A stretch of 45,248 nt of DNA, from positions 1 to 45,248 of the forward strand of contig JAAYYF010000017.1 in the NCBI GenBank assembly GCA_012515535.1. The letters run 5' to 3'. Of this stretch, positions 1 through 45,248 are shown piece by piece. The notes beneath the pieces are model-generated. The model was not told the DNA's origin, did no database searches, and saw only the letters and a program-made list of their open reading frames with translations. The position numbers and the translations under genes are program-made. The DNA comes from Deinococcales bacterium (lineage in GTDB: Bacteria; Deinococcota; Deinococci; Deinococcales; Trueperaceae). How positions within the stretch are numbered: the first letter of the stretch is position 1; every line of letters begins with the position of its first letter.

Positions 1-2346
1 ACCGGCGGGCGCCTGGAGGCGCGGCTGCGCACCCTGGAGCTCTCCCAGGTGCCGGCGGTGGCGCGCCTGGTGCCGCACCTGAGCGGCGAGGTCAGCGGCG
101 TGGCGCAGCTGCGCGACGGCTTCCTGCTGGGCCAGTTCGTGGCCCCCGAGCTCGACGCCGGCGGCCTCACCTCGCCCATGCAGCTCACCTTCAACGGCAC
201 CCCCGCCGAGGTCGAGGTCAGCCTCCAGCTGCGCGGCGCGCTCGGCAACGCGCGCCTCGCGGGCGGGCGCCTGGGCGGCACCGTCCGCTTCGAGCGCTTC
301 CCGCTGAACCTGCTGGCCACCGCCGTGGTCGGCCCCAGCGACTACACCGCCGACCTCACCGGGGTGATGCGCGTCGACGTGCCGCTCGCCGACCCGCTGG
401 CGGGCTACCTGCGCGTGGCCACCGAGGAGGTGCGCCTCGAGCGCATGGGCGTGCCCACGGTGGGCAACGTGACCGTCACCTTCGAGGAGCGCGCCCTGCT
501 CGTCGAGCGCGCCGAGTTCGAGGGGCGCGGCAGCTGGGCGGCCGGCGGGGTGCTGCGCCCCGACCTGTTCGACTTCCGCCTCGAGGCGCAGGACGCCGAC
601 TTCACGCCGCTGCTGGGCCTGGTGCCGGGCCTGGCGCGCCTGGGCGTCGGCGCCGCCGGCAGCTTCGACGTGACCATCGGCGGCGACGCCGCCCACCCCA
701 GCGCGCGCCTCGCCAGCCCCGAGCTCGAGGTGGAGGTGGCCGGCACGCGCTACCGCCTGGAGGGCACCGAGGCGAGCCTCGAGGGCGTCGACCTGGCGCT
801 GAGCTCGCGGCTGCACGGCCTCAGCCCCGTGACCGGCACGCTCGACCTGGCGGGCGGCGCCCACCTGTCGCTGTTCCCCTTCGCGCTGCGCGACACCGAC
901 GTGGCCGTCAGCGGCGCCGCCCAGCTGAGCGGCTTCGGGCGCCTCACGAACGTCACCGGCGCCCTGCGCCAGGAACGCGACGGTCCGCCCACGGTCCAGC
1001 TGACCGGCCTGATGGGCAGCCAGCCGCTCACGGTCGAGGGCTCGCTTGACCCGCTGGAGCTGCGCGCCAGCGGCCGCGGCGTGACGATGGCGCTGCCGAG
1101 CCTGCTGGTGGCCGAAGCGGTGGTCGACGCCGACCTGCGCCTCACCACCGAGGCGGGCGGCGTCGTGCTGGGCGGCAGCGTGGTGGCCGACGAGGTCACG
1201 CTCGACCCGGCCGTGCGCACGCCGGTCGCGCCCGCGCCCGCCGGTGGCGACGAGGCGGCGCCGGAGGAGGAGGCGCTGGCGGGCGTCGAGGCCGCCCCGA
1301 CGCCCGCGGCCGCGCCGTCGCGCGGCGGGCTCGCGGCGCTGCGCTTCGACGACCTCGCGATCCAGGCGCCGGGGCGCGTGGTGCTCGCCACCAACGTGGG
1401 CTCCTTCGAGGCTGCCCTCGACCTCACCCTCAGCGGCACCGGCGCCGATCCGCGCCTGGCCGGCAGCGCCACCGCCCTGCGCGGCAGCCTGCGCTTCTCG
1501 GGCCGCGAGTTCACCGTCGACCGCGCGGTGGCCACCTTCTCCCCCAACCGCGGGGTGTTCCCCGAGCTCGACGTCGTGGCGCGCACCGAGTTCGACAAGG
1601 CGCGCGTGCTGGCGGCCGCGCCGTCGGTGAGCTTCGCCGCCCCGCGCGAGGGCGGCACCTTCGAGGTGGTGCTGGCGTTCACCGGCCCGGTCGAGCCCGC
1701 CCAGACGGGCGGCTTCCGCTTCGACGTGCGGCCGCTGCTCACCTCCGACGCGCTGCTCGAGGTGCCGGGCGAGGCCATGGGCGGCGCCGTCAGGCCGTTC
1801 ACCGAGGCCGAGCTGATGTCGCTCATCACCCTGGGGCGCTTCGAGCTGAACGCCGACCTGATCGGCGCCGGCGGCCTGGGCGAGGCGGTGGCGCAGGGCG
1901 CGCTCGACACCGCCGTCGACCTGCTGGTGGTGTCGGGCCTCGAGAGCGCCCTGCGCGAGGCGCTCGGCCTCGACGTGGTCGAGATCCGCACCTCGGCGGT
2001 GTCGTCGCTGCTCGAGGAGGGCGGCCAACCGTTCGGGGTGTCGGTGCGCGTGGGCGGCTACCTCAACCCCGAGCTGTTCGCTTCCTACCGCATCGGCACC
2101 TACGACGGCGGCGACCCCAGCTTCGGGCTCACCAACGAGGTGCTGCTGCGCTACGCCCTGGGCCCGCTCGACCTCGACCTCATCGGCCGCCTCGACTTCC
2201 CCACCGCCGGCACCCTGGCCGCGCCGCGCCCCGAGATCGGCGTGCTGCTGGGCTACCAGTTCACGCCCTACCTCGGCATCGACGGTGGGGTCACGCTCGG
2301 CACGCAGCGCAGCCGCCTCGAGTTCGGGGTCACGCTGCGCTGGTGA
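1..2346 (+). CDS. TamB-family (DUF490) envelope protein, C-terminal part, 5' end outside window
   Basis: The reading frame is open from the first base, so the gene is cut by the window edge; 781 residues are visible. They form long runs of short alternating beta strands with many Gly, Leu and Asp residues, as in the AsmA/TamB beta-helical bridge proteins. A Pro/Ala/Glu-rich linker lies at about bases 1218-1325. The last 250 residues look like the DUF490 domain, with repeated beta hairpins and a final aromatic residue (sequence ends LRW). TamB-family proteins span the periplasm and take part in outer-membrane protein insertion or lipid transport. No TamA/BamA partner is visible here. The family call is from overall pattern rather than a catalytic motif. 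The next gene, pckA, lies 108 bases downstream and is unrelated in function. Confidence 0.7.
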   Translation, partial: TGGRLEARLRTLELSQVPAVARLVPHLSGEVSGVAQLRDGFLLGQFVAPELDAGGLTSPMQLTFNGTPAEVEVSLQLRGALGNARLAGGRLGGTVRFERFPLNLLATAVVGPSDYTADLTGVMRVDVPLADPLAGYLRVATEEVRLERMGVPTVGNVTVTFEERALLVERAEFEGRGSWAAGGVLRPDLFDFRLEAQDADFTPLLGLVPGLARLGVGAAGSFDVTIGGDAAHPSARLASPELEVEVAGTRYRLEGTEASLEGVDLALSSRLHGLSPVTGTLDLAGGAHLSLFPFALRDTDVAVSGAAQLSGFGRLTNVTGALRQERDGPPTVQLTGLMGSQPLTVEGSLDPLELRASGRGVTMALPSLLVAEAVVDADLRLTTEAGGVVLGGSVVADEVTLDPAVRTPVAPAPAGGDEAAPEEEALAGVEAAPTPAAAPSRGGLAALRFDDLAIQAPGRVVLATNVGSFEAALDLTLSGTGADPRLAGSATALRGSLRFSGREFTVDRAVATFSPNRGVFPELDVVARTEFDKARVLAAAPSVSFAAPREGGTFEVVLAFTGPVEPAQTGGFRFDVRPLLTSDALLEVPGEAMGGAVRPFTEAELMSLITLGRFELNADLIGAGGLGEAVAQGALDTAVDLLVVSGLESALREALGLDVVEIRTSAVSSLLEEGGQPFGVSVRVGGYLNPELFASYRIGTYDGGDPSFGLTNEVLLRYALGPLDLDLIGRLDFPTAGTLAAPRPEIGVLLGYQFTPYLGIDGGVTLGTQRSRLEFGVTLRW

Positions 2347-2454
2347 GGACGGTTCCCCAGGTGTACGGCAACGCCCGGACGGGGCGCGGCGAACGCGTCG
2401 CCGGCTGGTATATGTGGGCGGTGCGCCGCGCGTGGCGCTGGGAGCGGGTCTCTG

Positions 2455-4059
<1,605 letters not shown>

Positions 4060-4092
4060 CGCTGCGTTCGCGGGCGCGCACGGTGATGCCCT

Positions 4093-4127
4093 GGGGGGAA
4101 CTGCCTAGAGGGTAGGGATGTCCCCCC
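4093..4127 (+). terminator. Possible terminator hairpin after pckA
   Basis: A run of six G at 4093-4098 can pair with six C at 4122-4127, plus one A-T pair, 33 bases after the pckA stop codon. The loop is 21 bases and only CTAACC follows, with no T-run, so this is weak. The hairpin at 4463-4500 is a better candidate for the final stop. Confidence 0.3.
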
Positions 4128-4462
4128 TAACCTATGTTTCCGAACTGCGATACAGGAACGCCCAGCGTGCAGCGTTACGTAACGCGTACCGCCGTCGCCG
4201 TAGCGACCCGGGGGCCCGTCGCGAACGCAACTGATGCGTACACGCCCGGTTCCCGGCAGGCGCTAGCCGCCCGCGCGATCGGCACCTCCGGCCTCAGGCG
4301 GGACCGAGCCAGGTGGCGGGAAGTACGTCGTAGACGGGAAACGCGCGTCCTACGAACCGCACCACACGAGGAGCTTGCGTGGAGCGGTTCGGAACCCACG
4401 CGAAACGAGACCTAGCCTGCTCCGACCCCCGCCACGACGGCGCAGGGGGTCCACCACGACGT

Positions 4463-4500
4463 AAGCCCTGGACGCCGCTCGTGGCGGTCGTCCAGGGCTT
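4463..4500. terminator. Bidirectional terminator hairpin between pckA and ctp
   Basis: AAGCCCTGGACG (4463-4474) is the exact reverse complement of CGTCCAGGGCTT (4489-4500), giving a 12-bp perfect stem. The loop contains a further CCGC / GCGG pair. Each arm carries AA or TT at its end, which suits termination from either side. It lies between converging genes, 60 bases after the ctp stop on the minus strand. Confidence 0.65.
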
Positions 4501-4560
4501 CGTACCTTCAGGCTTCGCGGCCCGCGCAGCGCGACAGCGGCGCGGACCACCACCCTAGCG

Positions 4561-5901
4561 TCAGTTCGACGCCGCCTCGCCGTTCACCAGCACCTCGAGG
4601 GCGGCCTGCAGCACCGGGTCGCGCTCCAGGTCCACGAGCGCCTCGCCCTGCACGGCGCTCGCCTCGCGCACCTCGCCCAGGGCCATGATGGTGAAGGTGC
4701 CGTCCTCGTTGGCCGTGGCCTCGCCGATCACCTCGCCGTCGACCGACAGCTGGACCGTCTGGCCCGGGCGCAGCCCGCGGCCGTCGGCCACCACGGTGTT
4801 CGGGAAGCGCGTGTCGGCGACGATGATGTCGGGCGTCACGCCCTTCTCGGCGATGCTGCTGCGGTCGGGGGTGAGCCACTCGAACGACACGTACTGCAGC
4901 TGGCTGCCGTCGGAGAGCGAGATGACCGTCTGGCCGACGCCCTTGCCGAACGTCTGCTCGCCGATCACGATCGCGCGGCCCGACTGCTGCAGCGCGCCCG
5001 CCACGATCTCGGAGGCGGAGGCGGAGTTCTGGTTGACCAGCACCACCAGCGGCAGGTCGTAGGAGCCGCGCTGCGCCGCCGCGTACAGCTGCGTGACGCC
5101 GCGCGAGCGCTGGTAGACGATCGGGCCCTCGTCGAGGAACTCGTCGGCCACGTAGACCGCCTGCGGCAGCAGGCCGCCGGGGTTGTCGCGCAGGTCGAGC
5201 ACCAGCGAGGTGGCGCCCTGCAGGATCAGCTGGTCGATCTGCTCGACCATCTGGTCGGTGAGCAGGCGGTTGTTGAAGGAGCTGAGCGACACGTAGCCCA
5301 CGTTGTCGGGCAGCATGGTGCTGCTCACGTCGACGATCTGGATCACGCCGCGCGTGATGGTGAAGCTGAGGGGCTCGTCGGCGCCGGGGCGGTTCATCAG
5401 CAGGTTCACCGTGGTGCCCTCGGGGCCGCGCACCAGGTCGGCGACGTCGCTGGCGGTCATCTCCGCCACGTCCACGCCGTCGACCTCCAGGAACACGTCG
5501 CCGCGCTGGAGGCCCGCCTCGAAGGCGGGGCTGCCCTGGTAGACCGTCAGGATCTCGACGCCCTTGCCGGTGTTGCGGTCGTGCGCGGTGAGCACCGCGC
5601 CGATGCCGCCGAACGAGCCGGTGCTGTCCTGGCGGTCGCGGGCGGCCGCCTTCGGCTCGACGTAGGTGCTGAACTGGTCGTCGAGCGCCTCCACCATGCC
5701 GGTGATGGCCCCGCGGATCAGGATGTCGTCGTCGACCTCGGTGAGGTAGCCGCTCTTGATGGCGCCGTACGCCTGCATCAGCGCCCGCCCCGTGGAGCTC
5801 CCGAGGAACTCGTTGGTGTAGTCCCTTCCGAGCTGTGCGTAGACGACCATGGTGAAGGCCACGAGGGCCGCCAGGCCGGTGATGTACCATCTGCGCTTCA
5901 T
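4561..5901 (-). CDS. ctp: Carboxy-terminal processing protease (S41A family) with PDZ domain
   Basis: Exported or membrane-anchored serine protease of the CtpA/Prc family, which trims C-termini of envelope proteins. The 446-residue protein starts MKRRWYITG with one hydrophobic segment (about residues 6-23), a signal anchor or signal peptide. A PDZ domain spans about residues 98-180, and the S41 protease core follows. The catalytic Ser/Lys dyad is present: Ser295 within NSASASE and Lys320 within TFGKG, 25 residues apart as in E. coli Prc. The frame is open further upstream, but the ATG at 5901 was chosen because GGGAGG lies 5 bases before it and the signal segment begins there. A TATACT box lies 43 bases upstream. 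It is transcribed divergently from glgA. Confidence 0.93.
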   Translation of the reverse strand: MKRRWYITGLAALVAFTMVVYAQLGRDYTNEFLGSSTGRALMQAYGAIKSGYLTEVDDDILIRGAITGMVEALDDQFSTYVEPKAAARDRQDSTGSFGGIGAVLTAHDRNTGKGVEILTVYQGSPAFEAGLQRGDVFLEVDGVDVAEMTASDVADLVRGPEGTTVNLLMNRPGADEPLSFTITRGVIQIVDVSSTMLPDNVGYVSLSSFNNRLLTDQMVEQIDQLILQGATSLVLDLRDNPGGLLPQAVYVADEFLDEGPIVYQRSRGVTQLYAAAQRGSYDLPLVVLVNQNSASASEIVAGALQQSGRAIVIGEQTFGKGVGQTVISLSDGSQLQYVSFEWLTPDRSSIAEKGVTPDIIVADTRFPNTVVADGRGLRPGQTVQLSVDGEVIGEATANEDGTFTIMALGEVREASAVQGEALVDLERDPVLQAALEVLVNGEAASN

Positions 5902-5943
5902 TGAGCCTCCCAAAGGCGCTTGGTGGGCGCTTACTGCTGTACG

Positions 5944-5949
5944 AGTATA
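5944..5949 (-). promoter_or_regulatory. -10 box for ctp
   Basis: TATACT on the minus strand, 42-47 bases before the ctp start codon, leaving a short 5' leader that includes the GGGAGG ribosome binding site. No good -35 hexamer is seen at 16-18 bases. Confidence 0.5.
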
Positions 5950-6055
5950 TGTGCCCACGGCTCGGTTCGTCGTCATCGGGCGTCGTCGCGACCGCGATAC
6001 CCTAACCGTACCTCCGCGCGGGCGGCTACCGGTTACGCCACGCACCTCCGCCGGC

Positions 6056-6061
6056 TAACCT
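6056..6061 (+). promoter_or_regulatory. -10 box for leaderless glgA
   Basis: TAACCT followed by 7 bases and then the glgA ATG. This matches the TAnnnT-6/7-start pattern of leaderless genes seen repeatedly in this window. No ribosome binding site is present before glgA. Confidence 0.5.
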
Positions 6062-6068
6062 GTCGGGC

Positions 6069-7463
6069 ATGCGCGTGCTCTTCGCCAGCGCCGAGGTGGC
6101 GCCCTTCAGCAAGACGGGCGGGCTCGGCGACGTGGCGGGCGCCCTGCCGCGCGCCCTGGCCCGGCTGGGCCTCGAGGTGCTGGTCGTGACCCCCTGGTAC
6201 CGCTCGGTGCCCACCGACCCCGCGCCGTACTGGATCGGCGACGTGGAGGTGCCGTTCGACGGCGGCTTCGAGCCCGTCGGCGTGGGCACGCTCGAGCGCG
6301 ACGGGGTGCGCTACGCCTTCGTGGGCCACCCCGACCTCTCGCGCCCGCGCCTCTACGGCTACCCCGACGACGCCCGGCGCTTCGCGCGCTTCTCGCGCGC
6401 CGTGCCGCAGGTGGCGGCGCGGGTCGGCTTCGCCCCTGACCTGCTGCACGCCAACGACTGGCACACCGGCTACCTGCCGCTGCTGCTGGCGCGCGGCTGG
6501 CACCTGCCGCCCGGCTTCCCGCACCTGCCGTCGGTCTTCACGGTGCACAACGCCCAGCACCAGGGCGAGTCGGAGATGGCGGCCACGCTCCACTGGCTGC
6601 GCCTGGGCCGCGAGGCGGCCCACGGCTACCTCGACCGCTTCGGCGCCGCCAACGCCCTGCTGGCCGGGGTGGGCGCCGCCGAGCGCGTCACGACCGTCAG
6701 CCCCACCTACGCCCAGGAGCTGCAGCAGCCGGAGTACGGCTTCGGCCTCGACGGCGCCTTCCGCGCCGTGGCCGGCAAGCTGGTCGGCATCCTCAACGGC
6801 CTCGACGTGAACGAGTGGGACCCGGCCACCGACCCGCACCTGGCGGCGCGCTACTCGGCCGGCGACCTGGCCGGCAAGGCCGCGAACAAGCGGGCGCTGG
6901 CGCGCGAGCTCGGCCTCGACCCCGAGCGGCCGCTGCTCGGGGTGGTGTCGCGCTTCGCCGAGCAGAAGGGCATCGACCTGCTGGTGGCCGCGGCAGAGCG
7001 CCTGCTGGCGGCGGGCTGGGGGCTGGCGCTCCTGGGCACCGGCGACCCGCGGCTGGAGGCGGCCGTGCGGGCGCTGGCGACGGAGCGGCCGGGGGCGGTG
7101 GGCGCCGTGGTCGGCTTCGACGAGGCGCTGGCCCACCGCGTCTACGCCGGCGCCGACGCGCTGGCGGTGCCGAGCCGCTTCGAGCCGTGCGGCCTCAGCC
7201 AGATGATCGCCATGCGCTACGGCACGCTGCCGGTCGTGCGCGCCACCGGCGGCCTCAAGGACACCGTGGCGCACGGGCGCACCGGCTTCGTGTTCGAGCA
7301 CGCCACGCCCGAGGGGCTGCTGTGGGCGGCCGGCGAGGCGGCGCGCGCCTACGGCACCCCCGCCTGGCGCGAGATGCAGCTGGCGGCCATGCGCCAGGAC
7401 CTGTCGTGGGACGCCTCGGCGCGGCGCTATGCCGCCCTGTACGGCAGCGTGCTACCGTCTTAG
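6069..7463 (+). CDS. glgA: Glycogen synthase, ADP-glucose type (GT5)
   Basis: Transfers glucose from ADP-glucose to the growing alpha-1,4-glucan chain in the cytoplasm. The 464-residue protein is normal for bacterial GlgA. The N-terminal ADP-glucose site KTGGLGD lies at residues 15-21. The C-terminal half has the GT-B donor site, with SRFEPCGLSQ containing the conserved EPCGL, and then YGTLPVVRATGGLKDTV. The ATG at 6069 has no Shine-Dalgarno sequence but sits 7 bases after TAACCT, so it is probably read from a leaderless transcript. The TPR gene starts 2 bases after its stop. No other glycogen gene (glgB, glgC) is in the window. Confidence 0.95.
   Translation: MRVLFASAEVAPFSKTGGLGDVAGALPRALARLGLEVLVVTPWYRSVPTDPAPYWIGDVEVPFDGGFEPVGVGTLERDGVRYAFVGHPDLSRPRLYGYPDDARRFARFSRAVPQVAARVGFAPDLLHANDWHTGYLPLLLARGWHLPPGFPHLPSVFTVHNAQHQGESEMAATLHWLRLGREAAHGYLDRFGAANALLAGVGAAERVTTVSPTYAQELQQPEYGFGLDGAFRAVAGKLVGILNGLDVNEWDPATDPHLAARYSAGDLAGKAANKRALARELGLDPERPLLGVVSRFAEQKGIDLLVAAAERLLAAGWGLALLGTGDPRLEAAVRALATERPGAVGAVVGFDEALAHRVYAGADALAVPSRFEPCGLSQMIAMRYGTLPVVRATGGLKDTVAHGRTGFVFEHATPEGLLWAAGEAARAYGTPAWREMQLAAMRQDLSWDASARRYAALYGSVLPS
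7453..7458 (+). promoter_or_regulatory. Possible -10 box for the TPR gene, inside the end of glgA
   Basis: TACCGT, then 7 bases, then the GTG start at 7466. The box lies within the last codons of glgA. It would allow leaderless transcription of the TPR gene separately from glgA. Confidence 0.4.
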
Positions 7464-7465
7464 CC

Positions 7466-8305
7466 GTGAACGACGCCGTACCCAACGACGCGCCGGCCGA
7501 CGACGGGCGCGAGCCGGCCCCCGCCGGCGCCCCGGCCAGCCCCGAGGCCGCCCTCGACTGGCGCCAGCTGGTGGCCGAGCGCCGCTTCGTGGCGGCCCGC
7601 AACGCCTACCTCGTCACGGGCGAGCAGGACCCCGACGTGCGGGCCGCGCTGAACGCCCTCATCGACGTCTTCGACCTGGTGCGCGAGCGCGCGTTCGGGC
7701 GAGCGCTGGAGCGCATCGAGCGCCTCGAGGAGCGCGCCGCGTTCGTGCCGTGGGCCGAGCTGGAGGAGGACCTCGGCGTTCTGAGAGAGTCGGCGGCGGC
7801 CCTCGACGTGCGCGACCCCGACCGCGCCCGCGGCCTGCTGCTGGCGCTCGAGGGCACCTGGTTCGAGGCCGAGACGCTCACGCAGCTGGGCACCACCTAC
7901 GTCTACGACTCCGACCTCGAGGAGGCCGCGCGCCTCTTCGAGCGCGCGATCGAGCTCGACCCGCAGCACTACCGCGCCCTCACCAACCTGGGCAACGTCG
8001 CGCTCGAGCAGGACCGCGTCGACGACGCCATCGAGCTCTACCAGCGCGCGCTGAAGATCGACGAGGAGTTCCCCAACGCCCACCACAACCTGGGGGTGGC
8101 GTACCGCAAGAAGGGCCAGCTCGCCAAGAGCGTGCGCTCGCTGCGCCGCGCGCAGCGCACCCAGCACCGCCAGGAGGTGGCCGAGGCGCGCGAGAGCATC
8201 GGCAAGTGGGCGGGGCCGAACGTGGCGAAGTACTTCCGCTGGATCGTCTACGCCCTGATCGCGGTGGGCGCCTACGTGCTGCTGCGCATGGCGGGCTACC
8301 TCTGA
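7466..8305 (+). CDS. TPR-repeat protein with C-terminal membrane anchor
   Basis: A 279-residue protein of unknown specific role. The first 30 residues are Pro/Ala/Asp-rich and disordered-looking. About residues 130-230 contain three consecutive TPR motifs, recognisable from the pattern LFERAIELDP..ALTNLGN and YQRALKIDE..AHHNLGVAY. The last 20 residues are hydrophobic (IVYALIAVGAYVLLRMAGYL), so the protein is probably tail-anchored with the repeats in the cytoplasm. TPR proteins act as scaffolds; the partner cannot be told from sequence. The GTG start was chosen because it directly follows the glgA stop and lies 7 bases after TACCGT; the frame upstream overlaps glgA and is not protein-like. 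It converges with glmS. Confidence 0.8.
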   Translation: MNDAVPNDAPADDGREPAPAGAPASPEAALDWRQLVAERRFVAARNAYLVTGEQDPDVRAALNALIDVFDLVRERAFGRALERIERLEERAAFVPWAELEEDLGVLRESAAALDVRDPDRARGLLLALEGTWFEAETLTQLGTTYVYDSDLEEAARLFERAIELDPQHYRALTNLGNVALEQDRVDDAIELYQRALKIDEEFPNAHHNLGVAYRKKGQLAKSVRSLRRAQRTQHRQEVAEARESIGKWAGPNVAKYFRWIVYALIAVGAYVLLRMAGYL

Positions 8306-8317
8306 CCCACCCGGCGC

Positions 8318-8359
8318 GGCGCCGAGCGCGACGCGCACGCAGGCGTCACGCTCGGCGCC
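8318..8359. terminator. Bidirectional terminator between the TPR gene and glmS
   Basis: Two 17-base arms, 8318-8334 and 8343-8359, are complementary with a single C/A mismatch around an 8-base loop. The stem begins 13 bases after the TPR stop codon and ends 25 bases short of the glmS stop, so it can serve both converging genes. Confidence 0.75.
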
Positions 8360-8383
8360 CGAGGCGCTAGCCGGCCCCCGGCC

Positions 8384-10252
<1,869 letters not shown>

Positions 10253-10682
10253 GTCGTCGATGCCTTTCCGGAAGAAGGGTTCAAGACGTAGCTCTACGTC
10301 GGCCGAGCGGGCGGAGCGACCCGGTTCGGCGAACACCTGCTCGTGTGGTTACACCCCGGACGGGCTCGAGTGAGGGGGGTACGGCTCAGGAGGGGCCCGC
10401 AGACTCGTGAGGGGTGGGCTGGCCACCGCCTCGTTCGCGCTTTCGGCTCGGGGGCTCGCGCCGCCCTGCCTATCCTCCGGCCTCGGCGCCCGTACGGGCG
10501 CGACCCGGAGGCCCTCCACCTCGTCACCGAGCGGCGCGTGAACGTGCTGCGCGCCGGCTCGGGCTTGCGCTACCTCGGCGTCCTGTTCCGCTTCTGCTCA
10601 GGCTCCGGAATCACCTCCTCCGCCACGGGCGCGTGGCCCGCCGCTGCTCGGACGGCGCCTGAGCGCCAGGACCGGGCCAGGG
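10253..10682. other. Non-coding region upstream of glmS and downstream of the phe operon
   Basis: About 430 bases with no supportable gene. It holds the dyad at 10285-10300 and a larger compound hairpin at 10474-10511: outer arms CCTCCGG (10474-10480) and CCGGAGG (10505-10511) enclose a 16-base perfect palindrome GCGCCCGTACGGGCGC (10486-10501). The region should contain the glmS promoter and the end of the phe operon transcript. I did not recognise a glmS ribozyme, tRNA, SRP RNA or other known RNA. Confidence 0.55.
10285..10300. repeat. Inverted repeat in the glmS upstream region
   Basis: GACGTAG and CTACGTC (7 bases each) are separated by CT. As RNA it would fold with a 4-base loop; as DNA it is a compact dyad typical of a dimeric regulator site. 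It sits 33-48 bases upstream of the glmS start codon. Confidence 0.4.
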
Positions 10683-11212
10683 TCAGTTCCAGGGCTCGCC
10701 GACCACGAACCAGGACCGTAGCCCCTGGTAGGCGCGCCGCTCCAACTCCTGTTCCGGCTCCGGAAGCAGCGGATACAGCAGGATACTGCGCCCCATGGTC
10801 ACGAGTGGTGAGCGTTGCAGCGCCGCCGACACGCCCCAGGGGGCGTTGCGCGGCGGGTAGTAGATCTCGCGCGGGTTCAGCACGTTGCGCTCGATGGGCA
10901 GCGAGGTGACCAGCGCCACCGTCATCGCCAGCCCGAGCGCCAAGCCGCCCAGGCCGCCGCCCACCATGCCGGGCCAGCGCTGCCGCAGGGCGGGGCTACC
11001 GAGGCGCCGCCCGATGACCGCGAGCAGCAGCCCGCCCAGCAGCGCCGCCACCAGCGCTACCGCCGGGCCGCGGGCGCCCACCACGAGCAGCGGGCGTAGC
11101 AGCAGCACGCCGCCGACGCCCACCACCAGGCCGCCCCAGCCGCGCTTGGCGCCGAGGGCGGTGTAGACCGCCACCAGCGCCACCAGCAGGACGTCGACCC
11201 ACGTGACCCCGA

Positions 11213-11216
<4 letters not shown>
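10683..11216 (-). CDS. CvpA-like membrane protein
   Basis: A 177-residue protein starting MIGVTWVDVLLVALVAVYTALG. Three to four hydrophobic segments fill the first 110 residues, followed by a polar C-terminal part of about 70 residues rich in Pro and Arg. The N-terminal pattern (a Val-Asp pair, a long hydrophobic stretch, then a basic RGWGG loop) resembles the CvpA family of inner-membrane proteins linked to colicin V production and envelope stress, but the C-terminal half is not typical. Its ATG overlaps the pheT stop (ATGA), so its translation is coupled to the phe operon. The start is set by that overlap; the frame upstream lies in pheT and has no protein character. The function is unknown. 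Confidence 0.6.
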
Positions 11217-14709
<3,493 letters not shown>

Positions 14710-14738
14710 CTAACGCAGCGTAGAGGCCAGCCCTACGC

Positions 14739-14777
14739 TCAGCAGGTAAAGAAGCGCGAAGCCGCCGGGCTTCTCAT
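14739..14777 (-). CDS. pheST leader peptide (12 residues, two adjacent Phe)
   Basis: ATG followed by eleven codons and TGA, coding MRSPAASRFFTC. The two Phe codons TTC-TTT are codons 9 and 10 (14753-14748). It has no ribosome binding site; its ATG lies 7 bases after the TACACT -10 box, so it is probably translated from a leaderless RNA. It is analogous to E. coli PheM but unrelated in sequence. The peptide itself needs no function; its translation senses charged tRNA-Phe. Confidence 0.75.
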   Translation of the reverse strand: MRSPAASRFFTC

Positions 14778-14784
14778 GGCGGTG

Positions 14785-14814
14785 AGTGTAAGGCCGTTCC
14801 CGACGCGCTGTCAA
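14785..14814 (-). promoter_or_regulatory. Promoter of the pheST operon
   Basis: A consensus -35 TTGACA (14814-14809), an 18-base spacer and the -10 TACACT (14790-14785). This is the best sigma-70-type promoter in the window. It places the RNA start near the ATG of the leader peptide. It lies just after the stop of the gene at 14834-15388. Confidence 0.85.
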
Positions 14815-14833
14815 CGCGCCGGCGGCCGGCCGC

Positions 14834-15388
14834 TCACTCGTCGAGCAGCTCGCCGAGCGGGAACAGGTCGACCAGGTGCCGGCCGTGGCACGGCACGGTG
14901 TCGAAGGCCAGGCTCGGCTCGGCGATGCCGGCGGCCCACGCCTGCGCCTCCTCCTCGCCTTCGAACGGGCCCACCAGCGCCTCGCCGCCGTCGTAGGCGT
15001 CGGGCGCCAGGGGCACGAGCAGCTCGAGGCGCGTGCCGCGCACGTCGCGCACCTCGCGCGCCACCGCGCAGCGCTCGCGCCACTCGGGGCGCTCCACCAG
15101 CTCGAACAGCAGGTCGAGCAGGCGCCGGCGCTCGGGCTTGGCGAGGGGCGGCTCGGTGTAGAGGACCGTGCGCTGGCCCTCGGCCTCGCGCGCCAGGCGC
15201 TTCTCGGGGAACGCCACCAGCAGCAGCGACACCGCGATGTCGGCGAGCTCGGGCGTGGCGCGCAGCGCCTCGGCGAACGGCCGCTCGGCGAGGGGCGTTC
15301 CGAGCTCCGCCTCGACGGCGTCGGGGGGCAGCTCGCCCGCGCCCGGCGGGCCGGGGTCGTGGCGGTCGTCGTCGCGTGCGGCGCTCAT
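14834..15388 (-). CDS. Hypothetical protein
   Basis: I do not recognise this 184-residue protein. It is acidic, soluble-looking and without a signal peptide or membrane segment. A charged, Pro/Gly-rich N-terminus (residues 1-30) is followed by a mostly helical region (LADIAVSLLLVAFPEKRLAREAEGQ) and a mixed C-terminal half (TRLELLVPLAPDAYDGGEALVGPF) ending in a Leu/Glu-rich tail. The ATG at 15388 is taken as the start because TATGCT lies 10 bases upstream with a -35-like CTGACC 18 bases before it, giving a message with almost no leader. An ATG at 15403 in the same frame would fall inside the -10 box. It is probably monocistronic and ends just before the phe promoter. Confidence 0.65.
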   Translation of the reverse strand: MSAARDDDRHDPGPPGAGELPPDAVEAELGTPLAERPFAEALRATPELADIAVSLLLVAFPEKRLAREAEGQRTVLYTEPPLAKPERRRLLDLLFELVERPEWRERCAVAREVRDVRGTRLELLVPLAPDAYDGGEALVGPFEGEEEAQAWAAGIAEPSLAFDTVPCHGRHLVDLFPLGELLDE

Positions 15389-15398
15389 CTCGGCTCGG

Positions 15399-15428
15399 AG
15401 CATAGCCCCTGGCCGAGCGCCGGGTCAG
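15399..15428 (-). promoter_or_regulatory. Promoter of the hypothetical gene at 14834-15388
   Basis: CTGACC (15428-15423), an 18-base spacer, TATGCT (15404-15399). Transcription would begin about 3 bases before the ATG at 15388. The spacer equals that of the pheST and rimP promoters. Confidence 0.5.
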
Positions 15429-15478
15429 CCGCGCGCGAGCCGGCGCGCCTCACGTGGCTCATGGGGTAGCCCGTGAAG

Positions 15479-15508
15479 TTGCGGATGACCCCTGGGGAGC
15501 GCTACACT
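15479..15508 (+). promoter_or_regulatory. Promoter of the rimP-nusA-infB operon
   Basis: TTGCGG (15479-15484), an 18-base spacer, TACACT (15503-15508). Spacer and -10 are identical to the pheST promoter. RNA would start near 15515, giving a leader of about 75 bases that holds the hairpin at 15542-15563 and a GGGAGG ribosome binding site. Confidence 0.7.
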
Positions 15509-15541
15509 GGTGGACGGCAAACGTCCCGACACGGGTCACGC

Positions 15542-15568
15542 GGGTGGGTTCGGGAACCCACCCATTTT
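15542..15568 (+). terminator. Intrinsic terminator in the rimP-nusA-infB leader
   Basis: GGGTGGGTT (15542-15550), loop CGGG, AACCCACCC (15555-15563), then ATTTTC: a perfect 9-bp stem with a short T-run. It lies after the promoter and 22 bases before the rimP ATG. It is therefore well placed to act as an attenuator rather than as the end of an upstream gene, since the gene upstream is on the other strand. Confidence 0.7.
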
Positions 15569-15589
15569 CGTTGGGGCGAGGGAGGTAGC

Positions 15590-16033
15590 ATGGACCTAGC
15601 GCAGGCAGCCGCCGAGGTGTTGACGCCCCTCGGCTACGAGGTGCTCGAGCTCGACGTCGGCTCCGCCGGCAGGTCGCGCCGCGTGCTGCTGCGCATCGAC
15701 CGCCTCGACGAGGGGGTCGTGTCCATGGACGACGTCGAGCGCGCCTCCGAGGTGTTCGGCCTCGAGCTCGACCGCCTCGACCCGTTCGACGAGCCCTACC
15801 GCCTCGAGGTCGAGTCGCCCGGCTCGCAGCGGCCGCTGGTCACGCCGCGCCACTTCGAGCGCTTCCACGGCCTGCTGGCCAAGGTGCGCGCGGGTGGCGA
15901 GACGTTCCGGGGCCGCATCGTCACCGTGGAGGGCAGCACCGTGACGTTCGAGGTGAGCGGCGAGCCGCGCCGCCTCGACGTCGCGCGCATCGACAGCGCG
16001 CGCCTGGCCGAGTGGCCGAGCGAGCCGCGCTGA
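15590..16033 (+). CDS. rimP: Ribosome maturation factor RimP
   Basis: Cytoplasmic factor needed for maturation of the 30S subunit. The 147-residue protein has the two-domain RimP pattern: an N-terminal alpha/beta domain (VLTPLGYEVLELDVG ... VLLRIDR, with SMDDVERASEVFG) and a C-terminal SH3-like domain (residues about 85-147). Between them is the conserved YRLEVESPG, followed by RPL near residue 83. The start at 15590 was chosen because GGGAGG precedes the ATG and the RimP homology begins there; the frame is open further upstream through the promoter and terminator. It is the first gene of the rimP-nusA-ylxR-infB operon, a widely conserved order. Confidence 0.93.
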   Translation: MDLAQAAAEVLTPLGYEVLELDVGSAGRSRRVLLRIDRLDEGVVSMDDVERASEVFGLELDRLDPFDEPYRLEVESPGSQRPLVTPRHFERFHGLLAKVRAGGETFRGRIVTVEGSTVTFEVSGEPRRLDVARIDSARLAEWPSEPR

Positions 16034-16099
16034 CGACCTGGGCAAGCCGGTCGCGGGCAGGTCCGCGGCCGTTCACAACCGAATAGACGGGAGTAGGTA

Positions 16100-17347
16100 A
16101 TGAACAAAGAGTTCGTCGACGCGCTCAACATGCTGGCGGCCGAGCGCAACCTCGACAAGGACCAGTTGCTAGCCAGCCTCGAGGAGGCGTTGGAGCAGGC
16201 GTTCGAGCGGAACGTCATGCCGGGCAAGCAGATCGAGGTCGAGCTGGACCCCGACTCCGGCGAGATGGACATCATGGTCATCCGCCGCGTCGTGGAGGCC
16301 GTCGAGGACCCCGACAAGGAGATCTCGCTCGCCGAGGCGCTCGAGCTCGACGACGAGGTCGAGGTCGGCATGGAGATGGAGTTCCCGGTCGACCCCGAGA
16401 AGTTCACCCGCATCGCGGTGCAGACCACCAAGCAGGTCATCACCCAGAAGATCCGCGAGGCGGAGCGCGCCTACGTCTTCGAGGAGTACAAGGACCGCGC
16501 CGGCGACATCATGACCGGCGTCGTGTCGCGCACCGACAACAAGCGCAACGTGTTCGTCGACCTCGGGAGAGGCGAGGCCATCATGCCCTCCAAGGAGCAG
16601 ATCCACGGCGAGCGCTACATGGTCGGCATGCGCCTCAAGGTCTACGTGCAGAAGGTCGAGCTGTCGCCCCGCGGCCCCTCGATCCACGTGTCGCGCGCCG
16701 CGCCCGAGCTGCTCGAGTACCTGATGCGCCAGGAGATCCCCGAGGTCGCCGACGGCACCGTCGAGCTCAAGGCCATCGCCCGCGAGGCCGGCCTGCGCTC
16801 GAAGGTGGCGGTGGCGTCCAACAACCCCAACGTCGACCCCATCGGCGCCTGCATCGGTCACCGCGGCAGCCGCATCCAGGCGGTCACCGCCGAGCTGCAG
16901 CGCGAGCGCGTCGACATCATCCAGTGGGACCCCAACCCGCGCGAGTTCATCCGCAACGCCCTCTCCCCGGCCAAGGTCGGCAACATCGAGCTCGACACCG
17001 AGGAGAAGTCCGCGCGCGTCACGGTCGGCTCCGACCAGCTCTCGCTGGCCATCGGCAAGAGCGGCCAGAACGTGCGCCTGGCCCACAAGCTGACGGGCTA
17101 CAAGATCGACCTGCAGCCGTCCGAGTCGGTCTCCGACTTCGACGCTGCCATGCAGGCCGCCGCGTCGCGCCTCGAGGGCGCCGCCCAGACCGAGCGCTCG
17201 CACGCCGCCTTCGACGCCCTCTTCCGCACCCCCGAGCCGGAGCCGGAGGAGGCCGAACCCAGCGAGGCGGCCGAGGACGCCGACGAGGCGGTCGCCGACA
17301 CCACCGACTCCCCCGCCGAAGCGGTCGAGGGGGACCAGGCCTCCTGA
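16100..17347 (+). CDS. nusA: Transcription termination/antitermination factor NusA
   Basis: RNA-polymerase-associated factor that modulates pausing, termination and antitermination. The 415-residue protein has an N-terminal polymerase-binding domain (residues 1-130), an S1 domain from about residue 135 (GDIMTGVVSRTDNKRNVFVDLG), and two KH domains (about 205-350, including NPREFIRNALSPAKV and SLAIGKSGQNVRLAHKLTGY). It ends in an acidic tail of about 45 residues rich in Glu, Ala and Asp, slightly longer than usual. It lacks the extra C-terminal acidic repeats of E. coli NusA. An ATG with GGGAGTAGGT upstream is the start. It may act on the terminator in its own operon leader. Confidence 0.96.
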   Translation: MNKEFVDALNMLAAERNLDKDQLLASLEEALEQAFERNVMPGKQIEVELDPDSGEMDIMVIRRVVEAVEDPDKEISLAEALELDDEVEVGMEMEFPVDPEKFTRIAVQTTKQVITQKIREAERAYVFEEYKDRAGDIMTGVVSRTDNKRNVFVDLGRGEAIMPSKEQIHGERYMVGMRLKVYVQKVELSPRGPSIHVSRAAPELLEYLMRQEIPEVADGTVELKAIAREAGLRSKVAVASNNPNVDPIGACIGHRGSRIQAVTAELQRERVDIIQWDPNPREFIRNALSPAKVGNIELDTEEKSARVTVGSDQLSLAIGKSGQNVRLAHKLTGYKIDLQPSESVSDFDAAMQAAASRLEGAAQTERSHAAFDALFRTPEPEPEEAEPSEAAEDADEAVADTTDSPAEAVEGDQAS

Positions 17348-17349
17348 TC

Positions 17350-17656
17350 GTGGGACGGACGACGACCAAGCACGTCCCGCTGCGGCGCTGCGTGGTGTGC
17401 CGCGCCTCGAAGCCGCAGGCCGAGATGCTGCGCTTCACGCGGGACGGCGACGTCGTCCGTCTGGACCTTGCGCGCCGCCTGGGCGGCCGCGGCACGTGGG
17501 TCTGCCGCGACTGCGCGAGCGGTGACGACGAGAAACGTTTGCGCCAGGCCTTCAAGGGGCAGGCGCAGCAGGTCATGGAGCTGCTGGCCGAGGCGCTGGC
17601 AGCGCACCCGCACGGGGGCACGGGCGCGGGTACCAACGAGAACAACGGAGGCATGA

Positions 17657-17667
<11 letters not shown>
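17350..17667 (+). CDS. ylxR: YlxR family RNA-binding protein (DUF448)
   Basis: A 105-residue protein between nusA and infB, the usual place of ylxR. The signature is clear: PLRRCVVCRASKPQAEMLRFTR, followed by LGGRGTWVCRDC, giving two CxxC pairs. In Bacillus subtilis the family has been linked to RNase P regulation; its role here is inferred only from family and place. The GTG at 17350 lies 2 bases after the nusA stop and is the likely start. The C-terminus is Ala/Gly/His-rich. The 3' end overlaps the infB start by 11 bases, with GGAGG inside ylxR serving infB. Confidence 0.9.
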
Positions 17668-19464
<1,797 letters not shown>

Positions 19465-19468
<4 letters not shown>

Positions 19469-19797
19469 CCCGGCTGAGGCGCCTGGCGCTGGCGGCGCTC
19501 CTGGCGCTGCTGCCGCTCCCCCTCTCCTCGCTGGCGGCGCTGGCCGAACGCGCGGCGCTGGACGGCGAGGGGACGGCCGGCATGGCGGCCCGCCCCACCT
19601 TCGTGGTGGAGGCGGCCGTCCGGGTGCCGGCGCTCTCGTCGGCCTCGGTGGCCTCGCGCCTGGCGCTGCCCACCGACCCGGTCGCGGCCACCCCGCGGCC
19701 CGAGGCGTGGCACGCGGGGGCGGCGCAGCGCGCCCCGCCCCCGGAGCCGGGCGTGCGCCTGGCGCTGCTGGGGCGCCGCCTGCTCGACGGCGGCTGA
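19465..19797 (+). CDS. Small exported protein coupled to infB (hypothetical)
   Basis: I do not recognise this 110-residue product. It starts MTRLRRLALAALLALLPLPL, an apparent signal peptide: basic n-region, Leu/Ala core, then SSLAALAE with possible cleavage near Ala-Leu-Ala. The rest is Ala/Pro/Arg-rich and low in complexity, ending LLGRRLLDGG. Its GTG overlaps the infB stop as GTGA, the coupling used by most operon pairs in this window. That and the signal-peptide pattern argue that it is translated. Against it, the mature part has no family pattern and GC-rich DNA makes chance frames common. Confidence 0.45.
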
Positions 19798-19904
19798 GCC
19801 CGGGCCGGTCCCCCGCAGCCAACCGCAGTCGGTAGCGGGCCCAGACGGGCCCGGCAGCCTCGCACCCCGTCGGACCGTGCAGCGGTCCGCGTCCCTGGAG
19901 TCAC

Positions 19905-22100
19905 ATGAACAGTCGCACCCTCACCGGCCTACTCGTCCTAGGCATGACCATCGCCTCGGTCCTCTACCTCTGGCAGCCCTGGAGCCCCGACCCGGCCATC
20001 AAGCTGGGCCTCGACCTGCAAGGCGGCCTCCGCGTCACGCTGGTGTCCGAGACGCCCAACCCGAGCGCCGAGGACCTCAACACCGCGCGCAACATCGTCG
20101 AGAACCGCGTCAACCAGTTCGGCGTCTCCGAGCCGCTCATCCAGACGGCCGGCAACGACAAGATCGTCGTCGAGCTGCCCGGCCTCACCGCCGAGGACCA
20201 GCAGCGCGCCCTCGACCTCATCGGCCAACAGGCGGTGCTCGAGTTCCGCCTCGTCCGGCCGCAGGCCAACGCCATCGCCGACGAGTTCCTCACGCTCGAC
20301 GACCTCGAGGCGCCGGCCTTCACCGGCGAGATCATCTCCACCGCCAGCGCCCAGTTCCAGCAGGTGCCGGGGCAGCCAGCCGGCCCGGTGGTGGTGTTCG
20401 AGATCCGCCCCGGCGACCAGCAGGCGTTCGGCAACTTCACCGGCACCAACGTGGGCCGGCGCATGGCCATCGTGCTCGACGACGTGATCGTCACCGCCCC
20501 CACGCTGCAGTCGCGCATCTCCGACAGCGGGCAGATCACCGGCGTGGGCTCGCTGGAGGAGGCCACCGACGTGGCCGTCGTGCTGCGCTCGGGCAGCCTG
20601 CCGATCAGCCTGCGCGTCGACGAGGTGCGCTCGATCGGCCCCACCCTAGGTCAGGACTCGATCAACAAGGGCACGCTGGCCGCCATCATCGGCGGCGCGG
20701 CCGTGATCGTGGCCGTGGTGGCCTACTACGGCCCGCTATTCGGCGGCGTGCTCGCCTTCGGCGTGCTGCTGGCCATGCTGTTCATCTTCGGGGTGCTGGC
20801 CGCCCTGGGCGCCGCGCTCACGCTGCCGGGCCTGGCGGGCCTGGTGCTCACCATCGGCGCCGCCGTCGACGGCAACGTCATCTCGTTCGAGCGCATCCGC
20901 GAGGAGCTGCGCGACGGCAAGAGCCTGCGCGTGGCCATGAAGCGCGGCTTCGGCTTCTCGGTCTCGGCCATCGTCGACGCCAACCTCACCTCGCTGCTGG
21001 CGGCCGGCGCGCTCTACCAGTACACCACCGGCGCCGTGCGCGGCTTCGCCATCACCCTGGCCATCGGCCTGCTGGCGTCGATGTTCGTGAACCTCGTGGT
21101 CGTGCCGTGGATCCTCGACCTGCTCACCCTGCGTAACCAGAAGAGCTACATGTGGATCGGCCGCGCCATCAAGGGCCTCGACTTCGTGCGCAACGCCGCG
21201 CCCGTGGTCATCGTCACGGTGCTGCTGGCGGTGGGCTCGCTCGTGTACGTGAACGTGGCGGGCATGGACATGTCCACCGACTTCACGGGCGGCAGCAACA
21301 TCCTCCTCGACCTGCCCGAGGACACGACCCCGCAGGCGCTGCGCGCGGCCATCGCCGAGCTGGACGTCGAGGGCGTCGACGCCGCCTCCGCGGCCATCGT
21401 GCAGATCGAGGGCGGGCGCAACCTGATGTCGGTGCGCGTGGGCCTGCCCGAGCAGGACACCCGCGCCACCGAGGAGTTCGCGCTGGCGCTCTCCGAGGCC
21501 ACCGGCGCCGAGCTGCAGTCGGCCGAGTTCGTGGGCCCCTCCGTGGGCGCCGACCTGCGCCGCGGCGCGGTGCTGTCGGTGGTCGTGTCGCTGCTGCTGA
21601 TCCTGGTGTACGTCGCCATCCGCTTCTGGCCCAACTGGCTGGTGGCGGTGCTGGTGGTGCTGGCCACCGCCCACGACGTCGCCATCACGCTCGGCGTCCA
21701 GGCGCTGTTCGGCATCGAGTTCAGCATCCCGGTGCTGGCGGCGCTGCTGTTCGTGGTCGGCTACTCGCTCAACGACTCGATCATCATCTCGGACCGCGTG
21801 CGCGAGAACGTCAAGAACCTCCGCGGCATGAGCTACCGCGAGATCGTCAACGCTTCGGTGAACCAGGTGCTCACCCGCACGGTGGTCACCTCGGGCACCA
21901 CGCTGCTGCCGGTGCTGGCGCTGCTGTTCTTCGGCGGCAGCGTGCTGCGCGGCTTCAGCGTCACGCTGATGGTGGGCATCTTCATCGGCACCTTCTCGAG
22001 CCTCTTCCTGCTCGTGCCCCTCATGGTGTGGGGCCGCGACTGGCTGCGGAGCTACGAGGAGCGGCGCCGCGCCACCAAGCGCGCCGGGGCGCGCACCTGA
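19905..22100 (+). CDS. secDF: Protein translocase SecDF (SecD-SecF fusion)
   Basis: Inner-membrane partner of SecYEG that uses the proton gradient to pull preproteins across. The 731-residue single chain matches the Thermus SecDF layout: TM1 (residues about 5-24), a large periplasmic P1 domain with LGLDLQGGLRVTL, TM2-6 ending near residue 400, then a SecF half from about 415 with FTGGSNILLDL and TM7-12. Residues known to matter for proton transport in Thermus have counterparts: Asp322 in AAVDGNVISFERI, Asp624 in YSLNDSIIISDRV and Arg658 in VLTRTVVTSGTT, with the last two 34 residues apart as in Thermus. GGAG lies 8 bases before the ATG. A hairpin CGGACCG / CGGTCCG (19871-19889) precedes the start by 15 bases. 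Confidence 0.97.
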   Translation: MNSRTLTGLLVLGMTIASVLYLWQPWSPDPAIKLGLDLQGGLRVTLVSETPNPSAEDLNTARNIVENRVNQFGVSEPLIQTAGNDKIVVELPGLTAEDQQRALDLIGQQAVLEFRLVRPQANAIADEFLTLDDLEAPAFTGEIISTASAQFQQVPGQPAGPVVVFEIRPGDQQAFGNFTGTNVGRRMAIVLDDVIVTAPTLQSRISDSGQITGVGSLEEATDVAVVLRSGSLPISLRVDEVRSIGPTLGQDSINKGTLAAIIGGAAVIVAVVAYYGPLFGGVLAFGVLLAMLFIFGVLAALGAALTLPGLAGLVLTIGAAVDGNVISFERIREELRDGKSLRVAMKRGFGFSVSAIVDANLTSLLAAGALYQYTTGAVRGFAITLAIGLLASMFVNLVVVPWILDLLTLRNQKSYMWIGRAIKGLDFVRNAAPVVIVTVLLAVGSLVYVNVAGMDMSTDFTGGSNILLDLPEDTTPQALRAAIAELDVEGVDAASAAIVQIEGGRNLMSVRVGLPEQDTRATEEFALALSEATGAELQSAEFVGPSVGADLRRGAVLSVVVSLLLILVYVAIRFWPNWLVAVLVVLATAHDVAITLGVQALFGIEFSIPVLAALLFVVGYSLNDSIIISDRVRENVKNLRGMSYREIVNASVNQVLTRTVVTSGTTLLPVLALLFFGGSVLRGFSVTLMVGIFIGTFSSLFLLVPLMVWGRDWLRSYEERRRATKRAGART

Positions 22101-22118
22101 GCCTCACCCGGTGACCCC

Positions 22119-22144
22119 GGTGGCCGCCTCACGGGGCGGCCACC
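22119..22144. terminator. Hairpin 1 of 3 after secDF
   Basis: GGTGGCCGCC (22119-22128) pairs perfectly with GGCGGCCACC (22135-22144) around a 6-base loop, 18 bases after the secDF stop. No T-run follows, so termination strength is uncertain. Confidence 0.55.
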
Positions 22145-22160
22145 TGCGAGCCGACGACGA

Positions 22161-22196
22161 GAACGGCCGGCGTCCTTCCGCGGACGCCGGCCGTTC
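22161..22196. terminator. Hairpin 2 of 3 after secDF, bidirectional terminator
   Basis: GAACGGCCGGCGTCC (22161-22175) pairs perfectly with GGACGCCGGCCGTTC (22182-22196), a 15-bp stem with a 6-base loop. It lies between converging operons and ends in TTC on the plus strand. Confidence 0.65.
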
Positions 22197-22283
22197 GCAT
22201 GCGGTGGCCCAGCGATCGAGCCTACGACCGGCCCCGTGGCCTGCCATGGCGCCGACCGTCGTTGGCTGGTCGCATCGATACCG

Positions 22284-22333
22284 CTCGGGTCCTCGTTCAA
22301 GGCTAGCCTCGCAGCCTTGAACGAGGACCCGAG
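22284..22333. terminator. Hairpin 3 of 3: 21-bp perfect inverted repeat
   Basis: The 21 bases at 22284-22304 are the exact reverse complement of 22313-22333, with an 8-base loop. It lies 42 bases beyond the stop of the lipoprotein gene on the minus strand, so it probably ends that operon. It is the longest perfect stem in the window. Confidence 0.6.
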
Positions 22334-22375
22334 GGCGACCGCGAGGGCCCCCCTACCCTGCCCTGGCGGCGGGGC

Positions 22376-22765
22376 TCAGCCCGGTTCGATCACGAAGGTG
22401 AACTGCCGCAGAAGGCGCCCGTGCAGCGACACCACCGCGCGCCACTCCCCCGCCACCGCCTCCACGTCGGCGGGCAGCACGAACAGCGCCCGCGGCGCCT
22501 CCGGCTCCACCCACACCGACCCCGACGCGGCCTCGCGGCCGTTGGGCGCCAGCCACTGCACCGCCAGCCAGCCGGCCTCGGTCACGTCGGCCAGCTCGAC
22601 CTCGAGGCGCGGGCGCCCGGCTTCCAGACCGGCGTCGAACGCGGCCACGCGGCTGCCGGGCTCGAACGGCGGGGGCTCGGGCACGGGCGGCAGGTAGAGC
22701 GGGCGGCAGGCCACCAGCAGCAGCGCTAGCGCCAGCCCCGCCAGCAGCCGCGGACGCACGCTCAC
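22376..22765 (-). CDS. Small lipoprotein (hypothetical)
   Basis: A 129-residue protein with a clear lipoprotein signal: MSVRPRLLAGLALALLLVAC, lipobox Leu-Val-Ala-Cys with Cys20 as the lipidated residue. A Pro-rich tether (RPLYLPPVPEPPPFEPG) follows, then about 85 residues that look like a small beta-sandwich (VEPEAPRALFVLPADVEAVAGEWRAVVSL). No family is recognised. It is probably anchored to the outside of the inner membrane or the inside of the outer membrane. The GTG start at 22765 overlaps the rsmE stop as GTGA, so it is the last gene of the plsY-like/aar-prmA-rsmE operon. Confidence 0.75.
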   Translation of the reverse strand: MSVRPRLLAGLALALLLVACRPLYLPPVPEPPPFEPGSRVAAFDAGLEAGRPRLEVELADVTEAGWLAVQWLAPNGREAASGSVWVEPEAPRALFVLPADVEAVAGEWRAVVSLHGRLLRQFTFVIEPG

Positions 22766-23481
22766 GCCTCCGCGCTGAGCAGCAGCGCCGCGGCCAGCGC
22801 CACCGGCGCCGTCTCGGCGCGCAGCACGCGCGGCCCGAAGCGCACGGCGCGCGCGCCGCGTGCCACCAGCGCCTCCACCTCGTCCGGCGCGAAGCCGCCC
22901 TCGGGGCCGGTGACGGTGGTGAGCGGCCCGGCGCGCCAGGCGCCCTCGGCGAGGAGCGCCGCCAGCGTGCCGTCGGCCTCGGGCTCGGCGACGATGGCGC
23001 CGCCCTCCCAGGTCAGCTCCGCGAGGGGCAGGGGCTCGGTCACGTCGGGCACGATAGCGCGCCCCGACTGGCGCGCCGCCTCCTCGGCCACGCGCCTGAG
23101 GCGCTGCAGGCGCGCCGGCGACAGCGAGGTGGCGTCGGCGTGGCGCGTGACCAGCAGCTGGAAGCGCCGCGCCCCGAGCTCGGTGCCCTGGCGCACCACG
23201 TCGCTGAGCTTGTCGCCCTTGAGGAGCGCCACCGCTACCGTGACGGCGAGCCCCGCCTCGACGGCGCTGGCGCGCGGCTCCTCGAGCGCGAGCGTCACGC
23301 CGTCGCGGTCCACGGCGGCCACCTGGCCCGGCGCCACGCGGCCGGCGCCGTCGAACGCCTCCACGACCGCGCCGGGCTTCACGCGCAGCACGTCGCGCAG
23401 GTGGTGGGCCTCGGGGCCGCGCAGCGCCACGCTGCCGCCCTCCAGCCGCGGCACCAGCACGCGGTGGACGCGTCGCCTCAC
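22762..23481 (-). CDS. rsmE: 16S rRNA (uracil(1498)-N(3))-methyltransferase
   Basis: SPOUT-class methyltransferase that methylates U1498 of 16S rRNA. The 239-residue protein has the N-terminal PUA-like domain (HRVLVPRLEG, HHLRDVLRVKPGAVVEAFDGAG) and the C-terminal knotted domain with ALLKGDKLSDVVRQGTELG, the SAM-binding TGPEGGFAPDEVE and RFGPRVLRAETA. The GTG at 23481 overlaps the prmA stop as GTGA and is taken as the start. This adds three Arg before the usual family start. rsmE next to prmA is a common pairing in bacteria. Confidence 0.93.
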   Translation of the reverse strand: MRRRVHRVLVPRLEGGSVALRGPEAHHLRDVLRVKPGAVVEAFDGAGRVAPGQVAAVDRDGVTLALEEPRASAVEAGLAVTVAVALLKGDKLSDVVRQGTELGARRFQLLVTRHADATSLSPARLQRLRRVAEEAARQSGRAIVPDVTEPLPLAELTWEGGAIVAEPEADGTLAALLAEGAWRAGPLTTVTGPEGGFAPDEVEALVARGARAVRFGPRVLRAETAPVALAAALLLSAEA

Positions 23482-24251
23482 GGCCGGCGGACGAGCTCGA
23501 GCAGCGTCCACTCGCCGTCCTCCTCGCCGTGCACCACCTCGAGCTGCGCCGGCACAGCGTCGAGCACCAGGCCCTTCAGGCGCGTGAGGATGCCCGTGAC
23601 GGCCAGGCGCCCGCCGGGCAGCAGGCGCGCCGCGTACGCCGGGAGCAGCTGGGCGTGCAGCTCGGCGTAGAGGTTGGCCACCACCACGTCGAAGCGCCCC
23701 GGCAGCGTCGGCAGGTCGAGGCTGCCCAGCGCGAAGCGCGCGCTCGAGAGGTTGCGGCGGGCGTTCTCGCGCGCCACCGGCACGGTGGCGGCGTCGACGT
23801 CGACACCGTAGGCGCGCCACGCCCCCAGGCGCTCGGCGGCGATGGCCAGCAGCCCGGTGCCGGCGCCCACGTCGAGCACCGTCCTCCCGCTCAGGTCGAG
23901 GCGCGTTAGCGACGCGAGCGCCATGCGCGTGGTCTCGTGGTGGCCGGTGCCGAAGGCGGAGCCGGGGTCGAGCCACACCACCACGTCGCCGTCGGTGACC
24001 TCGACGGCGCGGTGGCTGGGCGCCACCACGAGCCGCCCCACCCGCACGGGCCCCAGGCCGGCCTGGTACTCGGCCACGTAGTCACGCTCGGGCAGCGTCT
24101 CCCAGGCGCCCTCGAGGGGCAGCTCGCGCTCGGAGTCGAAGTAGGCGACGATCGCCCCCTCCTCCTCGACCAGCCCCAGGCAGCCGAGCTCCCATAGCTG
24201 GGCCGCCTCGGGCGACTCGCCGCCCACCCCCTGGACGCGGAACGCTTTCAT
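23478..24251 (-). CDS. prmA: Ribosomal protein L11 methyltransferase
   Basis: SAM-dependent enzyme that methylates lysines and the N-terminus of ribosomal protein L11. The 257-residue protein is close to the Thermus enzyme in length. It has an N-terminal substrate-recognition domain (about residues 1-65), a linker, and a class I methyltransferase domain. Visible motifs are DPGSAFGTGHHETTRM, SAM motif I VLDVGAGTGLLAIAAERLG, and VVANLYAEL at motif IV. The ATG at 24251 is preceded by GAGGTG about 10 bases away. It is second in a four-gene operon, 39 bases after the PlsY/reductase-like gene. Confidence 0.95.
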   Translation of the reverse strand: MKAFRVQGVGGESPEAAQLWELGCLGLVEEEGAIVAYFDSERELPLEGAWETLPERDYVAEYQAGLGPVRVGRLVVAPSHRAVEVTDGDVVVWLDPGSAFGTGHHETTRMALASLTRLDLSGRTVLDVGAGTGLLAIAAERLGAWRAYGVDVDAATVPVARENARRNLSSARFALGSLDLPTLPGRFDVVVANLYAELHAQLLPAYAARLLPGGRLAVTGILTRLKGLVLDAVPAQLEVVHGEEDGEWTLLELVRRP

Positions 24252-24290
24252 CTCAGGAACACCTCTTCCACGCGCGCATGCGCGCCTGAC

Positions 24291-26147
24291 TCAGACCTTG
24301 ACGCGGGTGTCGACGACGCGCGCGTCGCGCGTGACGATCTCGAAGCCGAGGCGCTCGCCCTCCAGCAGGTAGAACTCGATGTCGGCGGAGCGCGTGCCGT
24401 TGCCGATGCTCTTGCGCTCGTAGGCGCCGGTGGCGGTGAGGATCATCGTCTCGGCCAGGCAGGCGGGCACGTTGCCGTCGCCGAAGCGCAGGTCGATGCG
24501 GCTGCGCAGCGTGCCGGGCGGGCGCACCACCCCGCCGGGCACCAGCTCCACGCCCGGAACGTCGAGCACCGACTCGTCGACGTCGACGGGGCGCCCCAGG
24601 TCGTAGACCCAGGCGCCGGGCTTCACCTGGTGCGCGAAGATCACCGGGTCGGGGTCGGAGGTGGCGGTGAAGATGAGGTCGGCGCCGGCCACGGCGTCGA
24701 TGTCGGTGGTGGCGAGGATGCGGGTGCGCGGGTGCTTGCGCCGCAGCGTCTCGGCCGAGCGGTTGAGCCGCTCGCGGTCGCGGCCCACCAGGATCAGCTC
24801 GCCGACCTCGCCGGCGATCATGCGCGCCACCCCGAAGGCCACCACGCCGTTGGCGCCCACCACGGCGGCGCTCGCGTCGCGCAGGTTGCCGCCCTGGGTC
24901 TTGAAGCGCCGCAGCAGCCCCGGCACCGCCGCCCGCACGGTGGCGGCCGTGTAGGCGCCGCCGTTGGTGACCACGATGTCGGGCACGGCCTCCTGCACCA
25001 CGCGGCCCTTCTCGCCGACGGTGGACCAGAAGGCGCCCAGGCCGACGACCTCGGCGCCGAGGCGACGGGCGAAGCGCGCGCCCTGGATGGCGAGGCGCAG
25101 GGCGTCATCGGGGTGCGAGCGGAACTGGTCGGGCATCAGGGGCGCCGAGATCAGCAGCACGCGCATCTTGCGCCCGTCGGCCAGCTCGATGCCCTCGATC
25201 ACGCCGTGGAACTGCGGGCGCATGTTCAGGAACAGGCGCTTGAGCCAGCGCTCGGGCACGATGCCCGGGCGCACGAGGCGCTCGACCACCCAGCGCAGCC
25301 AGCGGCTCGAGCGCGGCTGCCACACGTCGTCGTAGGTCATGGGGTGCACCATGAAGGCGCACAGCACGGTGTTGGGGTCGAGGCCGCGCACGGGCGGCGG
25401 CGCCCCCAGGCGCGCCTCGGTGCCGTCGCGGATGCGCGCCAGCGCGCCCATGTGGCGCCACGCCAGCAGCAGGGCGGCGGCCACCAGCGCCCCTGCGAGG
25501 CCGCCCGCCACCGCGCCGCCGACGGCGGCCACCACGGCGGTGACGGCCAGGGCGGCGATGCCCGCCACGCTGGCCAGCGCCACGTAGCCGGTGAGCGCCA
25601 GCAGCGCGGCGTAGACGGCGATGCCGAGGGCGGCGAGCCAGAACGGCACCGCGCCGAGGGCGAACAGCGCCGCCAGCGCGCCCACCACCACGCCGTTGCC
25701 GCGGCCGCGCGGCACGGCGGCCAGGCGCTTGAACGGCAGCGGGTGCAGGTGCCCGAGCAGCACGCCGAAGAAGGCCGCGCCCCCCGCCACCCCGAGCGCC
25801 GCGGGGGCGCTCGCCGCCCAGCCGAGCAGCCCGCCGGACGCGCCCGGCAGCGTGAGGCGCAGGCCCAGCAGCGGGTCGAGCGCCAGCGGCGTGAGCCCCG
25901 CGCCCCACACGCCCGCGAGCGCCCCCACCATCACCGCGGTGAGGCCCTTGAGGATGTCGAGCACGAACGAGGTGACGGCCACGCCCGGCCCCACCAGCTT
26001 GTAGACGTTCTCGACGCCGAGCAGGTGCGGGTTCACGTCGCGCGGGTCGAAGCCCGAGGCGGCCTGCACCAACCAGGCCCCGAGCGGGAGGGAGCCGATC
26101 AGGTAGGCGAGCGACAGGGGTAGCGCCCAGAGCGCGAGGGGTTCCAT
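24291..26147 (-). CDS. Two-domain membrane protein: PlsY-like acyltransferase domain fused to acyl-ACP-reductase-like domain
   Basis: A 618-residue protein with two parts. Residues 1-248 are a polytopic membrane domain like PlsY (acyl-phosphate:glycerol-3-phosphate acyltransferase): GSLPLGAWL, FDPRDVNPHLLGVENVYKLVG, LDILKG, LLGHLHP, and RHMGALARIRDGTEARLG. Residues about 260-618 are soluble and resemble cyanobacterial acyl-ACP reductase (AAR). They show TNGGAYTAATV, the nucleotide-binding VVGANGVVAFG (Gly431-Gly434 region), ELILVGRDRERLNR, and CLAETMIL, whose Cys563 aligns with the AAR catalytic Cys; the tail is also AAR-like. PlsY motif residues look altered: the Ser of GSGN is Pro in this alignment and the Asn of RHxxN is Ala. 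A role in making fatty aldehyde at the membrane is my inference. TAGAAT lies 9 bases before the ATG. It heads an operon with prmA, rsmE and a lipoprotein. Confidence 0.75.
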   Translation of the reverse strand: MEPLALWALPLSLAYLIGSLPLGAWLVQAASGFDPRDVNPHLLGVENVYKLVGPGVAVTSFVLDILKGLTAVMVGALAGVWGAGLTPLALDPLLGLRLTLPGASGGLLGWAASAPAALGVAGGAAFFGVLLGHLHPLPFKRLAAVPRGRGNGVVVGALAALFALGAVPFWLAALGIAVYAALLALTGYVALASVAGIAALAVTAVVAAVGGAVAGGLAGALVAAALLLAWRHMGALARIRDGTEARLGAPPPVRGLDPNTVLCAFMVHPMTYDDVWQPRSSRWLRWVVERLVRPGIVPERWLKRLFLNMRPQFHGVIEGIELADGRKMRVLLISAPLMPDQFRSHPDDALRLAIQGARFARRLGAEVVGLGAFWSTVGEKGRVVQEAVPDIVVTNGGAYTAATVRAAVPGLLRRFKTQGGNLRDASAAVVGANGVVAFGVARMIAGEVGELILVGRDRERLNRSAETLRRKHPRTRILATTDIDAVAGADLIFTATSDPDPVIFAHQVKPGAWVYDLGRPVDVDESVLDVPGVELVPGGVVRPPGTLRSRIDLRFGDGNVPACLAETMILTATGAYERKSIGNGTRSADIEFYLLEGERLGFEIVTRDARVVDTRVKV

Positions 26148-26156
26148 GCGTCGGCC

Positions 26157-26162
26157 ATTCTA
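26157..26162 (-). promoter_or_regulatory. -10 box for the PlsY/reductase-like operon
   Basis: TAGAAT on the minus strand, 9 bases before the ATG at 26147. The RNA would start within about 3 bases of the start codon. No clear -35 is seen. Confidence 0.5.
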
Positions 26163-26224
26163 ACTTCGCCCGGCGCCCGTCCCACGTTCGCGCTCGGACC
26201 TCGGAGGCGGCGCGCGCGTCGGTG

Positions 26225-26230
26225 TAGCAT
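26225..26230 (+). promoter_or_regulatory. -10 box for leaderless dnaB
   Basis: TAGCAT, 6 bases, then the dnaB GTG at 26237. There is no ribosome binding site in between. Confidence 0.55.
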
Positions 26231-26236
26231 GGGCGC

Positions 26237-27574
26237 GTGGAGAGCCGCACGCCGCCGCACAACCTCGAGGCCGAGCAGAGCGTCCTCGGCAGCATCATGC
26301 TCGACAACGAGGTGTACGCCCAGCTCGAGGGCTCCCTCAGCGCCGAGCAGTTCTACAAGGAAGCGCACCGCAAGATCTTCCGGGGCATGGAGCGGCTGCA
26401 CCGGCGGGGCGAGCCCATCGACCTGGTCACGCTCACCGAGGAGCTGCGCCAGACCGGCGACCTCGAGTCGGTGGGCAGCGTGGCCTACCTGATCGGCCTC
26501 GCCGACAGCGTGCCCACGGCCGCCTACGCCGAGAGCTACGCGCGCATCGTCACCGAGAAGGCCACGCTGCGCGACCTGATCGGCGCGGGCGGGCGCATCA
26601 TGCAGGCGGCGTTCGACCAGGCGGCGCCGCTCGAGGAGGTCCTCGACGAGGCCGAGAAGGCGATCTTCGACCTCACCACCCGCAAGCGCAAGACCGGCTT
26701 CGAGGGTATGAGCACGCTGGTCACCGAGACCTTCGCCGAGATCAACGAGCGCTTCGCCAACCCCAACCCGGTGTCGGGGCTACGCATGGGCTTCACCGAG
26801 CTCGACGGCATGACCGGCGGCCTGCAGCCCTCCAGCCTCAACGTGCTGGCGGCGCGCCCCTCGATGGGCAAGACGGCGTTCGCGCTCACCATCGGCCTCA
26901 ACGCCGCGCTGCGCGAGAAGGCGTCGGTGGGCATCTTCTCCCTCGAGATGTCGGCCGTGCAGCTCGTCACGCGCATGCTCTGCTCCGAGGCGCGCGTCGA
27001 CATGAGCCGCGTGCGCTCGGGCCAGCTCTCCGAGCGCGACTTCCAGCGCCTCGCCGACACCGCCGGGCGCATGTCCGAGGCCAAGGTGTTCATCGACGAC
27101 CACGCCAACATGACCGTCATGGAGCTGCGCTCGCGCGCGCGGCGCCTGATGGCCGAGCACGGCCTCGACCTGCTGATCATCGACTACCTGCAGCTGATGT
27201 CGGGCAGCACCCGCAGCCAGACCGAGAACCGCCAGCAGGAGATCTCCTCGATCTCGCGCGGCCTAAAGGCGCTGGCGCGCGAGCTCGACGTGCCGGTGCT
27301 GGTGCTGTCGCAGCTGTCGCGCGCCGTCGAGTCGCGGCCCAACAAGCGGCCGATGCTCTCCGACCTGCGCGAATCGGGCGCCATCGAGCAGGACGCCGAC
27401 CTCGTCACCTTCATCTACCGCGACGAGTACTACGACCCGCACAGCGAGAAGCACGGCATCGCCGAGATCATCATCGGCAAGCAGCGCAACGGGCCCACCG
27501 GCACCGTGGAGCTGCAGTTCCACAACGCCCACGTCCGCTTCAACGACCTGGCGCGCGGCAACCCGGGCGGCTGA
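26237..27574 (+). CDS. dnaB: Replicative DNA helicase DnaB
   Basis: Hexameric 5'-3' helicase of the replication fork. The 445-residue protein has the N-terminal DnaB domain starting PPHNLEAEQSVLGSIMLD (residues 6-23) that contacts primase, a linker, and the RecA-like C-terminal domain. Walker A is ARPSMGKT (residues 206-213) and Walker B is LLIIDYLQLM with Asp316. Further typical stretches are SLEMSAVQLVTRML, LSQLSRAVESRPNKRPMLSDLRESGAIEQDAD and IIIGKQRNGPTGTVEL. No intein interrupts it, though inteins often occupy dnaB. The GTG start has no Shine-Dalgarno sequence and lies 6 bases after TAGCAT, so a leaderless message is likely. It is divergent from the PlsY/reductase-like gene. Confidence 0.97.
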   Translation: MESRTPPHNLEAEQSVLGSIMLDNEVYAQLEGSLSAEQFYKEAHRKIFRGMERLHRRGEPIDLVTLTEELRQTGDLESVGSVAYLIGLADSVPTAAYAESYARIVTEKATLRDLIGAGGRIMQAAFDQAAPLEEVLDEAEKAIFDLTTRKRKTGFEGMSTLVTETFAEINERFANPNPVSGLRMGFTELDGMTGGLQPSSLNVLAARPSMGKTAFALTIGLNAALREKASVGIFSLEMSAVQLVTRMLCSEARVDMSRVRSGQLSERDFQRLADTAGRMSEAKVFIDDHANMTVMELRSRARRLMAEHGLDLLIIDYLQLMSGSTRSQTENRQQEISSISRGLKALARELDVPVLVLSQLSRAVESRPNKRPMLSDLRESGAIEQDADLVTFIYRDEYYDPHSEKHGIAEIIIGKQRNGPTGTVELQFHNAHVRFNDLARGNPGG

Positions 27575-27741
27575 GGCCGCGCCGGCGCGCCGCGCGCATG
27601 AGGGGCTACCCGCGTCTATCATCCTGGCCTCACGAACCGCTCATGGCGGTCAGCGTCCAGAACGTGATATTTCCCATACCGACCGCGAAAATCCGCCACG
27701 AAGCTTGGAATTTTTCACGCGGGGCCGAAAGTGCACCGTGC

Positions 27742-27747
27742 TAGACT
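27742..27747 (+). promoter_or_regulatory. Extended -10 promoter of the pil operon
   Basis: TGCTAGACT at 27739-27747 contains a TG extension and the TAGACT box. RNA would start near 27754, leaving a 21-base leader with the GGAGGAGG ribosome binding site at 27763-27770. AT-richer sequence (27661-27717, with AATTTTTC and GATATTT) lies upstream and could act as an UP-like element. Confidence 0.55.
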
Positions 27748-27774
27748 CCGCCTGATTTACATGGAGGAGGAGCT

Positions 27775-28962
27775 ATGGCCTCATTGCGCGAGCGGCTGTC
27801 TCGCTTGCTAAGTCCCAAGATCGAGGCGGTGGGCCTCGAGGTCGGGACCAGCGCGCTGAAGGTGGTGGAACTTCGCGCCGGCAACCCGCCGACCTTGGGG
27901 GCGCTGGCGGTGCGGCCCATGCCTCCAGGCATCGTCAACGAGGACGAGGTCACCGACCCGGAGGCGCTCGTCGAGGAGATCAAGGCTCTGTTCGACGACG
28001 CAGGGATACAGCGACGCTTCACCGTCACGGCGGTGAGCAACCGGCAAGCGATCACCCGCAACATCCACGTCCCCCACATGACCATCGCCGAGCTCGACGA
28101 GGCGATCCGCTGGGAAGCGGAGCGGTACATCCCCTTCCCCATCGACGAGGTGGTGCTCGACTACTTCGTGCTCGACAACCCCGAGGACGTCGAAGAGGGC
28201 GGCCAGCTCGAGGTGGTGATCGCCGCCGCGCGCCTCGACGAGGTGTCGCAGCAGGTCGAGTACCTCAAGCAGGCGGGCCTGGAGCCGCACGTGATCGACG
28301 TGCGCCCGTTCGCGCTCCTGCGGGCCCTGCGCGGTTCGCTGCTGGGCGAGCACCTCACCAAGACCACCCTCGCCTCCGAGAACTTCACCGAGGCGAACGA
28401 GGTGGGCGTGGTGCTCGAGATCGCCGCCAGCTCCTCGACCGTCACGCTGGTGCGCGGGCAGCGCGTGCTGATGAACCGCAACATCAACGTCTCCGGCGAC
28501 GACTTCACCGCCGCCATCCAGCGCGCCTTCGGCCTCGACTTCGACTCGGCCGAGGAGGTGAAGCTCGAGTACGGCACCGCCACGGTGCCCACCGAGGACG
28601 AGGAGGACCTGCTCAACTTCGACGCCAAGCGCGAGCAGTTCTCCCCCTCGCGCGTCTACGACGCCCTGCGGCCGGTGCTGGTGGAGCTCACCACCGAGAT
28701 CCGCCGCTCGCTCGAGTTCTTCCGCGTGCAGTCCGGCGACGCGCTGATCAGCCGCATGCTCGTCACGGGCGGCGGCGCCAAGCTGCGCGGGCTGCCCGAG
28801 GCCGTCGGCGACGCCCTCGGCTTCAAGGTCGAGATGGGCGACCCGTGGCTCAGCGTGCTGGTCGACGAGAACCGCTTCGACATGCAGTACCTGAAGCGCA
28901 TCGGCCCCGAGTTCGCGGTGCCGCTCGGCCTGGCGCTCAGGGGGGTGGCCGGCGTTGATTAA
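27775..28962 (+). CDS. pilM: Type IV pilus assembly protein PilM
   Basis: Cytoplasmic actin-like ATPase that recruits PilN at the inner membrane for type IV pilus assembly and DNA uptake. The 395-residue protein has the FtsA/PilM fold: phosphate-1 motif VGLEVGTSALKVVEL near residue 21, EAERYIPFPIDEVVLDYFVL as in other PilM proteins, VVLEIAASSSTVTLVRGQRVLMNRNI as phosphate 2, and LVTGGGAKLRGLPEAV as the adenosine site. A strong GGAGGAGG lies 4 bases before the ATG. It is first of the five-gene pilM-pilQ operon; the adjacent shikimate genes reflect an old pil-aro gene order found in several phyla. Confidence 0.95.
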   Translation: MASLRERLSRLLSPKIEAVGLEVGTSALKVVELRAGNPPTLGALAVRPMPPGIVNEDEVTDPEALVEEIKALFDDAGIQRRFTVTAVSNRQAITRNIHVPHMTIAELDEAIRWEAERYIPFPIDEVVLDYFVLDNPEDVEEGGQLEVVIAAARLDEVSQQVEYLKQAGLEPHVIDVRPFALLRALRGSLLGEHLTKTTLASENFTEANEVGVVLEIAASSSTVTLVRGQRVLMNRNINVSGDDFTAAIQRAFGLDFDSAEEVKLEYGTATVPTEDEEDLLNFDAKREQFSPSRVYDALRPVLVELTTEIRRSLEFFRVQSGDALISRMLVTGGGAKLRGLPEAVGDALGFKVEMGDPWLSVLVDENRFDMQYLKRIGPEFAVPLGLALRGVAGVD

Positions 28963-29560
28963 CATCAACCTGCTCCCCAAGAACCTCCGCCGCGTCCGCG
29001 AGCCGGGCTACTGGCGCCTGCTGGCCGTGCTCTTCCCGCTGCTCGTGCTGGCGGTGGCCGGCACCATGCAGTACTTCGCCAACGCCACGGCCGCCAACCT
29101 GCAGCGCGAGAAGCTCGCCCGCGAGGACCAGCTGGCCCTGCTGCAGCCGTTCCTCCGCGAGCAGCGCGACCTGCTCTCGCGCCAGCAGCAACTGAACCAG
29201 CTGATCGCCGTGGCGCGCTCGGTGCGCGAGAACCGCGTGATGTGGACCAGCGAGATCGCCGGCCTGCTCGAGACCCTGCCGGTCGGCGACGGCGCGCCCG
29301 TCATCGACTTCAGCTCGCTGTCGATGCAGAGCGTGGTGCCGCCGCGCGCCGACCCGAACCGCTACGAGGGCCGCCCGGTGGTCGCCGAGATGCAGGTGTC
29401 GGGCTCGGTGACCGACATGGAGGTGCTCGCCGCCTTCGTGCGCGCGCTCGAGAACTCCGACGCCTACGGCGTGCTGTTCCAGAACGCCCAGCGCCAGAGC
29501 GACCAGGACGTGTTCACCTACTCGCTCACCGTCGGCGCCGTGGAAGGCGGTGAGCGATGA
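28955..29560 (+). CDS. pilN: Type IV pilus assembly protein PilN
   Basis: Bitopic inner-membrane protein that links cytoplasmic PilM to the periplasmic PilO/PilP-like ring. The 201-residue chain begins MININLLPKNL, the peptide that binds the PilM groove in the family. One membrane helix follows (about residues 20-42), then a coiled coil (NLQREKLAREDQLALLQPFLREQRDLLSRQQQL) and a small ferredoxin-like domain. The start is the unusual codon TTG at 28955: it gives exactly the family N-terminus, overlaps the pilM stop by 8 bases, and has AGGGGGG upstream. Confidence 0.93.
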   Translation: MININLLPKNLRRVREPGYWRLLAVLFPLLVLAVAGTMQYFANATAANLQREKLAREDQLALLQPFLREQRDLLSRQQQLNQLIAVARSVRENRVMWTSEIAGLLETLPVGDGAPVIDFSSLSMQSVVPPRADPNRYEGRPVVAEMQVSGSVTDMEVLAAFVRALENSDAYGVLFQNAQRQSDQDVFTYSLTVGAVEGGER

Positions 29561-30144
29561 CCAGCCGCGGCTTCGACCTGCGCCGGCTCCGCCAGCGCGA
29601 CATCGCCATCATCATGATCGTGCTGTCGCTGCTGCTGGCCGTGCTCTGGTTCTTCTACATGTACCAGCCGACCCAGGAGCGGATCAGCACGCTCGAGAGC
29701 GACATCGCGCGCCTCGACGTCGACATCCGCCGCGGCGAGGACGCGAGGCGCAACCTCCCCGACCTGCGGCTGGCGGTCGCGCAGCTCGAGCAGGACCGGC
29801 TCGACTTCCTGGCGCAGCTCCCGCGCGAGAGCGACGTGGCGGGCCTCATCGACGCCCTGCGCGTGTCGGCCATCGACTCCGACATGCTCGTGAACGGCTT
29901 CAGCCAGGGCTCGGCCTCGGAGAGCATCCAGGACGTGCGCCCCATCGGCTTCCAGATCGGCCTGCAGGGCACGTTCCAGCAGACGATGGCGTTCCTGGGG
30001 CGGCTCGAGGAGATGCAACGGTTCGCCAAGATCCAGCGCGTCGGCCTCAACCTCGACGACAACACCTCCGCCGACCCGCTGATCAACTCCGACTTCGGGT
30101 TCACCGTGTACGTCTACACCGGTAGCGACCCAGGGGAGCAGTAA
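29557..30144 (+). CDS. pilO: Type IV pilus assembly protein PilO
   Basis: Inner-membrane partner of PilN. The 195-residue protein has a short cytoplasmic N-terminus, one membrane helix (about residues 16-36, IIMIVLSLLLAVLWFFYMY), a coiled coil (ERISTLESDIARLDVDIRR) and a ferredoxin-like periplasmic domain with MLVNGFSQGS and FLGRLEEMQRFAKIQRV. This is the same plan as PilN and typical for PilO. The ATG overlaps the pilN stop as ATGA, giving coupled and perhaps equimolar synthesis. Confidence 0.93.
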   Translation: MTSRGFDLRRLRQRDIAIIMIVLSLLLAVLWFFYMYQPTQERISTLESDIARLDVDIRRGEDARRNLPDLRLAVAQLEQDRLDFLAQLPRESDVAGLIDALRVSAIDSDMLVNGFSQGSASESIQDVRPIGFQIGLQGTFQQTMAFLGRLEEMQRFAKIQRVGLNLDDNTSADPLINSDFGFTVYVYTGSDPGEQ

Positions 30145-30147
30145 GAG

Positions 30148-31320
30148 ATGGCCCTTTCGCGAACCGCTCGCATCCTCATCGCCGTGCTGCTGCTGGCCGC
30201 CGCAGGGTTCTTCTGGGTCAACTACTTCATGCAGAACCCGCCGGCCGTGGACGCCCCGGCGCCCGCCACGCCCCGGCCCATCGACGGTGGCCCCGCCCCG
30301 CTTACCGGCGCTAACGGCGCTCCCGCCGACGCCGGGGCCCCCACGGTGGTCGCCCCCGACGACGCCACCGGCACCACGGCCCCCATGGCCGAGGGCCAGG
30401 GGCAGCCGGCCGACGCCGCCGGCACCGCCGACGCCACCGCGCCCGGCGCCGCGCCCGTGGTCGTCACGCCGCCCGCCGTGGTCGCGCGCGACCTGGTGGT
30501 CGAGGAGCTGCCGTTCCTCGTCACCGAGCCGCCGCTCGTCGGCGTCGAGGAGCCCGCCGAAGCCGAGGCCGACACCGGCCGCGCCGTGCGCGCCGCGCGC
30601 GCCAACGTCAACCCGTTCTCGCCCGTGCTGGTGCAGGCGCCGCCCGCGGCGCCCGTCGCCCAGCAGCCGCCCGCGGCGCAGGAGCCGCAGGTGGTGGTGG
30701 TCGAGGGCCAGCCCGAGCCGACCGCTCCGGCCAGCACCCCCACCGCCACCGCCACCCGCACGCCCGTGGCCGCCCCGGCACCGCGCGCCCTGGCGCCCGC
30801 GCCCAGCCGCGCCGCCGAGCTGCCGCGCCCGCTCCCCAGCGGCACCCTCACCGCCGTGCCCGACATCCTGCGCGACGTGCGCGGGCAGGAGCGCGCCGCC
30901 GCCGGCCCCGCCGACCTCGGCGCCGTGGCCGCCGTGGTGGTGCCCAGCGAGGAGAGCGCCGCCGAGCTGCCCTTCGCCGGCCGCGGCGCGCCGGCGCCCG
31001 AGGCGACGGCCTCCCCCGACGTCATCGGGCCGGGGCACGCCACCCAGCGCGCCGCCGCCTCCTCCACCCTGCCGCTGGCCGTGGGCGCCGACCCGCTCAG
31101 CCGCTACCTGCGCGACAACAACGTGCGCTTCACCGGCCAGGTGCTCGGCCCGCTGAGCGTGGGCGTGTTCCGCGCCAACGGCCAGCAGCAGCCGTTCGTC
31201 GTGACCCTCGGCCAGACGCTCCCCGACACCGACATCGTGCTGTCGGACCTGCGCGGCTACGAAGCAAGCTTCTCGCTGGGCAACCAGACCCAGGTGCTCT
31301 CCTTGGATACCAGGCGGTGA
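30148..31320 (+). CDS. PilP/PilW-position pilus assembly protein with long Pro/Ala region
   Basis: This gene holds the place of pilP in proteobacteria and pilW in Thermus. The 390-residue protein has a single N-terminal membrane helix (residues about 9-27) and then some 260 residues rich in Pro, Ala, Thr and Val, probably a flexible periplasmic tether. A compact C-terminal domain of about 80 residues has strands resembling the PilP homology domain (NNVRFTGQVLGPLSVGVFRANG ... QTLPDTDIVLSDL). It would connect the PilNO complex to the PilQ secretin. The family call rests mainly on gene order and architecture. The ATG lies 3 bases after the pilO stop. Confidence 0.7.
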   Translation: MALSRTARILIAVLLLAAAGFFWVNYFMQNPPAVDAPAPATPRPIDGGPAPLTGANGAPADAGAPTVVAPDDATGTTAPMAEGQGQPADAAGTADATAPGAAPVVVTPPAVVARDLVVEELPFLVTEPPLVGVEEPAEAEADTGRAVRAARANVNPFSPVLVQAPPAAPVAQQPPAAQEPQVVVVEGQPEPTAPASTPTATATRTPVAAPAPRALAPAPSRAAELPRPLPSGTLTAVPDILRDVRGQERAAAGPADLGAVAAVVVPSEESAAELPFAGRGAPAPEATASPDVIGPGHATQRAAASSTLPLAVGADPLSRYLRDNNVRFTGQVLGPLSVGVFRANGQQQPFVVTLGQTLPDTDIVLSDLRGYEASFSLGNQTQVLSLDTRR

Positions 31321-31322
31321 TC

Positions 31323-32777
31323 ATGAAAAGGTTCGCGACCCTCCTTACCTTCCTGGCGCTGGCGCTGCCGGCGTTCGCCCAGGGGCAGCTCGACCCGCTG
31401 CCCGCCGACCAACGCTTCGACGCTCCGGTGGAGTTCAGCACCGGCGCTAGCGGCGAGTCGCTGCCGGTGATGCTCAACGCGCTGGCGCGCTCGGTCGGCC
31501 TCACCGCCGTCACAGACGACGTGCCGCCCGTGACGATCGTCTACGACATCGGCGACCCCAAGCCGTTCCGCCAGGTGTGGAACATCGTGCTCACGCTCAA
31601 CGACCTCGACTACGTGCTGCTGGAGAACGACGTGGTCGTGGTGGGCACGCCCGCCAGCGTGGCGCGACTGCGCGCGCCGGCCGCCGGCGGCGAGGTCGCG
31701 GCCGCGGGCGACGAGCTCGAGCAGCGCTTCTACCGCGTGAACGGCGATCCCGACCAGGTGGTCGAGATCCTGCAGCGCGCGGTCCGCGGCCTCGACGTGG
31801 AGGCGCTGCCGGGCGTGCAGAGCATCATGGTCGTCGGCACCGCCGCCGAGCACGACCGCGTCCGCGGCCTGCTCGACCAGTTCGACACGGCCGCCGAGCA
31901 GGTGCAGCTCGAGCAGCGCACCTACTTCCTCTCGAACGCCGTGGCCAGCGACCTCGCGAACGTGCTGCAGTCCACCGGCGTGCTCGGCAACGGCGACGAG
32001 GCCACGCGCCTCGAGGACTTCACGGTCGTGGCCGAGCCGCGCACCAACAGCCTGATCGTCACCGGCTCGGCCTCCGTGCAGGCCCGCCTCTCGCAGCTGA
32101 TCCCGCAGCTCGACCAGGCGCGCCAGCAGGTCAACGTGCAGGTGCGCATCCAGGAGGTGGCGCACAGCGTCACGTACGACCTGGGCCTCGACCTCACCGG
32201 CGGCTTCGGCCAGATGGCGGCCAGCATCCTCGACACCGGCCTCAGCTTCGTGTTCGACGCCTCGTCGATCGTGTCGAGCTTCAACATCGGCGCCATCCTC
32301 GACGCCCTCGAGACGCAGGGCCTCTCGCGCCGCGTCGACGACGGCAACATCACCGTGCTCGACAACCAGACCGGCACCATCCAGTCGGGCGGCACCATCT
32401 TCATCAGCATCCCCGGCTCGGCCGAGAACATCGAGCGCGAGATCCCCTACGGCGTGCAGCTCGAGATCACCCCGCGCGTGGCCAACGACGGCAGCGTGAC
32501 GCTCGGCATCGTGGCCCGCGTCGAGGACGTGCTCTCGACCACCAACGACCCGAGCTTCCTCAACCTCTCCACCCGCGCCGTCTCCTCCACCATCAACCTC
32601 GCCCCGGGCCAGACCGCGCTGCTGGGCGGGCTGATGCAGAACCAGTTCACCATGACCAAGCGCCGCGTCCCGGTGCTGGGCGCCATCCCCATCATCGGCG
32701 AGCTGTTCGGGTCGACCGTCTCCGAGGACGAGACCACCGACCTGCTGCTGATCGTCACGGCCCAGGTCATCGACTGA
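31323..32777 (+). CDS. pilQ: Type IV pilus secretin PilQ (short form)
   Basis: Outer-membrane secretin through which pili pass and DNA may enter. The 484-residue protein starts with a signal peptide, MKRFATLLTFLALALPAFA, followed by N-domains (about residues 35-230) and the secretin core with EREIPYGVQLEITPRV and the signature STINLAPGQTALLGGLMQNQFTMTKRRVPVLGAIPIIGELF. It is much shorter than the 757-residue Thermus PilQ, so it has fewer N-terminal modules. A GTG at 31317 overlaps the previous stop, but the ATG at 31323 has AGGCGG at a good distance and begins the signal peptide, so it is preferred. A strong terminator follows. Confidence 0.93.
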   Translation: MKRFATLLTFLALALPAFAQGQLDPLPADQRFDAPVEFSTGASGESLPVMLNALARSVGLTAVTDDVPPVTIVYDIGDPKPFRQVWNIVLTLNDLDYVLLENDVVVVGTPASVARLRAPAAGGEVAAAGDELEQRFYRVNGDPDQVVEILQRAVRGLDVEALPGVQSIMVVGTAAEHDRVRGLLDQFDTAAEQVQLEQRTYFLSNAVASDLANVLQSTGVLGNGDEATRLEDFTVVAEPRTNSLIVTGSASVQARLSQLIPQLDQARQQVNVQVRIQEVAHSVTYDLGLDLTGGFGQMAASILDTGLSFVFDASSIVSSFNIGAILDALETQGLSRRVDDGNITVLDNQTGTIQSGGTIFISIPGSAENIEREIPYGVQLEITPRVANDGSVTLGIVARVEDVLSTTNDPSFLNLSTRAVSSTINLAPGQTALLGGLMQNQFTMTKRRVPVLGAIPIIGELFGSTVSEDETTDLLLIVTAQVID

Positions 32778-32803
32778 GCCGCGACTAGCACCGCGACACC
32801 GCC

Positions 32804-32838
32804 CCGCTGCCCGGCCCCGCGCCGGGCAGCGGTCTTTC
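32804..32838 (+). terminator. Terminator of the pilM-pilQ operon
   Basis: CCGCTGCCCGGC (32804-32815) pairs perfectly with GCCGGGCAGCGG (32821-32832) around a 5-base loop, followed by TCTTTC. It lies 27 bases after the pilQ stop and separates pilQ from aroC. Confidence 0.85.
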
Positions 32839-32907
32839 GTCAGGCGCGGGTCGCCGCCGCCGGCGCGCCCCGCCCGAGGGGCTCTCCGGCCCGTCCAGGC
32901 CGCATGC

Positions 32908-32913
32908 TAGGCT
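32908..32913 (+). promoter_or_regulatory. -10 box for leaderless aroC
   Basis: TAGGCT with an upstream TG (TGCTAGGCT), then 6 bases, then the aroC ATG. No ribosome binding site lies between. Confidence 0.55.
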
Positions 32914-32919
32914 TGGCAG

Positions 32920-34077
32920 ATGCTCAGGTACCTCTCCGCCGGCGAGTCGCATGGGCCGGCCCTGACGGTGATCCTCGACGGCGTGCCCGCCGGGCTGCCG
33001 CTCACCCCCGACTCCGACATCGACCCCTGGCTCCGCCGCCGTCAGAGCGGCTACGGGCGCGGGCAACGCATGGTCATCGAGCAGGACCGCGCCGTCCTCA
33101 AGGGCGGCGTGCGCGCCGGCCGCACCACGGGCGCGCCCGTGGCCCTCGAGATCGTGAACCGCGACTGGCAGAACTGGCTCGAGGTGATGGACCCCGCGCC
33201 CGGCAACGAGCCGCGCAAGCGCGCCCTCACCGAGCCGCGGCCCGGCCACGCCGACGTCACCGGCGGCATCAAGTACGGCCACAAGGACCTGCGCGACGTG
33301 CTGGAGCGCGCCAGCGCCCGCGAGACCGCCAGCCGCGTGGCGGCGGGCGCCGTCGCCCTCAAGCTCCTCGCCGAGCTCGGCGTGGAGGCGTGCGCGCGGG
33401 TCGTGAGCCTGGGCGGCGTGGCGTGCGACGGCGGCATGGACTGGCAGCGCCTGGGCGAGCTCGACGAGAGCCCGCTGCGCACCTTCGACCGCGAGGCCGA
33501 GGACCGCATCGTCGACCTGATCGACGCCGCCAAGGAGCGCGGCGACACCCTGGGCGGGGTGGTCGAGGCGCGCTTCCGCGGCGTCCCGGTGGGCCTCGGC
33601 TCCTACGTGCAGTGGGACCGCAAGCTCGACGGGCGCCTGGCGCAGGCCGTGATGAGCATCCCGGCCATCAAGGGGTGCGAGATCGGCGACGGCTGGGAGG
33701 CCGCGGCCCTGCCCGGCAGCGAGGTGCACGACCCCATCGTGGGCGGCGAGGCGTCGCGCTACCAGCGCGCCAGCAACCGCTCGGGCGGGCTCGAGGGCGG
33801 CATGACCACCGGCGAGGAGCTGGTGGTGCGCGCCGCCATGAAGCCCATCGCCACGCTGATGCGGCCGCTGCCCACCGTCGACGTGGTGTCGCACCGGCCC
33901 GCCGACGCCGCGCGCGAGCGCTCCGACGTCACCGCCGTGCCGGCCGCCTCGATCGTGGTGCTGGCCATGAGCGCCCTGACGCTCGCCAACGCCGTCATGG
34001 AGAAGTTCGGCGGCGACAGCCTGCGCGAGCTGCGCGCCAACCTGGCCGCCTACCGCGAGCACGTCGCGAGCTACTGA
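32920..34077 (+). CDS. aroC: Chorismate synthase, EC 4.2.3.5
   Basis: Last step of the shikimate pathway: converts 5-enolpyruvylshikimate-3-phosphate to chorismate, using reduced FMN. The 385-residue protein has the family signatures GESHG (residues 8-12), RRQSGYGRGQRM near residue 36, RPGHADVTGGIKYGHKDLRDVLERASARETASRVA, and GGLEGGMTTGEEL. The ATG at 32920 lies 6 bases after TAGGCT, indicating a leaderless message. It heads the aroC-aroK-aroB-aroQ operon, which therefore has its own promoter rather than depending on the pil operon upstream. Confidence 0.97.
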   Translation: MLRYLSAGESHGPALTVILDGVPAGLPLTPDSDIDPWLRRRQSGYGRGQRMVIEQDRAVLKGGVRAGRTTGAPVALEIVNRDWQNWLEVMDPAPGNEPRKRALTEPRPGHADVTGGIKYGHKDLRDVLERASARETASRVAAGAVALKLLAELGVEACARVVSLGGVACDGGMDWQRLGELDESPLRTFDREAEDRIVDLIDAAKERGDTLGGVVEARFRGVPVGLGSYVQWDRKLDGRLAQAVMSIPAIKGCEIGDGWEAAALPGSEVHDPIVGGEASRYQRASNRSGGLEGGMTTGEELVVRAAMKPIATLMRPLPTVDVVSHRPADAARERSDVTAVPAASIVVLAMSALTLANAVMEKFGGDSLRELRANLAAYREHVASY

Positions 34078-34079
34078 GG

Positions 34080-34649
34080 ATGCAGCCCGCCCGCCCGCGC
34101 CGGCACCTGCCGCCCGAACGGGTCGTCACCTGGGTGGCGATGGCGGGCTTCATGGGCACGGGCAAGAGCCGCATCGGCTGGGAGCTGTCGCGCCGGCTGC
34201 AGCTCACGTTCATCGACACCGACCGCGTCATCGAGCGCGTCAGCGGCATGCGCATCGCCGACGTGTTCGAGTTCTACGGCGAGTCGGTGTTCCGCGACTA
34301 CGAGACCGAGGTGGTGAGGCGCTGCGTGCGCCTCGACGAGGTGGTGGTGTCGACCGGCGGCGGCACCATCATGCGCCCCGAGAACCGTGCGCTGCTGAAG
34401 GCGCGCGGGCCGGTGGTGGTGCTGTCGGCCAGCCCCGAGACGGTCTACCGCCGCACGCGCCGCCACCGCCGCCCGCTCCTGGAGCAGGGCGACCCGCTGG
34501 AGCGCATAAGGCAGCTGATGGCCGACCGCCAGGCGGCCTACGACGAGGTGGCGTCGATCCGCGTGTCGACCGACGGGCGCGACTCGGCCGACGTGGTCGA
34601 GGAGATCGTGGCGGCGCTGGTGGCGTGGAAGGAGCAGCAGGAAGCATGA
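34080..34649 (+). CDS. aroK: Shikimate kinase, EC 2.7.1.71
   Basis: Phosphorylates shikimate at the 3-hydroxyl with ATP. The 189-residue protein has the P-loop GFMGTGKS (residues 23-30), the shikimate-binding FIDTDRVIE, the GGG motif STGGGTIM, and the lid region YRRTRRHRRPLL. The N-terminus carries about 18 extra residues before the core. The ATG at 34080 lies 2 bases after the aroC stop, and its own stop overlaps aroB as ATGA. The assignment to aroK rather than aroL is by neighbourhood. Confidence 0.95.
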   Translation: MQPARPRRHLPPERVVTWVAMAGFMGTGKSRIGWELSRRLQLTFIDTDRVIERVSGMRIADVFEFYGESVFRDYETEVVRRCVRLDEVVVSTGGGTIMRPENRALLKARGPVVVLSASPETVYRRTRRHRRPLLEQGDPLERIRQLMADRQAAYDEVASIRVSTDGRDSADVVEEIVAALVAWKEQQEA

Positions 34650-35728
34650 CGGCAGGCAGGACCGCCCCCCGGCGCGTGCCGGTCGAGGTCTCCCCTCCCT
34701 ACGACGTGCTGGTGGGCGAGGGCACGCTGGCGCACGTGGCGGAGCACGTGCCCGCCCAGCGCGTGGCCATCCTCTCCGACGCCAACGTGGCGCCGCGCTA
34801 CGCCGCGCCCGTGGCGGCGGCGCTGCGCGCCGCGGGCCGCGAGGTGGAGACGCTGGTGGTGCCGCCCGGCGAGGCCAGCAAGTCGCTGACCACCTACGGC
34901 GACCTCCTCACCCGCCTGGCGGAGGCGCGCTTCCCGCGCGACGGCGCGGTGCTGGCGCTGGGCGGCGGCGTGGTCGGCGACCTGGCGGGCTTCGTGGCCG
35001 CCAGCTACATGCGCGGGGTGGCGCTCTACCAGGCGCCCACCTCGCTGTTGGCGATGGTCGACGCCAGCGTCGGCGGCAAGACCGGCCTCGACCTGCCGCA
35101 GGGCAAGAACCTGGTGGGCGCCTTCTGGCAGCCGCGCGCCGTGCTCGCCGACGTGGCCGCCCTGGCCAGCCTGCCGCCCCGCGAGTTCCGCCAGGGCACC
35201 GTCGAGCTGGTGAAGCACGGCCTGCTGGCCGACCCCGTGCTGCTCGACGCCTTCCGCGCCGGCTGGTCGCAGCAGCTCCCCGCCGAGCGCCTGGTGGACG
35301 CCGTGGCGCGCTCGGTGGCGGTGAAGGCGCGCGTGGTGGCCGCCGACGAGCGCGAGGCCGGCCCGCGCGCCCACCTCAACCTGGGTCACACCCTGGGGCA
35401 CGCCCTCGAGACCGCCAGCGCCCACCGCATGCCGCACGGCGAGGCGGTGACCTACGGCCTGGTCTACGCCGCGCTGCTGGCGCGCCGCCGCGGCTACGCC
35501 GACCTCACCCCCTTCCTGCTCGAGCTCTTCGACTGGGTGGTGCCCGCGCCGCTGCCGCTGGTGGGCTTCGAGGCGCTGTACGCTCACATGACGCGCGACA
35601 AGAAGGTGGCCGGCGGCGCGCTGCGCTTCGTGCTCCTCGAGGACGTGGGCCGGCCCGTGCTGGTCGACGACCTGACGCCCCAGGAGCTCGAGCGCGCCTG
35701 GAACGAGCTCCTGAAGGTGGTGGCGTGA
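34646..35728 (+). CDS. aroB: 3-dehydroquinate synthase, EC 4.2.3.4
   Basis: Converts DAHP to 3-dehydroquinate, using NAD and a divalent metal. The 360-residue protein shows ALGGGVVGDLAGFVAASYMRG (NAD site), PTSLLAMVDASVGGKTGLDLPQGKNLVGAFWQP, and the metal-ligand region LNLGHTLGHALE followed by HGEAVTYGL. The ATG at 34646 overlaps the aroK stop, which favours it over an in-frame ATG 7 codons upstream. aroK-aroB adjacency is common in bacteria. Confidence 0.97.
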   Translation: MTAGRTAPRRVPVEVSPPYDVLVGEGTLAHVAEHVPAQRVAILSDANVAPRYAAPVAAALRAAGREVETLVVPPGEASKSLTTYGDLLTRLAEARFPRDGAVLALGGGVVGDLAGFVAASYMRGVALYQAPTSLLAMVDASVGGKTGLDLPQGKNLVGAFWQPRAVLADVAALASLPPREFRQGTVELVKHGLLADPVLLDAFRAGWSQQLPAERLVDAVARSVAVKARVVAADEREAGPRAHLNLGHTLGHALETASAHRMPHGEAVTYGLVYAALLARRRGYADLTPFLLELFDWVVPAPLPLVGFEALYAHMTRDKKVAGGALRFVLLEDVGRPVLVDDLTPQELERAWNELLKVVA

Positions 35729-35744
35729 GAGTGGAGGTAACCGC

Positions 35745-36188
35745 GTGATCCTCGTCCTGAACGGTCCGAACCTCAACCTGCTGGGCGCCCGCGAGCCCGA
35801 GGTGTACGGCCGCGGCACGCTCGCCGACCTGGAGGCGCTGTGCCAGGCGACCGCCCGTGAGCTCGGCAGCAGCGCCACCTGCCGCCAGAGCAACCACGAG
35901 GGCCAGCTGATCGATTGGCTGCACGGCGCCGAGGCCGAGGGCTTCGTGGGGGTGGTGCTCAACCCGGGCGGCTACACCCACACCAGCGTGGCGCTGCGCG
36001 ACGCGGTGGCCTCCGTGCGCGTGCCGGTGGTCGAGGTGCACCTCAGCAACGTGCTGCGGCGCGAGCCGTTCCGCCACGTGAGCCTGACGGGCGCCGCCGC
36101 CGTGGGCAGCGTGGTGGGCCTGGGGCCGCAGGGGTACGCCCTCGCGGTGCGCTACCTGCTCGAGCGCCGGCCCGACGGCGCGGGCTAG
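35745..36188 (+). CDS. aroQ: 3-dehydroquinate dehydratase, type II, EC 4.2.1.10
   Basis: Small dodecameric enzyme making 3-dehydroshikimate. The 147-residue protein has ILVLNGPNLNLLGAREPEVYG, with the catalytic Tyr in EVYG, then QSNHEGQLIDWLH, NPGGYTHTSVALRDAV and the catalytic His region VEVHLSNVLRREPFRHVS. The GTG start is preceded by GGAGGT at good spacing. It is the last gene of the aro operon. Its stop lies only 2 bases from the stop of scpB on the other strand. Confidence 0.97.
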   Translation: MILVLNGPNLNLLGAREPEVYGRGTLADLEALCQATARELGSSATCRQSNHEGQLIDWLHGAEAEGFVGVVLNPGGYTHTSVALRDAVASVRVPVVEVHLSNVLRREPFRHVSLTGAAAVGSVVGLGPQGYALAVRYLLERRPDGAG

Positions 36189-36190
36189 CC

Positions 36191-36733
36191 TCAGCCGCGC
36201 AGGAAGCTCGAGGGCTGGCCGGCCTCCACCGGCGGCAGGTCGTCGAGCGAGCGCAGCCCGAACTCGATGAGGAACCTCTCGGTGGTGGCGTACAGCAGCG
36301 GCCGTCCCACCACCTCCTTCTGCCCCACCACCTTGATCAGCTCGCGCTCCTGCAGGGTCTCGAGGGTGCTGGAGCAGCTGGCGCCGCGCGCCGCCTCCAG
36401 CTCGCCGCGCGTGACCGGCTGGTGGTACGCCACCAGCGCCAACGTCTCGAGGGCCGCCTGGCTCAGCGGTGGCAGGGGCGGCGGCGACAGCAGCACCGAC
36501 AGCGCGGGCAGCAGCGCCGGCTCCACCACCAGCCGGTAGCCGCCGGCCACGTGATCGACGCGGATGCCCAGCCCCGCCTCCTCCAGCACCCGCTGCAGGT
36601 CCTTCACCTCGCGGTCGATGGCGTCCTCGCTCACGCCGAGCAGGGGCTTCAGCTCCTTGGGCGTGAGGGGCTTGTCGTGCGCGAGCAGGGCCGCGCAGAG
36701 CAGCGCGCGCGTGCCGTGGCTGGTCGAGGTCAC
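36191..36733 (-). CDS. scpB: Segregation and condensation protein B
   Basis: Kleisin-associated subunit of the SMC-ScpAB condensin used in chromosome organisation. The 180-residue protein has two winged-helix domains, with PLTPKELKPLLGVSEDAIDREVKDLQ in the first and LSQAALETLALVAYHQPVTRGELEAARG in the second, followed by VGRPLLYATTERFLIEFGL, the typical ScpB end. The GTG start at 36733 lies 30 bases after the pseudopilin operon and is probably cotranscribed with it. scpA is not in the window. Confidence 0.93.
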   Translation of the reverse strand: MTSTSHGTRALLCAALLAHDKPLTPKELKPLLGVSEDAIDREVKDLQRVLEEAGLGIRVDHVAGGYRLVVEPALLPALSVLLSPPPLPPLSQAALETLALVAYHQPVTRGELEAARGASCSSTLETLQERELIKVVGQKEVVGRPLLYATTERFLIEFGLRSLDDLPPVEAGQPSSFLRG

Positions 36734-36763
36734 GCCGTATCGTTTCAGGGGCCCGCCGAGGTG

Positions 36764-37165
36764 TCAAGGCCGCCACAGCCGCTCCAGGCCGGGCGGGGCG
36801 CTCACCACCAGCACCGCGGGCCGGCGGCGCGCCGGCGGCGGCAGCGCGGCCTCCAGGCGCAGCCCCACGGTACCCTCGGCGTCGCTCACCGGCTGCACCG
36901 CCACGCGCGCGTCGGCGGCGAGCGCCGCCCAGGGCCCCAGGCTCGTGACCGCCAGCGGGTCGGGGTGCGCCGCCAGCTCGGCGAGGGCCAGCTGCAACGC
37001 TCCCTCCAGCGCCGCGCGCTCCACCACGGCCGCCTGCGCGGCGCGCGCCGCCTGCGCCTCCAGCGTGACCGCGAACAGCAGCGCGAACACCACCGCCCCC
37101 ACGATCAGCAGGCCGCCGAGCACGGCGACGAGCACGAAGCCGTCCGGCGACCCGGCGCGCCTCAC
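36764..37165 (-). CDS. Pseudopilin 4: GspK/ComZ-position minor pseudopilin lacking Glu5
   Basis: A 133-residue protein with a prepilin-like N-terminus: a short basic leader MRRAGSPDG, then FVLVAVLGGLLIVGAVVFALLF. Cleavage would fall at Gly-Phe. The fifth mature residue is Ala rather than Glu, as in the tip pseudopilin GspK. The rest is helical and Ala-rich, then a small beta domain ([25 protein letters not shown]). In Thermus the fourth gene of this operon is comZ, a larger minor pilin implicated in DNA binding; this product is much smaller. The GTG at 37165 overlaps the previous stop as GTGA. The role is inferred from position. Confidence 0.65.
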   Translation of the reverse strand: MRRAGSPDGFVLVAVLGGLLIVGAVVFALLFAVTLEAQAARAAQAAVVERAALEGALQLALAELAAHPDPLAVTSLGPWAALAADARVAVQPVSDAEGTVGLRLEAALPPPARRRPAVLVVSAPPGLERLWRP

Positions 37166-37800
37166 GGCCCCGTCACCTGCGGCCACGCCGGCAGCTCGAC
37201 CAGGAAGCGCCGTGCGTCGAGCCCTACCTCGACGACGAGCTCCAGCGCCCGCACGCGCCGCCCCGGCAGCTGCTCGGCGCTCAGCCAGGCCCCTCCCGCG
37301 CTCACGCCGCCCACCACCGCGAAGCGCGTGACGCCGGCAAGCAGCGGCTGGCGTGCGCCGCCGTCGGCGCGGCGGTAGAGCTGCGGGGCGCCGCTGCCGT
37401 CGACGCCGGCCTCGTAGGTGTGGTCGCGCGCCACCGGCGCCCCGGCCAGGCGGTGGTCGAGGTAGCGCACGCGCACGCTCGAGCCGTGCGCCGTGGGCGC
37501 CAGGCGCAACGGCTGCTGGAGGAACGCCGCCGGCGCGTCGGTGCCCACCACCGCAGCGGGCGGCGGCCAGGGCGCCGCGCCGGCGAGGCGCAGCTCCTCG
37601 CGCAGGAGCTCGACGGCGAGCCGCAGCGTGAGCTCCGCCTCCGAGCGCGTCTCGGCGGCGGTGGAGGCCCCGCGCGCGGCGCGCACGTAGCCCAGCAGCA
37701 GCGCCAGCACGAGGCCCGCGAGGGCCAGCGCCACCATCACCTCGAGGAGCGTGAGCCCCCCGCGGCCGCGGGGCGCGGGACGCGAGGCGACGCGCCTCAC
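37162..37800 (-). CDS. Pseudopilin 3: PilW/GspJ-like
   Basis: A 212-residue prepilin with leader MRRVASRPAPRGRGG and core LTLLEVMVALALAGLVLALLL; processing is expected between Gly and Leu, with Glu at mature position 5. The size and the C-terminal beta-rich region (VRVRYLDHRLAGAPVARDHTYEAG ... ALELVVEVGL) fit the PilW/GspJ class. It should form part of the priming tip complex of the type IV pilus or transformation pseudopilus. It is coupled by GTGA to its neighbours on both sides. Confidence 0.8.
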   Translation of the reverse strand: MRRVASRPAPRGRGGLTLLEVMVALALAGLVLALLLGYVRAARGASTAAETRSEAELTLRLAVELLREELRLAGAAPWPPPAAVVGTDAPAAFLQQPLRLAPTAHGSSVRVRYLDHRLAGAPVARDHTYEAGVDGSGAPQLYRRADGGARQPLLAGVTRFAVVGGVSAGGAWLSAEQLPGRRVRALELVVEVGLDARRFLVELPAWPQVTGP

Positions 37801-38210
37801 GGCCCCACCGCCGAGGCGGCGCGCACCGCGGTGCGGCCCACGAGCGGCGCCCCGGTCGGGGGCGTGACCGTGACCGTGACCAGCGTGAGGGCGCAGGCCG
37901 GGTAGGCGGCGTGGCAGGCGCGCTCGGCGCTGCACGCCCAGCCGGGCGGCAACGCTCCGGTGGCGCACGCGCCGGCGCCGGCCGTGGCCACCAGGCGCTG
38001 CACCAGCAGCTCGTCGGCGAGGAGCGCCGCCGCCAGCTGCCGCTCCTGCGCAACCCGCCCGGTGCGCAGCGCGCCGAGCTGCAGGCCCGCCAGGGCAGCG
38101 CCGGCGGCCCCGAGCACCGCCAGCGCCACCAGCACCTCGACCAGGCTGAGGCCGGCGCGCGGGCCGGCGGAGCCACCACCGGGGACGTCAGCGAGCCGCC
38201 GCGCGCCCAT
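37797..38210 (-). CDS. Pseudopilin 2: PilV/GspI-like, Cys-rich
   Basis: A 137-residue prepilin with leader ending GPRAG and core LSLVEVLVALAVLGAAGAALAGLQ; Glu is at mature position 5. The mature part has five Cys within about 35 residues (ACATGALPPGWACSAERACHAAYPAC), suggesting disulfides in the envelope. The class follows from size and the LSLVEVLVALAVL pattern. The start may be ATG at 38210 or the GTG one codon upstream (38213) that would give the same GTGA overlap used by the other pairs. It was probably built as a tip component with its neighbours. Confidence 0.78.
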   Translation of the reverse strand: MGARRLADVPGGGSAGPRAGLSLVEVLVALAVLGAAGAALAGLQLGALRTGRVAQERQLAAALLADELLVQRLVATAGAGACATGALPPGWACSAERACHAAYPACALTLVTVTVTPPTGAPLVGRTAVRAASAVGP

Positions 38211-38677
38211 CACGGCCCCACCTCCAGCCGCACGCGCCCGAGGCTCGACACCACCACCGCCACGCTGCGGCGCGCGTCCGCGAGCCGCAGGGTGGCCGAC
38301 ACCACCCCGCCGCCGTCGCAGGTGCGGCCGCTGCCGCTCGGCAGCCACACGATCCCGCGCGGCAGCCCCGCCTCCAGGCGCACGCCCGGGTGGTCGGCCA
38401 GCGCCACGCGCGCGAGCTCCGCGCCGCCGGTGCAGTGGCCGCCGCTGGCGTCGGCCAGGCGCACCACCAGCCCGGCGCCGCCCGGCAGCTCCGTGACCGA
38501 CACGGCCTCGCCGCGCCACAGCGCGTTGGCGCGCGCCCACAGGATGGCCGCGCGGCTCGCCTCGGCGGCGCGCAGGGCGTGGCTGGGGCGCGCGAACGCC
38601 AGCGCCAGCGAGAGGCAGAGCGCCAGCACGGCGATCACCACCAGCAGCTCCACCAGGCTCATGCCGCGCGCGTTCAT
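38210..38677 (-). CDS. Pseudopilin 1: GspH/FimT-like
   Basis: A 155-residue prepilin with the very short leader MNARG and core MSLVELLVVIAVLALCLSLALAFA; Glu is at mature position 5. The C-terminal domain has two Cys and the beta pattern of GspH/FimT (SVTELPGGAGLVVRLAD ... RRSVAVVVSSLGRVRLEVGP). It is first of the four-gene operon and probably leaderless, since its ATG lies 6 bases after TAGCCT. In Thermus the corresponding first gene encodes PilA1. Confidence 0.8.
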   Translation of the reverse strand: MNARGMSLVELLVVIAVLALCLSLALAFARPSHALRAAEASRAAILWARANALWRGEAVSVTELPGGAGLVVRLADASGGHCTGGAELARVALADHPGVRLEAGLPRGIVWLPSGSGRTCDGGGVVSATLRLADARRSVAVVVSSLGRVRLEVGP

Positions 38678-38683
38678 GCCCCG

Positions 38684-38689
38684 AGGCTA
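38684..38689 (-). promoter_or_regulatory. -10 box for the leaderless pseudopilin operon
   Basis: TAGCCT on the minus strand, 6 bases (CGGGGC), then the ATG at 38677. No ribosome binding site is present. Confidence 0.5.
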
Positions 38690-38809
38690 GGCCCCGCGCC
38701 CGGCGGCCGCCTCGCCTCACCCGACGCGAGCGGCGCGGGCCTAGGCGCGCGCCGCTGCCCCACCGGCAGGCGCCCAGCCGCGCCGCCAGCGGCGCGGGGG
38801 CGCTGCGCG

Positions 38810-39418
38810 TCAGACCAGCCCCAGCTCCGCCGCCTTGCGCAAGGCGCTCACGCGGTCGCGCACCTCCAGCTTGCGGTAGACGTTCTCCAGGTGGTCCTTG
38901 ACGGTGTCGGGGCTCAGCCCCAGCCGCGCGGCGATGGCCTTGTTGCTCAGCCCCTGCGCCAGCCACCTGAGCACCTCGCCCTCGCGCGGCGTCAGGTCGG
39001 GCAGCGACACCTTCGGCATCCAGTCGCGCTCGGGGTCCGCCAGGACGCTGCGGAGGACGCGCGCCAGCTCGCGCGGCTCGGTCTCCTTCGAGAGGTAGGC
39101 GGTGGCGCCCGCCTGGCGCGCCGCCTGGATCACCGCCGGCTCGTCGAAGGTCGTCAGCATCACCGCCAGGGGCGCCCCGGGCTCGGCCGTGATGGCGCGG
39201 CACGCCGCCACGCCGTCGAGCTCGGGCATGCGCACGTCCAGCAGCACCACGTCGACCTCGCCGTGGCGGCAGCGCTCCACCGCCTGGCGCCCGTTCTCGG
39301 CCTCCCCCACCACCTCGAACCCCTCCGAGCGCAGGGCCATCACGAGCCCCATGCGGAAGAGCGGGTGGTCGTCGACCACCAGCACGCGTACCGCGCTCCG
39401 CGTCGTCGCCTCGCTCAC
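38810..39418 (-). CDS. NarL/LuxR-type response regulator
   Basis: A 202-residue DNA-binding regulator. The receiver domain spans residues 11-125 with the acidic pair Asp16-Asp17, the phosphoacceptor Asp61 (VVLLDVRMPELDG), Thr near residue 90 and Lys111. The LuxR-type helix-turn-helix is at about 140-200 (LTPREGEVLRWLAQGLSNKAIAARLGLSPDTVKDHLENVYRKL). The GTG start overlaps the stop of the histidine kinase gene as GTGA, so the two make a cognate pair. The target genes are unknown; the pseudopilin operon lies downstream but starts from its own promoter. Confidence 0.93.
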   Translation of the reverse strand: MSEATTRSAVRVLVVDDHPLFRMGLVMALRSEGFEVVGEAENGRQAVERCRHGEVDVVLLDVRMPELDGVAACRAITAEPGAPLAVMLTTFDEPAVIQAARQAGATAYLSKETEPRELARVLRSVLADPERDWMPKVSLPDLTPREGEVLRWLAQGLSNKAIAARLGLSPDTVKDHLENVYRKLEVRDRVSALRKAAELGLV

Positions 39419-40449
39419 CTGTCACCCCCGACGTAGGCCAGCAGCACGGTCCCGCGCGGGCCGGTGGCCTCGCACACCAGCCGCCCGCCGTGCGCCTCCA
39501 GCACGCGCCGCGCGATGAACAGCCCCAGGCCGCCGGTGCCGCCCGCGTAGGTGCGCCCGGCGATCTGCACGTGGTGCCCCACGAACGGCTGCGCCAGCTG
39601 CTCCAGCGGCTGCGGTAGGCCGGGGCCGTCGTCCTGGACGCGTACCAGCCCCGGGTAGACCTCCACCTCGATGCGCGCGGTGGCGTAGCGCACGGCGTTG
39701 CTCAGCAGGTTGTACAGGGCGCGCTCGAGCTCGCGCGGGTCGGCGAGCGCCGCGCCGCTGCCGCTGACCGCGATGCACACGCCGCGCTCGGCGCGCAGCG
39801 GCTCGAGCCGCGCCGCCACGCGCGCGACCAGCGCCTCCAGCGCCACCTGCTCGCGCGCCAGGGGCACGTCGGCGCGCTCGAGGCGGTGGGCGTCGACCAG
39901 CTTCTGCACCAGGTCGATCAGCGCCGCCACCTCGCTGGTGAGGCGCGCCAGCACGGCCACGCGCTCCTCGCGCCCCAGGCGGTCGTCGTCGCGCACGACC
40001 TTCAGCAGGTTGTTGGCCGCCAGCAGCGGCGTCTTGAGGTCGTGCATCAGCGCCGCCATGAACGAGCTGCGGCGGCTCTGCTCGAGCTCGACCTTGTTGA
40101 GCAGGGCGTTGAACGAGCGCCTGAGCGCGACGATCTCGGCCGGGTCCTTGGGCGACACGGGCAGCCGCGCCATCGCCAGCTGCTCAGCGGCGTTCGGCAG
40201 GCCCAGCACGTCCTTCGACGCGCGCAGGAGCGGCGCCAGCAGCAGCCCCGACAGCAGGTAGCCCACGACCCCCGACAGCACCACCACGCCCACCAGCCAC
40301 AGCCCGACGGTGATCCACACGTCGGCGTCGAGCTCGCCGGCGCGCCGGTAGGCGGGTAGCAGCACCGCCACCACCATGAACAGGTTCGGCAGCGCCGAGA
40401 GGAAGGCGATCACGAGCGCGACCTGCGCGCGCAGGCTGAGGGGCCGCAC
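39415..40449 (-). CDS. Sensor histidine kinase
   Basis: A 344-residue membrane kinase. Two membrane segments (about residues 8-34 and 45-75) enclose only about ten residues outside, so it has almost no external sensor domain and may sense a signal in the membrane or through a partner. A HAMP-like linker follows. The dimerisation helix has His136 in LMHDLKTPL. The ATPase domain has the N box (NLLSNAVRYA), DDGPGLP and TGGLGLFIARRV. I prefer the GTG at 40449, with AGGGGG 7 bases upstream, over the TTG at 40455. It starts 12 bases after the lepA stop, and its stop overlaps the regulator gene. Confidence 0.9.
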   Translation of the reverse strand: MRPLSLRAQVALVIAFLSALPNLFMVVAVLLPAYRRAGELDADVWITVGLWLVGVVVLSGVVGYLLSGLLLAPLLRASKDVLGLPNAAEQLAMARLPVSPKDPAEIVALRRSFNALLNKVELEQSRRSSFMAALMHDLKTPLLAANNLLKVVRDDDRLGREERVAVLARLTSEVAALIDLVQKLVDAHRLERADVPLAREQVALEALVARVAARLEPLRAERGVCIAVSGSGAALADPRELERALYNLLSNAVRYATARIEVEVYPGLVRVQDDGPGLPQPLEQLAQPFVGHHVQIAGRTYAGGTGGLGLFIARRVLEAHGGRLVCEATGPRGTVLLAYVGGDR

Positions 40450-40461
40450 GCGCAAGCCCCC

Positions 40462-42249
<1,788 letters not shown>

Positions 42250-42255
42250 CCGAGC

Positions 42256-42261
42256 AGTCTA
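42256..42261 (-). promoter_or_regulatory. -10 box for leaderless lepA, overlapping the tilS-tadA stop codon
   Basis: TAGACT on the minus strand, 6 bases, then the lepA GTG at 42249. The first three bases of the box are the TAG stop codon of the upstream tilS-tadA gene. Confidence 0.55.
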
Positions 42262-43959
42262 CCGCTTGGCCGCGAACGCCGCCTGCAACAGGCGCGCGGC
42301 GGCCGCGGCCTCCACCCCGCCCGTCACCCGCGGCACGCGCTTCCACCCCTCGCCGCTCAGGTCCGCCACCCCGCCCAAGGCCCCGTCCCGCAGGTTGTCG
42401 GCGCCGTAGACCACGCGCTCCAGCTGCGTCTGCAGGATGGCGCCCAGGCACATGGGGCACGGCTCCAGGGTCACGTACAGCGTGGCGCCCGCCAGGCGCC
42501 AGTCGCCGGCCGCGCGCGCCGCCGCCCGCAGCGCCAGCAGCTCGGCGTGGGCGGTGGGGTCGCGCTCGGCCTCGGTGCGGTTGTGGGCCGCGGCCAGCAC
42601 GCGCCCGCCCAGCACCACCACGGCGCCCACCGGCACCTCGCCGGCGGCGGCCGCCGCGCGCGCCTCCGCCAGCGCCTGGCGCATGTGGTAGCGGTCGGGG
42701 TCGGCGAGGGCCGGGTCGACGCCCGGCGCCGCCGCGCCCTGCGCGAACGCCACCCCCTCGACCCAGAACACCTCGCTTCCGGCGGCCAGCACCCGGCGCG
42801 CGTCGCGCGATCGGCGCGGCACCTTGCGGTCGATGAGCAGGTCGCTGACGAGCTTGCTGCCGCCCGGTAGGCGGATGCGGTCGCCGGGGCGGCGGGCGCG
42901 CAGCTCGGGCTCGGGGTGCCGTTCGAGGAGGCGCGGGTCGACGCCGGGCGGCAGCTGCGCCGCGTCGGTCACGCGCAGGTCGGGCAGGGCGGGCGCCGGC
43001 GCGAGCTCGCTCGGCGCCAGCACCGCCAGCTCGCCGTAGCCCACGCGCGCCTCCGCCCCGCCCGGCAGCGCCTTGCGCCACGGCGCGGCGCCGGGCTCCC
43101 GCGCGGCGCGGCTGGCGGCGGCGTCGATCTCGTCGAGGAGGCGGGCGTTCGGCGCGGCGCCGGCGCGCTCCAGGCGCTCGGCCAGCGCCGTGTGGCGCAG
43201 CGCCACCGGCGCGGCGCGCCAGGCTGCCAGGCGGATCGGGCCGTCCGGGAAGCGCCGGCGCGCGAGCCACCCCAGCGCGTCGCGCGCCTGCTGCTGCCGC
43301 TGGGCGGTGGCGGCGAGGCGCGCCTGCGCGCCGGGGAAGCGCTCCTCGAGGCGCGGCACGACCTCGTGGCGCAGCCACGCGCGGTTGCGCGACACGTCGG
43401 CGTTGCTGGCGTCCTCGCGCCACGCCTGGCCGAGCTCGGAGAGGTAGGCGCGCAGCGCCTGGCGGCTCAGGTCCAGCAGCGGGCGCACCACCGCGCGGCT
43501 GCGGGGGCGCATCCCGGTGGGGTGGGCGGTGCCCCGCAGCAGCTGCAGCAGCACGGTCTCGGCCTGGTCCTCCAGCGTGTGCGCCACCACGATGGCGCCG
43601 CCGCGCGCCTCCTCGGCCAGGACGCGATGCAGGAAGGCGTAGCGCAGGCGGCGCGCAGCGTCCTCGAGGTTCCAGCCGCGCGCCGCCGCCACCGCCACCA
43701 CGTCGGCCCCGCCCTCCACCAGCGGCACGCCCAGGCCGGCGCACAGGTCACGCACGAAGCGCGCGTCCTCAGCCGACGCCTCGCGCAGGCGGTGGTCGAA
43801 GTGGGCGGCCACCAGCGGCAGGCCGGCCTCGTGCACGAGCCGCAGCGCCGCCACCGAGTCGCTGCCGCCCGACACCGCCACCACGAAGCGCGGCGCCTTC
43901 GGCGCCAGGCGCTCGAGCGTCCGGCGCACGTGGTCGGGCAGGGGCGTGTCGTCGGGCAT
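42259..43959 (-). CDS. tilS-tadA: tRNA(Ile)-lysidine synthase TilS fused to tRNA adenosine deaminase TadA
   Basis: A 566-residue bifunctional protein. The N-terminal part is TilS, which makes lysidine-34 in tRNA-Ile(CAU): the ATP-pyrophosphatase loop [14 protein letters not shown] is at about residues 27-40, HFDHRLRE follows, and the C-terminal TilS domain carries [27 protein letters not shown]. Residues about 424-566 are a complete TadA-type deaminase, which makes inosine-34 in tRNA-Arg(ACG): [21 protein letters not shown], zinc ligands His471 (HAE, with Glu473) and Cys501/Cys504 in [11 protein letters not shown]. Both halves act on wobble base 34. The ATG at 43959 lies 6 bases after CATAAT. 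The open frame continues upstream through deoB but is not protein-like. Confidence 0.92.
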
Positions 43960-43965
43960 CGCCCC

Positions 43966-43971
43966 ATTATG
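43966..43971 (-). promoter_or_regulatory. -10 box for leaderless tilS-tadA
   Basis: CATAAT on the minus strand, 6 bases, then the ATG at 43959. It differs from TATAAT only in the first base. Confidence 0.45.
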
Positions 43972-44049
43972 CCCCCGTGCAGCGCCCCCGCCGGCGGCGC
44001 GAAGCGCGTGGGGCACGCACGCGGGCCGGCGGCGCGCGGCCGCGGCGCG

Positions 44050-44055
44050 TATACT
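44050..44055 (+). promoter_or_regulatory. -10 box for leaderless deoB
   Basis: TATACT, then CGCCGC, then the deoB GTG at 44062. There is no room for a ribosome binding site. No -35 hexamer is evident in the GC-rich upstream sequence. Confidence 0.6.
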
Positions 44056-44061
44056 CGCCGC

Positions 44062-45207
44062 GTGACCATCACGCTGCTCGTACTCGACTCGGTCGGTGTC
44101 GGCGCGCTCCCCGACGCCGACGCCTTCGGCGACGCCGGCGCCCACACGCTCGACCACACGGTCCTCGCCACGGGCGTGGCGCTGCCGAACCTCGAACGCC
44201 TGGGGCTCGGCAACGTGGAGGGCGTGGGCTCGCTGGCCGCGGTGGCGCGCCCGCTGGCGAGCTACGGCCGCATGCGCGAGCTGTCGCCGGGCAAGGACAC
44301 CACCACCGGCCACTGGGAGTTCATGGGCGTGGTGCTCGAGCACCCGTTCCGCACCTTCGAGCGCTTCCCCGACGAGGTCATGGCCGCCTTCGACCGCGCC
44401 ACCGGCCGCGGGCACCTGGGCAACCACCCCGCCTCGGGCACCGAGATCATCGCCGAGCTCGGCGAGCGGCACCTCACCACCGGCGACCCCATCGTCTACA
44501 CCAGCGCCGACTCGGTGTTCCAGGTGGCGGCGCACGTCGACGTGGTGCCGCTCGAGACGCTCTACGCCTGGTGCGAGGCGGCGCGGGCGATCCTCACCGG
44601 CGAGCACGCCGTGGCGCGCGTGATCGCGCGGCCCTTCACGGGCGCGCCGGGCGCCTTCGAGCGCCTGGGCGCGGCGCGCCACGACTACTCGCTGGAGCCG
44701 CAGGCGCGCACGGTGCTCGACGCCCTGAAGGCCGCCGGGCGCGAGGTCGTGGGCGTGGGCAAGGTCCCCGACATCTACGCCCACCGCGGCTTCACCCGCG
44801 AGGTGGCGAGCGGCAGCAACCTCGAGGGCGTCGAGCGGACGCTCGAGCTCATGCGCGAGGGCGTGGAAGGCCTGGTCTTCACCAACCTGGTGGAGTTCGA
44901 CTCGCTCTACGGCCACCGCCGCGACCCGCAGGGCTACGCCCTGGCGCTGTCGGAGTTCGACGAGCGCCTGCCCGACCTGCTCGCGGCGGTGCGCGAGGGC
45001 GACGCGCTGATAATCGTCAGCGACCACGGCAACGACCCCACCTGGCCCGGCACCGACCACACCCGCGAGCACGGCCTGCTGCTCGTCTACCGGCCCGGCG
45101 TCGAGGGCGTCGACCTGGGCACGCGGCGCACGTTCGCCGACGTGGGCGCCACGGTGGCGGCGCTGCTGGGGGTGGGTTGGGACGGCCCCGGCGAGCCCGC
45201 CCTCTGA
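44062..45207 (+). CDS. deoB: Phosphopentomutase, EC 5.4.2.7
   Basis: Interconverts ribose-1-phosphate (or deoxyribose-1-phosphate) and the 5-phosphate, linking nucleoside breakdown to the pentose pathway. The 381-residue protein belongs to the alkaline phosphatase superfamily: [19 protein letters not shown] carries metal ligand Asp9, [13 protein letters not shown] (residues 77-89) contains the phosphorylated Thr, and [19 protein letters not shown] supplies the remaining metal ligands. HPASGTEII and [14 protein letters not shown] are also typical. The GTG at 44062 gives the family N-terminus and lies 6 bases after TATACT. It is divergent from tilS-tadA, and nothing else is seen in the 41 bases after it. 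Confidence 0.97.
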
Positions 45208-45248
45208 GCCGAGCTACCCCTGACCTCAAGCGAACGCCCCGGCCGTGA

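Follow-up and report, generated by a model that had tools for sequence, protein, structure and literature searches.

A PlsY-acyl-reductase fusion in Deinococcota and its possible link to the long-chain alkylamine lipid

A single gene in a Deinococcales bacterium of the Trueperaceae joins a PlsY-like membrane domain to a domain resembling cyanobacterial acyl-ACP reductase (AAR), raising the question of what such a protein would make in this phylum. A phosphoglycolipid that bears a long-chain alkylamine sets Thermus and Deinococcus apart chemically, and its structure was reportedly described in a 1985 paper. As reported in 2022, no enzyme had been identified for the third chain of the Thermus lipid or for the phosphoglycolipid head (PMC9636437). 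A near-universal fusion gene with fitting chemistry would narrow the unexplained origin of the alkylamine to one deletion and one assay.

One reading frame, two folds

The continuous 618-residue frame of the original prediction is present in the window (the whole 45,248-nucleotide stretch of DNA analyzed) and lies on the minus strand, a detail that had been left unstated; each motif quoted from it occurs in the translation. Other frames overlap the gene on both strands, the longest plus-strand one encoding 497 aa (24630-26123), and we attribute them to the high-GC DNA, which yields such antisense and overlapping frames. The gene, its parts and its neighbors are as follows.

24291..26147, minus strand: PlsY-AAR fusion gene encoding 618 aa from an ATG start, coordinates including the stop codon (domain profiles, PDB sequence matches, homologs)
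25404..26147, minus strand: PlsY-fold membrane domain, residues 1-248 (PF02660; Foldseek 5xj7, TMt 0.79)
26010..26012, minus strand: Glu46, at the position of the acyl-phosphate-contacting Thr41 of Aquifex PlsY (Glu in 30/31 Deinococcota fusions)
25776..25919, minus strand: extra loop inside the PlsY domain, residues ~77-124 (alignment, predicted structure)
25749..25751, minus strand: His133, equivalent to PlsY His92 of the phosphate hole (kept in 31/31 Deinococcota fusions)
24294..25382, minus strand: AAR-like (thioester-reductase-like) domain, residues 256-618 (profiles; Foldseek AAR 6jzz, E 1e-18, TMt 0.75)
24831..24857, minus strand: dinucleotide-binding loop GANGVVAFG, residues 431-439 (aligned with AAR 162-GATGDIG-168)
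24459..24461, minus strand: Cys563, equivalent to catalytic Cys294 of cyanobacterial AAR (Cys in 45/45 aligned homologs)
23478..24251, minus strand: downstream neighbor with likeness to ribosomal protein L11 methyltransferase, presumably PrmA (common to 4/4 other Trueperaceae stretches compared)
26237..27574, plus strand: divergent upstream neighbor with likeness to replicative helicase, presumably DnaB (common to 4/4 other Trueperaceae stretches compared)

Across Trueperaceae we take the neighbors to be dnaB, prmA and rsmE, and in Thermus presumably infC, rpmI, rplT and mqnB. Such neighbors are housekeeping-like and change from family to family, and no functional operon was found around the fusion gene in the Trueperaceae and Thermus stretches.

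The fusion gene occurs in almost every relative of Thermus sampled, mostly with one match per genome, making it nearly universal in the phylum. Its C-terminal half was matched in 107 of 111 Deinococcota genomes, and in 84 of the 85 of good quality; the set comprised 111 genomes, or 110 when queried from a second center, with the genus Deinococcus apparently outside it. A scan of genome contigs returned 69 loci, none from Deinococcus, which again apparently lay outside the set searched. TIGR04058 matched Deinobacterium chartae, the sole member of the Deinococcaceae covered, but Methanocaldococcus as well. Each of 45 aligned Deinococcota sequences is one open frame of 548-623 aa that covers 89% or more of the PlsY columns checked and 95% or more of the reductase columns. 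One locus outside this alignment (L044, genome G025) has only a short N-terminal match, covering residues 13-72 of a 605-aa frame, and the whole-genome search nevertheless reports a match across the reductase. Because 107 of 111 genomes match and all 45 aligned sequences are single-frame fusions with the Cys, a frameshift or misassembly joining two separate genes, a caveat to the original prediction, is ruled out. Within the open-licence literature, we found no title or abstract opening that describes a PlsY-AAR fusion.

A proposed route from acyl chain to alkylamine

We infer a tie between the fusion and the alkylamine lipid. In the AAR-type domain, Cys563 would bind a long acyl chain as its thioester, which a nicotinamide cofactor would then reduce to the fatty aldehyde, a chemistry suggested by the conserved fold and residues. 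The PlsY half would most likely act as a membrane anchor and supply the reductase with captured acyl chains, which may arrive as acyl-phosphate. Amination of the aldehyde would fall to a class III aminotransferase on a chain of its own, and the resulting long-chain alkylamine would be joined to glycerate by an amide bond in the Thermus and Deinococcus phosphoglycolipid. We assign a probability of about 0.52 to this reading as a whole, from membrane-held acyl reductase through fatty aldehyde and aminotransferase to the phosphoglycolipid alkylamine.

The phylogenetic spread fits, as the 107 fusion-bearing genomes belong to a phylum whose signature lipid contains a long-chain amine. According to one study, the alkylamine of T. 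thermophilus is iso-C17 and occurs alongside iso-C15 and iso-C17 acyl groups (PMC3398001), as a route from acyl chain to aldehyde to amine predicts. Aldehyde deformylating oxygenase (ADO, PF11266), the usual partner of AAR, was found in 0 of 111 Deinococcota genomes, and the AAR-ADO alkane pathway is rejected as far as ADO goes. In PigE and TamH, this type of reductase is joined to an aminotransferase and amines are made from acyl thioesters; TamH gave no amine from acyl-CoA, and purified PigE yielded no product and left NAD(P)H unchanged, with activity in lysates only (PMC8341465, PMC9594044), so that activity in this branch of reductases is thinly proven. The proposed lipid link thus gains from the near-universal gene, the absence of ADO and the aminotransferase-fused relatives, and is weakened by the lack of an operon partner.

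Six class III aminotransferases are encoded in the bacterium's own genome, and we scanned all of them against NCBIfam. Only one, L216, has PigE as its best profile (282 bits, against 251 for PatA), and its top PDB matches are nearly tied, at 211.1 bits for PigE and 209.2 bits for putrescine aminotransferase. It was matched at E 1e-40 or better in 105 of 111 genomes, a count that includes other class III aminotransferases, and a Trueperaceae genome that is 96% complete (G100) has the aminotransferase candidate yet is without the fusion gene. Given the near-tie, a Thermus counterpart at L255:8212-9453 that scores higher as putrescine aminotransferase (471 bits) than as PigE (432 bits), and the presence of class III aminotransferases everywhere, including 20 of 20 Armatimonadota genomes examined, we treat L216 as no more than a candidate.

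In 6 of 8 Thermaceae-type stretches (f4/f5), the counterpart of this aminotransferase adjoins a 4HBT-type thioesterase, assigned from a Pfam run on one of these thioesterases, and a gene that we take to be phosphoglucosamine-mutase-like.

The same reductase could instead send its aldehyde elsewhere, to fatty alcohol, ether or vinyl-ether lipids, wax or long-chain diols, with the alkylamine arising from another source. The reductase assignment is silent on the next step, the stretches compared show no conserved operon that pairs the fusion gene with an aminotransferase, and standalone reductase relatives occur in Armatimonadota, a group for which no report of an alkylamine lipid was found in the portions of the literature covered. 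For long-chain diols in particular, the findings give no specific indication. We consider this possible but doubtful, as the fusion is near-universal in a phylum whose signature lipid requires a long-chain amine, the closest characterized relatives of the reductase domain supply aminotransferases, and alkane formation is out to the extent that it needs ADO.

A rebuilt PlsY half

The PlsY-like assignment of the N-terminal domain was borne out by profile, PDB sequence match, predicted structure and residue conservation. PF02660 matches residues 13-239 with 75.1 bits (Pfam cut-off 24.1), and the TIGR00023 score of 53.8 bits falls under the equivalog cut-off of 137.2. Of the 45 sequences in the alignment, the only ones with residues in the extra loop are the window protein and the five other members of its genus, and part of the loop has pLDDT below 50.

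That this half accepts activated acyl chains, as first proposed, needed restating. We counted residues in 31 of the 45 aligned fusions and in 24 canonical Deinococcota PlsY copies, leaving out the partial matches L127 and L206. The fusions all keep His92, Gly105, Arg183 and Glu189, but Ser35 is gone in 29 of 31 and Thr41 has become Glu in 30; 10 fusions keep His177, 15 keep Asn180 and 1 keeps both. The canonical copies keep Ser35, Arg45, Lys104, His177 and Asn180. In the window protein, the phosphate clamp for glycerol-3-phosphate (Ser35/Arg45/Lys104/Asn180) is not conserved and reads Pro40/Lys50/Arg149/Ala235. The PlsY fold therefore stands while most of the glycerol-3-phosphate site does not, and judging from these residues, the fused half in Deinococcota is a repurposed fold that has lost this site and partly kept the acyl-phosphate side.

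These losses make it unlikely that the fusion is still a glycerol-3-phosphate acyltransferase with the reductase as a regulator or side activity, since Aquifex PlsY retains about 5% of its activity with S35A or T41A and 0.03% with H177Y (PMC5700162). Canonical copies are also present in Deinococcota, with 3-5 PF02660 copies in each of 21 fusion-bearing genomes tested. The points in favor of an acyltransferase are the PF02660 score, well over its cut-off, and six Armatimonadota genomes in which no PlsY besides the fused one was found and the fused one keeps its contact side chains.

Those six genomes (L176-L181) carry the same fusion with the same domain order. Ten substrate-contacting PlsY side chains are kept, with Ser at the Thr41 position in 2 of 6, and no second PlsY was found in any of the six. 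Armatimonadota and Deinococcota fusions have in common an Arg at Gly102 and group together in both trees, which give one fusion lineage. Because the Armatimonadota fused PlsY keeps its substrate contacts, the PlsY half was probably active as an acyltransferase when the fusion arose. The contrast between an Armatimonadota fusion with intact PlsY contacts and a Deinococcota fusion with a lost glycerol-3-phosphate site is new here, and suggests a series from a seemingly live, sole PlsY to a rebuilt one. More broadly, the two-domain profile matched 246 of 251 Armatimonadota genomes, some perhaps through PlsY alone.

A bolder and decidedly tentative reading is that the Deinococcota PlsY half has given up acylating glycerol-3-phosphate, binds acyl-phosphate in the old phosphate hole and hands the acyl group to Cys563, forming an acyl-phosphate-fed membrane fatty-aldehyde synthase. 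Its boldest form adds an amine-joining role: speculatively, the near-invariant Glu at the Thr41 position would mark a long-chain-amine site, and the PlsY fold would join the amine to glyceroyl-phosphate (e.g. 1,3-bisphosphoglycerate) to give N-glyceroyl-alkylamine, the lipid head unit. If true, the relic of an essential acyltransferase would have turned into a new catalytic part, with acyl-phosphate replacing acyl-ACP as donor.

The reductase half and its known relatives

The AAR-like assignment of the C-terminal domain held whether judged by profile, PDB sequence match, modeled structure or conserved residues. Its best NCBIfam profile is that of PigE (NF053554), matched over the reductase half only by residues 318-583 at 91 bits, short of the equivalog cut-off of 850; the AAR model TIGR04058 scores 43.1 bits over residues 336-582, far under its equivalog cut-off of 449.7. 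The top PDB sequence matches are PigE 4ppm and AAR 6jzu/6jzq, and neither Pfam nor NCBIfam gave an aminotransferase match within the 618 aa. A structure predicted with AF2 (mean pLDDT 89.1, pTM 0.86) retrieved AAR chains at Foldseek ranks 1-7, the carmabin TAD domain at 8-17, methylene-tetrahydromethanopterin dehydrogenase at 18-20 and PlsY at 21-25. Profiles (TIGR04058, PF02660) and structures (6jzz, 5xj7) both recovered the AAR and PlsY folds.

Cys563, singled out in the original prediction, pairs with catalytic Cys294 of AAR in the alignment, and its position is Cys in all 45 Deinococcota fusions, 6/6 Armatimonadota fusions and 20/20 standalone Armatimonadota relatives examined. G431, G434, R460 (AAR R193) and S497 are kept in 32/32 fusions compared. 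Points against lie in the NADPH site, where Ala437 replaces the loop's third Gly (25/26), AAR Arg314 aligns with Asn583, and the Arg189 equivalent (Arg456) is missing in 3/26 Deinococcota and 6/6 Armatimonadota fusions. A Cys-dependent acyl reductase step is a well-supported prediction from sequence and modeled structure. Pfam labels this region PF01488 (Shikimate_DH) and PF02423 (OCD_Mu_crystall), but a shikimate- or ornithine-cyclodeaminase-like Rossmann enzyme with another substrate, resembling AAR in fold only, is very unlikely given an AAR/PigE match that extends over almost the entire domain, C-terminal Cys motif included, the seven leading AAR chains and a Cys invariant in all three groups.

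We compared the fusion with three known systems. PlsY (5XJ5-9, PMC5700162), an acyl-phosphate:glycerol-3-phosphate acyltransferase, has the fold of the N-terminal half. The window protein has equivalents of its His92, Gly103, Gly105, Ser142, His177, Arg183 and Glu189; Ser35, Asn37, Thr41 and Asn180 are replaced, and Arg45, Lys104 and Gly102 have become Lys, Arg and Arg. A reductase is attached only in the fusion. Cyanobacterial AAR (6JZU, PMC7089970) shares the C-terminal fold, the nucleotide-binding loop and the catalytic Cys, with Arg189 and Arg193 corresponding to Arg456 and Arg460, but the fusion differs in its low identity (~21%), the membrane domain in front, Asn in place of Arg314 and the distance from the TIGR04058 cut-off. 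PigE and TamH (4PPM, PMC8341465, PMC9594044) follow the same Cys-thioester logic with an aminotransferase as partner domain; in the fusion that partner is a PlsY fold, so the aminotransferase would be a separate protein.

Domain structure and spread of the fusion

The PlsY-AAR fusion and two flanking features in the window, these two named by reading the sequence, are:

26147 to 24291, minus strand: PlsY-AAR fusion frame, 618 residues, ATG start
19905-22100, plus strand: frame of 731 aa, which we take to be SecD and SecF in one protein
27775-31320, plus strand: run of frames downstream of dnaB, presumably type IV pilus genes pilM, N, O and P

The neighbouring genes, as read from sequence, offered no operon support for the fusion's role. 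Residues 13-239 of the window protein matched PF02660 in Pfam (75.1 bits, cut-off 24.1). In profile searches, residues 318-583 matched the reductase half of PigE at 91 bits, and residues 336-582 the cyanobacterial AAR profile at 43.1 bits, far below its equivalog cut-off of 449.7. The top PDB sequence matches were PigE (4ppm, 3e-9) and AAR (6jzu/6jzq, ~1e-8), and PlsY (5xj5) was matched at 7e-5. An AlphaFold2 model built from 31 aligned homologues had a mean pLDDT of 89.1 and a pTM of 0.86. With this model, Foldseek returned AAR chains at ranks 1-7 (best 6jzz, E 1e-18, TMt 0.75), the TAD domain of carmabin synthesis at ranks 8-17, methylene-tetrahydromethanopterin dehydrogenase at 18-20, and PlsY at 21-25 (best 5xj7, TMt 0.79).

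The reductase half was found in 107 of 111 Deinococcota genomes searched (84/85 of good quality), a sample without the genus Deinococcus. It gave a single match in 103 of the 107, and two or three partial matches in G018, G021, G061 and G065. Among the 111, it was not found in three incomplete assemblies (67, 77 and 72%) or in G100, a 96%-complete Trueperaceae genome. Each of the 45 sequences aligned has both halves and Cys563 in one frame of 548-623 aa. A scan of genome contigs, also without Deinococcus, yielded 69 loci from Trueperaceae, Thermus, Meiothermus, Calidithermus, other Thermaceae and Deinococcota MAGs, plus one unplaced MAG and one Armatimonadetes MAG (L116). A positive TIGR04058 signal in the Deinobacterium chartae control genome is weak evidence, because Methanocaldococcus jannaschii was also positive, along with Thermus composti and Synechococcus. 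In Thermus parvatiensis RL (L111/G061, G114), the reductase part appears as two overlapping matches, which would fit a gene broken into two frames towards its 3' end, by sequencing error or real loss.

Substrate and cofactor residues of the two halves

Cys563 aligned with AAR Cys294, described as the acyl-carrying residue (PMC7089970), and a Cys occupies this position in 45/45 Deinococcota fusions, 6/6 Armatimonadota fusions and 20/20 standalone proteins. Gly431 and Gly434 of the nucleotide loop are invariant among the 52 sequences compared, of which 26 are Deinococcota fusions, and the AAR Arg193 equivalent is present in 32/32 fusions. Unlike AAR, 25 of the 26 Deinococcota fusions have Ala for the third loop Gly, and the Arg314 position is Asn583 in the window protein; the Arg189 equivalent is present in 23/26 Deinococcota fusions but in 0/6 from Armatimonadota. 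Judged by these residues, the reductase half looks active.

A relative of the AAR-like domain (33% over residues 265-583) is encoded in a phage record without annotation, MT835709.1 (14382-15284), which comes from human faeces. Three Thioclava plasmids typed as non-mobilizable (NZ_CP149927.1, NZ_CP149516.1 and NZ_CP135444.1) carry a reductase-like stretch (31.5%) within a gene whose annotation is class III aminotransferase, pointing to an arrangement like that of PigE.

For the PlsY half, a 66-sequence alignment served to locate the positions studied in Aquifex PlsY (PMC5700162). Canonical Deinococcota PlsY keeps Ser35, Asn37, Arg45, Lys104, His177 and Asn180 in 24/24 copies, Arg183 in 23, and Thr41 in 23 (Ser in one). 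The His92 position is Asn in nine of the 24 (L001 and others); in Aquifex PlsY, H92N is reported to leave 6.9% activity (PMC5700162).

The six Armatimonadota fusions retain Ser35, Asn37, Thr41 (Ser in two), Arg45, His92, Lys104, His177, Asn180, Arg183 and Glu189. Their PlsY activity is likely but not certain, because all six have Arg for Gly102 and Ala for Gly105; the reported Aquifex mutants G105A and G102A have 30% and 14% activity (PMC5700162).

Of the 31 Deinococcota fusions counted, 29 lack Ser35, 30 have Glu for Thr41, 28 have Arg for Lys104 and all have Arg for Gly102. Arg45 persists in 24 of them, Asn37 in 20, Asn180 in 15 and His177 in 10, the last two together in only one. His92, Gly105, Arg183 and Glu189 are kept in all 31. 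The window protein has Pro at Ser35, Leu at Asn37, Glu at Thr41, Lys at Arg45 and Ala at Asn180. Activity reported for the Aquifex mutants is ~5% for S35A and T41A, 4.6% for N180A, 25% for K104R and 0.03% for H177Y (PMC5700162). By these losses and mutant activities, the glycerol-3-phosphate pocket is gone in Deinococcota fusions. Of the elements that hold the phosphate of the acyl-phosphate, these fusions retain His92 and part of the loop.

Four copies of a second, separate PlsY paralogue (L002, L209, L210, L128) were compared, and the Thr41 position holds Met, Leu or Phe in them. PF02660 matches number four or five per genome in 10/10 from the Thermaceae-type groups f4 and f5, versus two or three in twelve from groups f1, f2 and f3.

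Armatimonadota relatives and origin

In Armatimonadota, the phylum of L116, 246 of 251 genomes matched in the profile search; weak matches may be PlsY alone, and 246 is not a count of standalone reductases. Among the matches listed, six span both halves (G111, G115, G120, G130, G135, G148), and the remainder lie for the most part over the reductase, with frames mostly of 350-450 aa. The window's PlsY half was unmatched in all 20 standalone reductase frames fetched from this phylum (354-417 aa). In each of the six fusion genomes the fusion is the only PF02660 match, though a second PlsY may have been missed in one or another; 21 fusion-bearing Deinococcota genomes tested alongside have 3-5 copies each, and the fusion-lacking G100 has two. 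In 12 of the 20 Armatimonadota non-fusion stretches, the gene next to the standalone AAR-like one encodes a conserved ~310-aa protein (L161:9996-11009 and relatives), which may be a partner of the reductase; the one copy scanned matched nothing in Pfam at E 0.01 or in NCBIfam at E 1e-8.

We built trees of both halves, each a quick search with one support measure. The reductase tree, of 52 sequences with the standalone proteins as root, places Deinococcota fusions in one clade (SH-aLRT 99) adjoined by the Armatimonadota fusions in two groups, with standalone reductases apart (100). The PlsY tree, of 66 sequences, unites the fusions of the two phyla (99) and has those of Deinococcota as one clade (100). 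The simplest reading is a single fusion event. Its product would have stayed on as the only PlsY of an Armatimonadota line, and would have been rebuilt in Deinococcota, in which the original function falls to the other PlsY copies. We infer the direction of transfer between the phyla.

Proposed role in alkylamine lipid synthesis

Alkanes by the cyanobacterial route are ruled out as the aldehyde's destination, because ADO, the usual AAR partner, was not found in any of 111 Deinococcota genomes. Thermus thermophilus is described as having an iso-C17 alkylamine amide-linked to glyceric acid, with iso-C15 and iso-C17 acyl chains, and a comparable lipid whose alkyl groups are mostly unbranched is reported from Deinococcus radiodurans (PMC3398001). 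Matching chain types of amine and acyl groups are a prediction of an acyl-to-aldehyde-to-amine route. As of 2022, according to PMC9636437, no enzymes had been identified for the third chain and the head of the Thermus lipid. We propose that the fusion would perform the reductase step of this pathway, because ADO is absent, PigE and TamH provide a precedent, the chain types are equal and the enzymes were unassigned. We put the probability that the fusion forms aldehyde at about 0.75, and consider the odds that this aldehyde is destined for the alkylamine lipid to be about even.

Six class III aminotransferases are encoded in the window's own genome, and one, L216, alone has the PigE profile as its best NCBIfam match. 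Its top PDB matches, PigE and putrescine aminotransferase, are nearly tied; its Thermus counterpart scores higher with putrescine aminotransferase, and G100, without the fusion, holds a 60% identical copy. L216 is a lead for the fusion's partner, not evidence of pairing.

The closest characterised relatives of the reductase domain differ from the window protein in being fused to aminotransferases, in PigE and TamH. In the experiments described for PigE, E. coli lysates containing it converted a thioester to the transaminated product and lysates without it gave none; with the purified protein, neither product nor any change in NAD(P)H was seen (PMC8341465). TamH is reported to yield no amine from C12-CoA and, coupled to the carrier protein TamA, to convert a fatty acid to an amine (PMC9594044).
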